Positions 1-64,000 of a DNA stretch of 64,000 bases are shown here, piece after piece. The stretch comes from Microbacterium sp. zg-Y818 (GTDB lineage Bacteria; Actinomycetota; Actinomycetes; Actinomycetales; Microbacteriaceae), in assembly GCF_030246905.1 (NCBI RefSeq), contig NZ_CP126741.1:1612001-1676000 (forward strand), given 5' to 3'. Under the pieces are notes generated by a model. That model saw nothing but the letters and a program-made list of their open reading frames with translations. It was not told the origin of the DNA and did no database searches. Made by a program: the position numbers and the translations under genes. Every line of letters starts with the position of its first letter. Position 1 is the stretch's first letter.

Positions 1-1618
1 CGACGCGGATCGCGAGGCAGCCGTACGCCTCGGCGAGCTTGACGAAGTCGGGGATGCGGATGGTGTTGTGTCCGGTGTTGAGGTCGGTGTTCGAGTATCG
101 GCCGTTGTAGACCAGGGTCTGCCACTGCCGCACCATGCCGAGCGACGAGTTGTTGATGATGGCGACCTTGATGGGGATGTTGTTGATGGCGCAGGTCGCG
201 AGTTCCTGGTTCGTCATCTGGAAGCATCCGTCGCCGTCGATCGCCCACACCACGCGGTCGGGCTCGGCGACCTTGGCGCCCATGGCGGCGGGCACCGCGT
301 AGCCCATGGTGCCGGCGCCGCCGGAGTTGAGCCACGAGTTGGGACGCTCGTACTTGATGAACTGGGCCGACCACATCTGGTGCTGTCCGACGCCGGCGGC
401 GTACACACCCTCGGGCCCGGTGAGCTCGCCGATGCGCTGGATCACGTACTGGGGCGCCATGTGGCCGTCGGTGGGCTGGGCGTAGCCGAGCGGGAACTCG
501 TCGCGCAGGCCGTCGAGGTAGGACCACCATTCGGCGATGTCTGCGCGCTCGGATGCCGCCGCCGTGAACGCACCCTCGAGGTCGACCAGCACCTCTTTGA
601 GGTCGCCGACGATGGGGACGTCCGCGGTGCGGATCTTGGAGATCTCCGCCGGGTCGATGTCGACGTGCACGACCTTCGCGTTCGGGGCGAACAGCGATGC
701 CTTGCCGGTCACGCGGTCGTCGAAGCGCGCGCCCAGCGAAACGATGAGGTCCGACTCCTGCAGAGCGAGCACCGCCGGGACGGTTCCGTGCATGCCGGGC
801 ATGCCCAGGTGCTGCGGGTGCGAGTCGGGGAACGCGCCGCGCGCCATCAGCGTGGTCACGACCGGCGCGCCCGTGGTCTCCGCCAGCTTCAGCAGCTCTT
901 CCGATGCGCGGGAGCGGATCACGCCGCCGCCGACATAGAGCACCGGCTTCTCGGCGGTGGCCAGCAGCTGGGCCGCGGCCTGGATCTGCTTGCCGTGGGC
1001 CTTGGTGACGGGTCGATAGCCGGGCAGGTCCACCCGCGGCGGCCAGACGAACGGCGCCTCCTCCTGCTGGGCATCCTTCGTGATGTCCACCAGCACCGGA
1101 CCCGGGCGCCCCGTGCCGGCGATCTCGAACGCCGCGGCGATGGCACCGGGGATCTCCTCGGCGCGCTTGACCAGGATGGAGTGCTTCGTGATCGGCATGG
1201 TGATGCCGACGATGTCGGCCTCTTGGAACGCGTCCGTGCCCATGAGGGTCGAGAAGACCTGGCCGGTGATGCACACGATCGGCACCGAGTCCATGTACGC
1301 GTCGGCGATCGCGGTGACGAGGTTGGTGGCGCCGGGGCCGCTGGTGGCGATCGCCACGCCGGTCTTGTTGGATGCCGCGGCGTAGCCCTCGGCAGCATGG
1401 CCGGCACCCTGCTCGTGACGCACCAGGATGTGGCGGATCAGCGAGGTGTCCATGAGCGGGTCGTAGACGGGCAGGATCGCGCCGCCGGGCAGGCCGAACA
1501 CGTCGGTCACCCCCAGCAGCTCGAGCGAGCGGACGACCGCCTGGGCGCCGGTGAGGACGGGAGCGGATGCCGCGCGGGCGGGAGGCCGGGGAACGGCGGA
1601 AACGGTGTCTGAGGACAT
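1..1618 (-). CDS. ilvB: Acetolactate synthase large subunit (3' end missing)
   Basis: TPP-dependent enzyme that condenses two pyruvates, or pyruvate with 2-oxobutyrate, in valine, leucine and isoleucine synthesis. The 539 residues present include the catalytic glutamate in VRHEQGA, the SGPGATN loop and the TPP/Mg motif [13 protein letters not shown] followed by INN. Family length is about 600 residues, so the C-terminus lies beyond the left edge of the window. The ATG start has a GAGGT ribosome-binding site. It sits 37 bases downstream of ilvD on the same strand, so the two are probably co-transcribed. No attenuator-like leader is visible in the short gap. Confidence 0.95.
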
Positions 1619-1655
1619 GGGTGTACTACCTCGAGATCCAGGGTTGCTGACGGGA

Positions 1656-3362
1656 CTACCCCGTCACCGCGCCCTCTGCAGCAGAGCGCACGAGTTTGGA
1701 GTACTTGGCCAGAACGCCACGGGTATAGCGCGGGGGAAGGGGCTCCCAGCCTTCTCGGCGGGAACTCAGCTCTGCGTCGCCGACGAGTAGGTCGAGAGTG
1801 CGAGCCGCGATATCGACCCGTATCAGATCACCATCGCGCACGAAGGCGATGGGACCGGAGTCCACCGCTTCGGGTGCTATGTGGCCGATGCACAGGCCGG
1901 TTGTGCCGCCTGAGAATCGTCCGTCCGTCAACAGTAGTACATCTTTTCCGAGGCCGGCCCCCTTGATGGCGGCCGTGATCGCGAGCATCTCGCGCATGCC
2001 GGGACCGCCCTTGGGACCTTCGTAGCGGATGACGATGACGTCGCCCGCGTCGATCTCGCCGGCCTCGAGCGCGTCCATCGCGGCACGCTCCCGCTCGAAC
2101 ACCCGCGCGGGGCCCTCGAACACCGAGGCGTCGAAGCCGGCGGTCTTCACGACCGCGCCTTCTGGCGCGAGTGAGCCGTGCAGGATCGTGATCCCGCCGG
2201 TGGCGTGGATCGGGTCGGCAAAGCTGTGGATGACCTCGCCGTCGATGGGATCCGGGTCCAGCTCGCGCAGGTTCTCGGCCAGCGTCTTGCCGGTGACCGT
2301 GAGCGCGTCACCGTGCAGCAGTCCCTCGTCGAGCATCGCCTTCATGATCACCGGGATGCCGCCGTGACGGTCGACGTCGTTCATGACGTACTTGCCGAAG
2401 GGCTTCATGTCGGCCACGTGCGGGACCTTGTCACCGATGCGGTTGAAGTCGTGAAGGGAGAGTTCGACCTCGGCCTCATTGGCGATGGCGAGCAGGTGCA
2501 GCACGACGTTCGTCGATCCGCCGAGCGCCATCGCCAGGGCGATCGCGTTCTCGAACGCCTCTTTCGTGAGGATGTCGCGCGTCGTGATTCCCTGACGCAG
2601 CAGGTTGACGACCGCCTCGCCCGAGCGGTGGGCGAAGTAGTCGCGACGACGATCGGCCGAGGGCGGTGCCGCGGATCCAGGGAGGCTCAGTCCGAGCGCC
2701 TCGGCGACAGAGGCCATGGTGTTGGCGGTGTACATGCCGCCGCACGCGCCCTCTCCCGGGGCGATGGCGCACTCGATGCGCTTGAGGTCAGCCTCGCTCA
2801 TCTTTCCGGCAAGGCACGCACCCACGGCCTCGAACGAGTCGATGATCGTGACGTCCTTCTCGGTGCCGTCCGAGAGCTTCACCCAGCCCGGAGCGATCGA
2901 GCCGGCGTAGAGGAAGACGCTGGACAGGTCGAGGCGCGCGGATGCCATCAGCATGCCCGGGATCGACTTGTCGCAGCCGGCCAGCAGCACGCTGCCGTCG
3001 AGCCGCTCGGCCATCATCACCGTCTCGACGGAGTCGGCGATGACCTCGCGGCTGACCAGCGAGAAGTGCATGCCCTCGTGGCCCATCGAGATGCCGTCCG
3101 ACACCGAGATCGTGCCGAACTGCAGCGGGTAGCCGCCGCCGGCATGCACGCCCTCTTTCGCACCCTGCGCGAGCCGGTCGAGGCTCAGGTTGCAGGGGGT
3201 GATCTCGTTCCAGCTCGAGGCGATGCCGATCTGGGGCTTGTCCCAGTCGGCGTCGCCCATGCCGACCGCGCGGAGCATCCCCCGGGACGTGGTGGCTTCG
3301 ATGCCGTCGGTGACGACGCGGCTGCGCGGCTTGATGTCGATGGTCTCGTCGGGATTGCTCAC
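1656..3362 (-). CDS. ilvD: Dihydroxy-acid dehydratase
   Basis: Converts 2,3-dihydroxy-3-methylbutyrate or -pentanoate to the 2-oxoacid in branched-chain amino acid synthesis. The 568 residues match full family length. Three cysteines expected to bind the iron-sulfur cluster are present: C57 in ITPCN, C130 in AGCDKSIPG and C207 in [12 protein letters not shown]. It is the first gene of an ilvD-ilvB unit. The 139-base gap to the divergent cbiM would hold both promoters. A long open frame on the opposite strand is a shadow of the GC-rich codon pattern. Confidence 0.96.
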
Positions 3363-3501
3363 GGGTGAATTCTATTGCCGCCGCCGCGGGAACCCGGCCG
3401 CGTGTCGGAGGCCCCCCTGGTGTGGGTCGGAAGGCGGGCTTAGCATCCCCATCTACGACGGTGTCGCAACTGGCACATCGCCCCACACGGTTGGAGAGCG
3501 A

Positions 3502-4191
3502 ATGCACGTTCCAGACGGTTTCTTGGACATCCCCACCTCTGTTGCGACGGGTGTGGTCGCCGTCGCTGCAGTGGCCGTCGCGCTGCCGCGGGCCCGCAAA
3601 GAGGCCGTCGACGATCGCAAGGCGCCGATGGTGGGGATCGTTGCGACCCTCATCTTCGCCGTGCAGATGATCAACTTCCCCGTCGGCGCGGGCACGAGCG
3701 GCCATCTGATGGGAGGGGCGTTGGCGGCCGTGCTGGTGGGCCCGGCCACGGGAGTGCTGTGTCTGACCGTCGTTCTCATCGTGCAGGCCTTCCTCTTCGC
3801 CGACGGCGGGCTCACCGCCCTCGGCACCAACATCACCCTCATCGGCGTCGTCACCGTCGTCGTGGGGTGGTGGGTCTTCCGCGGTGTCGTCGCCCTCGCA
3901 CCCCGCCGCAGCTGGGCGGTGCCGCTGGGCGCCTCGCTGGGTGCCTTCGTGTCGGTGCCCGTCGCAGCCGCGGTCTTCGCAACGCTCTTCGCCGTCGGCG
4001 GGACGGTGGCCGTGCCCGCGGGCACGGTGTTCGCCGCGATGGTCGGCTGGCATGCCGTCATCGGGGTGGGTGAGGCGGTCATCACCGCCCTCGTCGTCTC
4101 GGCAGTGGTCGCCACCCGACCCGACCTCGTCTACGGCATGCGGTTCGTGCGCGTGACATCCGAACGCACCATCCAGGGAGCGACAGCATGA
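3502..4191 (+). CDS. cbiM: CbiM/NikM-type ECF metal transporter membrane component
   Basis: Substrate-specific membrane protein of an energy-coupling-factor transporter for Co2+ or Ni2+. The 229-residue protein opens with MHVPDGFL, the family hallmark in which His2 and the N-terminal amine bind the metal. Several hydrophobic helices follow. The start is fixed by this motif, and the longer open frame upstream is not needed. The ATGA overlap with the next gene begins a tightly coupled M-N-Q-O operon. No cobalamin-riboswitch-like sequence is visible in the 139-base leader, and the metal (Ni or Co) cannot be told from the sequence. Confidence 0.9.
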   Translation: MHVPDGFLDIPTSVATGVVAVAAVAVALPRARKEAVDDRKAPMVGIVATLIFAVQMINFPVGAGTSGHLMGGALAAVLVGPATGVLCLTVVLIVQAFLFADGGLTALGTNITLIGVVTVVVGWWVFRGVVALAPRRSWAVPLGASLGAFVSVPVAAAVFATLFAVGGTVAVPAGTVFAAMVGWHAVIGVGEAVITALVVSAVVATRPDLVYGMRFVRVTSERTIQGATA

Positions 4192-4535
4192 ACGCGACGC
4201 CTCAGCACGACGGGTCTCGGCGCATCTCGACCCGCGCCTTCACGATCGCCTCCTTCGCGATCATCCTGCTCATCGCGTGCGTCGTGAGCTTCGGGGCCTC
4301 GAGCCACCCCGACGGGCTGGAGTTCGTCGCCGAGAGCACCGGGTTCATCGGCGCCGCCGAAGACAGCGCGACCGCCACGAGTCCGTTCGCGGACTACGGC
4401 GCCGTGTTCATCGGCAACCCCTGGCTCTCGCTGGCATTGGCCGGGGCCATCGGCTGCCTCGTGACGTTCGGTCTCGCCTGGATCATCGGCGCCGCCGCCC
4501 GCCGCCGCGCCGTGGCCGAGTCGTCGCCCCGATGA
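4188..4535 (+). CDS. PDGLE-domain accessory protein of the metal transporter
   Basis: A 115-residue membrane protein with a hydrophobic segment at about residues 17-36, the diagnostic PDGLE motif after it, and a second hydrophobic segment near the C-terminus. PDGLE proteins are the CbiN/NikN-like auxiliary subunit, sometimes fused to CbiM, and assist metal loading. Start and stop overlap cbiM and cbiQ by four bases each, which indicates translational coupling. Assignment rests on the motif and operon position. Confidence 0.88.
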   Translation: MNATPQHDGSRRISTRAFTIASFAIILLIACVVSFGASSHPDGLEFVAESTGFIGAAEDSATATSPFADYGAVFIGNPWLSLALAGAIGCLVTFGLAWIIGAAARRRAVAESSPR

Positions 4536-5197
4536 GGAGCTTCGCCGCTCTCCCCGCCGCGCCGGGAGCACGGGGTTTGCGCACCGCGTCGCCGCGGCTG
4601 AAGCTGCTCGCGGTGCTGGCCTTCGCGATCGTAGTCGTGGCCACCCCGCGGGAGTGGTTCGCCGCGTTCGCGGTCTACGGGCTGATCGTCGCAGGGTTCC
4701 TCATCGCCGCCCGGGTGACGCTGCGCACCCTGCTGGCACGCATGGGCATCGAGATCCCGTTCGTCCTGTTCGCCATGCTCATGCCCTTCGTCGCCAGCGG
4801 TCCCCGCGTGGACGCGTGGGGTCTGCAGCTGTCCGTGGAGGGACTGTGGGGAGGCTGGGGGCTGCTTGCCAAGGCGACCCTCGCACTCATGGCATCCATC
4901 GTCCTCGTCAGCACCACCGAGCCACGCGCCATCATCCTGGCGCTCGAACAGCTGCGGCTGCCGCGGGAGCTCACCGCCATCGCCGCATTCATGCTGCGCT
5001 ACCTCGATGTCATCACCGGAGAGTGGAAGCGCATGCGCGTGGCCCAGGACTCGCGGGGGTTCGGTGCCGGCGGCTACAGGTCGTGGCCGGTGCTCGCCCG
5101 TGGGGTGGGTGCGCTGTTCGCGCGCTCCCACGGCCGCGGCGAGCGTGTGCACCTCGCGATGCTCTCGCGCGGATACCTCGAAGCCGGGCGGGCATGA
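4532..5197 (+). CDS. cbiQ: CbiQ-type ECF transporter T component
   Basis: The transmembrane coupling protein of the ECF metal transporter. The 221-residue protein has several hydrophobic helices and a cytoplasmic region with the arginine-containing motifs MRVAQDSRGFGAG and AMLSRGY that contact the ATPases in this family. The ATG lies inside the stop of the PDGLE gene; an upstream in-frame extension reads through that gene and is rejected. The stop overlaps the start of cbiO. Confidence 0.9.
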   Translation: MRSFAALPAAPGARGLRTASPRLKLLAVLAFAIVVVATPREWFAAFAVYGLIVAGFLIAARVTLRTLLARMGIEIPFVLFAMLMPFVASGPRVDAWGLQLSVEGLWGGWGLLAKATLALMASIVLVSTTEPRAIILALEQLRLPRELTAIAAFMLRYLDVITGEWKRMRVAQDSRGFGAGGYRSWPVLARGVGALFARSHGRGERVHLAMLSRGYLEAGRA

Positions 5198-5946
5198 CCG
5201 CCGCCGACATCTCGGTGCGGGCCCTGCACTACCGCTACCCCGGGAGCCGGGCGCAATCCGTGCTGGCCGGCGTCGACTTCGATGTCGCGGCGGGCGAGCG
5301 GGTGGCGATCCTCGGGCCGAACGGCGCGGGCAAGACCACCCTCATGCTGCACCTCAACGGCATCCTGACACCCGACCGAGGATCGATCGCCGTCGGCGGC
5401 ACGCGCATCGACCGCGATACGGTGCGCGAAGTGCGCCGACGGGTGGGGCTGGTGTTCCAGGATCCCGACGACCAGCTCTTCATGCCGACCGTCGGCGAGG
5501 ACGTCGCGTTCGGCCCCTCCAACTATGGGGTGCCTGCGGCGGAGCTGACGAAGCGGGTGGATGACGCGCTCGCGACGGTCGGCCTGCACGACGTCGCCGA
5601 CCGTCAGCCGCAGCATCTGTCGCTGGGCCAGCGACGGCGGGCGGCGATTGCGACCATCCTGTCTATGGACGTCGACGTGATGGTGCTGGATGAGCCGACC
5701 TCCAACCTCGACCCCGGCTCCCGACGGGAGCTGTCGGCGACCCTCGCCGCGCTCCCGGCGACCCAGATCGTCGTGACCCACGACCTGCCGTACGCGCTCG
5801 AGCTCTGCCCGCGCGCCCTCATCCTCGACGGCGGCAGGATCGTCGCCGACGGATCGACCCGTGCGCTGCTGTCGGATGCCGCGCTCATGGCAGCCCACGG
5901 GCTGGAGCTGCCGTGGGGCTTCGACCCGTCCTACGGGCGGCGCTGA
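5194..5946 (+). CDS. cbiO: CbiO-type ECF transporter ATPase
   Basis: Energises cobalt or nickel uptake by the CbiMQ membrane complex. The 250-residue ABC ATPase has Walker A GPNGAGKTT (about residues 41-49), the Q-loop VGLVFQDPDDQLF, signature LSLGQRRRAA, Walker B VMVLDEPTSNLD and a switch histidine in IVVTHD. It is the last gene of the cbiM-PDGLE-cbiQ-cbiO operon, and its ATG overlaps the cbiQ stop. It converges on otsB, 13 bases away. Confidence 0.94.
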   Translation: MTAADISVRALHYRYPGSRAQSVLAGVDFDVAAGERVAILGPNGAGKTTLMLHLNGILTPDRGSIAVGGTRIDRDTVREVRRRVGLVFQDPDDQLFMPTVGEDVAFGPSNYGVPAAELTKRVDDALATVGLHDVADRQPQHLSLGQRRRAAIATILSMDVDVMVLDEPTSNLDPGSRRELSATLAALPATQIVVTHDLPYALELCPRALILDGGRIVADGSTRALLSDAALMAAHGLELPWGFDPSYGRR

Positions 5947-5959
5947 CCTGCCCCGCGCG

Positions 5960-6742
5960 TCACGCGTCCCGCCCGCCCCGCTCCTCGGCGAGCCGCGTCA
6001 GCAGCTCGGCCAGCTCAGGGATTCCGGCGACAGTCACTCTTGCGGCGGTCGGGGCCTCCCCCACACGCACGCCGAGGTCTCCGGGCTGCAGGCTCTGCAG
6101 GGCGTCCTCGTCGGTGACGTCATCGCCGGCGAAGAGCACCGCCGTGGCACCGGTGCGCTCGCGCAGCGCCGCGATCGCGGAATCCTTGCCCTCGTGGCGG
6201 GAGGCGTACTCGACGATGTCCCGCCCCGTCCGGCGACGCCACTCCGGCGCCTGGGCGGCGACGATCTCGTCGACGAGGCGGTTGGCCTCTGCGGCGGTCG
6301 TCGCGTCGGCCCGGCGGGTGTGCACGCCGAGGCCGAACGCCTTCGGCTCGATCCACACGCCGTCGAGGTGTGCCGTGAGCTCCTCCGCACGCCGCTGCAG
6401 GCGGCCGCGCAGCGCGGCGGCGTCGGGCGCGTCGTCCGCGGCGTGCATGCCCGTGCCGGGCTCCCAGTACTCCGCGCCGTGAGAGCCCGACAGCCACAGC
6501 GGCGAGTCGTCGAGGTGCTCGGCGATGAGTCGCAGATCCCGCATGCTGCGGCCGGAGACCAGAGCCACGACGGTGTCGGGCAGCGCGGCCAGCGCCTCCA
6601 CGGCATCCCGCGCCGCCGGCAGCATGCGCGATTCCATCGGATCGTCCTGAAGCGGTGAGAGGGTGCCGTCGAAGTCCAGCGCGACAAGCAGCCGGGGCGT
6701 GGATGCCAGCGCCGCCAGGGCCTCTGCCGCGTCGCCGGTCAC
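5960..6742 (-). CDS. otsB: Trehalose-6-phosphate phosphatase
   Basis: HAD-superfamily enzyme that dephosphorylates trehalose-6-phosphate to trehalose. The 260 residues begin the catalytic fold with ALDFDGTLSP (nucleophile Asp and acid/base Asp), continue with the ALVSGRS motif and end the core with FAGDDVTDEDA, which coordinates Mg. The GTG start overlaps the otsA stop by four bases (GTGA), so the two are translationally coupled and catalyse consecutive steps. Confidence 0.94.
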   Translation of the reverse strand: MTGDAAEALAALASTPRLLVALDFDGTLSPLQDDPMESRMLPAARDAVEALAALPDTVVALVSGRSMRDLRLIAEHLDDSPLWLSGSHGAEYWEPGTGMHAADDAPDAAALRGRLQRRAEELTAHLDGVWIEPKAFGLGVHTRRADATTAAEANRLVDEIVAAQAPEWRRRTGRDIVEYASRHEGKDSAIAALRERTGATAVLFAGDDVTDEDALQSLQPGDLGVRVGEAPTAARVTVAGIPELAELLTRLAEERGGRDA

Positions 6743-8154
6743 GAGCGGGCCCGCCGCACGGCGTCGAGCGCCTCGAGGAACTCGCGCGACCAGTCGTTCA
6801 CGTCGTGCTCGCGCACCTTGCGTCGCAGGCTCCGCATGCGGCGGCCCTGCTCGGCTGCGGGCATCTCGACGGCGCGCACGATCGCGTCCTTGAGCCCCTC
6901 GATGTCGTGCGGGTTGATGCGCAGGGCGGTGCCCAGCTCGTCGGCGGCCCCGGCGAACTCGCTGAGCACCAGCACCCCACGGTTGTCGATGCGGGAGGCG
7001 ACGTACTCCTTCGCCACGAGGTTCATGCCGTCGCGCAGGGCGGTGACGAGCATGACGTCGGCGGCGAGGTACAGCGCCACCATCTCCTCACGCGGGAACG
7101 CCTGATGCAGGTACCGGATGGCGGTGTGGTCCATCGTGTCGAAGTCGCCGTTGGTGCGCCCGACGGTCTGCTCGATCTCGTCACGCAGCTGCACGTAGGC
7201 CGCGACGCGCTCTCGGCTGGGGCTGGCCACCTGCACGAGAGTGACGTCCTCCACCGAGAGCCTGCCGTCCTGCAGCAGCTCGCTGAAGGCCTTGAGCCGA
7301 TGCCGGATGCCCTTGGTGTAGTCGAGGCGGTCCACCCCCAGCAGCACCTTCTTGGGGTTGCCGAGGCTCTCGCGGATCTCGACCGCTCGCGCCTGGATGT
7401 CGGGGCGCTGGGCGAGGGCGATGTAGTCGTCGGCATCGATCGAGATCGGGAATGCCTTGGCCAGCGCCACGCGCTCACGCCCGTCGTCGGTGGGCACCCG
7501 GATGCCGCTGGCCTTGGTCTCGTAGCGCAGCTGACGCCGCACCGCGCGGGCGAAGTTCGAGGCGTCGGCAACCCGCTGGAATCCGATGACGTCCGCTCCC
7601 AGCAGCCCCTCCAGCACCTGCCGGCGCCACGGCAGCTGGGAGTACAGGCCGTACGCGGGGAACGGGATGTGGTGGAAGTAGCCGATCACGAGGTCGGGGC
7701 GCAGCTCCCGCAGCATGCGGGGAACGAGCTGCAGCTGGTAGTCCTGCACCCACACGGTCGCCCCGTCTGCGGCCACCGCCGCAGCGGCCTCGGCGAATCG
7801 GCGGTTGACCCGCACATAGGCCTGCCACCACTCGCGGCGGTAGCGGGGAGGCGAGATGACGTCGTGGTACAGCGGCCAGATGGTGTCGTTCGCGAAGCCC
7901 TCGTAATAGAGCTCGACGTCCTCAGACGTGAGGGGAACGGGCACCAGGTGCATGTCGTCGAAGTCGAACGGCTCGACCACGACGTCGGCCTGCCCGGGCC
8001 AGCCCACCCATGCACCCTCGGTCGTGCGCATGACGGGAGCCAGCGCCGTCACCAGCCCGCCCGGGGACGTGCGCCACTGCTCCTCACCCTCACCGCTTCC
8101 CGACCTGTCCACCGGAAGACGGTTGGCGACGACGACGAAATCGGCAGTGGTCAT
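6739..8154 (-). CDS. otsA: Trehalose-6-phosphate synthase
   Basis: GT20 glycosyltransferase that joins glucose from a nucleotide sugar to glucose-6-phosphate. The 471-residue length is normal for the family. Conserved blocks are VVVANRLPVD at the N-terminus, WVQDYQLQLVP, GYFHHIPFP, GVDRLDYTKGI (donor binding) and LRDGMNLVAKEYV. The start at 8154 is supported by GGAGG seven bases upstream; a longer in-frame extension has no family similarity. First gene of otsA-otsB. Trehalose here probably serves osmotic and desiccation tolerance; the TreS-like gene at 45.5 kb is a second trehalose-related locus. Confidence 0.95.
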   Translation of the reverse strand: MTTADFVVVANRLPVDRSGSGEGEEQWRTSPGGLVTALAPVMRTTEGAWVGWPGQADVVVEPFDFDDMHLVPVPLTSEDVELYYEGFANDTIWPLYHDVISPPRYRREWWQAYVRVNRRFAEAAAAVAADGATVWVQDYQLQLVPRMLRELRPDLVIGYFHHIPFPAYGLYSQLPWRRQVLEGLLGADVIGFQRVADASNFARAVRRQLRYETKASGIRVPTDDGRERVALAKAFPISIDADDYIALAQRPDIQARAVEIRESLGNPKKVLLGVDRLDYTKGIRHRLKAFSELLQDGRLSVEDVTLVQVASPSRERVAAYVQLRDEIEQTVGRTNGDFDTMDHTAIRYLHQAFPREEMVALYLAADVMLVTALRDGMNLVAKEYVASRIDNRGVLVLSEFAGAADELGTALRINPHDIEGLKDAIVRAVEMPAAEQGRRMRSLRRKVREHDVNDWSREFLEALDAVRRARS

Positions 8155-8283
8155 GAGAATCCTCCGTGCGGCGGGCGGGGACTCCAGGCTATCGCCCACC
8201 CCCGCGCGCCGTCCGGGGTTGCGCGGGTGACGCGATTCTGTCAATACCGAGTCCCAGGTCGGTCCGCGCGATAGCGTGGCGGG

Positions 8284-8544
8284 ATGCGCGGCTATCTCTT
8301 CGGATCCGGACTCATCACCAGCATCACCAGCGGCATCACGCTGCTGCGCGGACTGCGCAACGACGAGCCCTTCACCTGGCGCACGGCGCTCGCCTGGCTC
8401 AGCTGGGGCATCTCGCTGGCGCTCGCCATCGGCGCCGTCGTCGACACTCGCCGCGCCAAGCGCGGACACATCGTCCCCGGTGATTCCCCGGTGAAGGGCA
8501 AAGAGCAGAAGCTCATGAAGAAGCGTCTGCAGAAGGCCGGCTGA
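8284..8544 (+). CDS. Small membrane protein of unknown function
   Basis: 86 residues. Two stretches of hydrophobic character, around residues 4-22 (glycine/serine/threonine-rich) and 34-53 (LAWLSWGISLALAIGAVVDT), are followed by a strongly basic tail rich in lysine (KGKEQKLMKKRLQKA). The layout fits a small two-helix inner-membrane protein with a cytoplasmic tail. It is divergent from otsA, separated by 129 bases, and converges on the thiolase gene. I do not recognise the family. Confidence 0.7.
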   Translation: MRGYLFGSGLITSITSGITLLRGLRNDEPFTWRTALAWLSWGISLALAIGAVVDTRRAKRGHIVPGDSPVKGKEQKLMKKRLQKAG

Positions 8545-8581
8545 CCTCAGGCCGAGCAGCCGGCGCGTCCGCTCGGTTGCT

Positions 8582-9766
8582 TCAGCGCGTCAGGATCAGG
8601 GCATCGCCCTGGCCTCCGCCGCCGCACAGTGCCACACCGGCCGTGCCGCTCCCCCGGCGCACGAGCTCGTGCACGGCGTGCACGACGAGCCGGTTGCCGC
8701 TCGCGCCGATCGGGTGCCCGATCGCGATGCCTCCGCCGTGGATGTTGACGATCTCCTCGTCGAGGCCGAGCTCGGCCTGGGACTGCGCGACGACCGCGCC
8801 GAACGCCTCGTTGATCTCGACGAAGTCCAGCTCGGCCGGCTCGAGGCCCTGCTTGCGCAGCGCCTGCTCCATCGCCCGCGCCGGCTGCGCGTGCAGCGAG
8901 TTGTCGGGACCCGCCACCTGGCCGGCCGCGCCGACCACGGCCAGCACGTCCCATCCCTGGTCATCGGCGTGGCTCCTGGTCGTGAGCACGACGGCGGAGG
9001 CGCCGTCGGAGATCTGCGACGCGTTGCCGGCGGTGATGGTCCCCTCCGCGGCGAACGCGGGACGCAGCTTCGCCAGGGTGTCGACCGTGGTCTCCGGCCG
9101 CACGCCCTCATCGCGCGTGATCCGCAGCGGGTCGCCCTTGCGCTGGGGCACATCGACGGGCACGATCTCGTCGTCGAAGACGCCGGCATCCTGTGCCGCG
9201 GCGGCCCGCTGGTGCGACAGCGCCGCCACGTGATCCTGCATGTCGCGGGTCATGCCGAGTCCGCCGTTGTGCCGCTCGGTCGACACCCCCATGCTCTCGC
9301 GGTCGTACGCGTCGGTGAGGCCGTCGTGGGCCATGTGGTCAAGCACTTCGACGCTCCCGTAAGACCAGCCGTCGCGGGAGCCGGTGAGCAGGTGAGGGGC
9401 GCGCGTCATCGACTCCATCCCGGCTGCCACGACGACGCGCGCATCGCCGGTCTGGATCATGCGCTTGGCGTCTATGACCGCCGACAGGCCCGAGAGGCAG
9501 ACCTTGTTCACCGAGGATGCCGGCACGTCCCAGCCGATGCCTGCGGCCACGGCGGCCTGGCGGGCGGGATTCTGTCCGGAGCCGGCGGGAAGCACCTGCC
9601 CGACGATGACGGCGTCGACGGCATCCGCGGGGATGCCGCCGCGCTCGAGTGCGCCGCGGATCGCGAGGGCGCCGAGTTCAGGGGCGGTGAACGAGGCGAG
9701 CTGGCCCTTGAGTCGTCCCTGCGGCGTTCGGGCGGCGGCGACGATGACGACGTCTTCGTGGTTCAT
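8582..9766 (-). CDS. Acetyl-CoA C-acetyltransferase (thiolase)
   Basis: Type II thiolase that reversibly cleaves acetoacetyl-CoA to two acetyl-CoA. The 394 residues include the nucleophile C90 in [10 protein letters not shown], the [10 protein letters not shown] histidine motif and the C-terminal cysteine in [11 protein letters not shown]. Its start overlaps the scoB stop (ATGA). With the CoA-transferase upstream it completes acetoacetate use. A beta-ketoadipyl thiolase role (pcaF) is possible from the IclR/transferase context, but the N-terminal sequence looks more like the acetoacetyl-CoA type. Confidence 0.92.
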
Positions 9767-10416
9767 GCTCCCACCCTAAGAGTGTCGGAGACCGCAAATG
9801 GCGGCTCGGTGGCGGCCTGCACCTCGGCGACGGTCACGCCCGGTGCCGTTTCGACGAGCTGCAGCCCGTCGGGGGTCACGTCGATGACGGCGAGATCGGT
9901 GATGATGCGGTCGACGACGCCGCGGCCGGTGAGCGGCAGCGAGCACGCGTCGACGATCTTGGGCGAGCCGTCGCGGGCGACGTGCTCCATCAGCACGATC
10001 ACCCGTGCCGCGCCGTGCACGAGGTCCATCGCGCCGCCGGGGCCCTTGACCATCTTTCCCGGGATCATCCAGTTCGCGAGGTCCCCCGTCGCCGACACCT
10101 GCATCGCCCCGAGGATCGCGGCGTCGATCTTTCCGCCGCGGATCATTCCGAAGCTGGTCGCGGAGTCGAAGTAGGCCGCGCCGGGGAGCACCGTGACGGT
10201 CTCCTTCCCGGCGTTGATCAGGTCGGGATCGACTTTGTCTTCTGTGGGGTACGGACCGACCCCGAGGATGCCGTTCTCGGACTGCAGAACGACCGTCACC
10301 CCGTCGGGCACGTGGTTGGGCACGAGGGTGGGAAGACCGATGCCGAGGTTGACGTACGAGCCGTCTGTCAGCTCGCGGGCCGCGCGGGCCGCCATCTCGT
10401 CGCGTGTGAGAGCCAT
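9763..10416 (-). CDS. scoB: 3-oxoacid CoA-transferase subunit B
   Basis: Beta subunit of a heterodimeric family I CoA-transferase that moves CoA from succinyl-CoA to acetoacetate or a related 3-oxoacid. The 217-residue protein contains the catalytic glutamate E47 in [11 protein letters not shown] and the glycine-rich LGIGLPTLV. It follows scoA by four bases. The start at [13 protein letters not shown] matches the conserved family N-terminus; upstream in-frame sequence is rejected. Confidence 0.93.
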
Positions 10417-10420
10417 GGGG

Positions 10421-11194
10421 TCACTTTCCTTCAGGACGCACGGTGCGCCGCTCGATGCGCTTGGGGATGTCGCCGCCGACCTCGACGAGGCGATGCACGT
10501 AGACGCCGGGGAGGTGCACGTCGTCGGGGTCGATCTCGCCCGGCTGCACGAGCTGCTCGACCTGGGCGATGCACACCTTGCCCGCCATCGCGGCGAGCGG
10601 GTTGAAGTTGCGCGCCGCCTTGTTGAAGACGAGGTTGCCGTGCGTGTCGCCACGCAGGGCGTGGACGAGGGCGAAGTCGGTGACGATCGCCTCTTCCAGC
10701 ACGTAGGGCAGCGGACGGCCCGTCGTGTCGAACGTGCGCACGTCCTTCGGCGGCGACGCCACCGCGATGCCGCCGGACCCGTCGTAGCGGCGGGGCAATC
10801 CGCCCTCGGCCACCTGGGTGCCGACGCCGGTCTGCGTGTAGAACGCCGCGATGCCCGCGCCGCCGGCCCGCAGCTTCTCGGCGAGGGTGCCCTGCGGTGT
10901 CAGCTCGAGCTCCAGCTCACCGCTGAGGAACTGCCGCTCGAACTCCTTGTTCTCGCCCACGTACGACGAGGTCATCTTGCGGATGCGTCCGGCCCCCAAG
11001 AGGACCCCGAGCCCCCAGTCATCGACCCCGCAGTTGTTGGAGACGACCGAGAGGTCGGTGGTGCCCTGCGCGAGCAGCGCCTCGATCAGGGCGATCGGGT
11101 TGCCCGAGAGGCCGAAGCCGCCGACGGCGAGCGATGCCCCATCCGGGATGTCGGCGACCGCTTCGGCCGCAGAGGGGAACGTCTTGTCGATCAC
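10421..11194 (-). CDS. scoA: 3-oxoacid CoA-transferase subunit A
   Basis: Alpha subunit of the same CoA-transferase, 257 residues. Conserved features are [15 protein letters not shown] near the N-terminus, [12 protein letters not shown] and the [16 protein letters not shown] segment. The GTG start at 11194 is chosen because GAAGGAG stands six bases before it; a longer frame beginning at 11242 lacks a site. It is divergently transcribed from the IclR-family gene, the usual arrangement for an operon controlled by its neighbour. Substrate could be acetoacetate or 3-oxoadipate; the nearby dehydrogenase favours acetoacetate. Confidence 0.92.
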
Positions 11195-11270
11195 GGGCAC
11201 TCCTTCGTGAGCCGGGTATGGTGCCAGACTGCGTGCCGCCACCGCGCCGCGGCAACGGCGTTCTTGCGAT

Positions 11271-12092
11271 GTGGACGGCAGCCCGTCTAGGTTCCACTAT
11301 GTGGACACCCCTTCCCGCGCCGCCGTTCCTGGCGCTCAGACCGTGGCACGCGCAGCCAGCCTGCTGCGGCTCGTGACGGCGGCGGGCGCCGAGGGGGCTG
11401 CTTTGCAGCGACTCGCCCATGATGCGGGACTGTCGCGGTCGACCGCCCATCGCCTGCTGTCGGCGCTGCGCGCCGAAGGGCTCGTGGATCAGGATGAGAC
11501 GTCGTCGCGCTGGATGCCTGGCCCCGAGCTCTTCCTCATGGGGTCGGTGGCCGCCGCGCGCTACGACATCACCGATGTCGCACGCGACATCGTGCGGTCA
11601 CTGGCGGTCAAGACCGAGGAGAGCGCGTTCCTGTCGGTGCGGCGCGGCGATGAGACCGTATGCCTCGTCCGCGAGGACGGCGCCTTCCCCATCCGCTCGT
11701 TCGTGTTGAGCGAAGGGGTGCGGTTTCCGCTCGGCGTGGCATCCGCGGGACTGGCGATCCTCGCCTTCCTGCCGGACGACGACGTCGACGCCTACCTGGC
11801 GCGGCATCCGGAGCTCGTCGACCGCTTCGGCACGCGCCATGCGCCGGCTGTGCTGCGCACACGACTGGCCGACACCCGCGACCGGGGATACGCGGTCAAC
11901 CCCGGGCTCATCGTCGAAGGCTCGTGGGGGCTGGGCGCGGCGGTGTTCGACCGCGCCGGCCGGCCGGAGTGGGCGCTCAGCCTGACCGGGGTCGAGTTCC
12001 GCTTCTCCCCCGAACGGCTGCCGGCGCTCGGCCGTACCCTGCTCGCCCACGCGCACCAGCTGTCGTCGCGCATCGCCTCGGCGCGGTCCTGA
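11271..12092 (+). CDS. IclR-family transcriptional regulator
   Basis: A 273-residue regulator if started at the GTG at 11271, or 263 residues from the GTG at 11301. The N-terminal winged helix-turn-helix spans roughly ASLLRLVTAAG to LSRSTAHRLLSALRAEG. The C-terminal effector domain includes SVRRGDETVCLVR and the family's late segment GLIVEGSWGLGAAVFD. Neither start has a strong ribosome-binding site. The 11301 start would place the candidate operator directly over the initiation codon, giving autoregulation. It probably controls the divergent scoA-scoB-thiolase operon in response to an organic acid. Confidence 0.88.
   Translation: MDGSPSRFHYVDTPSRAAVPGAQTVARAASLLRLVTAAGAEGAALQRLAHDAGLSRSTAHRLLSALRAEGLVDQDETSSRWMPGPELFLMGSVAAARYDITDVARDIVRSLAVKTEESAFLSVRRGDETVCLVREDGAFPIRSFVLSEGVRFPLGVASAGLAILAFLPDDDVDAYLARHPELVDRFGTRHAPAVLRTRLADTRDRGYAVNPGLIVEGSWGLGAAVFDRAGRPEWALSLTGVEFRFSPERLPALGRTLLAHAHQLSSRIASARS
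11293..11305. promoter_or_regulatory. Candidate IclR-family operator
   Basis: An inverted repeat TCCAC-TAT-GTGGA, readable more loosely as GTTCCAC-TAT-GTGGAC, lies between the divergent scoA and iclR genes. A second half-site GTGGAC occurs at 11271. IclR-family proteins typically bind short palindromes of this kind in divergent intergenic regions, often overlapping their own start. No binding data; the assignment is inferred from symmetry and position. Confidence 0.5.
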
Positions 12093-12117
12093 CGCCGCGG
12101 GCTCTCCGCCGGTCGTC

Positions 12118-12195
12118 GCGAGCGCAGGAGATACCGCGAATACAGGATGGATGCCGCCGGAAACGACCTGCGCCCGTGGGATCTCCTGCGTTCGC
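12118..12195. repeat. Palindromic intergenic repeat, copy 1
   Basis: A 78-base hairpin-forming element. The outer 15-base arms GCGAGCGCAGGAGAT (12118-12132) and ATCTCCTGCGTTCGC (12181-12195) differ at one base. The core GGATGCCGCC is shared with copy 2. It lies just downstream of the iclR stop and could also act as a transcription barrier, but there is no T-run. Confidence 0.7.
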
Positions 12196-12278
12196 TAGAG
12201 CACACGCCGCGTGTCGGTCGCCGGCAGCACCGCGAGCAATCCCCGCCGCCCTCGTGCCGCGCCGAGTACGGCAACGCC

Positions 12279-12351
12279 AGCGCAGGAGATCTCCCGAAGG
12301 CAGGACGGATGCCGCGCCGAACGTCCTGCACTCGTGAGATTCCCCTGTCGC
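12279..12351. repeat. Palindromic intergenic repeat, copy 2
   Basis: A second, diverged copy of the element at 12118. It opens with the same AGCGCAGGAGAT and ends GAGATTCCCCTGTCG. The inner arms are perfect here: GCAGGACG (12300-12307) against CGTCCTGC (12322-12329). The two copies fill most of the 284-base gap between iclR and the hydrolase; I see no gene in that gap. Confidence 0.65.
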
Positions 12352-12376
12352 GGCGGCGGCCGCTCCGCGCTGGCGC

Positions 12377-13270
12377 TCACCGGGTCGGCGCGAGGGCCTT
12401 CCGCACGTGGCCCGCGACGGCGGCGGCGCCGTGCCCCGACAGCACGATCGTGTAGTGGTTCATGCCCTCGATGAGGTGGTGACGCACGTGCGGCATCCGC
12501 TCGAGCAGGGGCTGCAGGTGCGCCGGCGGATACAGCCCGGGCAGCTCGTCGCGCAGCCCGCGCGGCACCGTCAGCAGCACGGTGTCGTGGGAGAGGGCAT
12601 CCAGGGCCGCGGGAAGGGTCGCGCCGGTGTTCATGTCCACGGTGTCGTCGACCGTGGTGCGGTAGCTCGTGGCCGGGCGCAGCAGATCGCCGTCGGGCGA
12701 CAGGTCGTAGACGAAGTACTCCTCCAGCTGGTCCGACCAGGCTCCCTGGAACGCGGGGTGGTCGCGCCAGAAGGCGAGATACGCGGCATGGTCGGCGAAC
12801 CGCTGGTTCAGCCGCTCGGCCGTGGGTCCCAGGATGTGGGAGACGACGGTATCGGCATCGAGCCCTTCCGGCACATCCAGCGGCAGTCCGCCGTCGACGA
12901 GCAGGAGCGAAGCGACGCGCTGCGGATGCCGGTGCGCGAAAGCCAGAGCGACGAAGGCGCCCATCGAGTGACCGACGACGAGCGTGCGCTGCACCCCCGC
13001 GGCATCCAGCACGGCCGCCATGTCGTCGGCGTGGGCCGCGAGGCCGCCCGCACCGGTGACGCCGTTGCTGCGCCCTCTCCCCCGCAGGTCGGGGGCGATC
13101 AGGCGCACGTCGGGCAGACACTCGGCCAGCCATGGCCAGGCGCGGTGAGACGAGGTCACGCCGTGGATGAGCAGCGCGGTCGGGGCGTCGGGCGCGTCCG
13201 TCTCCCACACCCCCACCCGCAGGGCACCACCTTTCACCGGCACGTCGAGGGTGCGGTACTCGCGGCTCAT
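12377..13270 (-). CDS. Alpha/beta-fold hydrolase
   Basis: A 297-residue serine hydrolase. The oxyanion region is LLIHGVTSSHRAW, the nucleophile elbow is VVGHSMGAFVAL, and the likely acid and histidine lie in the later DTVLLTVPRG and IEGMNHYTIVL segments. The ATG at 13270 overlaps the stop of the dehydrogenase gene. Being last in a liv/ligase/dehydrogenase operon, it may release an acid from an ester or a short oligomer such as a hydroxybutyrate ester; the substrate is not evident from sequence. Confidence 0.85.
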   Translation of the reverse strand: MSREYRTLDVPVKGGALRVGVWETDAPDAPTALLIHGVTSSHRAWPWLAECLPDVRLIAPDLRGRGRSNGVTGAGGLAAHADDMAAVLDAAGVQRTLVVGHSMGAFVALAFAHRHPQRVASLLLVDGGLPLDVPEGLDADTVVSHILGPTAERLNQRFADHAAYLAFWRDHPAFQGAWSDQLEEYFVYDLSPDGDLLRPATSYRTTVDDTVDMNTGATLPAALDALSHDTVLLTVPRGLRDELPGLYPPAHLQPLLERMPHVRHHLIEGMNHYTIVLSGHGAAAVAGHVRKALAPTR

Positions 13271-14019
13271 CGCGCCGTCCATCCGCCGTCGATCGTGTAC
13301 GAGGCGCCGGTGACCATGCCGGCCTTGTCCGACACCAGCCACCCGGCGAGCGAGGCGACCTCGTCGGCTTCGACCAGACGCTTCACGGCGACCTCGGTGA
13401 GCATGACCTTCTCGACGACCTCGGAGTCAGGAATGCCGTGCACGCGCGCCTGCTCGGCGATCTGACGCTCCACCAAGGGCGTGCGCACATACGCCGGGTT
13501 GATGCAGTTGCTTGTGACCCCGTGCGGTCCGCCTTCGAGGGCGGTGACCTTCGACAGTCCCTCCAGCGCGTGCTTCGCCGTGACGTAGGCCGACTTGAAG
13601 GCGCTCGCCCGCAACCCGTGGGCGCTGGAGACGTTGATGATGCGCCCCCACCCACGGGCGTACATCGCGGGCAGCGCGGCGCGGATGAGCAGGAAGGGCG
13701 ATTCCACCATGAGCCGCTGGATCAGCCGGAACACCTCGGGATCGAACTGCTCGATGGGCGCCACGCGCTGGATTCCGGCGTTGTTGACGAGGATGTCGAC
13801 GTCGAGCTGAAGGTCCTCCTGCGCCGCGGTGTCGGAGAGGTCGACGACCCACGATTCTCCCCCTGCCGCCTCGGCAGCCGCGGTGGCCGCTTCTGCGTCG
13901 CGGTCCGCGACGATCACGTGGGCGCCGCGCGCGGCGAACTCGCGCACGCAGGCCAGCCCGATGCCGCTGCCGCCGCCGGTGACGAGCGCGCGACGGCCGG
14001 TCAGATCGCGGTCAGTCAT
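13267..14019 (-). CDS. Short-chain dehydrogenase, 3-hydroxybutyrate dehydrogenase type
   Basis: NAD(P)-dependent SDR of 250 residues with the cofactor motif TGGGSGIG, NNAG, catalytic Ser in NVSSAHG and the YVTAK pair. The sequence around IQRVAPIEQFDPE and SAHGLRASAFKSAYVTAKHALEGLSKVTALE is typical of D-3-hydroxybutyrate dehydrogenases, which oxidise 3-hydroxybutyrate to acetoacetate. That product would feed the CoA-transferase and thiolase at 8.6-11.2 kb. It overlaps tetR upstream and the hydrolase downstream. Confidence 0.86.
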   Translation of the reverse strand: MTDRDLTGRRALVTGGGSGIGLACVREFAARGAHVIVADRDAEAATAAAEAAGGESWVVDLSDTAAQEDLQLDVDILVNNAGIQRVAPIEQFDPEVFRLIQRLMVESPFLLIRAALPAMYARGWGRIINVSSAHGLRASAFKSAYVTAKHALEGLSKVTALEGGPHGVTSNCINPAYVRTPLVERQIAEQARVHGIPDSEVVEKVMLTEVAVKRLVEADEVASLAGWLVSDKAGMVTGASYTIDGGWTAR

Positions 14020-14686
14020 CGTCTTCCCCCTGCCTGGCGGCGAGTGCGTTGCGCACGAACCGCATCATGTGATCGACCACCTCGGTCGGGATCTCCGCGG
14101 GCGGCGCGCCGTCGGCATCTCGCTCCCACAGCAGGTAGCGCATGCCGATGAGCTCGCCGGCGCCCATCAGCGCCCACGCGGTCACCTCGGGGTCCAGCGC
14201 GGCATCCACCTCGCCCTGCCCCTGGGCTGCGCGCAGGCCGGCCTCATACCCGGCAACGATGCGGGTGTAGTGCAGCCGCAGCATCTCGGGCGAGACGAAC
14301 TCGGCTTCGCGCACGATGCGGTAGAGGGCCGGATGCGCCGCCGTGAAGCGGAAGAATCCCTCGAAGCCGGCCCGCTCGGCGTCGATGCGCGACGAGGTCG
14401 TGGCCATCGCCTCGGCCATCGCGTGACGCACGCGGCGGTTGAGGTCGACGACCAGCTCCTCGAAGATCTGCTGCTTACTGTCGAAGTAGAGGTAGAAGGT
14501 GCCGAGGCCGATGCCCGCGTGCTCGGTGATCTTCACGATCGACGCCTCGTGGTAACCCGAGGCGGCGAAGACCGCCTCGGCGGCTTCCAGCAGCCGGCGC
14601 CGCGTGGCCTCACCCCGCTTGGTCAACGGCCGACCGCTCGTGGACAGCGCCGCCTCCGGCGGCTCGAACGCCTCGATGGTGCTCAT
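14012..14686 (-). CDS. TetR-family transcriptional regulator
   Basis: 224 residues. The N-terminal helix-turn-helix runs from GEATRRRLLEAAEAVFAASG through IVKITEHAGIGLGTFYLYFDSK; the ligand-binding C-terminal half is variable. The ATG at 14686 has GAAGGAG eight bases upstream and overlaps the ligase stop (ATGA). It lies inside the operon it probably regulates. FadR/PaaR-like TetR proteins next to acyl-CoA ligases usually sense acyl-CoA; here that is inference. Confidence 0.9.
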   Translation of the reverse strand: MSTIEAFEPPEAALSTSGRPLTKRGEATRRRLLEAAEAVFAASGYHEASIVKITEHAGIGLGTFYLYFDSKQQIFEELVVDLNRRVRHAMAEAMATTSSRIDAERAGFEGFFRFTAAHPALYRIVREAEFVSPEMLRLHYTRIVAGYEAGLRAAQGQGEVDAALDPEVTAWALMGAGELIGMRYLLWERDADGAPPAEIPTEVVDHMMRFVRNALAARQGEDDD

Positions 14687-16287
14687 GCGCGGTCTCCTTC
14701 GAGGGTGGGGGTCGGCGGGAGTTCGGATGTGGAGGCGGATGCCGCCATCAGAGCCGCAGCCTGCGCACGCAGGCGGGTGCGGGCGAGCTTGTCGATCGTG
14801 CTCCGCGGCAGCGCGTCGACGAAGGCGACGCGAGCCGGCACCTTGTAGGCGGCCAGCTCGCTGCGCGCGTGCGCGAGCAGCTCGTCGACGCCGAGCAGGG
14901 CGCCGGGCGCCCGCACGACGAAGGCGACTCCGCGCTCCCCCCACACCGGGTCGGGGGCGCCGACCACCGCGACCTCGGCCACGGCGGGATGCCGGCTGAG
15001 CGCCCGCTCCACCTCTGCGGGGGCGACGTTCTCGCCGCCGGAGATGAAGATGTCCTTGAGCCGGTCGACGATGCGGTAGATCCCGTCGGCGTCGCGGGCG
15101 GCGATGTCGCCGGTGCGGAGCCACTCGCCGGCGCGGGCCCGGTCCGTCGCCTGCGGGTCGTCGAGGTACCCGGCGAAGACGCTCGGCCCCCGCACCCACA
15201 ACTCGCCCGCGGCAGGGCCCTGCAGCACGAGGCCGGTCTCGGGGTCGGCGAGCACGACTTCCACGTGCGGGTAGGGGCGCCCGACCGCCCCCGGATGGGC
15301 GTCGGCCTCGGCCGCGGGCAGACACAGCACATTAGGGGACGCCTCGGTGAGTCCGTACCCCTGGGTGAGCGCCACCCCGGCATCCGCCCACCGGGCCGCG
15401 GTGTCCGGCGCCATCGTCGCGCCGCCCACGAGGGACAGACGCAGGCTGCGCAGGCCCTCCGAGCTGAAGCGCGGGTCATCGGCCAGCTGCCGGTACTGCG
15501 TCGGGACCCCCATCATGGCGGTCACACCCCGCTCTGCGATGAGCTGCAGCACGCGGCCCGGTTGGAACGAGCGCTCCAGCACGACCGTTGCCCCCACCCA
15601 CCAGGCCAGGAGCGGCTGCACGTTCCAGGCGGCCACGTGGAACTGCGGCAGCATCGCCAGCACGACGTCGTCAGCGGTCAGCTGCAGCGCTCCCGACAGC
15701 GCGAGGTTGTTCCAGAAGCAGTTGGCGTGGGTGAGCACCACGCCCTTGGGTGCGGCCTCGCTGCCGGAGGTGAAGATCACCAGCAGCGGATCGTCGTCGC
15801 GCACCGGGCGCAGCGGCGCTGTGAAGGCTGTCGACGGCGGGGGCGCTGCGGATTCCACCCCGGTGGTGCCGAGCGATGCCACCGGCGGGCGTCTGGTCGC
15901 GCGGCCGAGGGCATCCTCGGCGGCGGCGGCGTACTCGTCGTCGACCAGCAGGAGCGCCGGCGCGGCGCGGTCGATCAGCTCCGCGAGCTCGCGCGGGGCG
16001 AGCCGCCAGGACAGCGGCACGAACGCCAGTCCGCTGTGCGCACAGGCGAAGAACGCCACGACGTGGTCGATGGAGTTGCCCGAGATCGTCGCGATGCGCT
16101 GGCCGGGGCGGTAGCCCGCCGACGCGAGTCGGTGCGCGAGTGCCGCGGCGCGCTGCGCGAGTTCGCCGTACGTGATCGTCACGCCCCGGTCGTCGATGGC
16201 GATGCGGCCGGGCGTCGCGTCGGCGCGGGCGGTCAGCCAGCGGCCGATCGTGTGGGGCCCGTCGGCGCCCCGCTCGTCGGGTGTCAC
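14683..16287 (-). CDS. AMP-forming acyl-CoA synthetase
   Basis: A 534-residue ANL-superfamily ligase that activates a carboxylic acid with ATP and CoA. Motifs in order: FTSGSEAAPKGVVLTHAN (phosphate loop), YGLTEASP, the hinge region around LRTGDIAARDADG and GGENVAPAEVE, and a final lysine in RSTIDKLAR where the family usually has TGK. The GTG start at 16287 overlaps the livM stop (GTGA). Coupling to a branched-chain-type transporter suggests the imported substrate is an acid, perhaps short- or medium-chain. Confidence 0.9.
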   Translation of the reverse strand: MTPDERGADGPHTIGRWLTARADATPGRIAIDDRGVTITYGELAQRAAALAHRLASAGYRPGQRIATISGNSIDHVVAFFACAHSGLAFVPLSWRLAPRELAELIDRAAPALLLVDDEYAAAAEDALGRATRRPPVASLGTTGVESAAPPPSTAFTAPLRPVRDDDPLLVIFTSGSEAAPKGVVLTHANCFWNNLALSGALQLTADDVVLAMLPQFHVAAWNVQPLLAWWVGATVVLERSFQPGRVLQLIAERGVTAMMGVPTQYRQLADDPRFSSEGLRSLRLSLVGGATMAPDTAARWADAGVALTQGYGLTEASPNVLCLPAAEADAHPGAVGRPYPHVEVVLADPETGLVLQGPAAGELWVRGPSVFAGYLDDPQATDRARAGEWLRTGDIAARDADGIYRIVDRLKDIFISGGENVAPAEVERALSRHPAVAEVAVVGAPDPVWGERGVAFVVRAPGALLGVDELLAHARSELAAYKVPARVAFVDALPRSTIDKLARTRLRAQAAALMAASASTSELPPTPTLEGDRA

Positions 16288-17423
16288 GCGCGCACCTCGG
16301 CGGGCTCGGCGATCGCCTCGCTGTCGTCCAGCCGGTGCAGGCTCGCCCGGGTCCGTTCGCCGCGGCGCCGGCGCACCGCCGCGTCGACGGTTCCGGCGAT
16401 GCCGCCGGGAAGGAACATCACCACGAGGATGAAGAGCACCCCCAGCAGGAACATCGGCTCCGAAAGCGGTACGTGCAGGATGGCGGGCAGCGCGTCGATG
16501 GCATCGGAGCGGGCCAGCACCGTCAGGCGCTGGTCGAGCAGGGTGTAGAGCACACCCCCCACGATCGCACCCCAGCGGAACCCGACACCACCGAGCACCA
16601 CCATCACCAGCACGGTGATCGTGAGGTCTGCCGACACCGCCGCCGGCTGAGTGCCGGACTGCAGCAGCAGGTAGGCCATTCCCGCCAGGCCCGCGCAGAG
16701 GGCGGCGACGACGAAGACGAGCAGCTTCGCCCGGTAGGGAGACAGCCCCAGCACCTGCACCCGCAACTCGTTCTCGCGCGTCGCCTCGGCGAGGTGTCCC
16801 AGGCGCGAGCGGTCGACCCAGAGCACGACGAGGTACACCAGCACCACGACGACGAGGGTCAGCCAGTAGAGGTTGCGGGTGTTGACCACCCCGACCAGCC
16901 AGTCCGGAACCTGGGCGGTGGCCAGCCCCAGGCCTTCCTCGCCGCCGGTGACCTGCTGGTTGCGGCGCACGAGCACAGACCCTGCCTGCGCGAAGGCGAG
17001 GGTGACCATCGCGAAGGGGATTCCCGAGACGCGCATCGCCACGGAGCCGGTCAGCAACGCCACCGCGAGACCGCCGACGAGCGCGACCGGTACGGCGACG
17101 GCCAGCGGCAGCTCGGCTGCTTTGAGCAGGATGCCGAGTCCGTACGCTCCGGCGCCGAACGACAGGGCATGGCCGAACGACAGCATGCCGGCGGTGCCGA
17201 GCAGCAGGTTGTACGACAACGCGAGGGCGGCGAACACCATGCACAGCGACATCAGGGCGAGGCTGCCCGGGGTGTAGGTGGGGCCGGGCAGGATGCCGGG
17301 GATGGAGATGTTCAGCAGCGGCAGCACCGCCATCAGCACGACGAGGGCGGCACCGAGTCCGGCAGGCAGCAGCCGGCCGGCGCGGCCGCGGACCAGGGTG
17401 GGGATTCCCGTGGTGGTGGTCAT
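16284..17423 (-). CDS. livM: Branched-chain-type ABC transporter permease
   Basis: LivM-family membrane subunit of 379 residues with about ten hydrophobic segments and the conserved SYNLLLGTAGMLSFGHALSFGAGAY block. It ends in an arginine-rich cytoplasmic tail. It begins two bases after livH. Liv-type transporters import hydrophobic amino acids but also organic acids, amides and aromatic acids; the neighbouring acyl-CoA ligase makes a carboxylic acid more likely than an amino acid here. Confidence 0.92.
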   Translation of the reverse strand: MTTTTGIPTLVRGRAGRLLPAGLGAALVVLMAVLPLLNISIPGILPGPTYTPGSLALMSLCMVFAALALSYNLLLGTAGMLSFGHALSFGAGAYGLGILLKAAELPLAVAVPVALVGGLAVALLTGSVAMRVSGIPFAMVTLAFAQAGSVLVRRNQQVTGGEEGLGLATAQVPDWLVGVVNTRNLYWLTLVVVVLVYLVVLWVDRSRLGHLAEATRENELRVQVLGLSPYRAKLLVFVVAALCAGLAGMAYLLLQSGTQPAAVSADLTITVLVMVVLGGVGFRWGAIVGGVLYTLLDQRLTVLARSDAIDALPAILHVPLSEPMFLLGVLFILVVMFLPGGIAGTVDAAVRRRRGERTRASLHRLDDSEAIAEPAEVRA

Positions 17424-17424
17424 G

Positions 17425-18300
17425 TCAGGCCCGCTTTCCGAGAAGGCCCGACGGTCGCACGAGCAGCACGACCGCCAGGAGGATCACGACGATGAAGTCG
17501 CCGGTGCCCTGCAGGTAGGTGTTCGCCGCCTGCTGCAGCACCGCCACGACGACCGACGCGATGGCGGCGCCGGTCAGCGATCCGAGGCCGCCGACGACGG
17601 TGACGATGAAGGCGAAGATGAGAAGCGTCGCGCCGAGGTGGGCCGAGACGAACGTCTGGGCGTGCATCGCCAGCACGCCGCCGATTCCCGCCGCCGCACC
17701 GCCGATCGCGAACACCACGGTGAACGATCGGCGCACGTCGATGCCCAGCGCGGTCACCATCGAGCGGTTCTCGACGCCGGCGCGGATGATCAGGCCGTAC
17801 CGGGTCTTGCGCAGGAACAGCACGAGGGCCAGCAGCACGAGGACGGCTGCGATGATCAGCACCCAGTACTTGTTGGGAATGCTCGCCCCCAGCACCGGGG
17901 TGGTGGCGGCCAGCCATGGCGGGCCCGAGATGTTGATGGCATCCGTGCCCCAGATCCCCTCGAACAGGGCCACGGCCGCGAACGAGAGTCCCACCGTGAC
18001 GAGCACCTGCTCGATGTGTCGCTCGTAGAGCGGGCGAATGAGCACGAGCTCCGTGAGGGTGGCGAAGACCGCGCCGACTCCGGCGCCGACCAGCAGCGAG
18101 GCGAGGAACCCACCCCACGTCTCGGTGCCCAGCGCCTGCGCCACCTGCCAGCCAACGAAGGCGCTCAGGGTGAGGAAGGCGCCGTGGGCGAAGTTCAGCA
18201 CGTGCATCAGGCCGTAGATGAGGCTCAAGCCGCTGGCGACGAGGAAGTACAGCGCCCCGAGGCCGACGCCCGTGACCAGGGTGAGGACGAGGGTGCTCAT
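17425..18300 (-). CDS. livH: Branched-chain-type ABC transporter permease
   Basis: LivH-family permease, 291 residues. It starts MSTLVLTLVTGVGLGALYFL and carries the characteristic GLSLIYGLMHVLNFAHGAF near residues 25-44, followed by further hydrophobic helices and a C-terminal RPSGLLGKRA, the usual family ending. Its ATG overlaps the stop of livF. Together with livM it forms the membrane channel. Confidence 0.92.
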   Translation of the reverse strand: MSTLVLTLVTGVGLGALYFLVASGLSLIYGLMHVLNFAHGAFLTLSAFVGWQVAQALGTETWGGFLASLLVGAGVGAVFATLTELVLIRPLYERHIEQVLVTVGLSFAAVALFEGIWGTDAINISGPPWLAATTPVLGASIPNKYWVLIIAAVLVLLALVLFLRKTRYGLIIRAGVENRSMVTALGIDVRRSFTVVFAIGGAAAGIGGVLAMHAQTFVSAHLGATLLIFAFIVTVVGGLGSLTGAAIASVVVAVLQQAANTYLQGTGDFIVVILLAVVLLVRPSGLLGKRA

Positions 18301-19006
18301 GCGTGGGCCTCCGCACTGACGCCGAGAAGCCGGGTGGTGAGGGCGGGATCGTCGAGGATGCCGCGGGCGCTGCCGGTGTGGACCACCCGGCCTCCGGCGA
18401 TGACGACGGCGTCGCCGGCGAGGGCGCGCACCACCTCGAGGTTCTGCTCCACCAGCAGGATCGGGACCACTTTGGAGGCCTCCCGCAGGGCCTCGGTCAC
18501 CTGGGCGACGATCATCGGGGCCAGGCCCTTGGTCGGCTCGTCCACGAGCAGCAGCCGGTTGTCGTTGAGCAGCGCCCGGGCGACGGAGACCATCTGCTGC
18601 TGACCACCCGAGAGGGTGCCTGCACGCTGGTCGCGGCGCTGCACGAGGTCGGGGAAGAGCGCGTCGACGAACTCGCGTCTGGGGTTGCGCTGCCGCTCGG
18701 CCAGGAGGAGGTTCTCGGCGACGGTGAGCCCCGCGAAGACCTCGCGGTCTTCCGGGACATACCCGACGCCGCGCTGCACGATGCGGTGGGTGGGGAGGGA
18801 ATCGATGCGCTCCCCCGCCAGGACGACCTTGCCGCGTCGGTGGATGAGGCCGAGCACCGCCCGCAGCGTCGAGGTCTTGCCCACGCCGTTGCGCCCGAGC
18901 ACGGCCGTGATGCCGGTGGGCGGCACCTGGAAGGTCACCGATTCCACGACCTGCTGGCCTGCGATGGTGGCCGACAGTTCGGTCACCTCGAGGATCGGCT
19001 CGGCGC

Positions 19007-19010
<4 letters not shown>
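18297..19010 (-). CDS. livF: Branched-chain-type ABC transporter ATPase
   Basis: LivF-type ATPase of 237 residues. Walker A is GRNGVGKTS, Q-loop region GVGYVPEDREVF, signature LSGGQQQMV, Walker B LLLVDEPTKGL, and the switch region is ILLVEQN, which replaces the usual His with Gln as is normal in LivF. Its start overlaps the livG stop and its stop overlaps livH. Confidence 0.93.
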
Positions 19011-19804
<794 letters not shown>

Positions 19805-19817
19805 GCGTGACGTCCGC

Positions 19818-21023
19818 TCAGCCGGCTTCGGCGGGGGCGACCGCGTCGGCGGGGGCGGTGTCGACGAGTTCGGGCACGAGGGCGCCGTCGGAGGCGACGA
19901 GCTTCACCTGATACATCTCCTGCAGGAGCGCGTGGTCGGAGGCGCGCACCGTGGTGGGGCCCTTCGGCCCGTCGAACGAGTAGCCCTCGAGTGCGGCGAT
20001 CATGGCGTCGACGTCCCCGGCGCCCTCGCGCACCGCCTGCACCAGCATGAGTGCGGCGGTGAAGCCGTCGGGGGTGAACAGATCCGGCGTGCCGCCGTCT
20101 GCTTCGACCAGTTCGAGCATCGCCTCGTTGACGTCGTTGCTGGGCCCGCCGGCGAAGTAGTGGTTGAGGAAGCTGATCTTCTCGGACGCCTCGCCGTAGG
20201 CGCCGAAGGTCGCCGCGTCGCCGAGCCCGGTGACGACCGGGATCGCGTCGAGCACGCCCTGCTGGCTCATCGCCTGCCACATCGCGCCGGAGGTGGCGCC
20301 GGCCCACGCGACGAACACCAGGTCGGGGCTGCCGGCGATCACCTGCTGGGCGAACGGCGTGAACTCGGTGACGTCCTCGGCGACGAGCACGCTGTCGACC
20401 TCGGCTCCCTGGGCGCCGAGGATCGCCGAGACGGCGGCTTCGTTGCCCTGACCGAACGCGTTGTTCTGCGCGAAGACGGTGATCTTCTTGCCCTCGATGT
20501 CGTCGAGGAAGGTGCCGGCGGTGGCGACGTCCTGTGCGCTCTGGCGACCGGTGCGGAAGGTGTACTCGTTGATGCCGGTCACCGCGTCGGCGGCGGCGGG
20601 ACCCGAGAGGAAGAGCACCTGGTTCTGGGCGGCCTGCTCGGCCAGGGCCAGGGCCACCCCCGACGATGCGCTGCCGGCGAGGATGTTCACGCCTTCGCCG
20701 ATGAGCTCCTTGGCGATGGTCACGGCGGTGTCGGGGTCGCCGGCGTCGTCGCGGTACTCGATCACCAGCGCGGTGCCGTCGACCTCGTTCGTGCCGTCGG
20801 TGGCGTAGTCCAGCCCGGCGCGGAATCCCTCGAGGTACTGCTTGCCGTAGCCGGCGAGGGGCCCGGTCTCGCTGGTGATGACGCCGACGGTGACCTCGGC
20901 GGGGCGGTCGGACCCTGCCTCGGCGGTGCCGCCACCGGCATCCGCCGTCGGCGCACACGCGGTGAGGACGAGGGCGGCCGCGGCGACCACGGACCCCAGG
21001 AGCAACTTCTTCGTAACGCGCAT
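19818..21023 (-). CDS. livK: Branched-chain-type ABC transporter substrate-binding lipoprotein
   Basis: A 401-residue periplasmic-binding-type protein anchored as a lipoprotein: basic start MRVTKK, hydrophobic stretch, then lipobox LTAC. The mature part follows the Leu/Ile/Val-binding fold (VTVGVITSETGPLAGYGKQYLEGFRAG). The ATG at 21023 is preferred because AAAGG lies about nine bases upstream; a possible ATG six codons earlier has none. It heads the liv operon, whose promoter should lie in 21024-21200. Confidence 0.92.
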   Translation of the reverse strand: MRVTKKLLLGSVVAAAALVLTACAPTADAGGGTAEAGSDRPAEVTVGVITSETGPLAGYGKQYLEGFRAGLDYATDGTNEVDGTALVIEYRDDAGDPDTAVTIAKELIGEGVNILAGSASSGVALALAEQAAQNQVLFLSGPAAADAVTGINEYTFRTGRQSAQDVATAGTFLDDIEGKKITVFAQNNAFGQGNEAAVSAILGAQGAEVDSVLVAEDVTEFTPFAQQVIAGSPDLVFVAWAGATSGAMWQAMSQQGVLDAIPVVTGLGDAATFGAYGEASEKISFLNHYFAGGPSNDVNEAMLELVEADGGTPDLFTPDGFTAALMLVQAVREGAGDVDAMIAALEGYSFDGPKGPTTVRASDHALLQEMYQVKLVASDGALVPELVDTAPADAVAPAEAG

Positions 21024-21229
21024 GTGCGTGCCTTTCACCATTGAGAGGGAGCAAACCTGAGATGTGATTCAGGTATTGCAAATGTAGGGAGAGGGCGCAC
21101 GGAAGTCAAGGGCGCAACACCGAGTGAAACCGACGCGTAGTGCGGCGAACTCCGGCAGCAGCGCACGGCCCGACGATTCCGCCGGCGAGCGGTCACCGTC
21201 GCGACGGGTATGCGGCAGAGAAAAGAAGA

Positions 21230-21261
21230 AGCCCCGCACACTGGCGAGAGTGTGCGGGGCT
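21230..21261 (-). terminator. Rho-independent terminator (original tRNA-Lys terminator)
   Basis: A perfect 13-base stem AGCCCCGCACACT / AGTGTGCGGGGCT with a six-base loop, followed on the minus strand by CTTCTTCTTTTCT. It directly follows the truncated tRNA-Lys fragment in attL, so it probably terminated the intact tRNA gene before the island inserted. Confidence 0.8.
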
Positions 21262-21264
21262 ACC

Positions 21265-21302
21265 GTGCACCCCCTGGGACTCGAACCCAGAACCCACTGA
21301 TT
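21265..21302. repeat. attL, 38-base tRNA-Lys fragment
   Basis: Identical over 38 bases to the 3' part of the tRNA-Lys gene at 30060-30097, covering the T-arm and one side of the acceptor and anticodon stems. Identity stops at 21303, where the anticodon-loop sequence of the real gene is replaced by element DNA. The CCA found at the intact gene is absent here. Confidence 0.9.
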
Positions 21303-21677
21303 TAATTAAGCACACAATCGCCCTAGTTCTGTGTTCCTACGACGTCATCACAGATCGTCCTTCTAGGCCCTGGTTTGCTCGCTTGACCTGCGGTTTTATA
21401 CGTCACTTGACGCGCCAGAAGATGCCGCGAACGTATGTTCAATGCCCTCAGATACCCGCAGATTCTTCGCTCAAAACGCGGAGTAAACGGTGGATTTCGA
21501 CGGGATCGCAGCCGAACGCTAGGCGCGGCGAGTCTTCGAGCATCCGTTCTCCGCCATGCCTTCGAAGTCCTCCGGACGCCCTACATACGTTCGAAGCCCC
21601 GAGGACCGCCGTAGGGCTTCCTGAGGGCTTCGAGACCGGCCTAGCAGTTCGGATACCGGGATGATGACCTAACGCGG
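21303..21677. other. Element end without a recognised gene
   Basis: A 375-base stretch between attL and the first clear element gene. It would be expected to hold integrase arm-type sites. I see no convincing gene: the only moderately long minus-strand frame has a proline-rich, unfamiliar product and no ribosome-binding site. Element transcripts running leftward would end here. Confidence 0.5.
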
Positions 21678-21950
21678 CTAGCGCGCTCCTGTGGCCGATG
21701 GTGGGCGGCTTTGGCGGGCGCGTCGGTGTTCGTGCGACAGCGCAACCCACAGGATGAAATCGCGTTCTTCGGGGTCGAGCAGATCGAATTTCTGGACGTG
21801 CTGCTCGGCTTCCACGGCGAAGAGTTCCCGCTGTATCGGGTCCGCCGCGCGGTGCGCCTCAAATGCGCGACCGACCAGTGCCGCGCCCGAATCGAACCAG
21901 TCCCACGCCCGCGAGAACGAGAACGGAGACACATCGCGAGGATCGGACAT
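21678..21950 (-). CDS. Small element protein of unknown function
   Basis: 90 residues, largely hydrophilic, with an acidic central helix (RELFAVEAEQHVQKFDLLDPEERDF, shown here in part as a description of residues 40-66) and a basic C-terminus rich in Arg and Ser. Last gene of the leftward element operon, 18 bases after the protease-like gene. I do not recognise the family; the length and position match small accessory proteins of phage satellites. Confidence 0.55.
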   Translation of the reverse strand: MSDPRDVSPFSFSRAWDWFDSGAALVGRAFEAHRAADPIQRELFAVEAEQHVQKFDLLDPEERDFILWVALSHEHRRARQSRPPSATGAR

Positions 21951-21968
21951 GATGGGGACCGTTCGCCG

Positions 21969-23045
21969 CTAACGGCCCGTGGGCGGCGCGAAGGTGTCGG
22001 GATCGTGGGAGCCGCCGCGAGCGGCACGCCCGAGCATCGCCGCGACAACCGGGTCCGGCACTGCCGGAGCGGCAGGCGGCGGCGTCGGGATTTGGGCTGT
22101 GTGCGAGCCGTCGCGAGCGGCACGCCCGAGCATCGCCGCGACAACCGGGTCCGGCACTGCCGGAGCGGCAGGCGGCGGCGCGTCGTCGGCAGTGCTCCGC
22201 AGTTCCAGCGGCGGGAGAAGGATCGATGCGCGCATCGCCGCGACGGCTTCCGCGTAGGCCGGTTCCGCCGCGACGGCTTCCGCGTAGGCCGGTTCTCCCC
22301 CAGCTGCTTCCTGTTCGAGTATCGCCGCGAGTTCGCTTTCCTGGCGGCGGAGAGCGCGTTCCTTCGCGGCCTTGTAGTCGATGCCGAATACCGCGCCCAT
22401 GAGGGGCGGTTCCACATCGGGGACGAGTGCACCGGTGCGGTGCCGGTACCAACTGACTTCGGGGGTGACGATCCCTTCAATCACCGCGCCGAAGTACGAG
22501 GGGCGACCCACGACAGCGACCGCGACGCACTCCGCGGCACGGACATGGCGAACGACGTTGCGATCCCAGCCCTCCCAGACGTGATCGTCGAGATAGACGC
22601 GCATTTCGACAGACAGCCCAGCATTACCGTTTGCGAGGTGTTCGCTGTAGAGCCATTCCACAGAGGCGAGGTCATGATTCAGCGCCCAGAGGCAATCGAA
22701 CCCGCCGCCCGTGCCGCCCAGATCGAGACTGTGGGGTTCAAACGAGTTTTCAACCCTCAGCCCCGTTCCCATGACGTGCGGCGGGTTGCCGTCGCGCGTC
22801 CGCGTGGTGTGCTCGGCCAGAAGCGGCGGGGCGAAGCGCGGCTTTCCGAACGCCGCGGGATGCACCCGTTCGTGATGGCTGAGGGAGTATTCGTTCCACG
22901 GCAACGCGCGTCCGACGATTGCGATTTCCCCCATCCGCGCGAGTGCGTTCGCCCCGTTCCGCAACGCTTCGCTGATGTGCCCCGTGCCGTGCGCCGCGAG
23001 CGGAACGGCGCACCGCACGGCGCGGTCGGCAGGCGCGGAAATCAC
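21969..23045 (-). CDS. Prohead protease-like protein
   Basis: 358 residues from the GTG at 23045, which overlaps the preceding stop (GTGA). The N-terminal two thirds read like an actinophage capsid-maturation protease: IAIVGRALPWNEY, HHERVHPAAFGKP, WALNHD (candidate catalytic His), NAGLSVEMRV (candidate catalytic Ser) and ECVAVAVVGRPSYFGAVI, which corresponds to the closing strand of the S78-type fold. The C-terminal third is low complexity: two EPAYAEAVAA units and two 32-residue Ala/Pro units. No capsid or scaffold gene accompanies it. The family assignment is by pattern only and could be wrong; an unrelated peptidase or a structural protein is the alternative. Confidence 0.55.
   Translation of the reverse strand: MISAPADRAVRCAVPLAAHGTGHISEALRNGANALARMGEIAIVGRALPWNEYSLSHHERVHPAAFGKPRFAPPLLAEHTTRTRDGNPPHVMGTGLRVENSFEPHSLDLGGTGGGFDCLWALNHDLASVEWLYSEHLANGNAGLSVEMRVYLDDHVWEGWDRNVVRHVRAAECVAVAVVGRPSYFGAVIEGIVTPEVSWYRHRTGALVPDVEPPLMGAVFGIDYKAAKERALRRQESELAAILEQEAAGGEPAYAEAVAAEPAYAEAVAAMRASILLPPLELRSTADDAPPPAAPAVPDPVVAAMLGRAARDGSHTAQIPTPPPAAPAVPDPVVAAMLGRAARGGSHDPDTFAPPTGR
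22009..22180. repeat. Direct repeat in the protease-like gene
   Basis: Two 76-base copies at 22009-22084 and 22105-22180, offset by 96 bases, differing at one base. Each encodes the segment PPPAAPAVPDPVVAAMLGRA on the minus strand. The near-identity at DNA level shows a recent duplication in frame. Confidence 0.9.
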
Positions 23046-23707
23046 GATTCGTCCCGCAGTTCCAGGGGCGGCACATCGCTGTTCGCGGTCAGCCGTTCCG
23101 CGACTTCCCGGACGACCGCGCCGCGCGGACGACCGGACGCAAGCCGCTCCTGCGCGTGAAGTTCGGCTTGCAGATCGGGAGCGTCTGCAACGCAGGCCAG
23201 GATTTGGATGCTCCCGGCCTTGACGAGCCGCATATCGCGCCAATTCTGGACCGCCCCGCAAACGGGGCATTCGCGAGCATTCTCGCGCCTGTACTCTTCC
23301 GCCCGCGCACGAGTCACGATGACCTGGCGTGCACGATCCCGCCGCGTGATATGCGCCCATGTTTCGTATTCGACGGGTTCTTCGCGCCGTTCGCCTTTCG
23401 GGCCAGGAATGCTGATTTTCAGGGTCGGCGGAACATTCCGCCATTTCGTGATTGAGCCCTCACCCATTTCCGCTACTTCGACGTATACGGCACGAAGGTC
23501 CTCCGGCACCGCGAAAAAGCCTTCATCCTGCCATTCGTCGTCCGGGTACCCCTTCGGCGGGGCGATTCGTTCCGGAATGGACTCCGAGCGGGAGGCATTC
23601 GAAGGAAATGCGGTCCCCCCGCCCGAAGCCGTCCATTCCCGAACGCCGCTTTGGGTGGCATCGCCCGTCGTTGTGAGCGGCGTTTTCTCAGCATTCCTGC
23701 TAGTCAT
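23042..23707 (-). CDS. Element protein with a zinc-ribbon-like motif
   Basis: 221 residues from the ATG at 23707, supported by GAAGGGA nine bases upstream; an ATG nine bases earlier would sit on top of that site. The middle contains CPVCGAVQNWRD followed 19 residues on by a further cysteine (ILAC), a possible incomplete zinc ribbon, after a basic helix (RRDRARQVIVTRARAEEYRR). Immediately upstream of and overlapping the protease-like gene, the position a portal gene holds in phages, but it has no portal similarity. Function unknown. Confidence 0.6.
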   Translation of the reverse strand: MTSRNAEKTPLTTTGDATQSGVREWTASGGGTAFPSNASRSESIPERIAPPKGYPDDEWQDEGFFAVPEDLRAVYVEVAEMGEGSITKWRNVPPTLKISIPGPKGERREEPVEYETWAHITRRDRARQVIVTRARAEEYRRENARECPVCGAVQNWRDMRLVKAGSIQILACVADAPDLQAELHAQERLASGRPRGAVVREVAERLTANSDVPPLELRDES

Positions 23708-23818
23708 TGTGGGCATTCCCTTCGCTTTGGAATGGCCCGAGTGTATGCCCCGCGACAGTAAAACCCAAGGGGCTATTGCGACTCGACTTCTCGTTGCATC
23801 TATCAGAATGATTTGGGA

Positions 23819-24259
23819 TCAATTGGGAGTTGTCGGGGCGCGATCAGAACGCCGACATTCGAGGCAGACGATGACCCTTTGCGTACCGGTCGGACGTTCG
23901 TACTCATAGACGCGAAACGTCCCATCGACGAAGGGATGACCCGCCCGCGAGCACCGACCAATGTCTAGTTGCGACTTCCGCCGCTCCGTCTTGTGAAGCC
24001 GCCGCCGCAGGTTGTGCGCCCGCATACAGGCACGACACCGCGCATAGCCTTCGCGGGTCCGCAGGATTGATGCTTCCCCGACGATTTCGTGACCCGCTGC
24101 ACAATGCCCAGTCGCGAGAAGCGTCGGCCTACCCCTGTCCGCCACGATTACCGATCCGTCTCCCGGACGATACCGCGACCCATGATAATGCGAAAACGCT
24201 GCGAGAGCGCCAGGAATCCGAGAGCGCCGGGAGAAATGCGAATTACTGCTGTTGTACAT
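23819..24259 (-). CDS. Protein with two zinc-binding repeats
   Basis: 146 residues. Two related modules are visible: HCAAGHEIVG...YARCRACMRAH and RCSRAGHPFVDG...VIVCLECRR, each with the pattern Cys-x3-4-Gly-His then Cys-x2-Cys. Such modules are common in small phage-encoded HNH-like or zinc-ribbon proteins. No complete HNH nuclease motif is seen. The start is uncertain because the upstream 50 bases are already AT-rich non-coding-looking DNA. Confidence 0.6.
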   Translation of the reverse strand: MYNSSNSHFSRRSRIPGALAAFSHYHGSRYRPGDGSVIVADRGRPTLLATGHCAAGHEIVGEASILRTREGYARCRACMRAHNLRRRLHKTERRKSQLDIGRCSRAGHPFVDGTFRVYEYERPTGTQRVIVCLECRRSDRAPTTPN

Positions 24260-24495
24260 AAATGCGAATAGCTATCTCCGGAGTTTCCGAATTCGCGCTT
24301 TATTTGCACATTTCCCGACATTTTGTTCCAAAGGTCCGGGTAAATCCGAAAGGGAGCTCTGCACGAGTGGATGCCGCGCCCCCAAAAACTGACATTTCGC
24401 AATTTGCATTTCATGCATTCGTGCACTTGAAATGCAATAGTCGATTGCATTTCGTTTCGTACGCAATTACGCATCGTGCCATTATCTAGATTCCC
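24260..24495. other. AT-rich intergenic patch with iteron-like repeats
   Basis: The most AT-rich stretch of the window. It contains three copies of a TTGCATTTC-like word: TTTGCATTTC at 24403-24412, and the perfect inverted pair GAAATGCAAT (24429-24438) / ATTGCATTTC (24444-24453) with a five-base spacer. ATGCGAA also recurs around 24190-24270. The pattern suits a replication origin or a phage-type regulatory region. A 108-codon minus-strand frame crossing it is not believed to be a gene. Confidence 0.55.
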
Positions 24496-24933
24496 TTAGT
24501 TATTAGCTTTTCCTAGACTGAGACTGAACTCAACTGAACTGAACTGAACTACGCCGGGCGTGACAGGCGGCGTGACGCCGGACGTGACAGGCGGCGTGAC
24601 GCCGGGCGTGACAGGCGGCGTGACAGGCGGCGTGACAGGCGGCGTGACAGGCGGCGTGGCACCTGGCGTGACAGGCGCGTTACAGGTGGGATGAACGGCG
24701 GCGGACGCACGCAGGAGCGCCGAATCCAGCGGCATCATGCAGACCGGGCAGAACCTGCCGAGCGCGGGATCGACTCCCTGACTCCGGTACCAGTCAGCGA
24801 CGCAAGCGACGCAGAGGCCGGTGGGTTTCGTCGCGCGAGAATGCGCGGGACACATACGCCCCGAATCCAGGGCTGCCAGGATCAGCACCCATCGGTACGG
24901 CTGCCCCGGCACGCGGGTAGGCCAGTGGGACAA
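24496..24933 (-). CDS. Cys-rich element protein with Pro-Val-Thr repeats
   Basis: 145 residues from a TTG start preceded by AAAGGGTGA. The N-terminal half has [19 protein letters not shown] and [11 protein letters not shown], a likely zinc-binding region. The second half is a low-complexity tail of [14 protein letters not shown] repeats encoded by 12-base tandem repeats. A short open frame of 26 codons lies directly upstream in the same frame, interrupted by one TGA, so the real protein may once have been longer. Function unknown. Confidence 0.5.
24553..24688. repeat. 12-base tandem repeat array
   Basis: Around ten imperfect copies of GGCGTGACAGGC with variants such as GGCGTGACGCCG. On the minus strand they encode alternating Val-Thr-Pro and Pro. 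Next to it, at 24521-24551, is a separate run of AACTG pentamers that encodes the protein's extreme C-terminus. The repeats have no spacers, so this is not a CRISPR array. Confidence 0.85.
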
Positions 24934-24936
24934 AGT

Positions 24937-25017
24937 TCACCCTTTGCGGGCGATGAAACGCAGGAGGTCGGATTCGCGGGACATTCGCCGCCGCCCGGTC
25001 AGGTGCTTTTCCTTCAT
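24937..25017 (-). CDS. 26-codon mini-gene or 5' part of an interrupted gene
   Basis: Reads MKEKHLTGRRRMSRESDLLR and ends in FIARKG. It has GGAGGA five bases before the ATG, and the ATG overlaps the stop of the winged-helix gene (ATGA), so translation is expected. Its TGA is followed after one codon by the TTG start of the next gene in the same frame. It is either a very small basic protein or the N-terminus of the downstream gene cut off by a nonsense mutation. Confidence 0.45.
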   Translation of the reverse strand: MKEKHLTGRRRMSRESDLLRFIARKG

Positions 25018-25970
25018 CGTGATCCTCCGTCATGGCGCATTGCGGCTTCGTCATAATGGGCGTCGAGCAGTTGCCAATTTTCGTCGTCGTCCTGGCGCGG
25101 ATCGTCGGCGCGTTCCCCTCCCGCAAAGGGCGGTTCGTGGGGAACGTCGTAGGCGAGACGTAGGGCGGCGGCGGCTTGCGCGGCCACGGCATCGGGACTC
25201 CATCCCGGATCGTGCCTACGCTTCATGAATTCGTCTACTGACTCACTAGCGGCGGCGGGAGCGGCGGCGGGAGCGGCGGCGGGAGGTTTGCGGGCGCGGT
25301 GCTTCCGCGCCCGCTGCGCGCCCGCCTTTCTCTGCTTCGCCATTTGCGCGGCGGTGGTTTGCGAAGCGGCCCAGTTGCGAATCTGGTATGAACCGTCGTC
25401 GTTCCGTTCCCACAGATCGGCTGCCACCAGATCGGCCAATATCGATTCGCGCACGGGAGGTTCTACGCCGTCAATTACCAAAGGGAGCGCGCTCGCGGCG
25501 ATGAATCCGTCAGTGCGGTTTGCCATGCCGAACATGAGTCCGCGAACGTGCGCGCCGAAGGTTGTAAGCCCTACCGTCGTAAGCCCTATCGCCGCATTAT
25601 CGATGCCCCAGAACCAGCGGGTCGGGACATCGACGTTGATTCCGCCCTCGTACAGATCCGTGTTCTTCGATGGTGTGGTTTGCGAAACGTACCAATCAAG
25701 AATCTGGTATGACCCGTCGTCGTTCCGTTCCCACCGACCGGCTGCCACCAGATCGGCCAATATCGATTCGCGATCATCGGACGAGGGAGTCGGTATAACC
25801 CTAGGGAGCTGCGGAGCGGGTATCAGCCCTTCCGATACCATCGCCACGCCATACATGAGTCCGCGAACGTGTGCACCGAAGGTTTCCAACGATTCCGTGT
25901 GATCCATGAGCCATTTGACCGGGGCGCTCGCGTGCATCCCCCACGGCTTCCCCGCCTTCGGTGCGTTCAT
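25014..25970 (-). CDS. Protein with tandemly duplicated winged-helix domain, replication-initiator-like
   Basis: 318 residues. Two related domains occupy residues about 31-99 and 138-206, each reading FGAHVRGLM...DG(F/L)I...RESILADLVAA..WERNDDGSYQI..W..SQTT. This matches the pattern of winged-helix domains at the N-terminus of actinophage replication or DNA-binding proteins (a DG-I/V-P helix, an L..LV.AGLW helix, then a G-Y/W strand and Q-T). A basic segment KQRKAGAQRARKHRA follows the second domain, then an Ala/Pro linker and acidic tail. No helicase or primase motif is present. A role as origin-binding protein for the nearby AT-rich patch is inference. Confidence 0.6.
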   Translation of the reverse strand: MNAPKAGKPWGMHASAPVKWLMDHTESLETFGAHVRGLMYGVAMVSEGLIPAPQLPRVIPTPSSDDRESILADLVAAGRWERNDDGSYQILDWYVSQTTPSKNTDLYEGGINVDVPTRWFWGIDNAAIGLTTVGLTTFGAHVRGLMFGMANRTDGFIAASALPLVIDGVEPPVRESILADLVAADLWERNDDGSYQIRNWAASQTTAAQMAKQRKAGAQRARKHRARKPPAAAPAAAPAAASESVDEFMKRRHDPGWSPDAVAAQAAAALRLAYDVPHEPPFAGGERADDPRQDDDENWQLLDAHYDEAAMRHDGGSR

Positions 25971-25979
25971 CGGATGTGC

Positions 25980-26321
25980 TCACTTTTCGTCATCGAGTCC
26001 GAACACTCTGGAAAGCACATCCCCCAGGGTGGGTGCATCGTCGCGGTATTCGTCCGCGTCCGCGACCGTGAAACCGCGGGACGCTGCGACACGTAGGAAT
26101 CTCGCGAAGCCCTCTTCATCGGTGATCGTCCACACCCGCGCCAACCGATCCCAGCGGCGGGAATGCTCCGGAACCGTCTCCCGAAGGATCGCGAGCGCGA
26201 GCGGATGAAACGGGAAGCGCACTTCGCGCGACCGTCTCGCCCCGGCGACGGTGATCGTCACCGTTGCCGGCCGCCCGGAGGTCGATGCGCGGTCCTCGCA
26301 AGTAGGCGTCAGCCAGTTCAC
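25980..26321 (-). CDS. HARP-like DNA-binding domain protein
   Basis: 113 residues from the GTG at 26321, which overlaps the excisionase-like stop (GTGA). The core VRFPFHPLALAILRETVP followed by RRWDRLARVWTI and a last helix resembles the HARP-type module (F.Y.P.....I..ip..rWd...k.W.i) found in SMARCAL1-like helicases and some phage proteins, where it binds branched or single-stranded DNA. No helicase is attached. The resemblance is by eye. Confidence 0.5.
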   Translation of the reverse strand: MNWLTPTCEDRASTSGRPATVTITVAGARRSREVRFPFHPLALAILRETVPEHSRRWDRLARVWTITDEEGFARFLRVAASRGFTVADADEYRDDAPTLGDVLSRVFGLDDEK

Positions 26322-26584
26322 GTCTCGCCGCTCTCCGAAAGGTCGGCGCGCGGCTGATCGGTGGTGCCGACTTCCTGCATTTTCAGCCAGTCGAGCACAT
26401 CGCCCAGCCGGTACCGGATCATGCGCCCATCGCGGATGTAGCGCGGCCCGCGTCTCGCGGTGCGCTCTTTGGCGAGGTAACTCACCGTCCGCTGTCGGAT
26501 ATCCGCAACCTGTTCGGGGCGGAGCAGTGCGGCACGATCCGTCAGGGCAGGAAGGGCGGTCAGCCCGGGCGCGTCCGGGATCAT
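26318..26584 (-). CDS. Excisionase-like helix-turn-helix protein, copy 2
   Basis: 88 residues. LLRPEQVADIRQRTVSYLAKER and GPRYIRDGRMIRYRLGDVLDW form the winged helix of MerR/excisionase-type DNA-binding proteins. It is a paralogue of the gene directly upstream, with a 51-base stretch identical between the two (26363-26413 and 26638-26688). Overlaps both neighbours by four bases. A role in excision or in control of the leftward operon is likely. Confidence 0.75.
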   Translation of the reverse strand: MIPDAPGLTALPALTDRAALLRPEQVADIRQRTVSYLAKERTARRGPRYIRDGRMIRYRLGDVLDWLKMQEVGTTDQPRADLSESGET

Positions 26585-26871
26585 GATGCGTCACCTGTCG
26601 GCTGCGTTTCCCGCGACCCGTCGAGCGGCTGTTCGGCGGTGCCGACTTCCTGCATTTTCAGCCAGTCGAGCACATCGCCCAGCCGGTAGCGGATGGACCG
26701 ACCATCCCGGATGTATCGGGGACCGCGCCCCCCGGAACGCTCATTTGCGAGGAAGTGGATGGAACGCTCACGAAGCATCGCAATCTGCGCGGGGCGGAGC
26801 AACGTGTTCCGGTCGAGCGTTTCCCACGGAATCGCCCGGGCATTCCAATCGTTTCCGTTCGAAGCCGACAT
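26581..26871 (-). CDS. Excisionase-like helix-turn-helix protein, copy 1
   Basis: 96 residues from the ATG at 26871, which has GGAAGGA seven bases upstream. Same domain as its downstream paralogue (LLRPAQIAMLRERSIHFLANER, GPRYIRDGRSIRYRLGDVLDW, described in parts). It is the first gene of the leftward operon and faces the repressor across a 166-base divergent control region, the usual position of an excisionase or a satellite activator. Confidence 0.75.
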   Translation of the reverse strand: MSASNGNDWNARAIPWETLDRNTLLRPAQIAMLRERSIHFLANERSGGRGPRYIRDGRSIRYRLGDVLDWLKMQEVGTAEQPLDGSRETQPTGDAS

Positions 26872-27037
26872 ATCCGAATCCTTCCGAGACGTGTAACCGG
26901 GCGTCCGCTCGGGGCGGGCGGCGCCTTTGCCGGGTACGGTACATCCCCGCATCTACCGTCACAACCCCCCGAGGTTTCTGTGCTCCTGTATCATCATGGC
27001 AGTTGCAGGCACAGCCAAGGGGAGGTACTGTGCTCCT
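26872..27037. promoter_or_regulatory. Divergent excisionase/repressor control region
   Basis: Contains two direct copies of CTGTGCTCCT exactly 50 bases apart (26978-26987 and 27028-27037), the second ending against the repressor ATG. Each is followed by a related sequence (GTATCAT and ATGTCA). Repeated sites in this position are typical operators of an element repressor. No clear -35/-10 pair could be fixed by eye. Confidence 0.5.
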
Positions 27038-27763
27038 ATGTCACCAAAACCGCGGGATTCAGACGCCTGGGCAGATCAGTTCGTGTATGCGATTGGGGCG
27101 CGTATCGCCGCGCTTCGCGAGGGGCGGGGGTTGTCGGGGCGCGAGTTGGCGGATCGGACCGAAGAGTTCGGCCATCGGATTGACCGGGCGATCCTCGCGA
27201 ACCTGGAAAACGGACGGCGCGCGGTTGTGAGCGTTCCGGAAATCTTCGTTCTCGCCGCCGCCCTGGACGTGCCGCCTATGACGCTCCTGCTTCCCAGCGA
27301 CCCCTACGCCGACGTTCAGGTGCTTCCCGACGCAGACCTACCTTTTGCCGAAGCCGCGCGCTGGGTTGTCGGTGAAAGCACACGCCTACCGTTCACCCCG
27401 GCTCACGAGGACCCGCACGCGGAGGACCGTTACCGACTCCACGCGGAGCGGCTGCGGAAGGCGCTCTTGATGGACCGCACGACGAGGGAACTTGTCAACG
27501 TCGCGACGATCCTGCGAGTGGTCACGGGGCGTCCCGACACTGGCGAGGAATCGGCGTTCTGGCGTGATCCAGCGGAGGTGGAGGGCGCTGCTGAAATGTG
27601 GCGCTACCGGCTGGGTGACGAGATACGCAGATGGATCGCCTACTACCGGGAAGAAGCAGACGACGGACGGAGGTATCTCGTGCAGCGATTCGATCCGGAC
27701 GAGTACCGCGACGTGATCGATCCTCACGACCTGCGCGAGATTGACGAGCTGCGCAGCAAGTGA
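27038..27763 (+). CDS. XRE-family element repressor
   Basis: 241 residues from the ATG at 27038, with GGGGAGG about 13 bases upstream. The N-terminal helix-turn-helix covers about residues 13-70 (IGARIAALREGRGLSGRELA, RAILANLENGRR, LAAALDVPPMTLLLP). The remainder is charged, helical and of unknown function, with no peptidase active site, so it is not a LexA/CI-type self-cleaving repressor. It is divergent from the excisionase-like genes and 23 bases ahead of the integrase, so both may be on one rightward transcript. Confidence 0.8.
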   Translation: MSPKPRDSDAWADQFVYAIGARIAALREGRGLSGRELADRTEEFGHRIDRAILANLENGRRAVVSVPEIFVLAAALDVPPMTLLLPSDPYADVQVLPDADLPFAEAARWVVGESTRLPFTPAHEDPHAEDRYRLHAERLRKALLMDRTTRELVNVATILRVVTGRPDTGEESAFWRDPAEVEGAAEMWRYRLGDEIRRWIAYYREEADDGRRYLVQRFDPDEYRDVIDPHDLREIDELRSK

Positions 27764-27786
27764 CGCAGAAAGAAGAGGGATAGGAG

Positions 27787-28977
27787 ATGGCTAGGAGCGC
27801 GACCCCGCTCGGACAGTGGGGGAAGATCAACGTTACGAAGGTGGGACCGGGTAAGTTCCGGGCGCGTTCGCGGATGCGCGACGCAAGCGGGAAGTCCCGC
27901 CAGGTTGAGGCATCCGGTCCGACGCGGGCATCCGCGGAAGCGGCCTTGAAAGAGAAGCTTCACGCGGGATCGCTGGCCGTTGTCGCCGGGGCGATTAGTC
28001 CGACGACGACGATTGAAAAGTTGGCAGAGGCGTATCTGGAAGAGGCGGCGCGGATCGGCAGTCTCGCGCCGACGAGCTTGGAGCGTTACCGGTGGGTGAT
28101 TGCCGCGCACATCATCCCGGGGATCGGTCAGCTGCGCGTTCGTGAGGCGACCGCGGGGACGATGGACCGGTTCCTTGCGGGGATGTATTCACAGAGCCTT
28201 GCCAACGGCAAACTGTGCCGCGCGGTGCTTTCCAACATGCTCGGAATCGCGGTTCGTCATGGTGCGTTGCCGGGGAACCCGATCCGCGACGTGGCGCGCG
28301 CCCCGAAGCCGCGAATTGTCATGGACGTCGATCCTGCCGAGGAAAGCGCGCTCAGCGTCGATGCGGTGGCGAAACTGCGCGCCGACTTGCAGACGTGGCT
28401 TCACGAGCCGCACCAGATGGGACCGCGCCGTAGTGCCGACCTGCCGGACGTGGTGGATTTCATGCTTGGCACGGGATGCCGTATCGGGGAAGCCCTCGCG
28501 ATCCGGTGGGATGACCTGGACTTGCGCGCCGACCGTCCTACCGCCGCTATCAGCGGGACCGTTGTTCAGGTGACCGGCGAGGGTCTGAAACGGCAGGCGG
28601 CGCGTAAGGGCGGCAAGGGGCGGCTTGTAGTGACCCTCCCCCGGTTCACCGTCGATATGCTCCTGCGTCGTCGGGTCGAGAGCACCGCGAGTCCGTACGT
28701 GTTTCCCAGCGAGACAGGAGGGCTGCGTTCCCCGAACAACTGGCGGCGCACCTGGCGCGGGTTCAAGGCCGATATGGGGTACTCCGACGACCTCAGCCCG
28801 CACGACTTCCGCAAGACGGTCGCGACGATCCTGGACCGCGAGCATGGCGCGAGCGATTCCGCGAAGGTTCTCGGACACAGTTCCCCCGTCATGACGGAGA
28901 AGCACTACATCCAGCAAAACGCGGTCGCGCCGGACGTTTCCGAGACCCTGCAACGGTTCGCTGACGCGTCGAGGTGA
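27787..28977 (+). CDS. Tyrosine site-specific integrase
   Basis: 396 residues. An N-terminal arm-binding domain (residues about 15-60) is followed by a SAM-like core-binding domain (about 75-170) and the catalytic domain. The active-site set is complete: R232 in GTGCRIGEAL, H339-x-x-R342 in SPHDFRKT, H364 in LGHSS and the nucleophile Y374 in EKHYIQ. It should catalyse integration at the tRNA-Lys 3' end; the gene lies about 1.1 kb from attR. Start has GGGATAGGAG directly upstream. Confidence 0.95.
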   Translation: MARSATPLGQWGKINVTKVGPGKFRARSRMRDASGKSRQVEASGPTRASAEAALKEKLHAGSLAVVAGAISPTTTIEKLAEAYLEEAARIGSLAPTSLERYRWVIAAHIIPGIGQLRVREATAGTMDRFLAGMYSQSLANGKLCRAVLSNMLGIAVRHGALPGNPIRDVARAPKPRIVMDVDPAEESALSVDAVAKLRADLQTWLHEPHQMGPRRSADLPDVVDFMLGTGCRIGEALAIRWDDLDLRADRPTAAISGTVVQVTGEGLKRQAARKGGKGRLVVTLPRFTVDMLLRRRVESTASPYVFPSETGGLRSPNNWRRTWRGFKADMGYSDDLSPHDFRKTVATILDREHGASDSAKVLGHSSPVMTEKHYIQQNAVAPDVSETLQRFADASR

Positions 28978-29034
28978 CGAGCGAACGAGCTCTTCCCCAC
29001 ACACCCCGCCATGAGCCTGGGTCCGCGCGCGCCT

Positions 29035-29871
29035 TCAGGCGGGCGGCGCCCCGTCAGAAAGCAGGGCAGTGACCGTGCCGCCGCTTCCTGGTTGGCGGGA
29101 GAAGGAGACTCCGTATCTGTGCATCATCCATTCAGCGGCGACAGCCTTGACGAACTCGATCGCATCGAACCACTGCATCGCAGGCGGCGTCGTGTACCCC
29201 TTCCTCCTCTTGAGCCGCTTGTAATACTCCTCCGATCCGTGCCGCCGGTTGTCGCCAAGTCTCGGATCATTGGCGGAGTTTTCGAAACTCTCCCACCGGT
29301 CAGCAAACGACGGACCGAGGCTTTCCAGCCATTCCAGGAATTCCCCTTTGCCGTCGAAATGACCTATCAGCAGATCCCACACCCGCCAGAGATCGATCCA
29401 TACCCAGTCGTGATCGATGTGCTGGAGGAGTGCAAGGATTCGCCTCACCCACGGCTCTCTTTCAGCGAGCCGAAGCAGCGCATCCGCGGATGCTGGATCA
29501 AGGCCATTCGTCGACACTGAGTAGGCGTAAATGCCTCCGACACGTAGGGCGGGCACGTCAGTGGCCCCGTCATACACGTGAGTCAGTTGAGCCGGGGTCG
29601 CATGGCTATCAGACCTGAGCAGCGCCGCGATCCCGTTCATCTCCTGCAAGAGCGGCTCCGCGGTGTCGCGAACAGCAAAGGCCTCTCGCCGATCATCAGC
29701 CGCATCCAGCGCCGTCGCCGACAAGTACCATCCTTTTTCATCGAACCCAACGAGCGGATCCGCATCGAAGAGGATGCTGAGCGCTCGAAACTCGGTGATC
29801 TCAGATGCGTCGGTCCCCGACGCGGCGTACTGCCGAACCGTGCTACTAGTGAGCCGCGCCTTCACCCGCAT
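29035..29871 (-). CDS. Cargo protein of unknown function
   Basis: 278 residues, transcribed toward the integrase from the attR side. The N-terminal half has a domain with YLSATALDAADD and a cluster around IAALLRSDSHA. The C-terminal half reads HIDHDWVWIDLWRVWDLLIG and later SANDPRLGDNRRHGS, then AMQWFDAIEFVKAVAAEWM. That order (aromatic WxxLYRxxE-like helix, then an AN...GD..RHG motif, then a terminal helix) recalls a family of uncharacterised bacterial proteins. Location between integrase and attR is where satellites and prophages carry defence or fitness genes, but no function can be assigned. Confidence 0.6.
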   Translation of the reverse strand: MRVKARLTSSTVRQYAASGTDASEITEFRALSILFDADPLVGFDEKGWYLSATALDAADDRREAFAVRDTAEPLLQEMNGIAALLRSDSHATPAQLTHVYDGATDVPALRVGGIYAYSVSTNGLDPASADALLRLAEREPWVRRILALLQHIDHDWVWIDLWRVWDLLIGHFDGKGEFLEWLESLGPSFADRWESFENSANDPRLGDNRRHGSEEYYKRLKRRKGYTTPPAMQWFDAIEFVKAVAAEWMMHRYGVSFSRQPGSGGTVTALLSDGAPPA

Positions 29872-30013
29872 GCCTAGAACCTAGTGCCTATCGGCGCGGG
29901 GCGATGAGGCGAATGAGCGCGAAGCCGACCAAGACCGAGGTGGGCCAACGCGCCATAGTGATGGGTCAAAACGCGGTGAAAACGCGGGATTGACTGCGGT
30001 TCCCACCGAAAGC

Positions 30014-30056
30014 AAAACCCCGCCGCACCAGGGAATCCCTGATGCGGCGGGGTTTT
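30014..30056. terminator. Element-borne terminator after tRNA-Lys
   Basis: A 21-base stem with one mismatch (AAAACCCCGCCGCACCAGGGA against TCCCTGATGCGGCGGGGTTTT), A-run on one side and T-run on the other, so it can stop transcription from both strands. It lies immediately 3' of the reconstituted tRNA-Lys and replaces the original terminator now left at 21230. Confidence 0.85.
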
Positions 30057-30057
30057 T

Positions 30058-30133
30058 TGGTGCACCCCCTGGGACTCGAACCCAGAACCCACTGATTAAG
30101 AGTCAGTTGCTCTGCCGATTGAGCTAGAGGTGC
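30058..30133 (-). tRNA. tRNA-Lys (anticodon CUU)
   Basis: A full cloverleaf: acceptor GCACCTC/GGGGTGC with one G-U pair, D-arm GCTC/GAGC, anticodon stem ACTGA/TCAGT with loop CTCTTAA (anticodon CTT), T-arm CTGGG/CCCAG with TTCGAGT. The discriminator is A and CCA is encoded. The encoded CCA is contributed by the element side, since the attL copy lacks it. Confidence 0.97.
30060..30097. repeat. attR, within the intact tRNA-Lys gene
   Basis: Same 38 bases as attL, here continuous with the rest of the tRNA gene. Integration therefore left a functional tRNA at this end. Confidence 0.9.
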
Positions 30134-30227
30134 AGGCGATTCGAACTTTCCGAACCGAGGAGCAACGTTACCATCCCGAGGCCGAGGTCGCCAATCGAGG
30201 GGCGCCGCGCCCGGTATCGTTGTCATC

Positions 30228-31058
30228 GTGCCCGCCCCTCCCCCGACCTCGCCCTGGTCGGCGCCGTTCGACGGGGACTTGTCCGAAGACCTCGCCTTCG
30301 CACTCCGGTTGGCCGACGCCGCCGACGCCGTCTCGATGACTCGTTTCGATGCGCCCGACCTCGACGTACGCACGAAGGCGGACGCCTCGCACGTCACCGA
30401 GGCCGATCTCGCGACCGAGCGGGCGATCCGGCAGCTCCTCGAGGCGGAGCGACCCGACGACGGCGTCTTCGGCGAGGAGTACGGATCGAGCGGGGATGCC
30501 GCGCGCCAGTGGATCATCGATCCGATCGACGGCACCGCGAACTACCTCAAGGGCATTCCCATGTGGACCACGCTCATCGCCCTTGTGATCGACGGCGTGC
30601 CACGCGTGGGTGTCGCCAGCCAGCCCGCGCTGGGCCGCCGGTGGTGGGCGGCGACGAATCTCGGCGCCTGGACCGATGTGCCCGGCGGCACCCCGCGCCG
30701 CCTGCGCGTTTCGGGTGTCGACTCGCTCGCTGAGGCGAGCGTCAGCTTTCAGAGCCTGTCGCAGTGGGACCAGGCAGGCCGCCTCGACGCCGCCGTGCGC
30801 CTGACGCGTTCGGTCTGGCGCGACCGCGGATACGGCGACGCGTGGCCGTACATGCTGCTGGCCGAGGGCCGACTCGAGTTCGTGGCCGAATTCGACGTCA
30901 AGGAGTACGACATCGCCGCCCTCGTGCCGATCGTCTCTGAAGCGGGCGGCCGGTTCACCTCGTTCGACGGCAACGACTCCCTCGCCGAGCGCTCGTCACT
31001 GGCGACCAACGGCGTGCTCCACGACGACTTCCTGCGCCTGCTGCACCCCTCACACTGA
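30228..31058 (+). CDS. hisN: Histidinol-phosphatase / inositol monophosphatase family
   Basis: 276 residues with the metal-binding motifs GEEYG and IIDPIDGTANYLKGIPMW and the late WDIAA-like segment EYDIAALVPIVSEAGG. The set is characteristic of Mg-dependent, Li-sensitive phosphatases, and the detail WDVKEYDIAA-type segment plus GDAW fit actinobacterial HisN, which dephosphorylates histidinol phosphate. GTG start. It is the first chromosomal gene to the right of the tRNA-Lys. Inositol-1-phosphatase is the alternative. Confidence 0.82.
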   Translation: MPAPPPTSPWSAPFDGDLSEDLAFALRLADAADAVSMTRFDAPDLDVRTKADASHVTEADLATERAIRQLLEAERPDDGVFGEEYGSSGDAARQWIIDPIDGTANYLKGIPMWTTLIALVIDGVPRVGVASQPALGRRWWAATNLGAWTDVPGGTPRRLRVSGVDSLAEASVSFQSLSQWDQAGRLDAAVRLTRSVWRDRGYGDAWPYMLLAEGRLEFVAEFDVKEYDIAALVPIVSEAGGRFTSFDGNDSLAERSSLATNGVLHDDFLRLLHPSH

Positions 31059-31093
31059 CCCCCGCCCTCCGACCACCCCCGACGGAACGATCG

Positions 31094-31678
31094 ATGCCCT
31101 CGCTGCACCCCCACCGCCGCACCGCCGCGGCCCTTGTCCTGCTGACCGCTGTGATGGCCCTGACCGCGTGCGCCCGGCCCGAGGTCCCCACCCAGGCCGC
31201 CACTCCCGCGCCGACGGTCGGCGCGGGAGACACGACGGCCCCGTCGCCGCAACCCGAGCCGACGGAGACTCCGATGGCGACGGCGGACCCCACCTGCACG
31301 TCGATCATCTCCGAGAGCACGATCGCGAGCTTCGAGAGTGCGGGTCTGACCTCACGCGAAGAGCCGTTCCGCATCGGCGAGGACACGCTGCCCGCCGGCA
31401 TCCAGTGTGTCTGGGCCGATTTCAGCGCGCCGGGCGCTCCCCCGCAGATCTTCGGGTGGGCACCGCTGGAGGGCGCTGCCGCAGAGCGCGCCCAGGACGA
31501 CCTGCTCTCCGCGGGATGGCTCCGCGAGAACGGCGAGGAGGGCCTCTACATCACCGAGGACCCCGACCTCGCCCTCACCGTCGGGGCCGACGGCTACGGC
31601 ATGACCTACCTGTTCGGTGAGGGCTGGGTGACCCTCTCGGACACCAAGCAGAGTCTGCTGCTCATCGAACGCCCCTAG
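31094..31678 (+). CDS. Secreted lipoprotein of unknown function
   Basis: 194 residues: basic start, hydrophobic segment and lipobox LTAC at about residues 25-28, then a Thr/Pro/Ala-rich linker and a compact C-terminal domain with two cysteines (PTCTSI and IQCVWADF) that may form a disulfide. No recognised family. It converges on a small minus-strand gene, with the two stop codons overlapping. Confidence 0.8.
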   Translation: MPSLHPHRRTAAALVLLTAVMALTACARPEVPTQAATPAPTVGAGDTTAPSPQPEPTETPMATADPTCTSIISESTIASFESAGLTSREEPFRIGEDTLPAGIQCVWADFSAPGAPPQIFGWAPLEGAAAERAQDDLLSAGWLRENGEEGLYITEDPDLALTVGADGYGMTYLFGEGWVTLSDTKQSLLLIERP

Positions 31679-31839
31679 GGCTGCTGCGATGGCGCGTCGG
31701 CGGGCAGAACGGCCGCACACATCGAGTCCTCGCGGGCGCACACGACGGGCTCGAACCCGACGACGGCGATCGGATGCCGCCAGCGATCGTCGATGGCGTT
31801 GATTGCGGCCGTCGACACACCCTCTTCGGCTTCCAGCAC
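31675..31839 (-). CDS. 54-residue hypothetical protein
   Basis: Begins MLEAEEGVSTAAINAIDDRW and ends PADAPSQQP. GTG start with GAGAGGA five to six bases upstream. Codon third positions are GC-rich as in neighbouring genes. Two cysteines (PVVCARED and MCAAV) lie seven residues apart. Its TAG overlaps the TAG of the convergent lipoprotein gene, which would give antisense transcripts at both ends. Family unknown. Confidence 0.6.
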   Translation of the reverse strand: MLEAEEGVSTAAINAIDDRWRHPIAVVGFEPVVCAREDSMCAAVLPADAPSQQP

Positions 31840-31997
31840 GCCAGTCCTCTCAAGACCCCCGCGTACAGGCTATCCAGCGGCGCGGCCACCTTTTCACGAC
31901 GTGACGTGCCCCTGCGCCATCGGGGTCACCGTGTCAATCACCTGCGCGCCGAGGCGGGGCGGCGTACGGTGATCGCATCCGATGAAGGGAGACGGAC

Positions 31998-32165
31998 ATG
32001 GATGAGAACGCGACGGACCAGCAGCGTCCTGAGGACGAGGAGGTCACGCCCAAGCCTGGCGGTCTCGGCAAGGACGGCACGATTCCCGCGGACCCCGACG
32101 GCGTGGCCGCCGGGCACACGGGCGAGGCGTCGAACTTCGAACCGGAGGAAGACGAGCAGGCCTGA
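31998..32165 (+). CDS. 55-residue acidic protein
   Basis: Starts MDENATDQQRPEDEEVTPKP, is Gly/Pro/Asp/Glu rich and ends in an acidic tail (EPEEDEQA). GAAGGGAG stands upstream of the ATG and a strong palindromic terminator follows 16 bases after the stop. It is likely an intrinsically disordered protein, similar in style to the acidic protein at 33190. Family not recognised. Confidence 0.7.
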   Translation: MDENATDQQRPEDEEVTPKPGGLGKDGTIPADPDGVAAGHTGEASNFEPEEDEQA

Positions 32166-32181
32166 CAGCGCCTGCGAACGA

Positions 32182-32211
32182 CGAAGCCCCCGGCGATCGC
32201 CGGGGGCTTCG
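32182..32211. terminator. Bidirectional terminator
   Basis: A perfect 30-base palindrome built on AGCCCCCGGC/GCCGGGGGCT, between the convergent acidic-protein gene and the DUF4190/DUF4352-like gene. Confidence 0.85.
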
Positions 32212-32225
32212 TGCGTGTCAGTCGT

Positions 32226-33065
32226 TTACCGAACGCTGACGTAGACGTTGTCGGCGGTGACGCCCGATCGCACCGCGATGACGCCGTTCTCCGCACCGAC
32301 CTCGGATGCGAGCAGCACGATCGCCCCGGTCACGGTGTCGCCGGGGAGCAGGTTCTGCAGCACGTCCATCTCCCCGGGGGCGGCCGCGGTGGCGGTCTCG
32401 GTGGTGTCACCGGATGCCGTGACGTACGAGATGCCGACCCAGATCGGCATCATCCCCTCGCCGGCATCCCCCGTGTACGTCATCGTGACGTCCGCGAGGA
32501 TGTACTGCAGGCCCTCCGCCGGCGGAGGGTTGTACGACGCCTCTGCCATGACGGCGGCGGTCTGGTCGAACTCGACGCTGTGGACGGTCACCTCCCAGTC
32601 CTCGGTCACGATGGGCGTGTCCAGCGGCAGAGGGTTGTCGATCGTCCCCTCGCCGGCCGGCTGTGCTGCCGACGATTGCGTCGCCTCGGGCAGATCGATG
32701 ACGACCTCGCTGCCCTCGGCCGCGGCGGTCGAGACCAGACCCGCGAAAGCGAAGCCGACGGCCACGACGAAGACGATGAACCCGACGATGGTTCCCACCA
32801 GCGACACGACCAGGGCCGAGATTCCCAGGGCTTTTCCCTGCCCCGGGCGGAAGAGGGAGACGATCCCGAGCACGAAACCCACCACGAGCAGGACCCAGCC
32901 GACGATCATCACAGCCGGAATGCACGCGAGGACGAAGCCCAGCCCGGCCGAGATCAGGGAGACGAGTCCGAGCACATTGAGCGGCTTCTTGCCGGACGGT
33001 GCAGACGGCTGACCGGGCGGGAGATGCGGGTTCGGGTGCGCGGGGTATGTCTGGGGGCTGCTCAT
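32226..33065 (-). CDS. Membrane protein with DUF4190-like and DUF4352-like parts
   Basis: 279 residues from the ATG at 33065. A Pro-rich N-terminus (HPNPHLPPGQPSAPSGKK) leads into two or three hydrophobic helices (VLGLVSLISAGLGFVL, GWVLLVVGFVLGIVSLF, ISALVVSLVGTIVGFIVFVV), the DUF4190 pattern. An extracytoplasmic beta-rich domain with WEVTVHSVEF, YILADVTMTYTG and a late MDVLQNLLPGDTVTGAIVL segment resembles DUF4352. Probably an envelope protein; role unknown. A longer upstream frame has no support. Confidence 0.8.
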   Translation of the reverse strand: MSSPQTYPAHPNPHLPPGQPSAPSGKKPLNVLGLVSLISAGLGFVLACIPAVMIVGWVLLVVGFVLGIVSLFRPGQGKALGISALVVSLVGTIVGFIVFVVAVGFAFAGLVSTAAAEGSEVVIDLPEATQSSAAQPAGEGTIDNPLPLDTPIVTEDWEVTVHSVEFDQTAAVMAEASYNPPPAEGLQYILADVTMTYTGDAGEGMMPIWVGISYVTASGDTTETATAAAPGEMDVLQNLLPGDTVTGAIVLLASEVGAENGVIAVRSGVTADNVYVSVR

Positions 33066-33189
33066 CCGCCTATCCTGCCAGTCATAGCAGATACACAGGA
33101 ATCGTTCCGCGCCGGCATCCTGCCCTCTGCCCTCGGGGTGCACTGTCAACCCCCTCCGACGCGGCGGCCTGCGACGGCAGGGTGAGGAC

Positions 33190-33465
33190 ATGACTTCTGA
33201 CGACCAGGCACGCCCCGTGACAGACGGGGACGAAGAGCAGTCCGAGCTGTCCAATGCCGACGCGGTGCGCAAGGACATGACCTACAGCCCCGCCAGCGAG
33301 ACCGAGACGCAGCAGAAGCAGGACGATCCGCTGCCCTCCGCGCTCGACGACGACATCGACACTGACGCGATCAACGTGGCACCCGGAACCGGTGGACCCG
33401 ACGACGTGGGCGATGTCGAGGTCGACCCCGCCGACCTCAACCTTCCGGGCCGTTCTGAGAACTGA
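33190..33465 (+). CDS. Small acidic protein of unknown function
   Basis: 91 residues, about a third Asp or Glu, with no hydrophobic core and many Ser, Thr and Gln; probably disordered. Divergent from the DUF4190-like gene and 84 bases before the DUF1345 gene on the same strand. The sequence MTSDDQARPVTDGDEEQ at the start and DLNLPGRSEN at the end are unlike any family I know. Confidence 0.7.
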   Translation: MTSDDQARPVTDGDEEQSELSNADAVRKDMTYSPASETETQQKQDDPLPSALDDDIDTDAINVAPGTGGPDDVGDVEVDPADLNLPGRSEN

Positions 33466-33549
33466 CGGGCCGGATGGCAGGTGCGCCCTCCCCCTGGGTG
33501 GCCGGCCGCACGCGAGCTAGTCTCCCTTGCACAGGCGAGAGGAGCGACC

Positions 33550-34209
33550 GTGAGTGAGCCGACAGCCGACGACGGCGGGGGCTGGAACCGCGCGAGCAGC
33601 TGGGTCGCCGCGACGTTCGTCGTGCTGGTGTTGGTGACCGCGCTCGTCTGGCTGCTGGGCGCACCGGTGATAGCGCCGGCCGTGGGGTGGACCGTCGCCG
33701 CCGGGATCTACTCGACGTGGGCCTGGCTCGCCGTCAACGGCATGGATGCCGACGCGACCGCCTCCCACGCGACGCGCGACGACCCCACGCGCCGCGCCGC
33801 CCACACCCTGTTGATCTTCGCCAGCGTGGCGAGCTTCGGGGTGATCGGCGTGCTGCTGGCCCAAAGCGGGCGGGTGCGCGGTGCGGAGGCGCTGTTCCTG
33901 GGTGCCGCCGCCCTGATGACGGTGACCGCCTCGTGGTTCCTGATCCATATCCTTTTCATGCTGCGCTATGCCGCGACGTATTACCTCAGCGGCGGGACGG
34001 GCATCGACTTCAACCAGACCGAACCGCCGCGCTACCGCGACTTCGCCTATCTCGCCTTCACCCTGGGCATGACCTACCAGGTCTCCGACACCGCGCTCAC
34101 GAGCCACGTCATGCGGCGCGAGGTGCTGCACCACGCCCTGCTGTCGTTCCTGTGGGGCGTTGTCGTGCTCGCCACCACCATCAGCCTGATCACCAACCTC
34201 GCAACCTGA
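33550..34209 (+). CDS. DUF1345 family membrane protein
   Basis: 219 residues from the GTG at 33550, which has GAGAGGAG just upstream. Five hydrophobic helices and the family motifs FLIHILFMLRYAATYY and the acidic/aromatic PPRYRDFAYLAFTLGMTYQVSDT are present. DUF1345 members are polytopic membrane proteins of unknown function. The gene is followed by a long non-coding stretch with repeats, terminator and tmRNA. Confidence 0.88.
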   Translation: MSEPTADDGGGWNRASSWVAATFVVLVLVTALVWLLGAPVIAPAVGWTVAAGIYSTWAWLAVNGMDADATASHATRDDPTRRAAHTLLIFASVASFGVIGVLLAQSGRVRGAEALFLGAAALMTVTASWFLIHILFMLRYAATYYLSGGTGIDFNQTEPPRYRDFAYLAFTLGMTYQVSDTALTSHVMRREVLHHALLSFLWGVVVLATTISLITNLAT

Positions 34210-34254
34210 GGGCCGCCGCGCGCCGTCACGGTGCTGCCGGCGTGCACGCGGTCT

Positions 34255-34329
34255 CAACTCCTCAAGAACCGATCGCGGGCCGTCGATTCGGCGGCTTGCG
34301 GCGCCCGGCTGCGGGTTCTTGAGGAGTTG
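34255..34329. repeat. Hairpin repeat with 16-base arms
   Basis: Perfect inverted arms CAACTCCTCAAGAACC (34255-34270) and GGTTCTTGAGGAGTTG (34314-34329) around a GC-rich 43-base centre. There is no T-run, so it is probably a dispersed palindromic repeat rather than a simple terminator. Confidence 0.75.
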
Positions 34330-34366
34330 CGACCGCGCAACGTCCGCTCACGAGGCGCCTGACGGC

Positions 34367-34398
34367 GTTTCGACTCGCTTCGCTCGCTCAACGACCGG
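34367..34398. repeat. 32-base dispersed repeat, intergenic copy
   Basis: Begins GTTTCGACTCGCTTCGC and ends GCTCAACGACCGG. Differs at three positions from the copy at 60440-60471, which overlaps the rdgB start. Confidence 0.75.
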
Positions 34399-34420
34399 GG
34401 GGATCGCAGCTTGCGGTCGC

Positions 34421-34473
34421 ACGACGAAGGGCCCGGCCCCGCACACGTGGTGCGGGGCCGGGCCCTTCGTCGT
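34421..34473. terminator. Strong hairpin downstream of tmRNA
   Basis: A perfect 24-base stem (left arm 34421-34444, right arm 34450-34473) with a five-base loop, rich in GGGCCCGG. It lies 14 bases past the tmRNA 3' end and is the probable ssrA terminator, able to act on both strands although a T-run is lacking. Confidence 0.75.
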
Positions 34474-34486
34474 GGTGACAGCGGCG

Positions 34487-34857
34487 TGGTGGAGATGGGG
34501 GGAATCGAACCCCCGTCCATCGCTGGGATACTGCGTCTTCTCCGGGCGCAGTCTGTAGAGACGTTCTGCTCGGCTCCGACCTTTGTCACAGACACCTAAG
34601 TCGACGAGCCCAGTCTGGGAAAAGTCCCGCGTGACGTCCAGACGCCGTCACACAGCAAGATCCCTAAATGACGCCAGGGTCCGTGTCGGGATCACACACG
34701 GTCTGACGGACTATCGGGCTCGCTTACGCAGCGAGGGCGAAGTCAGTGCGCTTGGTTTCGGCACTTATTGGTTTTGCAGAGATCGTTAACGAGATAACCC
34801 TGCATCCTCGGCCCGCTTCTCGCAGAGACTCAGGCGATGTCGAAACCGATCATCCCC
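34487..34857 (-). ncRNA. ssrA: tmRNA
   Basis: 371 bases. The acceptor stem pairs GGGGATG at the 5' end (34857) with CATCTCC before an encoded ACCA at the 3' end, and the 3' portion carries the TTCGATTC T-loop. The 5' part has the GATCGGTTTCGACATC block typical of tmRNA. The resume codon GCA at 34777 opens a tag frame encoding AKPISAETKRTDFALAA, ending at TAA 34724-34726; the ALAA end is the proteolysis signal. smpB, its protein partner, is encoded just upstream at 35676. Confidence 0.96.
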
Positions 34858-35005
34858 GTGAACCCCTCTTTCGAAGGAACCGCTGTCACGCTGTGGAGTT
34901 GCCAACCCGAAAGCCGAAGCTCCGGGCATCACAGACTATAACGGATGCCACCCCCACGCCATTCCCGGACGGTCTCCCAGCCGTCCGCCGCGTAGAGTCG
35001 CAGCC

Positions 35006-35671
35006 ATGACCGACGTCACCATCACCGTCCGCGGAGAGCATGAGCGCCGCGTCGCCGCCGAGCAGGCCGTCGTCACGTTGCGCGTCGCCGTCGAGGGACC
35101 CGACCGCTCCGAGGTGGTCGCGCGGCTCGAGTCCGTCGCGGCGCCCCTCACCGACGCCCTGGCCGCCCGGCGCGGCCGCGCGGGTCTGGTGGAGTGGACG
35201 AGCGACCGTATGGCGGTGTGGTCCGAGCGCCCGTGGGGCGACGGGCACCGCCTCGCACCCGTGCACCACGCGTCTGTCGACCTGACCGCGACCTTCGACG
35301 ATCCAGCCCCGCTGTCGGCCTGGGTGACGGCGGTCGCTGACCGCGACGAGGTGGAGATCACGAACGTGGAGTGGCGGCTGACGCCCGTCACGCGCGCCGC
35401 GGTCGAGCGCGATGTGGCATCCGAAGCCGTCGGCGTCGCCGTCGACCGCGCCACCGCCTACGCGGCTGCCCTCGGGCGGGGCACGCTCACGCCGCTCGAG
35501 GTTGCAGACGTCGGGCTGCTGTCCACACCCGGCGAGCCGGGGCCCGGCCCCGGCGCACGCATGATGCGCGCGTCCTTCTCCGGGGATGCCGAGACGTCGC
35601 CGCAGCTGCGCCTGCAGCCCGACGACATCGTCGTCAGCGCTGCGGTGGAAGCCCGCTTCAACGCGCGCTGA
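35006..35671 (+). CDS. SIMPL (DUF541) domain protein
   Basis: 221 residues. ITVRGEHERRVAAEQAVVTLRV at the start, with the repeated beta strands and the late ARMMRASF...LQPDDIVVSAAVEARF, follows the SIMPL/DUF541 pattern (ISVSGEG..... and P..I.V.A.V...F). Family members form ring-shaped oligomers, often periplasmic; this one has no signal peptide and would be cytoplasmic. It sits between tmRNA and smpB on the opposite strand. Confidence 0.85.
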   Translation: MTDVTITVRGEHERRVAAEQAVVTLRVAVEGPDRSEVVARLESVAAPLTDALAARRGRAGLVEWTSDRMAVWSERPWGDGHRLAPVHHASVDLTATFDDPAPLSAWVTAVADRDEVEITNVEWRLTPVTRAAVERDVASEAVGVAVDRATAYAAALGRGTLTPLEVADVGLLSTPGEPGPGPGARMMRASFSGDAETSPQLRLQPDDIVVSAAVEARFNAR

Positions 35672-35675
35672 GAGC

Positions 35676-36152
35676 TCAGTCGCCCAGGCGGTTGCGCGAG
35701 CGCATCGCGCGCTCGGCCTCACGCTTGTCTTCGCGCTCGCGGATCGTCTGACGCTTCTCGAACTCCCGCTTGCCCTTCGCTACGGCGATCTCGACCTTGG
35801 CCCGCCCGTCGGAGAAGTACAGCCGCAGCGGCACCAGCGTGTACCCGCCTGCGGAGACGGCGTGGGAGATCTTCACGATCTCGTCCTTGTGCAGCAGCAG
35901 CTTGCGCGTGCGCTTGGACGCGTGGTTGGTCCAATGCCCCTGCGAGTACTCGGGGATGTGCACCGAGTCGAGGAAGGCCTCTCCCCCATCGATGTAGGCG
36001 TAGCCGTCGGTGAGGTTGGCGCGACCCTGCCGCAGTGACTTGACCTCGGTGCCGGTGAGCACGAGACCCGCCTCGTACGTCTTCTCGATGGCGTAGTCGT
36101 GGCGCGCGCGACGATTGGTCGCGATGACCTTCTCCCCGCGTTCCCTGGGCAT
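35676..36152 (-). CDS. smpB: SsrA-binding protein
   Basis: 158-residue partner of tmRNA in trans-translation. Conserved blocks: [37 protein letters not shown] and HKDEI, then a basic tail that folds on the ribosome decoding site. The ATG at 36152 is preferred: GGAGGA stands six bases before it, whereas the GTG at 36158 would overlap that site. The tmRNA gene is 800 bases downstream on the same strand. Confidence 0.95.
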
Positions 36153-36237
36153 GCTCACTCCTCCGGTACGCCGCGACGGGCGCGCGGCAGCCCACCAGCA
36201 TACCGGGTGCGCGTCGCGCCCCGGCGCCGTGCGGTGG

Positions 36238-37148
36238 TCACGCGCGCAGCCACCGGCGGATGGCGAAGCCGGCTGACACCGCCGCGAGAACGACGCCGAT
36301 GATGATCATCACGGGAAGCACGATCGCCGCATCGCCCAGGTTGACCCACGTGTTGACGAACTCGACCCTGCCTCGCAGGTAGTCGTTCACCCCGAATTGC
36401 ACACCGGCGAGAATCGCCGCGCAGGCGAGCAGAGAGCCGAGGAAGGCGGCGAACACGCCCTCGAGGATGAACGGAGTCTGGATGAACCGGTTCGATGCTC
36501 CCACCAGACGCATGATGCCCAGCTCGCGACGACGCGCATATGCCGAGAGGCGAATGGTCGTGGCGATCAGCAGCACGGCGGCGATGAGCATGAGCGCGGC
36601 GATGCCGACAGCCAGGTAGGTCGCCACCGTCAGGGCGGAGAAGAGCGGGTCGAGGTACTGCAGCTGGTCGGCGACCTCTTCCACGCCGGCCATGCCGCTG
36701 AAGGCCTCGATGATGACCTCCGACTGGGACTGGTCGACGAGGTTGATCCAGAACGTCTGGTTCAACTGGTCGGCGGCGACGATGCCGGCGTAATCCTCGC
36801 CGAGCAGGTCGATCACGTTCTGGTACGCCTCGTCCTGGGTCTCGAAGCGGACGTCCCGGATGAGAGGGTTCAGCGCGGGACTGTCGAGCTTCTCCTGCAC
36901 CATGGCCACCTGATCCTCGGTGGCGACGCCATCCACGCAGGTGGGGGCGAGTGAATTGTCGGCGCACATGTAGACGGCGACCTGGGCTCGCTCGACCCAG
37001 TAATCCTGCATCTTGCCGATCTGCATCTGCATGAGCATGCCGGCGCCGACGAAGGTCAACGAGACGAAGGTGACCAGCACGACGGAAATCACCATCGAGA
37101 CATTGCGGCGCAAACCCGACAGCGCCTCGCCCAGAATCAGTCCGATTC

Positions 37149-37152
<4 letters not shown>
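36238..37152 (-). CDS. ftsX: Cell division protein FtsX
   Basis: 304 residues, membrane partner of FtsE. The N-terminal helix follows [21 protein letters not shown], then a large extracellular loop containing two cysteines ([15 protein letters not shown]), and three C-terminal helices with [23 protein letters not shown], the family hallmark. In actinobacteria FtsEX transmits ATP hydrolysis to a peptidoglycan hydrolase. Its start overlaps the ftsE stop. Confidence 0.95.
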
Positions 37153-38285
<1,133 letters not shown>

Positions 38286-38365
38286 GACCAGATGAGCCTA
38301 AGCGGCGGCCGTGGCGCAGCCGCGAGCGACACCCGGGCGTTGCGGCATCCGCCGAGGCGCGCATC

Positions 38366-39316
38366 TCACGCGGGCTGCAGCGCTCCGCGGACGATCGAGT
38401 CTCCGGAGTGCGCCTCGTCGCCGTCGTCGGCCTCCTGAGAGACGTCCACGACGCTGAACTTCGCCAGATCCACGCCGGCGGGCACGTCGAACACGCCCTC
38501 ACTGCCTTCGAGCACGCCGAGGCTCACCAGATCCGACCCGTCGTCAGTCAGCAGCCACACCTCTCGATACCCGTCGTCGGGGACCGCGGCGTCGAGGGTC
38601 ACGACCACCTGGTTGTGGCCGTCCACCTCCTCGAGAAGCGCCGCGCCGTGCGCGCCCTCGTGTGCCGGGAAGCCGTCGAGGGTCGCCTCTGCGACGATCT
38701 GCGGAGTGGGGGCGACGGCGCTCTGAACTGCCCAGACACCGGCGACGATGGCGAGGACGGCGAAGGTGCCGGCCAGTGCCAGCATCAAGGGCATCCGGCG
38801 GATGCGCGCGCGTCGCGGCACGCGGTGCGACGCGGCCGCACGCGGCATGCTGTGCGACGCGGTATCCGCCGGGGAGGGCGCCCCAGCCGGGGGCACGGAG
38901 TGCCGAGACGGGGATGCCGTCGTGTGCGTGGCCGGGGTCGGGGCCGCAGCCGCGGGCGAGGATGCCGGCGTCGAGCCATCGTGCACCGGGGGCGCCGGCG
39001 GCGCGTCCGACGCGGACGGCGGGCCGTGCGTGGTCGGCGACTCGGCGGGCACGGTGGGGCCCGCGTCCGCCGACGGCGACTCCGCGGCGGGGGCGAAGCC
39101 GACCTCGGCGGCGATGGCCTCCCAGACGCGTGGCGGCGGCGTGAGCAGCGGCTGCTGCACGAGTGCCCCCCGGGCGGCGCCCACGGCCATCGCGAACGCG
39201 GCGACCTCGTCGGCGCACTCGAGGCACTCGGCCAGGTGGGCGCTCTGCTCATCGGTGGCCGCGTCGTGCTCGCCCATGGCGATCAGGGCTGCCAGTTCGG
39301 GGTCAAGGTGCGACAT
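38366..39316 (-). CDS. RskA-like anti-sigma factor
   Basis: 316-residue single-pass membrane protein. The N-terminal zinc-binding anti-sigma motif is seen as HLAECLECADEVAAF (His-x3-Cys-x2-Cys). A Pro/Ala/Ser/Thr-rich linker of about 90 residues precedes the transmembrane helix (MLALAGTFAVLAIVAGVWAV) and the outer RskA domain (GYREVWLLTDDGSDLVSLGVL, DVSQEAD). It overlaps the sigma gene by 14 bases, so is made with it, and should hold that sigma factor inactive until proteolysis. Confidence 0.9.
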   Translation of the reverse strand: MSHLDPELAALIAMGEHDAATDEQSAHLAECLECADEVAAFAMAVGAARGALVQQPLLTPPPRVWEAIAAEVGFAPAAESPSADAGPTVPAESPTTHGPPSASDAPPAPPVHDGSTPASSPAAAAPTPATHTTASPSRHSVPPAGAPSPADTASHSMPRAAASHRVPRRARIRRMPLMLALAGTFAVLAIVAGVWAVQSAVAPTPQIVAEATLDGFPAHEGAHGAALLEEVDGHNQVVVTLDAAVPDDGYREVWLLTDDGSDLVSLGVLEGSEGVFDVPAGVDLAKFSVVDVSQEADDGDEAHSGDSIVRGALQPA

Positions 39317-39893
39317 CAGCGGCCTCCAATCGTGCGCGCAGTCGGGAAAGACTTCGTCGGATGTGACTCTTCACCGTACCCAGGGGCATGGCGAGCCGGT
39401 CGGCGATCTGGGCGTGTGTGAGATCGTCGTAGAACGCCAGGCGGATGACGTGCTGCGCATCGGGCTCGAGATGCTCGATCTCCTGGGCGATCATCAGCGA
39501 ATCCTCGACGTCGACGGGGTCGGGGGCGGGGGCGAGCGCCTCGGCCGTCACCGCCTGCTCCAGGCGTGTCGCGCGCGAGCGGGCCGCGTGTGCGTCGGCG
39601 ATGCGGCGACGGGCGATGCCGACCACCCACCCGCCGAGGTTGCCCCGGTCCGCGTCGAACGCGTCGCGGGAGGTCCAGGCGGAGACGAACGTGCGCTGCG
39701 TGACGTCCTCGGCCTCGGTGTGGTCGCCGAGCGACCTCACGGCGATCGTGAACACCAGACGCGACCAACGGTCGTACATCGACTTCAGCGCATCGGGATC
39801 CCCCGCGCTGAATCGCGTCGCAAGGGCGCCGTCGTCCTCGATGACCGTCTCCCTCCGTGTGTCGCAGCCCGCGGCATCCACGACGGAGGTCAT
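39303..39893 (-). CDS. ECF sigma factor, SigK type
   Basis: 196 residues. Region 2: SMYDRWSRLVFTIAVRSLGD and EAEDVTQRTFVSAW; region 4: LEPDAQHVIRLAFYDDLTHAQIA and GTVKSHIRRSLSRLR. Its gene partner is the zinc-type, RskA-like anti-sigma, the pairing typical of SigK. It overlaps both the sortase gene and the anti-sigma gene, so the regulon probably includes the surface genes of this same operon. Confidence 0.9.
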   Translation of the reverse strand: MTSVVDAAGCDTRRETVIEDDGALATRFSAGDPDALKSMYDRWSRLVFTIAVRSLGDHTEAEDVTQRTFVSAWTSRDAFDADRGNLGGWVVGIARRRIADAHAARSRATRLEQAVTAEALAPAPDPVDVEDSLMIAQEIEHLEPDAQHVIRLAFYDDLTHAQIADRLAMPLGTVKSHIRRSLSRLRARLEAADVAP

Positions 39894-40540
39894 GATGACG
39901 CCCGGGCGACGAGCACCACGTTATCGCTGTATGTGCGGCTCTGCTCGTCGAACTCACCCCCGCAGGTGATGACGACGAGGCTGCGGGGGCCGTCGCGGTC
40001 GAACAGCTGGTCGACGGGAAGCTCGGCTCGCGGGATGTAGGTGACGCTCTCTACCGTGTACGAGGTCACGGCGCCGTCGGCGTCGGTGAGCTGCAGGGTC
40101 TGACCGGGCTGCGCGTCTCGCAGCACCGAGAGCGGGCCGATGCCGTAGACGCGGGAGTCGACGTGCGCAGCGAGCACGGTGGTCCCGTCGGCGTCGGCCG
40201 GGGCCGGCCCGTATCGGTACCAGCCGGCGACGGCCGGGTCGACCGGGATCTCCATCGACCCGTCGTCCTGCACCCCGACGGGCACCACCGGCATGTCGAT
40301 CCCGAGATCGGCGGATGCCAGCTGCTGGGGAGCCGCACTCGGCGCCTGCACCGGCGGCGGAGGAGCCGGTGCGACGGGAACCTGAACCGTCGGCGTCGGC
40401 GCCGGCGCCGCCGTCTCGGTGCGCGCCGCCGCGGAGGACGGGGCCGGGGCCACGCCCTCCGCGTCGGGGGGTGAGCATGCCGCGAGGGTCATCATCGCCG
40501 TGAGCACGGCCACGATTCGGAAACCTCGCGACATCGTCAT
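39890..40540 (-). CDS. Class E/F-type sortase (lipoprotein-like N-terminus)
   Basis: 216 residues. After a hydrophobic start ending in a lipobox (TLAACSPP) and a Pro/Ala/Thr linker comes the sortase domain: IPVDPAVAGWYRYGPAPAD, catalytic His in TTVLAAHVDS, Cys in LVVITCGGEFD and Arg in QSRTYSDN. This order is that of class F-like actinobacterial sortases, which attach proteins to the cell wall or build pili. Lipid anchoring instead of a transmembrane helix would be unusual and is an inference from the lipobox. Overlaps the sigma gene and follows the DUF4397 gene by one base. Confidence 0.85.
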   Translation of the reverse strand: MTMSRGFRIVAVLTAMMTLAACSPPDAEGVAPAPSSAAARTETAAPAPTPTVQVPVAPAPPPPVQAPSAAPQQLASADLGIDMPVVPVGVQDDGSMEIPVDPAVAGWYRYGPAPADADGTTVLAAHVDSRVYGIGPLSVLRDAQPGQTLQLTDADGAVTSYTVESVTYIPRAELPVDQLFDRDGPRSLVVITCGGEFDEQSRTYSDNVVLVARASS

Positions 40541-40541
40541 G

Positions 40542-41363
40542 TCAGCGTCGCTTGGCCGTGGCAGTGCGAGCGGCGACGATCGATCCAGCCGCGAGGGCCA
40601 GCGCCAGTCCGCCACCCAGGGCGATGAGCGACATCGGCTGGTTCTCGGCCACGAGCCCGGCCGAGCCGGTGTTCACGCCACCCGGGTTGGAGTGGAGCCC
40701 GGTGACGGTCTGCACGGCGAGGGCGAGGTTGCCGTCCTCGGCGCTGCCCCATGCGTAGGCGATCGTGAGCACGCCTTCCTGCACGTCGACGTCTGCGGGG
40801 CCGATCACCGGGTCGGTGGTGCCTTCCAGGGCGACGGCGGCCGAGACCACACCGGCGGGCAGGTTCAGCGTCGCCTCTTCGGGGTTGGTCAGTCCGGTGA
40901 CGACCGCCGCACCGTTGGCGAGGATGTCCACCGCGGGAGCGGCTGCCACGTGACGCACGGTCAGGCGGCCGTCACCGGGCGCGGTGGCCGCGGTGTCGTT
41001 CGTGAACAGCGTCGCCGAGGGCTCGCCCGCCTCGGTGAGGTGTGCGACCGCGGTGTAGCTCTTGTTGGCCTCGAGCGTCAGGGTGATGGGCCCGACCACC
41101 GGCGCGGAGTCGTCTGCGGCATCCGTCGCGGTCAGGGCGACCTCGTAGTCGCCGGCAGGCAGATCCAGCGGACCGGCGAGATCTCCGGGCTGGAAGTCGT
41201 CGAGGGTCAGTTCGCCGTTGACGTACACGTCGACGGGTGTGTCGGGGATGCCGTGGAGCACGGACAGGTCGGCCGTGGTCTCCGAGATGGCGTATGCCGG
41301 CGAGAAAGCCGCGAAGGCGGCGAAGGCGCCGACCACCACGCCCGCTGAGATTGTCTTACGCAC
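40542..41363 (-). CDS. DUF4397 surface protein, likely sortase substrate
   Basis: 273 residues from the GTG at 41363, which has AAGGAG six bases upstream; a longer frame from 41405 lacks that. A signal peptide (KTISAGVVVGAFAAFAAF, cleavage near SPAYA) precedes two DUF4397 beta domains (LSVLHGIPDTPVDVYVNG and LTVRHVAAAPAVDILANG). The C-terminus has a hydrophobic helix and an Arg/Lys tail preceded by TGSAGLVAEN instead of a canonical LPxTG. It leads the operon with sortase, sigma and anti-sigma. Confidence 0.85.
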   Translation of the reverse strand: MRKTISAGVVVGAFAAFAAFSPAYAISETTADLSVLHGIPDTPVDVYVNGELTLDDFQPGDLAGPLDLPAGDYEVALTATDAADDSAPVVGPITLTLEANKSYTAVAHLTEAGEPSATLFTNDTAATAPGDGRLTVRHVAAAPAVDILANGAAVVTGLTNPEEATLNLPAGVVSAAVALEGTTDPVIGPADVDVQEGVLTIAYAWGSAEDGNLALAVQTVTGLHSNPGGVNTGSAGLVAENQPMSLIALGGGLALALAAGSIVAARTATAKRR

Positions 41364-41472
41364 GAGGAACTCCTTCAGATGTTGCGCGACCTTTTCGCGC
41401 TTCACAGAGGTATTCGTGCCGAGAGGGCCGTGTGGATGCAGTCGGAGGAAAAAAGTTCCGGCTGCGCGGCGA

Positions 41473-42582
41473 TCAGTCTTCGATCTTGCGCTTACGCCAG
41501 CGGATGCCGGCGGCGATGAGCCCGTCGAGGTCGCCGTCGAACACGGCGGCGGGGTTTCCCACCTCGTATCCGGTGCGCAGATCCTTCACCAGCTGCTGGC
41601 CGTAGAGGAAGTACGAGCGCATCTGGTCGCCCCAGCTCGCGGTGATGGTGCCGGCCAGTTCCTTCTTCTTGGCCGCCTCCTCCTCGCGCTTGAGCAGCAG
41701 CAGTCGCGTCTGCAGCACGCGCATCGCGACCGCACGGTTCTGGATCTGGCTCTTCTCGTTCTGCATCGACACGACGATGCCGGTCGGGATGTGGGTGATG
41801 CGCACGGCGGAGTCGGTGGTGTTGACCGACTGGCCGCCGGGGCCGGACGAGCGGAAGACATCCACGCGGATGTCACCTTCGGGGACCTCGACCTCCTTGG
41901 CCTCTGCCATCACCGGGATGACCTCGACGGCGGCGAAGCTCGTCTGCCGTTTGTCGGCGGAGCCGAAGGGGCTGATGCGGGCGAGCCGGTGGGTGCCCGC
42001 CTCGACCGAGAGCGTGCCGTAGGCATAGGGGGCGTCGACCTCGAACGTGGCCGACTTGATGCCCGCGCCCTCTGCGTAGGAGGTGTCGAGGATCTTCACG
42101 GGGTACTTGTGACGCTCCGCCCAGCGCAGGTACATGCGCAGCAGCATTTCGGCGAAGTCGGTCGCGTCATCGCCGCCCGCGCCCGAGCGAATCGTCACGA
42201 CCGCACCGCGGTCGTCGTACTCGCCGTCGAGCAGCGTCTGCACCTCGAGCTGGCCGATGACGTCCTCGAGCTCGGCAAGTTCCTTTCGCGCCTCATCGGC
42301 GGAGTCCTCGTCGCCCATCTCGATGGCGAGCTCGATGAGCACGTCGAGGTCGTCGAGGCGGTTCTCGATTTCGGTGAGGCGCTTCAGCTCGGTCTGGCGG
42401 TGGCTGAGGGCGCTCGTGACCTTCTGGGCCTTCTCGACGTCGTCCCAGAGGTCGGGCGCGCCGGCCTCTTCGGAGAGCCGGGCGATCTCGGCCGTGAGCG
42501 CGTCGACGTCCACCACCGCCTGGATGTCGGAGAAAGTGGAGCGCAGCGCCTGGATGTCGGCGGAAAGATCGAGTTCAAACAT
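41473..42582 (-). CDS. prfB: Peptide chain release factor 2
   Basis: 369 residues. The anticodon-like tripeptide SPF occurs in [16 protein letters not shown], and the catalytic GGQ in [16 protein letters not shown]2 recognises UGA and UAA. The reading frame is continuous, with no in-frame UGA around codon 25, so the autoregulatory +1 frameshift seen in many bacteria is absent. Its start is only 20 bases from the divergent MFS gene. Confidence 0.96.
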
Positions 42583-42602
42583 GGCTCTTCAGACTAACGT
42601 GG

Positions 42603-43880
42603 ATGCCGATGGCTCACGGCGAAGACGATCCCCGCATCGCCGGGACGCTCTGGCGGTTCGCTCCGATGATCTACGGACCGACCCTGCTGTTCGCCCTCGG
42701 CGAGGGGGCGGTCATCCCCCTGCTGCCGATCTTCGCGGCCGCCCTCGGCGCCGATCTCGCGACGGCCGCACTCGTGGCATCCGCCCTTGTGGTCGGTCAG
42801 CTGTGCGGGAACATCCCGGCCGGGTGGGCGGTGGCGCGCCTCGGCGAGCGTTGGACGATGACCATCGCCGGCACCGTGTCGCTGCTCGGCGTGGCAGGGC
42901 TGCTGGTGGCACCCTCCCTGCCGGTGCTTGCGGCGTCGGTCTTCCTCATCGGGTTCTGCGCGGCGGCGTTCGGGCTGGCCCGGCACTCCTTCATGACGAC
43001 GCGCGTGCCGCTGGCTTTCCGCGCCCGGGCACTGTCGCTCTTGGGCGGGACGTTCCGACTGGGCATGTTCGTGGGGCCGTTCGTCGCTGCGGCCCTTCTG
43101 GCCCTGTTCGGCGACGCGCATGCGACGGTCTGGTTCTTCGGTGCGTGCCTGGTCGCCACCGTGCTGCTGGTGCTGCTCGGAGCCGACCCCGAGACGGCGG
43201 TCGCCGCGGGCCGCGGGGACTCCCGGGGAGCGGAAGACACCGGCGAGCCGGTGACCGGATCGATCCCCGTGCAGGAGCGCGTCGGGGTCTTCCGCACGAT
43301 GTGGCGCCACCGCGGCGTGCTAGGCCGGCTGGGCCTGGCGGCGGCCTCGCTGTCGGCGATGCGCTCTGCCCGCCAGGTGGTGCTGCCGCTGTGGGGCGTG
43401 TCGATCGGTCTGGACGCGCAGACGATCGCGCTCGTCGTCGGCATCTCCGGCGCCATCGACTTCGCCCTGTTCTACGCCAGCGGCCAGGTGATGGACCGGT
43501 TCGGGCGGCTGTGGGCGGCGCTGCCGGCGATGCTGCTGATGAGTGCCGGGTTCCTCGCCCTGTCCTTCACCCACGATGTCGACCAGGCGGCGATGTGGTT
43601 CGCGATGTTCGCCGCGGTGCTCGGTGTCGGCAACGGGCTCTCGAGCGGCATCCTCCTCACCCTCGGCGCCGACACCGCCCCCAAGGACGACCCCGCCCCC
43701 TACCTGGGGTCCTGGCGGACGTTGACGGATGCCGGTGGCGCGGTCGCGCCGCTGATCGTCTCCGCGCTCGCGGCGTTCTCACTGGCGGTCGCCGCGGGGG
43801 CGATGGGCGTGCTCGGGCTGGTGGGAGCGGCGGCGTTCGTGCGGTTCGTGCCGCGGTTCGTGCCGCGAGAGCGCGCGTGA
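42603..43880 (+). CDS. MFS transporter
   Basis: 425 residues (or 423 from a second ATG at 42609), about 12 hydrophobic helices with a cytoplasmic loop in the middle (ADPETAVAAGRGDSRGAEDTG). The loop after helix 2 has the MFS motif as GWAVARLGERW, and the equivalent in the second half is GQVMDRFGRLWA. Substrate unknown; drug-efflux-type members look like this. The initiation codon is nearly back to back with that of prfB, so the two promoters must overlap the other gene's 5' end. Confidence 0.85.
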   Translation: MPMAHGEDDPRIAGTLWRFAPMIYGPTLLFALGEGAVIPLLPIFAAALGADLATAALVASALVVGQLCGNIPAGWAVARLGERWTMTIAGTVSLLGVAGLLVAPSLPVLAASVFLIGFCAAAFGLARHSFMTTRVPLAFRARALSLLGGTFRLGMFVGPFVAAALLALFGDAHATVWFFGACLVATVLLVLLGADPETAVAAGRGDSRGAEDTGEPVTGSIPVQERVGVFRTMWRHRGVLGRLGLAAASLSAMRSARQVVLPLWGVSIGLDAQTIALVVGISGAIDFALFYASGQVMDRFGRLWAALPAMLLMSAGFLALSFTHDVDQAAMWFAMFAAVLGVGNGLSSGILLTLGADTAPKDDPAPYLGSWRTLTDAGGAVAPLIVSALAAFSLAVAAGAMGVLGLVGAAAFVRFVPRFVPRERA

Positions 43881-44218
43881 GCGACGTCGTTCGCTTCTGC
43901 CGCAGCCGCAACGACGGGCGCCGCTGCACGCGGCCGCTCGGCCACCCCGGCTTGCACCGGCATCGCACGATCATGTGGTCGTCGGTGGGAGCGGACTCTG
44001 AGCGCTGCGCGGGGTCCGGCGAACCCGGCTCCCCCGCCGCGCCCCTGCCCGACGGCTACCCGCACGGCCGGGCGATGTGCCGCCGCTGCTTCACCTTCGT
44101 GCCTCTCGTCCGTGGGCGACTGACAGAGCACGATGCGGCACCGGCGAACGAAAGCGATGCCGAGATCGCCGCCCGGCGCGGGTCTCGGCGCCGGCTGCGT
44201 GAGCGGGAACTCACATGA
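43877..44218 (+). CDS. Small Cys/His-rich protein ending in a dispersed repeat
   Basis: 113 residues from a GTG overlapping the MFS stop (GTGA). Zinc-ligand candidates: FCRSRNDGRRCTRPLGHPGLHRH and MCRRCF. The last residues RERELT come from a copy of the 18-base TGTGAG/CTCACA-type repeat that also provides the TGA stop. It probably became the C-terminus when the repeat arrived. Family not recognised. Confidence 0.65.
   Translation: MSDVVRFCRSRNDGRRCTRPLGHPGLHRHRTIMWSSVGADSERCAGSGEPGSPAAPLPDGYPHGRAMCRRCFTFVPLVRGRLTEHDAAPANESDAEIAARRGSRRRLRERELT
44198..44217. repeat. TGTGAG/CTCACA repeat unit, single copy
   Basis: GTGAGCGGGAACTCACA followed by TG, overlapping the end of the small Cys/His gene. 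Same unit as at 44368, 44432, 47553, 47612, 57442, 57712 and 57826. Confidence 0.85.
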
Positions 44219-44367
44219 GGAAACCGGTGATGCAGCGACCTTCCAGGAGGAGGCGGCGTCGACGGGGGAAGGGCTCGTAACGAAGGTTGCCCGCCCAAGG
44301 CTGACAGCGGCGCGCGCCCGCGCGCATCCGACCATCGCGATTCTGCGGACAGTCGCTCTATTCGCCA

Positions 44368-44449
44368 TGTGAGTTCCCGCTCACACAGCGCCCGGAGGTG
44401 GGCCCGGGCGCCACCGCGACGAAAGCGGTCGTGTGAGCGGGAACTCACA
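44368..44449. repeat. Composite palindromic element, copy A
   Basis: Inverted units TGTGAGTTCCCGCTCACA (44368-44385) and TGTGAGCGGGAACTCACA (44432-44449) flank a GC-rich centre that begins CAGCGCCCGGAGGTGGGC. Similarity to copy B at 47553 extends some 25 bases further left (TTCTGC.GACA...CTCT). The 352-base gap 44219-44570 holds this and no gene. Confidence 0.85.
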
Positions 44450-44570
44450 CGGAAAAATCGAACACCTCACAATCCCGGAGGTCCGGCCGACAGCGTGACG
44501 GCCTACCGCACGCCGTGGGCCGAACGCAAACGGTTCCGGGCCGGCAGAGGGACCCGCCAGACTCGCGGGC

Positions 44571-45536
44571 ATGGTCTTTCTCGGCTTCCACGCATCCCAC
44601 GAACAGATCCCACCGGGTCAACTCCTGCACGACGTCGTGGCGGCGGAGGCCGCCGGATTCGACGGGGCGATGTGCTCGGACCACGTCGCGCCGTGGGGCG
44701 TGCGCCAGGGCGAATCGGGCTTCGCACCCAGCTGGCTCGGCGCGGCCCTCGCCCGCACGGAATTCTCGATCGGCTTCGTCAACGCCCCGGGGCAGCGTTA
44801 CCACCCGGTGATCGCCGCGCAGGCGTACGCGACGCTCGAGGAGATGTTCCCGGGACGCTTCTGGGCGGCACTGGGTAGCGGCGAGGCGATGAACGAGCAC
44901 GTCACCGGCGACGCCTGGCCGCCGAAACCGGAACGCAAGGCACGGCTCGCCGAGAGCGTCTCGGTCATCCGTCGGCTACTGGCGGGCGATGAGGTCGACC
45001 ACGACGGTCTGGTGCGTGTGCACCGCGCCCGCGTGTGGTCGCGGCCGGACGTGCCGCCGCCCCTCCTGGCCGCCGCGATCAGTCCCGAGACCGCGGCGTG
45101 GGCGGCATCCTGGGCGGACGGCCTGGTTACCGCCCTCCAGCCGCCGGAGGCCTTGCAAAAGGTGCTCTCGGCCTACGAGTCCGCGGGCGGGACGGGTCCG
45201 CGGGCCCTGCAGGTTCATCTCAGCTGGGCGCCGACGGATGCCGAGGCCCTCGCGATCGCGCGGGATCAGTGGCGGCATGCCCTGCTCAGTGCACCCACGA
45301 TCTGGGATCTCGAGCAGCCCGAGGACTTCGACGCTGCCGCCGGCGAACCGACGGACCAGCAGATGCGCGACGCGCTGTTCGTCTCGAGCGATCTTGCTGA
45401 GCTCGCAGACCGCATCGCCGAACACGCGCGGCTCGGCTTCGACCGGGTCTACCTGCACCACGTCGGCCAGGACCAGGCACCGTTCCTCGATGCCGCGCGC
45501 GACCAGCTGCTGCCCCGGTTGAAGGAGCTGCTGTGA
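44571..45536 (+). CDS. LLM-class flavin-dependent oxidoreductase (TIGR03885 type)
   Basis: 321 residues of the luciferase-like monooxygenase fold. The opening FLGFHASHEQIPPGQLL, the CSDHVAPWG and SGEAMNEHVTGD segments, and LAAAISPETAAWAASWADG match the TIGR03885 group, which in actinobacteria is often next to a TreS-like GH13 gene. The natural substrate is unknown; flavin is FMN or F420. Its stop overlaps the start of the GH13 gene, so the two proteins are made together. Confidence 0.85.
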   Translation: MVFLGFHASHEQIPPGQLLHDVVAAEAAGFDGAMCSDHVAPWGVRQGESGFAPSWLGAALARTEFSIGFVNAPGQRYHPVIAAQAYATLEEMFPGRFWAALGSGEAMNEHVTGDAWPPKPERKARLAESVSVIRRLLAGDEVDHDGLVRVHRARVWSRPDVPPPLLAAAISPETAAWAASWADGLVTALQPPEALQKVLSAYESAGGTGPRALQVHLSWAPTDAEALAIARDQWRHALLSAPTIWDLEQPEDFDAAAGEPTDQQMRDALFVSSDLAELADRIAEHARLGFDRVYLHHVGQDQAPFLDAARDQLLPRLKELL

Positions 45537-47200
45537 GAATCACCGACACGAGCGACCTGTGGTGGAAGTCCGCCGTCATCTACTGCCTCGACGTCGAGAC
45601 CTTCCTCGACTCCGACGGCGACGGCGTGGGCGACCTGCAGGGACTGGCATCCCGCATCGACTACCTGGCCCAACTCGGCGTCACGTGCCTGTGGCTCATG
45701 CCCTTCTACCCGACGCCGGACCGCGACGACGGCTACGACGTGACCGACTTCTACGGCGTCGACCCCCGCCTCGGCACGCACGGCGACCTCGTCGAGGTGA
45801 TCCGCACGGCGCGCGACAGAGGGATGCGCGTCATCGTCGACCTCGTCGTGAATCACACCTCCGACCGGCATCCATGGTTCCAATCCGCCAAGCGCAGCGC
45901 CTCGTCGCCGTACCGCGACTTCTACGTGTGGCGATCCGACCCGCCGCCCAAGGGTCAGCAGAACGAGGTCTTCCCCGGTGAGGCCGACGGAATCTGGACC
46001 CGGGAGGACAAGTCCGGCGAGTGGTACATGCACAGCTTCTACCCGCACCAGCCCGACTTGAACATCGCCAACCCCGCGGTGCGCGACGAGATCGCCAAGA
46101 CCGTCGGGTTCTGGCTGCAGCTGGGGATCTCCGGATTCCGCGTTGATGCCGTGCCGTTCCTGCTCGAAGTGCCTGAGGGCGCTGAGATGGCCAATCCGCA
46201 TGACATGCTGCGCGACATCCGCCGCTTCCTGCAGCGGCGCTCGAGCGAAGCGGTGCTGCTGGGCGAGGTGAACCTCCCCTACGAGCAGCAGGCAGCGTAC
46301 TTCGGTGCCGGCAACGACGGCCAAGAACTCACGATGCAGTTCGACTTCGCCGGGATGCAGGCGTTCTATCTGTCACTCGCCCGTCACGATCCGACGCCCC
46401 TGGCCGCAGCGCTCTCCTCCCGTCCCAGCCTGCCGGTCGAGGCTCAGTGGGCGAACTTCCTGCGCAATCACGACGAACTCACCCTCGACCAGCTCACCGA
46501 CGAGGAGCGTCAGGAGGTGTTCGACGCCTTCGCGCCCGACGAGAGCCAGCGCGTTTACGGGCGGGGCATCACCCGACGGTTGCCGACCATGCTCGAAGGC
46601 GACCCCCGCCGCATCCGGATGGCCTACAGCCTGCTGTTCAGCTTGCCGGGCACGCCGGCGATCTTCTACGGCGAGGAGATCGGCATGGGTGAGAACGCCG
46701 ACCTCGATAAGCGGCATGCCGTACGCACCCCGATGCAGTGGTCGGCAGAACGCGGCGGCGGGTTCTCGACGGCCCCGCCCTCCCGCCTCGTGGCGCCGCC
46801 GCCCGGCGACGGATACTCCCCCGTGCACGTCAACGTCGCCGACCAGCTAGAAGACCCCGGCTCCCTGCTGCACTTCTTCCGCACTCTGGCCTCCCGCTAC
46901 CGCATCTCGCCCGAGCTCGGGTGGGGCGAGCTGGAGATCATCGCGCACGACGCGCCGGGCGTGCTCGTGCATTCCCTGCGCGCCGACGTCGGCCGCACCG
47001 TGGCCGTGCACAACTTCACCGACGTGCCCACGCTGCTCGCTTTCGCCCTTGCGGACGAACCGGAGGGAACGACACTGGTCGACATCCTGGACTCCGAGCG
47101 CCTTCCCCTCGACGATCGTCGCGGTATCGAGTTCACCCTGCCCGCCTACGGCTTTCGGTGGCTGCGGGTGTCGCGCCCAGGGGACGGCCGCGTGACGTGA
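45533..47200 (+). CDS. TreS-like GH13 alpha-amylase family enzyme
   Basis: 555 residues, the GH13 barrel of the trehalose synthase group. Motifs: FLDSDGDGVGDLQGL, YPTPDRDDGYDVTDF, catalytic Asp in GFRVDAVPFL, acid Glu in LLGEVNLP, LRNHDELTLDQ and LPGTPAIFYGEEIGMG. TreS interconverts maltose and trehalose; lack of the usual N-terminal detail (WYKDAVIYQ is here WWKSAVIYC) leaves hydrolase activity possible. The GTG overlaps the LLM stop. Confidence 0.85.
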   Translation: MRITDTSDLWWKSAVIYCLDVETFLDSDGDGVGDLQGLASRIDYLAQLGVTCLWLMPFYPTPDRDDGYDVTDFYGVDPRLGTHGDLVEVIRTARDRGMRVIVDLVVNHTSDRHPWFQSAKRSASSPYRDFYVWRSDPPPKGQQNEVFPGEADGIWTREDKSGEWYMHSFYPHQPDLNIANPAVRDEIAKTVGFWLQLGISGFRVDAVPFLLEVPEGAEMANPHDMLRDIRRFLQRRSSEAVLLGEVNLPYEQQAAYFGAGNDGQELTMQFDFAGMQAFYLSLARHDPTPLAAALSSRPSLPVEAQWANFLRNHDELTLDQLTDEERQEVFDAFAPDESQRVYGRGITRRLPTMLEGDPRRIRMAYSLLFSLPGTPAIFYGEEIGMGENADLDKRHAVRTPMQWSAERGGGFSTAPPSRLVAPPPGDGYSPVHVNVADQLEDPGSLLHFFRTLASRYRISPELGWGELEIIAHDAPGVLVHSLRADVGRTVAVHNFTDVPTLLAFALADEPEGTTLVDILDSERLPLDDRRGIEFTLPAYGFRWLRVSRPGDGRVT

Positions 47201-47284
47201 GGCTCGCCGGAGACGGCCGTCACGTCGCGCCCCGGCGTCGCCTCCTTCTCGGGCCGGCCCGGCCGAGGCCGTCCGGCCGCTTGC

Positions 47285-47475
47285 CTTCCCGACGAGCGAC
47301 AGGCGGTCTACGAGATCCTCGCGTTCGTCGGGCTCTCGCACCCCGCCCACCATCACCCTGCGCAGCTGAGCGGCGGCGAGCAGCAGAGCGTCGGCCTCAC
47401 CCGGGCTCTCGTCTCGCGGCCGGCCCTGCTGCCGCGCGACGAGCCGACGTCATCCCTGAACGTCGTGATCACCGG
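47285..47475 (+). pseudogene. Remnant of an ABC transporter ATPase
   Basis: Encodes an open stretch reading VYEILAFVGLSH, then QLSGGEQQSVGLTRALVSRP and LLPRDEPTSSLN. This is the signature-to-Walker B section of an ABC ATPase. The Walker B is damaged (LLPRDEP for LLxDEP, and LN for LD) and there is no Walker A, start or downstream domain. It is a decayed fragment between the GH13 gene and a palindromic repeat. Confidence 0.7.
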
Positions 47476-47552
47476 CGCACCGTGCGAGGCCACCCGGCCG
47501 GGGTCAGCCGGGTCTGACCGCCGAATTCTGCAGACACTTCCTCTCTCGGCCA

Positions 47553-47629
47553 TGTGACTTCCCGCTCACACAGCCCGGAGGTGGACGTGGGCGCGGCTCG
47601 GACAACGCGCGCGTGAGCGGGAACTCACA
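47553..47629. repeat. Composite palindromic element, copy B
   Basis: Units TGTGACTTCCCGCTCACA (47553-47570) and CGTGAGCGGGAACTCACA (47612-47629) in inverted orientation around CAGCCCGGAGGTGGACG. It resembles copy A at 44368, including left-flanking bases. Of the 540 bases between the GH13 gene and the first Tad gene, this and the ABC remnant are all I can identify. Confidence 0.85.
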
Positions 47630-47740
47630 TACGAAATCGGGACACTGAGACCCCGCGAGTCGACCCGCACGTGCGGAGCGACGCGGTGCCGCGCGTGAGG
47701 GACGCCGAGCCGCCGGCTGGAGCGGGTCGGCGCGCCTCGT

Positions 47741-48154
47741 TCAGCGCAGGGCGGTGCGGCTCGTGGCCGTCGACTCCAGCGGCACGCCGGCGGGGACGAG
47801 AAGCGTCGCGATCGGCGGATGCCACACCGTCGACACCGTCACCCGGGCAGAGACCCCGTCCGGCGTTGCCGCCGAGACGAGCACGGCAGTACCGACCGCG
47901 CTCACGATGCCGGCGGCCTGCTCGTGGACCCCGGCGTCGGTCAGCTGCGCGGTCGGCTCCCCGCCGTCGACCGACAGGGTGAACCCGTCGGCTCCGGCGA
48001 GCGCCGCGGCATCGGCCACCGCGTCGAGGCGCTTGCTGGCCAGGTGCAGGCTCGTCGCATCGACGCACACCAGGATCAGCAGTATCGCGAGCACCGCGTA
48101 CCCCAGCGACAGCAGCATGATGCTGCCGTCGTCGTCGGCCTGCCGCGTCGTCAT
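47741..48154 (-). CDS. TadG-like pilus-associated protein
   Basis: 137 residues. A charged start (TTRQADDDGSI) leads into a hydrophobic helix MLLSLGYAVLAILLILVCVDATSL and an outer domain with ASKRLDAVADAAALAGADGF, the pattern of TadG/TadE-type Flp pilus proteins. Last gene of the tad operon as seen; its start overlaps the upstream TadE gene. Confidence 0.8.
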   Translation of the reverse strand: MTTRQADDDGSIMLLSLGYAVLAILLILVCVDATSLHLASKRLDAVADAAALAGADGFTLSVDGGEPTAQLTDAGVHEQAAGIVSAVGTAVLVSAATPDGVSARVTVSTVWHPPIATLLVPAGVPLESTATSRTALR

Positions 48155-48618
48155 CGCTCGCTCCAGAACCGCGAGACCTTCTGCACGGATGCCGCCTGCA
48201 CAGGGATACTCGCGACCTGCTCAAGCCCCAGCACCTGCGGCACGAGCGGCAGCGTCACCCGCGTGGCGACGGTGACATGCAGCGTGGCGCCCGATGCGGG
48301 ACACCCGGAGCCGGCCGGCGTGCACCTGATCGCGACCTCGACGGCATCCGGCTCCAGGCCGTACTCGTCGACGACCGCGGCGAGGATCGCGTCGGTGCGG
48401 GCCGCGGCTGTCGCGGCATTCGGAGCCGTCGCCACCGCGCGTGCGATGTGACGCGCACCGGCCTCGGCCCCCAGAGTCTGCCCCTGCACGGCCCCCAGCG
48501 CGACGATCAGGTACACCAGAGGCACCAGCAGGATCACCCCGACGAGGATGAACTCCAGCGCGGCAGCACCTTCATCGTCGCCGGCCGCTCCGTCAGCCGA
48601 GGCTCTCCACCGGGGCAT
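48151..48618 (-). CDS. TadE-like pseudopilin
   Basis: 155 residues. The motif GAAALEFILVGVILLVPLVYLIV gives the glycine-x4-glutamate (ALEF) cleavage signal of TadE pseudopilins followed by one hydrophobic helix. The outer part has two cysteines (IRCTPAGSGCP) probably paired. Minor component of a Flp/Tad pilus. Starts inside the preceding TadE-like gene. Confidence 0.85.
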   Translation of the reverse strand: MPRWRASADGAAGDDEGAAALEFILVGVILLVPLVYLIVALGAVQGQTLGAEAGARHIARAVATAPNAATAAARTDAILAAVVDEYGLEPDAVEVAIRCTPAGSGCPASGATLHVTVATRVTLPLVPQVLGLEQVASIPVQAASVQKVSRFWSER

Positions 48619-48979
48619 GCGCGCTCACCTCCAACGCCTCGGGCGCGCCGAGCAGTCCCACCAGCGGGAGGGTCGCCCGCACCGTCACTCGCACCGCCGG
48701 GTGGCCGAGGTGCGTCGTCTCGACCACCTCCACGGCCTCGGCGAACTGACCGCCCACCGCGCGGCGGATGATCGTGCGCGTGCGGTCGGCGCCCTCATGC
48801 AGCGCCGTATCGGCGAGCGCCGCGTGGAACGCCCCCTCGACGGCCGCATCGTGCACCACGTTGCGCACGTACACCGCCACGCCGAACTGCAGTACTCCGA
48901 GGGTCAGCAGGGTCAGCAATGCCCCGACCAGCACGAACTCCACCGGGCTCGAGCCGGTGTCGTCCCCGAGCTCTACAAT
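48593..48979 (-). CDS. TadE-like pseudopilin with uncertain start
   Basis: About 128 residues. LGDDTGSSPVEFVLVGALLT carries the prepilin-type motif (PVEF) before the hydrophobic helix. No ATG, GTG or TTG lies in frame between the end of the upstream pilin-like gene and this motif. The only candidate near the expected place is ATT at 48979, overlapping that gene's TTG-TAG end; the next GTG is inside the motif and would remove the processing site. Start assignment is tentative. Confidence 0.7.
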   Translation of the reverse strand: MVELGDDTGSSPVEFVLVGALLTLLTLGVLQFGVAVYVRNVVHDAAVEGAFHAALADTALHEGADRTRTIIRRAVGGQFAEAVEVVETTHLGHPAVRVTVRATLPLVGLLGAPEALEVSAHAPVESLG

Positions 48980-49176
48980 CCGCTGACGCTCTGGATCGCC
49001 TGCTCGAACAGGCCCGCCAGCGCGGGCCCGGCGACGGCCCAGATCACCACCACCAGACCCGCCGTCATGAGCGTCACCAGCACCCAGCCCGGCACGTCGC
49101 CACGGTCGTCGTCGCGCACCCCGCCCCACGCCGTGCGCAAACGCAACGCCATCATCTCCCTCTGTTCGCGGAACAT
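48973..49176 (-). CDS. Flp-like pilin or DUF4244 protein
   Basis: 67 residues from the ATG at 49176, supported by AAAGGAG with a five-base spacer. A charged N-terminus (RGVRDDDRGDVPG, shown in part) precedes one hydrophobic helix VLVTLMTAGLVVVIWAVAG and a short tail. This size and shape fit the major Flp pilin or the DUF4244 family that takes its place in actinobacterial tad loci. It follows tadC. Confidence 0.75.
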   Translation of the reverse strand: MFREQREMMALRLRTAWGGVRDDDRGDVPGWVLVTLMTAGLVVVIWAVAGPALAGLFEQAIQSVSGL

Positions 49177-49202
49177 CGCCGCTCCTTTCCGACCGCACGC
49201 GG

Positions 49203-50126
49203 TCACCCGAATCCGACTCGAAGCATGAACACACCAGGAAAGATCGCGAAGAGCACCGAGAGCGGCAAGATGAGGAAAACCAACGGCAGGAGCATCAGGA
49301 TCTCCTTGCGTCCTGCCTGCTCGATGAGCACGCGCTTGGCATCTTCCCTGGTGTCCGTGGCCTGGGCCTGCAGCACCTGGGCGAGGGGCGCTCCCCGATC
49401 GAGCGCCGCCACGAGGTGATCGACGCTGCGCGTGAGCGCCGGGATGTCGAGGTCCCGCGACAGGCTCACGAGTGCGTCAGGCAGGGGCGAGCCGGTGCCC
49501 ACGGCCAACACGACCCGACGGAGCTCACCCGGCAGCTCCCCCGAGCCGACATCCGCGACACGGCGCAGCGCGTCGAGCACGCCCTCCCCCGCCGCGAGGC
49601 ACAGGGAGAGGAATTCCAGCACCGTGGGCAGCTCCTCGTGCGCCCGCGTGACCCGGGCACGCGCCGCGCCCGTCAACCGCATGTCGCACAGGGCCGCGCC
49701 CGCGATGGCGGCAATCGGCGGCAGCAGGATCGAGCCGGCCACGAATCTGCCGGCCACCGCGAGCGCAACGACGACCAGCGCACCGGCGATGAGCCCACCC
49801 AGCGTCCAGCCCAGCTGGCGGGCGCGGAAGCGCGTGACGTCCATCTCCCACCCTGCCTGCCGCAGGCGCCGCGCGATCACCGTCGAGCCGCCGAGGGCAC
49901 GGGCGAGCCGATCGCTCCAGGCGCGCCAGGCATCGGCGACGCCCAGGGCCGGCACCCCCAGCGGGGTCAGTCCGAGCGGGTCGGCCGTGTCACGCAGGTA
50001 CGGAGCGAGGCGATCGGCCAGCCGAGCCGCTCGCCAGCCCGGAAGCCGCATCACGACGAGCGCCAGTCCCATGGCCAGGCCGCCGCCGAGGACGACCGCG
50101 AGGGCGAGTTCGGTCACACCACTCAC
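49203..50126 (-). CDS. tadC: Type II secretion F-family protein TadC
   Basis: 307 residues from a GTG overlapping the tadB stop. An N-terminal helix, a cytoplasmic domain ending in the T2SSF segment (HEELPTVLEFLSLCLAAGEGVLDALRRVA, given here in outline) and two C-terminal helices (LPLVFLILPLSVLFAIFPGVF). It forms the membrane platform of the Tad pilus machine with TadB. Confidence 0.88.
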   Translation of the reverse strand: MSGVTELALAVVLGGGLAMGLALVVMRLPGWRAARLADRLAPYLRDTADPLGLTPLGVPALGVADAWRAWSDRLARALGGSTVIARRLRQAGWEMDVTRFRARQLGWTLGGLIAGALVVVALAVAGRFVAGSILLPPIAAIAGAALCDMRLTGAARARVTRAHEELPTVLEFLSLCLAAGEGVLDALRRVADVGSGELPGELRRVVLAVGTGSPLPDALVSLSRDLDIPALTRSVDHLVAALDRGAPLAQVLQAQATDTREDAKRVLIEQAGRKEILMLLPLVFLILPLSVLFAIFPGVFMLRVGFG

Positions 50127-50980
50127 GCGAACCACCGCCGCGGCTCGGGCAGTCGGCCGATCCGCACCATGATGCGGTAGGCGATCGCCGACACCGCCGC
50201 ACCCACCAGCACGACAGCGACGCCCTCCGGGCTGCCGTACGCGCGCGCACCCTCGGGTCGCAGGGCGAGAAGCGCGAGGATCACCCACGGGGCGATGACC
50301 CCGAGTGCGGCGGCACCGCGGATCCAGGATTGGCGCGCCTCGACCTCGGCGCGCAACGCGGCGTCGGCGCGCACCGACGCCGAGAGCGAGCGCAGCACCG
50401 TGGGCAGCTCTGTGCCGCCCACGTGCCGGGTCATGCGCAGCGTCTCGATGATGCGATCCGCCGCGGGGTCGGCCAGCGTGTGCTTCAGCCGCAGCGCGGC
50501 GGAGTCGAAGTGGCCCGACGCACTCAGATCACGGGCGAAGACGGCAAACGCCGGCCGCAGTTCGCCGGGTGCCGACTGCGCGAGGCTCGATACGGCGTCC
50601 GGCAGCGACATCCCGGCACGCACCGACGCGATCAGCAGGTCGCAGACATCCGGCCAGAGCGCCCGGCGGCTGCGCTGCCGCCCCGCGGCGCGCGAACGCA
50701 GCCACACCACGGGCGCCGCGGCACCGGCGGTGCCCGCGACGAGTGCAAGTGCGGGCAGCCCGGTCACGAGCCACGCGACGGCGGCCGCCGCCGCTCCGAT
50801 CAGCACGGTGGCCGACCCCACCGCCCGCGGGCGTGCATGCGCGAATCCCGCCGCCGCCAGCAGGCGGGCAAGCCGTCCTTCCGTCGTCGGCCGCGGGCGA
50901 CGAACCCCCGCCGGCCACAGCCACGGCGAGAGAGCAAGCAGCAACCCCGCCGCCAGCGCCCCACCCCAGAAGAACGTCAT
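50123..50980 (-). CDS. tadB: Type II secretion F-family protein TadB
   Basis: 285 residues from the ATG at 50980, which overlaps the tadA stop. Two N-terminal hydrophobic helices are followed by the T2SSF domain (LWPDVCDLLIASVRAGMSLPDAVSSLA, in outline) and two helices at the end. Much longer upstream reading is tadA in another frame. Partner of TadC in the inner-membrane platform. Confidence 0.88.
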   Translation of the reverse strand: MTFFWGGALAAGLLLALSPWLWPAGVRRPRPTTEGRLARLLAAAGFAHARPRAVGSATVLIGAAAAAVAWLVTGLPALALVAGTAGAAAPVVWLRSRAAGRQRSRRALWPDVCDLLIASVRAGMSLPDAVSSLAQSAPGELRPAFAVFARDLSASGHFDSAALRLKHTLADPAADRIIETLRMTRHVGGTELPTVLRSLSASVRADAALRAEVEARQSWIRGAAALGVIAPWVILALLALRPEGARAYGSPEGVAVVLVGAAVSAIAYRIMVRIGRLPEPRRWFA

Positions 50981-52152
50981 CCGGCGCCCGCCCGGTACAG
51001 CGACTGCGCTTCGACGACCCCGTCGAGGACCCGGCCGGTGGGAGCGATGATCTCCGCGATGCGGCGGTGCCCCGTGGCATCCCGCTCGCAGTGCACGACG
51101 AGGTGGACGGATGCCGCGACAGCGGGCACCACGAACCCCGGGTCGATGTTGCGTCCGGCCAGCAGCGGCAGCGCGGCGAGCTTCGCCAGCGCCTCCTGCG
51201 CCGAATTCGCGTGGATGCTCGCCGCCCCGGGCACTCCCGTGTTGAGCGCCAGCAGCAGGTCCAGCGCCTCGGCGTCGCGCACCTCGCCGACGATGAGGCG
51301 GTCCGGCCGCATGCGCAGCGCCTCTTTGACCAGGCGCCGCAGGGTCACCTCGCCCGTCCCCTCGAGGCTCGGCTGTCGGCCCTGAAGGGCGACGAGGTCG
51401 TCGGCGTCGACGGCGAGTTCGAAGGTCTCCTCCACCGTTACGATGCGATGCTCCGGCGGGCACGCCGCGATGAGTGCGCCCAGGAGGGTCGTCTTGCCGC
51501 TGTGGGTCGCTCCCGAGATCAGCACGCTGCGCCCGGCAGCCATTGCCCCGCGCAGCATGTCGGCGGCCCGCAGGGTGAGCGAGCCCGCGGCGACGAGCCG
51601 GTCGAGGTCGCGGAACATCGGCAAGAACCGGCGGATGTTGACCGACCAGTGCCGGCGCGTGATGTCGGGGATCACGACGTGCAGCCGCGAACCGTCGGGC
51701 AGCGACGCGTCGACGAAGGGCTGACTGAGATCCACGCGGCGACCGCTGGCGTGCAGCATCCGCTCCACCAGGTCCCGCACCGCGGAATCGGTCAGAACCA
51801 GGTCCAGCCGTTCGCTGCGCCCCGCCCGAGCGATGAAGATGCGGTCCGGAGCATTGATCCAGACCTCCTCGACCGTCGGGTCCTCCAGGAACGGCTGCAA
51901 CGGCCCATACCCGGTGACCGCCGCGAGCACCTCGCGCACGCACGCGCCCTCGTCATCGACCGGGGCCAGCCCTCGCGCGAGCGCGAAGTCGTTGTGACGA
52001 CGCACCTCGGCCCGCGCGATCTCCGTGGCCACCTCGGCGATGCGGGCGGCATCGACGGGCTCGGCACGCAGCCGCTCCCGCACACGCTCGGTGACCCCCG
52101 CCGCGATGTGGGCGGCTCCGGTCGACGCGTAGGCCAGGCTCACCCGATGCAT
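50977..52152 (-). CDS. tadA: Tad/CpaF secretion ATPase
   Basis: 391-residue hexameric ATPase that powers pilus assembly. Walker A is ISGATHSGKTTLLGAL (with Ser-His in place of the usual Gly-Ser), the Asp/Glu box IVTVEETFEL, Walker B RPDRLIVGEVRDAEALD, and a HANSAQEAL histidine box. It is the first gene of the operon tadA-tadB-tadC-pilin-tadE-tadE-tadG. No TadZ/CpaE, CpaB, secretin or prepilin peptidase gene is in this window. Confidence 0.93.
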   Translation of the reverse strand: MHRVSLAYASTGAAHIAAGVTERVRERLRAEPVDAARIAEVATEIARAEVRRHNDFALARGLAPVDDEGACVREVLAAVTGYGPLQPFLEDPTVEEVWINAPDRIFIARAGRSERLDLVLTDSAVRDLVERMLHASGRRVDLSQPFVDASLPDGSRLHVVIPDITRRHWSVNIRRFLPMFRDLDRLVAAGSLTLRAADMLRGAMAAGRSVLISGATHSGKTTLLGALIAACPPEHRIVTVEETFELAVDADDLVALQGRQPSLEGTGEVTLRRLVKEALRMRPDRLIVGEVRDAEALDLLLALNTGVPGAASIHANSAQEALAKLAALPLLAGRNIDPGFVVPAVAASVHLVVHCERDATGHRRIAEIIAPTGRVLDGVVEAQSLYRAGAG

Positions 52153-52255
52153 CCTCGCAACGCCCCGCCCGTGGCGCGCGAGTTATCCACAGCGACGGGC
52201 GGCGGGGTGGGCGGGGTGGCGAGGGGTGTCGGCGACCGCGCCTACGCTGGAAGGC

Positions 52256-52531
52256 ATGCTGATCGGTTCCATCCGCCCCGTCGAGTCCCGCGAGATCACC
52301 GTCGAGGCGCAGTCCCTCGCCGAGATCCACGAGAAGCTCGAGGCGCAGATGCCGGCGGGCTGGCAGCTGAGCGACGCACCGGTGCGCATGACCAAGGGCA
52401 CGATCACGGTCACCGCCGTCGGCACGATCGTGCGACGCGATGGCGGGCGCGAGATCGAGGCCGACGACATGCCCGCCCTGCAGGCGCAGGTGCCCGAGGG
52501 GTGGCAGCTCGTGCATGTGCGCACGCCGTAA
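52256..52531 (+). CDS. Small protein with internal repeat, unknown function
   Basis: 91 residues. Two similar halves are seen: SLAEIHEKLEAQMPAGWQLSDAPVR and MPALQAQVPEGWQLVHVR (a Leu..Ala..Gln..Pro.Gly-Trp-Gln-Leu pattern). Divergent from tadA. GGAAGG lies very close to the ATG; a GTG at 52226 would add ten residues and cannot be excluded. Its last 17 bases overlap the nuclease gene. Confidence 0.65.
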   Translation: MLIGSIRPVESREITVEAQSLAEIHEKLEAQMPAGWQLSDAPVRMTKGTITVTAVGTIVRRDGGREIEADDMPALQAQVPEGWQLVHVRTP

Positions 52532-53051
52532 CACGCGATCCGCGACCACCGCGCGACGAAGCCAGCGCGCCCAGGGTTGGGCGCTGGTCCTGGCGCTCCT
52601 CCCAGGGGCCGTCGTCGTCATCGGCCTCTGGCTCGCGGGCGACGGACCGCGCGCCGATTCGCGCAGCACGGAGGCACCCACGGCGCAGACCGTCGACGTG
52701 CTGGCCATCACCGACGGCGACACCATCGACACCACCGAGGGCAAGGTGCGCCTGATCGGCATCGACACCCCGGAGCGGGGCGAAGCGGGCTACGCGGATG
52801 CCGCAGCGGATCTCGGCGCGTTCCTCTCCGCCGGCCCGGTCACCCTCGTCGCCGTCACCGGCCACGACGACGCCGACCGATACGGTCGGCTGCTTCGCTA
52901 CGTGCGGGTCGACGGCCGCGACGCGGGCACCCATATGCTGCAGACCGGATGGGCGGTGGCTCGGTATGACAGCCGCGACGGCTACGACGGGCATCCGCTC
53001 GAAGCGGAGTACATCGAGCTCGACGCCGCGCACGCGATGCCGGCGGGCTGA
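52515..53051 (+). CDS. Membrane-anchored thermonuclease-family protein
   Basis: 178 residues: a basic N-terminus, one transmembrane helix (WALVLALLPGAVVVIGLWLA), then an SNase-like domain with ITDGDTIDTTEGKVRLIGIDTPE (calcium and catalytic Arg region, in outline), GHDDADRYGRLLRYV and a late Arg/Tyr segment. This suits an exported, cell-bound nuclease that cuts RNA and DNA. Starts in the end of the previous gene. Confidence 0.88.
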   Translation: MCARRNTRSATTARRSQRAQGWALVLALLPGAVVVIGLWLAGDGPRADSRSTEAPTAQTVDVLAITDGDTIDTTEGKVRLIGIDTPERGEAGYADAAADLGAFLSAGPVTLVAVTGHDDADRYGRLLRYVRVDGRDAGTHMLQTGWAVARYDSRDGYDGHPLEAEYIELDAAHAMPAG

Positions 53052-53175
53052 CACCGTCAGCCGCCCGCCCTGAAGGTTTTTCACGGCGGCGCTTCAGCGA
53101 TCCTGGCGCTGGACCGGTGAACATGGAGATCATGGGACTTCCCCGCCCCGTGCCCGCTGCCCTGGAGTACCCCCG

Positions 53176-54024
53176 ATGCTGACCATCACGCAAGCGCTCA
53201 ACGTGCAGGCCGACGCCGCGCGTCACAAGGCGCAGGGTCTGCTGACCCCGGCGCGATTCGTCGTCTCCGGCATGCTCGCCGGAGCGTATCTCGGGGTCGG
53301 CGTCATCCTCATGGTGAGCACCGCAGGCCCACTGATCGCGGCAGGGTCCGGCGCCGGAAAGCTCGTCGGGGGGCTCGTCTTCGCCGCCGCCCTGACGCTC
53401 GTCGTCTTCGCCGGCGGCGAGCTCGCGACCTCGAGCATGATGACCCTGACCCAGGGCGTCGCCATGCGCGTCGTCCGCCCCGGGCGGGCCGCCGCGGCTC
53501 TCGCCGTGACCTTCGTCGCCAATCTGGTCGGCGCCGCACTGTTCTCGGCGGTCGTCGCGGGCGCGGGACTGCTGCACTCGAATCCGGGCGCCGAGGCGAT
53601 GCTCACCGACATGCTCACCGCGAAGTCGGCGGAGCTGCCGCATGAGCTGTTCCTCCGCGGCATCCTCTGCAACGTGTTGGTGTGCCTGGCGATCTGGATG
53701 TGCGCACGCCTCACCTCAGACGGCCCCAAGATCGCCGTGATCGCCTTCGCGATCCTCGCCTTCGTCGCCTCGGGCTACGAGCACGTCGTGGCGAACATGA
53801 CCACGTACGCGCTGGGCCTCATGACCGGCGTCGACGCGGCGACCTGGGCCGACTTCGGCGGCAACATGCTCTGGGTGGGCACCGGCAATCTCGTGGGCGG
53901 TGCCGTGGTGGTCGGACTCGGGTACTGGTTCGTCGCGGGCTCCCCGCGCGGCTCCCAGGGCGCCTCCGTCGAGGACGAGGGCGTGGCCGTCATCGTCGAA
54001 GGAGAGCCCCGCTCCCCCCAGTAG
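53176..54024 (+). CDS. Formate/nitrite transporter family channel
   Basis: 282 residues with six hydrophobic helices. Family positions: GAYLGVGVILMV in helix 1, the GGELATSSM motif in the second repeat, and NVLVCLAIWM (the NxLV motif) followed by GYEHVVANM, which carries the pore histidine. It ends in an acidic tail. FNT channels move formate, nitrite or hydrosulfide; the choice cannot be read from sequence. Confidence 0.9.
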   Translation: MLTITQALNVQADAARHKAQGLLTPARFVVSGMLAGAYLGVGVILMVSTAGPLIAAGSGAGKLVGGLVFAAALTLVVFAGGELATSSMMTLTQGVAMRVVRPGRAAAALAVTFVANLVGAALFSAVVAGAGLLHSNPGAEAMLTDMLTAKSAELPHELFLRGILCNVLVCLAIWMCARLTSDGPKIAVIAFAILAFVASGYEHVVANMTTYALGLMTGVDAATWADFGGNMLWVGTGNLVGGAVVVGLGYWFVAGSPRGSQGASVEDEGVAVIVEGEPRSPQ

Positions 54025-54038
54025 ACTGGGGCAACCCG

Positions 54039-54120
54039 GCGGGAGTGGTGAAATCGGCAGACACGCAGGATTTAGGTTCCTGTGCCTTCGGGCGTGTGGG
54101 TTCAAGTCCCACCTTCCGCA
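54039..54120 (+). tRNA. tRNA-Leu (anticodon UAG)
   Basis: 82 bases. Acceptor GCGGGAG/CTTCCGC, anticodon stem CAGGA/TCCTG with loop TTTAGGT (anticodon TAG), a long variable arm (TGCCTTCGGGCGT) as in class II tRNAs, and T-arm GTGGG/CCCAC with TTCAAGT. CCA is not encoded. Confidence 0.96.
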
Positions 54121-54179
54121 CGGATGGATGCCGCGGCATCCACCACTGACACCGCCGACATCCGACCGACGGGACCCCT

Positions 54180-54983
54180 GTGCTCGAAACCGCACTGCAC
54201 GCACCGACCGCGCTGATCCCGTGGCTGGACCCCGCCGCGATCATCACGAACTCGCAGCCCTGGGCGCTGCTGGTGGTGTGCTTCATCGTCTTTGCCGAGA
54301 CGGGCCTTCTGGTCGGCTTCCTGCTGCCAGGCGACACGCTGCTGATCATGGCGGGCCTGCTGTCTCATTCGACGGCGGTCGCGCCCGATGGCGTCTTCGG
54401 CATCAGCGCGTGGTGGGTGGCGCTGCTCATCGGACTCTCTGCCTTCGTCGGTGGTGAGGCCGGGTACCTCATCGGCCACAAGGGCGGCCCGGCGGTGTTC
54501 GAGCGCAAGGAATCGGGCGTCTTCAGCCGCCGCAACGTAGAACGCACCAACGCCTTCTTCGAGCGGTACGGCGGCCTCACGATCATCCTGGCGCGGTTCG
54601 TTCCCATCGTGCGCACGTTCGCGCCGGTTGCGGCGGGCGTCGGACACATGCCGTGGCGCCGCTACTCGCTCTACAACTTCATCGGCGCCGTGCTGTGGGG
54701 CTTCGGCCTGACGATGATCGGCTACGGAATCGGGTTCATCCCCTTCGTCGGCGACTTCGTGTCGGAGTACATCGACGTGATCCTGCTCGCCGCTGTCGCA
54801 GGGACGCTCGTCTTCGTCGTCTGGCACTACTTCGCCGAGCGCCGCAAGGTCGCGCAGGAGAAGGCCGCCGGCGACGACGGCGTGACGGATGCCGCAGAGG
54901 CTCAGGAACTGGTCCTGGACCAGGACGCGTTCGACGATGACATCGACGAGAACCCCGAGGGTCCCGCCGCAGCGCGCGGCTAG
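54180..54983 (+). CDS. DedA family membrane protein
   Basis: 267 residues. Hallmarks of the SNARE-associated/DedA family: ETGLLVGFLLPGDTLLIMAG, GGEAGYLIG, FFERYGGLTIILARFVPIVRTFAPVAAG (with the essential Arg, in outline) and MPWRRYSLYN. Family members are phospholipid or undecaprenyl-phosphate translocases or support membrane potential. A charged, acidic tail follows. GTG start just after the tRNA-Leu. It converges on ku with the stops overlapping by four bases. Confidence 0.9.
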   Translation: MLETALHAPTALIPWLDPAAIITNSQPWALLVVCFIVFAETGLLVGFLLPGDTLLIMAGLLSHSTAVAPDGVFGISAWWVALLIGLSAFVGGEAGYLIGHKGGPAVFERKESGVFSRRNVERTNAFFERYGGLTIILARFVPIVRTFAPVAAGVGHMPWRRYSLYNFIGAVLWGFGLTMIGYGIGFIPFVGDFVSEYIDVILLAAVAGTLVFVVWHYFAERRKVAQEKAAGDDGVTDAAEAQELVLDQDAFDDDIDENPEGPAAARG

Positions 54984-55960
54984 CTGGCCTTCTTCTTCGC
55001 GGGCGCCTTCTTCGCCGGGGTCTTCTTAGCCGGTGAGCTCTGGGCGGCCGCCGTCTTGACCGGTGCCTTCCCGGCGGGTGCCTTTTTTGCGGGTGCCTTC
55101 TTCCCGGTTGGCGCGGCGGCGGACTTCTTGGGTGCCGCGTCGTCGGAGTCGGCGCTCCCCGAGCCGCCCCGAGCCGCCCGTGAGCGCTCCACGCTCGCCC
55201 GGAGGGCCGCCATCAGGTCGATGACCTCGCCACCTGTGTCGGACTCCTCCACCTCGCCGAACGTCTCCGATGTGTCGAGAGCGTCGCCCTTCTCGAGCTT
55301 CGCCTCGATGAGGGTGCGCAGCTCCTGCTGATACTCGTCGGTGAAGTCCTCCGGGTCGAAGTCACTGGCGAAGCTCTCGACCAGGCTGGCCGACAACTCC
55401 AGCTCCTTCGCCGAGATGCGCACCGACTCATCCAACGCGGGGAAGGTGGCCTCGCGCACTTCGTCGGCCCACAGCAGCGTCTGCAGCACGAGCACGTCGC
55501 CCCGCACCCGCAGGGCAGCCAGCCGGGTCTTCTGCCGCAGCGCGAAGCGCACGATGGCGGTGCGGTCGGTCTGCTCGAGGGTCTTCCGCAGCAGCACATA
55601 GGCCTTGGGCGAGGCGGAGTCGGGTTCGAGGTAGTACGCCTTGTCGAGGGTGAGCAGGTCTATCTGGTCGCTCGGGACGAATTCCACCACGTCGATCTCG
55701 CGGCTGCGCTCGGACGGCAGCGATGCGATGTCATCGGCGGTGAGCACGACCGTCTGCTCTCCGTCGTCGTACGCCTTGTCGATGTCGGCATACGCCACGA
55801 CCTCGCCGCAGACCTCGCACTTGCGCTGGTAGCGGATGCGCCCGCCGTCGGCGTTGTGCACCTGATGCAGCGGCACGTCGTGGTCCTCGGTGGCGGTGTA
55901 GACCTTCACCGGCACGTTCACGAGCCCGAAAGTCAGTGCGCCTTTCCAGATAGCCCTCAT
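54980..55960 (-). CDS. Bacterial Ku end-joining protein
   Basis: 326 residues from the ATG at 55960. The core RAIWKGALTFGLVNVPVKVYTATE, a Cys pair in KCEVCGEVV, FVPSDQIDLLTLDKAYYLEPD and LEKGDALD are typical Ku. Homodimers encircle DNA ends in non-homologous end joining. The C-terminus is an extended Lys/Ala/Pro tail (repeats of PAKKAP and GKAP) that in other actinobacteria binds DNA. Divergent from ligD across 60 bases, the standard partnership. Confidence 0.94.
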   Translation of the reverse strand: MRAIWKGALTFGLVNVPVKVYTATEDHDVPLHQVHNADGGRIRYQRKCEVCGEVVAYADIDKAYDDGEQTVVLTADDIASLPSERSREIDVVEFVPSDQIDLLTLDKAYYLEPDSASPKAYVLLRKTLEQTDRTAIVRFALRQKTRLAALRVRGDVLVLQTLLWADEVREATFPALDESVRISAKELELSASLVESFASDFDPEDFTDEYQQELRTLIEAKLEKGDALDTSETFGEVEESDTGGEVIDLMAALRASVERSRAARGGSGSADSDDAAPKKSAAAPTGKKAPAKKAPAGKAPVKTAAAQSSPAKKTPAKKAPAKKKAS

Positions 55961-56020
55961 GCTCACAGTGAACACCCGTCGCATCCGTCACGCCTAGAGG
56001 TTGCGCACTAACCTGCTGAC

Positions 56021-58858
56021 ATGGCAGGTGAGGGGCAGCTGATCCGCATCGACGGTCGCCGGCTGCGGGTGACGAACCTCGACAAGGTGCTCTACCCGGC
56101 CACGGGCACCACCAAGGGTGAGGTCATCGACTACTTCACGCGCATCGCGCCGCTGATGATCCCGCACGTGATGGGCCGCCCCGTCACCCGCAAGCGCTGG
56201 CCCGAAGGCGTCGATGCGCCCTCGTTCTTCGCGAAGGACCTCGAGCGCGGCGCCCCGGACTGGGTCAGGCGGATGCCGATCGACCATTCCACGGGCGCCA
56301 AGGACTACCCGCTGGTCGGCGATCGCCCGACGCTGGTCTACCTCGCGCAGGTGGCGAGCCTCGAGCTGCACGTGCCGCAGTGGCGGTTCGGTCCCGACGG
56401 CGGACGCGCGAACCCGGATCGGATCGTGCTGGATCTCGACCCCGGCCCGGGTGCGGGCCTGGTCGAGTGCGCCGAAGTGGCGCGCCTGCTGCGGGAGATT
56501 CTCGCCGGCATGGGGCTGGAGCCGTATCCGGTCACCAGCGGCAGCAAGGGCATCCACCTCTACGCGGCATTGCCCGGCGAACAGTCGAGCGAGCAGATCA
56601 CAGCGGTGGCACGCGAGCTGGCACGGGCTGTCGAAGCGGACCAGCCCGACCTCGTGGTCAGTCAGATGGCGAAGGCTCAGCGCCCCGGCAAGGTCTTCAT
56701 CGACTGGAGCCAGAACAACGGCTCGAAGACCACGATCGCCCCGTATTCGCTGCGAGGGCGGGAGCAGCCGATGGTGGCGGCGCCTCGCGCGTGGGAGGAG
56801 CTCGATGACCCCGACCTGCGGCACCTCCTCTTCAGCGAGGTGCTGGAGCGGGCCGAGACCATGGGCGATCCGCTGGCCCCGCTGGGATTCCACGCCGACG
56901 GGCGCGCGTCGTCCGACGGCCCTCTGGCCGCCTACATCGCCAAGCGCACCGCGGGCCTGACCCCCGAACCCGTGCCCGACAACGCCCTGGGCGGGCGCGC
57001 GGCATCCGAACTCCCCCGGTTCGTCATCCAGGAGCACCACGCCTCGCGCCTGCACTGGGACCTGCGCCTGGAGCGCGACGGCGTGCTGGTCAGCTGGGCC
57101 GTGCCCAAGGGCGTGCCCGAGACGCCCTCGCGTAACCACCTCGCCGTGATGACAGAGGACCATCCCCTCGAGTACGCGACCTTCGAGGGCGAGATACCGC
57201 GCGGGGAATACGGCGCGGGAACGATGACCATCTGGGATGCCGGCGTCTATGACCTGGAGAAGTGGCGCGAGGACGAGGTGATCTTCACGGCGCACGGACG
57301 CCCCGGCGGGCCGCTTGGCGACGTGCGTCTCGCGCTCATCCGTACCGACGGCGCCGGGGAGAAGTCGACGTGGCTGCTGCACCGGATGAAGGTTGATGCC
57401 GCTCGGGCGCGTGATTCCGCCGACGTTCCCCCGTTTGCGCATGTGAGTTCCGGTTCACACAGCCCCCTCGGTGGGGCCGCCGGGCTCGGCGCCGACACGG
57501 ACAGCGGCTCCAGCCCGACCACCGGCGCCGCCCCCGGTGCAGACAGCGACGCGGACACAGACACAGACACAGACAGCGACGCGGACGCGGACACAGACAC
57601 AGACAGCGACGCGGACGTCGACACAGACACGGACACCGGCGCAGTGGGCGATACCGACCCCAGCGCAGGCGCAGGCGCAGTCGGCCGCGGGGACGCCGCC
57701 CCCACCCCCCGTGTGAGCGGGAACTCACATGCGAAAACGGGAAGCACTCGGCAGCAACCGGAAAGCCACCCCCCGGAGGCACGCCCCCAACCTCCCACGC
57801 CCCCGGCCCCGGCCGCAGACCCCCGTGTGAGCAGGAACTCACATGCGAAAACCGGGAACACCAACCGGCAACCGGAGAGCGACCCTTCGGATGTGCGGCC
57901 CATGCTCGCCACGTCCGCGACGCCGGCCCGAGCGCACGACGCCGTCCGCAGCTGGGGCGACCGCGCGTGGACGGAGCTGAAATGGGACGGCATCCGCGCG
58001 CTCGGCATCTGGGACGGCGACTCGCTGCAGCTGCGCGGCCGCAACGGCACCGACATCACTGCCCGCTACCCCGAGCTCACCGCTCAGGCCCCGGCCGTCT
58101 TCGGCGACACCCCCCTCACCGTTGACGGCGAAATCGTGGCCCTCGACGACACCGGCCGGCCGAGCTTCAGTTTGCTGCAGAACCGCATGCACCTCACCGG
58201 TGCCCGCGACATCGCGCGCGAAGCGCAGCGCACGCCGACCGCCTGGTACCTGTTCGACGTGCTCGCGCACGAGGGCGTCGACATCGCGCACCTGCCGCTC
58301 GCCGAGCGCCGCCGGCTGCTGGAGCAGCTGCACACCGCGCCGCCGCGCATCGACATCCCCCCGGTGTTCGACGACCTCGACACCGCGCTCACCACGGCGC
58401 GCCGGCATCGCCTCGAGGGAGTCGTCCTGAAGGACCCGCGGTCGACATACCGCCGCGGACAGCGCACCGAGCAGTGGCTCAAGGTGAAGCTCACCAGCAC
58501 GCAGGAAGTCGTCATCGGCGCCATCCGCCCCGGCAAGGGGGGCCGCAGTGGATCGATCGGGTCGCTCCTGCTCGGCATCCCCGACGAAGAGGGTCTGCGC
58601 TACGTGGGCCGCGTCGGGTCGGGGTTCAGCGACCGCACCCTCGCCCGTCTCGGCGAGACGCTCACGCCGCTGCGCACCGACGAGAATCCGTTCGTCGGCA
58701 TCCCTCGCGCCGATGCCTCCGACGCACTCTGGGTGCGGCCCGAGATCGTCGGCGAGGTCGAGTTCGCCGAGTTCACCCCGGGCGGCACGCTGCGCCACGC
58801 CCGGTGGCGTGGTCTGCGCCCCGACAAGTCACCGGCAGAGGTCACCCGCGAGCAGTGA
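56021..58858 (+). CDS. ligD: ATP-dependent DNA ligase D with expanded linker
   Basis: 945 residues, against about 760-850 for typical three-domain LigD. Order: polymerase/primase domain (residues about 10-310; LVYLAQVASLELHVPQWR, LDLDPGPGAGL), 3'-phosphoesterase domain (about 335-465; FVIQEHHASRLHWDLRLE), a linker of about 160 residues, and ligase domain (about 625-945) with catalytic K654 in ELKWDGIRAL and the OB-fold end LRHARWRGLRPDK. The linker is Asp/Thr/Ser and Pro rich and includes peptides coded by three copies of the dispersed 18-base repeat. It joins DNA ends with Ku. Confidence 0.95.
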   Translation: MAGEGQLIRIDGRRLRVTNLDKVLYPATGTTKGEVIDYFTRIAPLMIPHVMGRPVTRKRWPEGVDAPSFFAKDLERGAPDWVRRMPIDHSTGAKDYPLVGDRPTLVYLAQVASLELHVPQWRFGPDGGRANPDRIVLDLDPGPGAGLVECAEVARLLREILAGMGLEPYPVTSGSKGIHLYAALPGEQSSEQITAVARELARAVEADQPDLVVSQMAKAQRPGKVFIDWSQNNGSKTTIAPYSLRGREQPMVAAPRAWEELDDPDLRHLLFSEVLERAETMGDPLAPLGFHADGRASSDGPLAAYIAKRTAGLTPEPVPDNALGGRAASELPRFVIQEHHASRLHWDLRLERDGVLVSWAVPKGVPETPSRNHLAVMTEDHPLEYATFEGEIPRGEYGAGTMTIWDAGVYDLEKWREDEVIFTAHGRPGGPLGDVRLALIRTDGAGEKSTWLLHRMKVDAARARDSADVPPFAHVSSGSHSPLGGAAGLGADTDSGSSPTTGAAPGADSDADTDTDTDSDADADTDTDSDADVDTDTDTGAVGDTDPSAGAGAVGRGDAAPTPRVSGNSHAKTGSTRQQPESHPPEARPQPPTPPAPAADPRVSRNSHAKTGNTNRQPESDPSDVRPMLATSATPARAHDAVRSWGDRAWTELKWDGIRALGIWDGDSLQLRGRNGTDITARYPELTAQAPAVFGDTPLTVDGEIVALDDTGRPSFSLLQNRMHLTGARDIAREAQRTPTAWYLFDVLAHEGVDIAHLPLAERRRLLEQLHTAPPRIDIPPVFDDLDTALTTARRHRLEGVVLKDPRSTYRRGQRTEQWLKVKLTSTQEVVIGAIRPGKGGRSGSIGSLLLGIPDEEGLRYVGRVGSGFSDRTLARLGETLTPLRTDENPFVGIPRADASDALWVRPEIVGEVEFAEFTPGGTLRHARWRGLRPDKSPAEVTREQ
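57442..57843. repeat. Three dispersed-repeat units and Asp-Thr array inside ligD
   Basis: Units TGTGAGTTCCGGTTCACA (57442-57459), TGTGAGCGGGAACTCACA (57712-57729) and TGTGAGCAGGAACTCACA (57826-57843). They encode HVSSGSH, RVSGNSHAKTG and RVSRNSHAKTG. Between the first two, at about 57541-57640, is a hexamer array (GACACA, GACGCG and relatives) coding for Asp-Thr, Asp-Ser and Asp-Ala pairs. Confidence 0.9.
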
Positions 58859-58867
58859 CCGCGCGGC

Positions 58868-59776
58868 TCACGTGTGCGCGTCGTGCTCGATGTGGCCGGC
58901 GGGCTCGAGCTGGAACGTCGAGTGCGCGACGTCGAAGTGTTCCGCGAGGCATCCCTGCAGCTCGGTGAGGATGCCGGCGGCGCGGCCGTCCGCCAGGCAC
59001 GCTTCGTCGACGACGACGTGGGCCGTGAACACCGGCGCGCCGCGCGTCAGCTGCCACACGTGCACGTCGTGCACGTCGACGACCCCGGGGGTGTCGAGGA
59101 TGTGGCTGCGGATGCGGGCGACCTGCATGCCCTCCGGCGCGCTCTCCCCCAGCACCGATGCCACCTCGCGCAGCAGCGAGATCGCACGCGGCACGATCAT
59201 GGCCGCGATGAGCAGCGACACCACGGCATCCGCCGGGGTCCATCCCGTCAGCAGGATGATCACCGCCGCCACGATGACCGCGGCCGATCCCAGCAGGTCG
59301 CCGAGCACCTCGAGGTACGCCCCGCGCACGTTGATGCTGCGCTTCTGCGCCGCCCCCAGCAGCCACAGCGCCACGGCATTGGCGACGAGCCCCACGGTCG
59401 CGACGATCAGCATGAGCGCGCCGCCGATCTCCGCCTCCCCCGGACGCACCAGTCGTCCCACGGCCTCCACGACGATCCATCCCGCGAGGACCAGCAGGAT
59501 CACGGCGTTGGTGAGCGCGCCGAACACCTCTGCACGCTGATACCCGAACGTCGCCCGGTCGTCGGCCGGGCGTGCTGCGACCGTGCTCGCGATGAGCGCG
59601 ATGACGAGAGCGGCGGCGTCGGTGAACATGTGACCGGCGTCGGCGAGCAGCGCCAGCGACCCCGACAGCAAAGCACCCGCGACCTGCACGACGAGCACGA
59701 CCGTGGTGATCGTCAGCGAGATCGCCAGCAGCCGTCGGTTTCCGGCACCGCGGATGCCGGGGGCATGGTCGTGCAT
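58868..59776 (-). CDS. Cation diffusion facilitator transporter
   Basis: 302 residues from the ATG at 59776, with a His-rich start (MHDHAP). Six hydrophobic helices, the zinc site Asp pair in LLADAGHMFTDA and LEVLGDLLGSA, and a cytoplasmic C-terminal domain (VVDVHDVHVWQLTRGAPVFTAHVVVDE, in outline). Exports Zn2+, Cd2+ or Co2+ in exchange for protons. It ends 9 bases from ligD, converging. Confidence 0.92.
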   Translation of the reverse strand: MHDHAPGIRGAGNRRLLAISLTITTVVLVVQVAGALLSGSLALLADAGHMFTDAAALVIALIASTVAARPADDRATFGYQRAEVFGALTNAVILLVLAGWIVVEAVGRLVRPGEAEIGGALMLIVATVGLVANAVALWLLGAAQKRSINVRGAYLEVLGDLLGSAAVIVAAVIILLTGWTPADAVVSLLIAAMIVPRAISLLREVASVLGESAPEGMQVARIRSHILDTPGVVDVHDVHVWQLTRGAPVFTAHVVVDEACLADGRAAGILTELQGCLAEHFDVAHSTFQLEPAGHIEHDAHT

Positions 59777-59849
59777 GCTTCCACGGTACGTCGCCGACCC
59801 CGGCGCCGGCCCTCCGAACGCTAGTCGGGAATGATCGTGATTCTCAGGC

Positions 59850-60464
59850 TCAGAGGTCTGCCAGGAGCGGCGCGAGGGCGGCGAAGGCGCGGGCGCGATG
59901 GGATGCCGCGTTCTTCTCCCCCGCCTCCCACTCGCCGACGGTGCGCTCGGCGCCCGCCGGCTGTCCGTCGGGGATGAAGACGGGGTCGTAGCCGAAGCCG
60001 CCCTCCCCTGCCGGCGCGGTCGCGAGGCGCCCCGGCCAGGCACCCTCCACGACGTGCTCGGCACCGCCGGGCACGACGAGCGCGATCGTGGAGACGAACC
60101 GAGCGGTGCGACGCGGATCGGCGATGTCGCTCAGCTGGTCCAGCAGCAGCTCGAGGTTCGCCGTGGCATCCTTCGCATGCCCCGCCCAGTAGGCGGAGAA
60201 GACGCCGGGCGAGCCGCCCATCACGTCGACGCACAACCCGGAGTCGTCGGCGAGGGCGGGGAGGCCGGTGTGCGCTGCGGCGGCGCGCGCCTTGATGAGC
60301 GCGTTCTCGGCGAACGTCACCCCGTCTTCGACCGGCTCGGGGCCGTCGTAGCCGACCACCTCGAGGTCGGGCCGGGTGGCGAGCACGATCGACTGGAACT
60401 CCTCGACCTTGTGCGGGTTGTGCGTCGCGAGCACGACGCGTTTCGTCTCGCTGCGCTCGCTCAA
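59850..60464 (-). CDS. rdgB: RdgB/HAM1 non-canonical purine NTP pyrophosphatase
   Basis: 204 residues that hydrolyse (d)ITP and XTP. Motifs: [14 protein letters not shown] at the N-terminus, [25 protein letters not shown] and [15 protein letters not shown]. The most likely start is TTG at 60464, overlapping the rph stop (TTGA) and with GGAGG eight bases upstream. The alternatives are a GTG at about residue 10, or readings that extend into rph. The first residues SERSETKR derive from a dispersed 32-base repeat. Confidence 0.92.
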
Positions 60465-60471
60465 CGGCCGG
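60440..60471. repeat. 32-base dispersed repeat, copy at the rdgB start
   Basis: Begins GTTTCGTCTCGCTGCGC and ends GCTCAACGGCCGG. Three differences from the copy at 34367. Covers the TTG start codon of rdgB and the last codons of rph. Confidence 0.8.
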
Positions 60472-61207
60472 CCTCCTCCGCGAGCACCGCCGCCTGGATG
60501 TCGCGCAGCTGCGCGCACCCGGCGACGCCGAGGTCCAGCAGGGCGTCGAGCTCACGCTTGTCGAAGGGGGCGCCCTCTGCGGTGCCCTGCACCTCGACGA
60601 ACAGGCCGCGGCCGGTGACCACGATGTTCATGTCGGTCTCGGCGCGCACATCCTCGACGTAGGCGAGATCGAGCATGGGCTCGCCGTCGATGATGCCCAC
60701 AGACACCGCCGCGACCGAGTCGACCAGCACCTGCGAGCGCTGCGCGATGAACTTCTTCTCCCGGCCCCACGCGATGGCATCCGCCAGCGCGACGTACGCG
60801 CCGGTGATCGCGGCGGTGCGGGTGCCGCCGTCGGCCTGCAGCACGTCGCAGTCGATGACGATCGTGTTCTCGCCCAGCGCCTTGGTGTCGACCACCGAGC
60901 GCAGCGCGCGGCCGATGAGCCGCGAGATCTCGTGCGTGCGGCCGCCGACGCGCCCCTTGATGGACTCGCGGTCGTTGCGGGAGTTGGTCGCCCGCGGCAG
61001 CATCGCGTACTCGGCGGTGACCCAGCCCTTGCCCTTGCCGGTCAGCCAGCGCGGCACGCCGTTGGTGAACGACGCGGTGCACAGCACCTTGGTGCCGCCG
61101 AAGGAAATCAGCGCCGATCCTTCGGCGTGGGCGCTCCAGCCGCGTTCGATGGTGACGGGTCGCAGCTGGTCGACGGTGCGTCCGTCGGCACGGGTGATGT
61201 CGGTCAT
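60461..61207 (-). CDS. rph: Ribonuclease PH
   Basis: 248-residue phosphorolytic exoribonuclease that trims tRNA 3' ends. Motifs: [31 protein letters not shown] [46 protein letters not shown] and [18 protein letters not shown]. The order rph-rdgB after murI is the usual actinobacterial arrangement. Overlaps rdgB by four bases. Confidence 0.96.
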
Positions 61208-61221
61208 GTCTCTCCGGGTGT

Positions 61222-62040
61222 TCAGCGGGGCAGGTCGATCGCGCCGGTCTGCACGAGGCGCACGGTGCTGATCTCGCGCCCCATCAGTCGGTGGGCGAGG
61301 TGGAGGAAGTCATCGGCCGAGGTGCCGGTGGCCTGATAGTCGTGGCGGGCGGCCGCGCCGGGACCGGCGAGCAGGTCCCGCGAGACGAGCTGACGGTACA
61401 CGTCCTTGGCGGTCTCGGTGTCGCTGGACACCAGCGACACGTCGGGACCCATCACGTAGCTGATCGCACCCTCGAGGAACGGGTAGTGCGTGCAGCCGAG
61501 CACGAGCGTGTCGACGTCGGCATGGCGAAGCGGGGCCAGGTACTCCTCCGCCACGGTGAGCACCTCGGGCGAGTCGGTGACCCCGGCCTCGACGAACTCC
61601 ACGAAGCGCGGGCACGCCTGTGCCGAGACGGTGAGCTTCTCGTTGACCTCGAGCATGTCCTGGTAGGCGCGGGATCCGATGGTCCCCTCGGTGCCGATCA
61701 CGCCGACGCGTCCGTTGCGGGTCGTCGACATCGCGGTGCGCACCGCCGGGCCGATCACTTCGACCACCGGCACGTCATAGCGTTCCCGGGCGTCGCGCAG
61801 CATCGCGGATGAGGCGGTGTTGCACGCGATCACCAGCATCTTCACCCCCTCGTCGACCAGGGTGTCCAGCACCTCGAGCGAGTAGCGGCGTACGTCGGCG
61901 ATGGGCTTCGGACCATACGGCGAGTGTGCGGTGTCGCCCAGGTACAGGATCGACTCGCGGGGAAGCAGCGCCGATACGGCGCGGGCCACCGTGAGCCCGC
62001 CGACGCCGGAGTCGAAGATTCCGATGGGGGCGTCGTTCAC
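61222..62040 (-). CDS. murI: Glutamate racemase
   Basis: 272 residues producing D-glutamate for peptidoglycan. The two catalytic cysteines are in [11 protein letters not shown] and [26 protein letters not shown] and [13 protein letters not shown] are the classic N-terminal blocks. It is the first gene of murI-rph-rdgB, 14 bases before rph, and is divergent from pncB across 40 bases. Confidence 0.96.
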
Positions 62041-62080
62041 CTTCCCAGCCTACGCGAGCGCCATCGATAGGCTGGCCCGC

Positions 62081-63433
62081 ATGACCGCAGCGCCCGAACG
62101 CCCCGCCCGCGGGGCGAGCACCGCCCTGTTCACCGACCGGTACGAGCTGACCATGCTCGACGCGGCGCTGCACGACGGCTCCGCGCAGCGCCGCTGCGTG
62201 TTCGAGCTGTTCGGCAGACGACTGCCGGGAGCCCGCCGCTTCGGCGTCGTCGCAGGAACGGGCCGGCTGCTGCAGCACCTGGAGAACTTCCACTTCGGCG
62301 ACGACGAGCTGCGGTACCTGCGCGACAACCGGGTGGTGGATGCCGAGACCATCGCGTTCCTCGAGGGCTACCGGTTCACCGGCACCATCACCGGGTACCG
62401 CGAAGGCGAGCTGTACTTCCCCGGCTCCCCCGTGCTGACGGTCGAGGGCACCTTCGCCGAGGCCGTGGTGCTGGAGACCCTCGCCCTGAGCGTGCTCAAC
62501 CACGACTCCGCCGTCGCGAACGCCGCCGCCCGCATGAGCATCGCCGCCGGCGACCGGCCCCTCGCCGAGATGGGCTCCCGCCGCGCCGACGAGCACTCCG
62601 CCGTCGCCGCCGCCCGCGCGGCGTACATCGTCGGGTTCGATGCCACCAGCAACCTCGAGGCCGGGCGCACGTGGGGCATCCCCACGATGGGGACGGCCGC
62701 GCACGCGTGGACGCTGCTGCACGACACCGAAGAAGAGGCGTTCCGCGCCCAGATCGCCGCGCTCGGCGTGGACACGACCCTGCTCGTGGACACGTACGAC
62801 CTCCGCCAGGGCGTCGAGACGGCCATCCGGGTCGCCGGCACCGGGCTCGGCGGCGTGCGCATCGACTCCGGCGACCTGCCGACGGTCGCCGCCGAGGTGC
62901 GTCGCCAACTCGACGAACTCGGGGCGACGGGAACCAAGATCACGGTGACCAGCGACCTGGACGAGTTCGCGATCGCCGCTCTCGCGGCATCCCCGGTCGA
63001 TGCCTACGGAGTGGGCACCTCGGTCGTCACCGGGTCGGGCGCTCCGACGGCGGGGATGGTCTACAAGCTCGTCGCCCGTCAGGACGGCGCGGGATCCTGG
63101 GTCTCGGTGCAGAAGACGTCCACCGACAAGACCTCGAAGGGCGGACGCAAGGCGGCTTTCCGCACACTGGACCAGGGCGTCGCCACGAGCGAGCTGATCG
63201 CCGTGGCCGACGGGTTCGAGTCCGTGCCGACCGCCGCCGACCACCCCGAGGCGCGGGCGCTGCACGTGACCCTCGTCGACGAGGGTGTCACCGATGCCGC
63301 CCACCTCGGCAGCGAGGGCGTCGCGGCCGCGCGCGCGCACCACCTGCGGGTGCGCGAGGAGCTGCCGGTGCGCGCACTGGCCCTCAGCCGCTCCGAGCCC
63401 GCACTGCCCACCCGCTTCGTCGACGTGGGCTGA
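62081..63433 (+). CDS. pncB: Nicotinate phosphoribosyltransferase
   Basis: 450-residue enzyme of NAD salvage that makes nicotinate mononucleotide. Family blocks: LFTDRYELTMLDAAL, FELFGRRLP, EMGSRRADEH, GTAAHAWTLLH (phosphohistidine site), LVDTYDLRQGVETAI, GVRIDSGDL and YGVGTSVVTG. The ATG at 62081 opens at the point where the family begins. Divergent from murI. Confidence 0.95.
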   Translation: MTAAPERPARGASTALFTDRYELTMLDAALHDGSAQRRCVFELFGRRLPGARRFGVVAGTGRLLQHLENFHFGDDELRYLRDNRVVDAETIAFLEGYRFTGTITGYREGELYFPGSPVLTVEGTFAEAVVLETLALSVLNHDSAVANAAARMSIAAGDRPLAEMGSRRADEHSAVAAARAAYIVGFDATSNLEAGRTWGIPTMGTAAHAWTLLHDTEEEAFRAQIAALGVDTTLLVDTYDLRQGVETAIRVAGTGLGGVRIDSGDLPTVAAEVRRQLDELGATGTKITVTSDLDEFAIAALAASPVDAYGVGTSVVTGSGAPTAGMVYKLVARQDGAGSWVSVQKTSTDKTSKGGRKAAFRTLDQGVATSELIAVADGFESVPTAADHPEARALHVTLVDEGVTDAAHLGSEGVAAARAHHLRVREELPVRALALSRSEPALPTRFVDVG

Positions 63434-63451
63434 GCGGCCCGCGCCGGCGGG

Positions 63452-63718
63452 TCAGGTGTTCAGCGACTCGTAGATCTCTTTGCACGCGGGGCAGACGGGG
63501 AACTTCTCCGGGTCGCGACCGGGCGTCCACTTCTTGCCGCACAGCGCCCGCACCGGCTTGCCGGTGATGGCGGATTCGAGGATCTTGTCCTTTTTGACGT
63601 AGTGCGAAAACCGCTCATGGTCACCCGGCTCGATGTTCTCCTCGCGGATGAGCTCCTCGAGCTCACGGTCGAGGGTCGCGAGACCCCCCTGGTCGGGGCT
63701 GTCGATCGGCGTGCTCAT
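63452..63718 (-). CDS. DUF3039 zinc-ribbon protein
   Basis: 88 residues. The C-terminal half has ALCGKKWTPGRDPEKFPVCPACKE with the Cys pattern of a zinc ribbon, and the mid-segment HERFSHYVKKDKILES is characteristic of DUF3039, an actinobacterial family of unknown function. ATG start. Converges on pncB. Confidence 0.9.
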   Translation of the reverse strand: MSTPIDSPDQGGLATLDRELEELIREENIEPGDHERFSHYVKKDKILESAITGKPVRALCGKKWTPGRDPEKFPVCPACKEIYESLNT

Positions 63719-63758
63719 GGTGAGTCATTCTAGTCGCGGCACCCACGGCGATGGCCCG

Positions 63759-64000
63759 TCATGTCGCTTCGGCGAACTCCATGATCCGACCGCTGGCCCG
63801 TCCGAACACCCGGCCGCCGATGAGCACCCCGCCAACGAGCACCACGATGCCCGCGACGACCCCGGCCCACAATGCCAGCCAGGTGTCCCCCGGATCGGAG
63901 GTCAGCGCGAGCCAGCCCCACCACAGCGCCGGCACGGCGGCCGCCAGCGCGCCGAGCAGCACCAGGGCCTGCGCCGCCGTGCCGCCGGTGCGCTGCGGCT
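63759..64000 (-). CDS. Membrane protein, 5' end beyond the window
   Basis: The 80 residues visible open with QRTGGTAAQAL and contain two hydrophobic helices (LVLLGALAAAVPALWWGWLAL and LWAGVVAGIVVLVGGVLIGG), ending RASGRIMEFAEAT. The frame is open to the right edge. A GTG at 63962 could be a start but has no clear ribosome-binding site, so the gene probably begins outside. Function unknown. Confidence 0.65.
   Translation of the reverse strand, partial: PQRTGGTAAQALVLLGALAAAVPALWWGWLALTSDPGDTWLALWAGVVAGIVVLVGGVLIGGRVFGRASGRIMEFAEAT

Follow-up and report, generated by a model that had tools for sequence, protein, structure and literature searches.

The question raised by this locus is what kind of element occupies a lysine-tRNA gene of Microbacterium sp. 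zg-Y818, and whether it carries any virion gene. A preliminary description had taken it for a satellite of the type of the phage-inducible chromosomal islands (PICIs), or else for a highly reduced prophage, in either case without virion genes. In the window (the whole stretch of 64,000 nucleotides that was analysed) an exact 38-bp direct repeat, 21265–21302 and 30060–30097, bounds an island of 8.8 kb. The left copy (attL) is an exact duplicate of the 3' part of tRNA-Lys, and the right copy (attR) lies within the intact tRNA-Lys (CTT) gene (30058–30133, minus strand), the integration target. The GC content of the island is 0.635, versus 0.706 and 0.704 in the flanks. The tRNA-Lys gene adjoins the same right-hand gene in 20 out of 20 genus genomes examined, and two of these (G468 and G453) have an empty site, with a single tRNA-Lys copy, the right-hand gene adjoining and the start of the left-hand gene 0.15–0.17 kb away; in the source genome this start is 0.22 kb from attL. 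By a count made by eye, 11 of 247 genomes, the source genome included, have two copies of the att 38-mer; 4 of the 10 others were scanned for families.

The gene nearest to the right end but one encodes a tyrosine integrase of 396 aa (27787–28977, plus strand; phrog_1, 2.7e-48; PF00589, 2e-16), in which the R, HxxR, H and Y motifs are visible by eye. Integrase matches were obtained in 38 of 59 genus genomes, its own included, the others being 23–42% identical. Upstream lies an XRE-family repressor gene (27038–27763, plus strand; PF13560, 6.8e-8; phrog_3, 1.4e-6), whose start was picked by eye on the basis of an upstream GGAGG. It is divergent from two tandem paralogues encoding excisionase-like HTH proteins, A (26581–26871, minus strand, with an alternative start at 26952; phrog_2528, E 0.0016) and B (26318–26584, minus strand; phrog_2528, E 6.9e-4). 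Protein B also gave an HTH_17 match under the cut-off (E 0.011), and the DNA of the two genes is 78% identical across 183 nt. Within the divergent switch, a 10-bp direct repeat occurs twice (26978–26987 and 27028–27037), and both copies are operator candidates. The adjacent gene for a protein of about 113 aa (25980–26321, minus strand) begins with a GTG that overlaps the preceding stop codon; its product had no Pfam family at E 0.1, and its PHROG matches were at chance level only. The tRNA duplication, the complete integrase catalytic set, the repressor divergent from excisionase-like genes and the leftward gene array reported in the preliminary description were all recovered, and the features expected of a PICI up to this point (integrase, att sites, its own regulator and excision functions) are all predicted from the sequence.

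A replication module is predicted as well. The gene at 25014–25970 (minus strand) encodes a replication initiator matching phrog_2447 (replication initiation protein, E 1.2e-19) in two stretches, with an internally duplicated winged-helix region and a 98-nt duplication whose copies are 90% identical. Beside it, the AT-rich intergenic region 24146–24495 contains repeats and is a candidate origin, the GC content being 0.40–0.52 across 24200–24549. Three exact GAAATGCAA motifs occur in the window, all within 24404–24453, but with up to one mismatch the total in the window is 4 versus 3.3 expected, which is chance level. Possible iterons are also found at 24557–24686, a 12-bp tandem array of 10.9 copies; at two mismatches the unit occurs 19 times in the window versus 19.5 expected, so that it exceeds chance only in its tandem order. 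This array sits inside the gene for a Cys-rich protein of 145 aa with a C-terminal PVTP repeat and a TTG start (24496–24933, minus strand). Iterons were hence dropped as an established fact, since the array belongs to a coding repeat and the motif totals are at chance level. Initiator matches were obtained in 4 of 299 family genomes, the source genome and three others with partial relatives; tblastn of the 3.3-kb stretches around these relatives revealed no other island gene, and a protein-database search with the initiator gave nothing at E 0.001 among 8000 scored candidates. The island genes listed are all open frames, several of them overlapping by stop and start. Given the att repeats in a tRNA gene, the integrase, the repressor/excisionase switch, the initiator and the empty sites in 2 of 20 genomes, the sequence gives good support for a mobile PICI-like island, and the 8.8-kb element is probably able to integrate, excise and copy itself.

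Scanning of the island proteins against Pfam and PHROGs, which detects only profile-recognisable capsids, matched no capsid, portal or terminase family, and no conjugation family was matched either, as the preliminary description had claimed. Neither a small terminase subunit, a packaging redirector nor a cos/pac site was recognised in the island, and no TerS/Rpp-type packaging or terminase-redirecting family was found among the proteins scanned, several of which have no family. The genome-wide virion search consisted of capsid PF05065 and terminase phrog_2. The former had no match in the whole genome, and the single match of the latter was a PhoH-like protein, so that a terminase in the host genome was rejected. 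No helper is known, PF05065 being without a match in the host genome.

The claim of an island without virion genes nevertheless proved wrong, because the gene at 21969–23045 (minus strand, GTG start) encodes a 358-aa protein that is, by profile comparison, a divergent homologue of the HK97-type (S78) prohead proteases. When four family members were aligned with S78 by hhalign, a probability of 93% and a score of 51.8 over 137 columns were obtained; the score did not exceed 21.7 in 200 column shuffles, and the reversed control reached 13.7. A reference HMM built from 20 S78 domains of the genus plus HK97 gp4 gave 23.3 bits for P0003, 20.5 for P0002 (two metagenome relatives with open frames of 256–257 aa and 53–56% identity, P0003 on a contig of 7.9 kb and P0002 on one of 3.1 kb) and 7.6 for the window protein; among 5000 shuffles these scores were reached by none, none and one, respectively. 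Of three family members, two matched Pfam S78 (best 0.13) and two the PHROG head maturation protease (best 0.026), with no other family listed; for the further member, in genome G466, the S78 match was likewise 0.13. All S78 matches of single sequences fell short of the Pfam cut-off. The window protein alone had no Pfam or PHROG match, and the PF04586 profile found nothing in its own genome even at E 10, the protease gene included. AlphaFold2, run twice, gave no informative model (pLDDT 35 and 31).

The S78 domain is colinear, and by eye the His and Ser of the active site (His79 and Ser145 in the island protein) are in register in all four members and all 21 reference domains. The acidic residue that follows Ser, before the last strand, which we take to be the third catalytic residue of S78, is D or E in 21 of 21 references and Ala in all four members, as also judged by eye. 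Proteolysis by the island homologue is consequently uncertain. A Glu is present two residues past Ser in the four members. Three residues of the prohead protease are highly conserved (PMC7411985). The window protein further has a C-terminal extension of about 100 aa, rich in repeats, that is missing from its relatives. An opposite-strand ORF of 482 aa (21711–23159) was favoured by the base-composition score, but it was rejected as a real gene and the 358-aa frame preferred because the conserved relatives are in the minus-strand frame.

The protease gene overlaps through GTGA with the gene of its Zn-ribbon partner, a 224-aa protein (23042–23716, minus strand; phrog_1895, E 1.6e-5), which runs over the protease start. 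Further upstream is a second Zn-ribbon protein, of about 108 aa (23819–24145, minus strand, with a possible start at 24259), weakly similar to phage HNH endonuclease profiles (phrog_1492, E 1.7e-5). Among 295 genomes of the genus, the Zn-ribbon and protease pair was found in one other, G466, where the Zn-ribbon homologue occupies the same position (31% identity over 102 aa) and the stop/start overlap is kept in a different tRNA-bounded island. That island, in tRNA-Ser, is damaged and broken by insertion sequences, and has no recognised head genes either; the surroundings of the pair there look defence-like, with a DUF4276 protein and an AAA_21 ATPase. The pair itself matched no PADLOC family, and searching a protein database with the 224-aa protein retrieved nothing but the query. 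The peptide PPLELR is common to the 224-aa protein and the protease. It was rejected as evidence of a targeting peptide and is merely suggestive, since 135 of 20000 shuffles and other pairs of island proteins also share a 6-mer.

Beyond this pair, the whole island is known once. Of 299 family genomes, the protease had a match in its own alone. Neither the protease nor the initiator had a match among 50,697 phage records, and tblastn against phages gave none for the 224-aa protein or P0002 and one chance match (E 3) for P0003, which had no match in plasmids. Scans that rely on exact short peptides yielded nothing, whether in viral contigs (queried with the integrase, the initiator, the protease and the protease alignments) or in genome contigs (queried with the protease alignments). 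Of the syntenic islands sought elsewhere after the preliminary description, then, the pair in G466 was found and the rest of the island was not. The pair was likewise not found in a full prophage, the observation named there as contrary: a 44-kb prophage in the same tRNA-Lys (G316) shares with the island only a distant integrase. The interpretation offered there stands as regards a mobile PICI-like island and falls as regards freedom from virion genes.

An altered head protease with no head-shell gene detected suggests that the island may live off other phages and interfere with them. The reading that we favour, at about even credence from sequence and analogy, is a satellite-like island with its own initiator whose protease homologue acts on the procapsid of a helper. 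We consider it unlikely, although worth weighing, that a prophage or cf-PICI has undergone reduction or decay here, with loss of capsid, portal and terminase and chance survival of the protease. In phages a capsid gene usually comes after the protease gene, as it does in HK97. Here a single gene separates the protease gene from attL, and it encodes a 90-aa protein of no known family (21678–21950, minus strand). The absence of a PF05065 match in the host genome fits decay too, as do the internal duplications, which affect the initiator, the two excisionase-like genes and the tail of the protease. The open genes with their stop/start overlaps, the identical att repeats, the open frames retained by the metagenome relatives and the recurrence of the pair, again with no recognised head genes, in another island that occupies a different tRNA gene all speak against it.

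Improbable, in our estimate, is a self-contained integrative element that uses no phage packaging and whose protease-like protein has a role outside the capsid, for instance as an anti-phage device or in regulated proteolysis. The lack of a recognised packaging gene, the altered active site and the defence-like surroundings in G466 agree with such an element, whereas the integrase and initiator match phage families, no conjugation family was matched and the pair matches no PADLOC family. A spurious similarity to S78, with the pair forming an unrelated family, is very improbable: single-sequence matches are missing or under curated cut-offs and AlphaFold2 gave no fold, but across 137 columns, in which His and Ser are in register, the profile-profile score exceeds twice the highest value from 200 shuffles, and two libraries give the same function.

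Under the favoured satellite reading, in which the island would depend on a helper phage, helper activity would relieve the island repressor, and the island would then excise and replicate. The protease homologue would enter the helper procapsid and cleave there or, given the loss of the conserved acidic residue, occupy the maturation site instead. Helper head assembly would be redirected or poisoned to the island's benefit, and packaging would rely on the helper terminase. More doubtful is the wider proposal of a new kind of phage-parasitic island that has no capsid gene but a two-gene module of a Zn-ribbon protein and a prohead protease with an altered active site. This module would enter the procapsids of helpers, capture, resize or poison the maturation of their heads, and move between unrelated tRNA-integrated islands.

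Described examples of head manipulation by satellites involve a scaffold, as with PLE TcaP, or a homologue of the capsid protein, as with SaPIbov5 Ccm. Ccm redirects helper capsids and cannot substitute for the phage capsid protein (PMC5052747); the working logic would be alike, a head-morphogenesis homologue of a satellite redirecting helper head assembly, but the island has a protease homologue, known from sequence alone, in place of a capsid-protein homologue. The cf-PICIs encode capsid, portal, connectors and both terminases (PMC10690885), none of which was recognised here with Pfam and PHROGs; they share with the island a head maturation protease and an HNH protein, the HNH match of the island being weak. 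For the Vibrio satellite-plasmid TG93, likewise a reduced satellite with a head maturation protease, the authors propose disruption of head assembly (PMC13230959). The Mycobacterium candidate PICIs, phiRv1 and phiRv2 included, are defined by an integrase plus a major capsid protein (PMC10654092), and no capsid gene was recognised in the Microbacterium island. They resemble it in their actinobacterial host; some have a tyrosine integrase in tRNA genes, some share attB with prophages, some have replication genes, and toxin cargo lies next to the integration functions.

Compared with these, a head protease acting by itself, with its catalytic site altered, would attack helper phages at another point. 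Searches requiring a capsid or a known packaging gene would miss such islands, and satellites of the genus may therefore be undercounted. A cargo candidate is also present between integrase and att, a 278-aa protein (29035–29871, minus strand) with no match in Pfam, PHROG, PADLOC or, by tblastn, in phages; it gave one weak NCBIfam match (E 0.19) and, among 299 family genomes, matched its own and, weakly (E 6.9e-4), one other.

The preliminary description, in which the island in tRNA-Lys (21265-30097) was read as a PICI-like phage satellite or a highly reduced prophage, was sound in its observations except for the stated absence of any virion-type gene, given that one gene (21969-23045, minus strand) encodes a 358-aa homologue of S78 prohead proteases. 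Its GTG start overlaps the stop of the gene for a 224-aa Zn-ribbon protein (23042-23716, minus strand). No Pfam or PHROGs match was obtained with the window protease, either with its C-terminal 309 residues or with the whole protein, and it was not picked up in a PF04586 search of the host genome at E 10. Its relatives among 5.8 billion proteins, of which the best 8000 candidates were scored, were the protein itself and the metagenome proteins P0002 and P0003 (53 and 51% identity, covering 75% of the query). Two of these three proteins matched Peptidase_S78 (best 0.13), two matched the phrog_80 head maturation protease (best 0.026), and no other Pfam or PHROGs family was present among their matches.

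A reference profile was prepared with HK97 gp4 and 20 S78 domains from the genus, where such domains were found in 18 of 198 genomes. P0003, P0002 and the window protein scored 23.3, 20.5 and 7.6 bits, values equalled or exceeded by 0, 0 and 1 shuffles, respectively (n = 5000). The highest-scoring of 1069 decoy ORFs, with 8.6, was the frame of the window protein itself, followed by one with 5.6. This indicates that the window copy is weak by itself and that P0002 and P0003 carry the case. When four members (including one from the genome G466 of the same genus) were aligned with the reference domains using hhalign, a probability of 93% and a score of 51.8 over 137 columns were obtained, against 13.7 for the reversed control and 21.7 for the best of 200 column shuffles. 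Two AlphaFold2 predictions of the protease provided no usable fold. In the hhalign alignment, where residues were counted by eye and some references depend on one another, the His and Ser are in register in all four family members and in the 21 references, whereas the acidic residue of the last strand (D/E in 21/21 references) is Ala in 4/4 family members. Profiles thus lend good support to the S78 fold family, but not to the protease chemistry.

The three-protease profile matched two of 295 genomes of the genus, the own genome and G466 (E 5.2e-34). In these overlapping genome samples, the four-member profile matched only the own genome in the order (1/296), and the suggested search for syntenic islands in the family recovered the window protease, used as single query, in its own genome alone (1/299). 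The G466 homologue (stretch L061, 9785-10540) shares an ATGA overlap with the preceding gene, whose 181-aa product is a homologue of the 224-aa Zn-ribbon protein (31% over 102 aa; Smith-Waterman score of 121, against 64 at most in 3000 shuffles). This pair is located in an island delimited by a tRNA-Ser gene (L061, about 6260-6347) and by a second copy of the end of this tRNA (23 bp, one mismatch, at about 12815-12837). The island also encodes a DUF4276 protein, an AAA_21 ATPase and a 78-aa integrase remnant, and contains a transposase gene in two copies, one of which was scanned and is IS481-type. Of the seven proteins scanned, the protease was the sole one recognised as a head protein. The pair is thus a unit found in two different islands, both of which lack a recognised capsid, and this recurrence (n = 2, one island being damaged) argues against simple accidental loss. 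The DUF4276 and AAA_21 genes adjoin each other beside the pair (L061, 10648-12413) and are defence-like.

The ends of the window island are exact 38-bp repeats at 21265-21302 and 30060-30097, the second one inside the tRNA-Lys(CTT) gene (30058-30133, minus strand), which bears out the tRNA duplication initially noticed. The GC content of the element is 0.635, against 0.706 and 0.704 in the flanks, and a full-length match was obtained once in the host genome, a single contig of 3.23 Mb. The 38-mer was matched in 101 of 247 genomes of the genus (up to two mismatches allowed), and 20 of those with a single copy were used to compare the tRNA-Lys neighbourhood. As in the window genome, the right-hand neighbour gene adjoins the tRNA in 20/20. 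The left-hand gene, encoding a substrate-binding protein located 0.22 kb from attL in the window genome, starts 0.15-0.17 kb from the repeat in two genomes (G468 and G453) and 0.8 to 3.6 kb from it in five, and was unmatched within the examined stretch in 13, one of them shortened by a contig end. Judging from sequence, G468 and G453 are empty sites for the island. A tmRNA gene with the tag AETKRTDFALAA is present at 34487-34857 (minus strand).

The integrase matched phrog_1 (2.7e-48) and PF00589 (2e-16), and the XRE protein matched PF13560 (6.8e-8). Both HTH genes of the leftward pair matched phrog_2528 (0.0016 and 6.9e-4), one of them also matching HTH_17 at 0.011, under the family cut-off; this excisionase-like pair is a tandem duplication (26344-26801) of paralogues with 78% identity across 183 nt. 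The divergent switch holds the 10-bp direct repeat CTGTGCTCCT, with copies at 26978 and 27028. Tandem duplications were also located in the protease tail (22005-22311) and in the gene of a 318-aa protein (25354-25772; 98 nt, 90%) that resembles replication initiators (phrog_2447, 1.2e-19, in two stretches). Downstream of the initiator gene there is an AT-rich intergenic stretch (GC 0.40-0.52), and the three exact GAAATGCAA motifs of the window all lie inside 50 bp of it; with one mismatch at most, four were found against 3.3 by chance, which is no excess. This region beside the initiator is a candidate replication origin. A 12-bp array of 10.9 copies is also downstream of the initiator gene, and its unit showed no excess at two mismatches (19 against 19.5 by chance). 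The array encodes the C-terminal PVTP repeat of a Cys-rich protein adjoining the initiator (24496-24933), and possibly represents coding iterons.

The cf-PICIs are defined as encoding capsid, protease, portal, connectors, terminases and HNH (PMC10690885). The island was not filed under them because, of that set, just two were recognised: the protease homologue and a protein with weak similarity to HNH. Nor was the capsid recognised that, together with an integrase, serves as criterion for candidate PICIs of Mycobacterium, as described in PMC10654092. In the Vibrio satellite-plasmid TG93, capsid E, protease and small terminase are reported together (PMC13230959). Among the papers listed from a mostly open-access literature, no capsid-less satellite with a head protease was recognised from titles and abstract openings. 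The best label is PICI-like or satellite-like island with a putative helper phage.

As read from its sequence, the island combines an integration module, a switch, an initiator, a protease homologue with an altered active site and a conserved partner. A putative helper phage would induce the island, which would replicate from the origin candidate; the protease homologue would act on the procapsid of the helper, which would package the island. The nearest functional analogy is Ccm of SaPIbov5, a capsid-protein homologue that is described as shifting helper capsids to small size and as unable to replace the helper capsid protein (PMC5052747). TcaP of PLE is an example of head manipulation of the scaffold type (PMC10945586). 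The head-protease module of the island merits direct test.

The window island was compared by tblastn (E 0.01) with tRNA-Lys elements or stretches of other genomes of the genus, and no shared gene except a distant integrase was found in those of G316, G389, G490, G469, G307, G325 and G396. G316 (L021-L023) carries in tRNA-Lys a 44-kb prophage, where a scan of 28 ORFs showed genes for terminase, head protease, major head and tail proteins, so this site is common to the island and a tailed-phage prophage, the integrase of the latter being distant. Among 19 ORFs scanned in the 39.5-kb element in tRNA-Lys of G469 there were helicase genes and FtsK-like genes. In G389 (L019) and G490 (L020), elements of ~16-17 kb from att to att occupy tRNA-Lys and include a gene for a ClpP-type protease of 769-860 aa (10 ORFs scanned), together with a weak terminase-like match, under Pfam cut-offs, in G389. 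Within the genus, these compact elements can be regarded either as small prophages or as satellites that form capsids.
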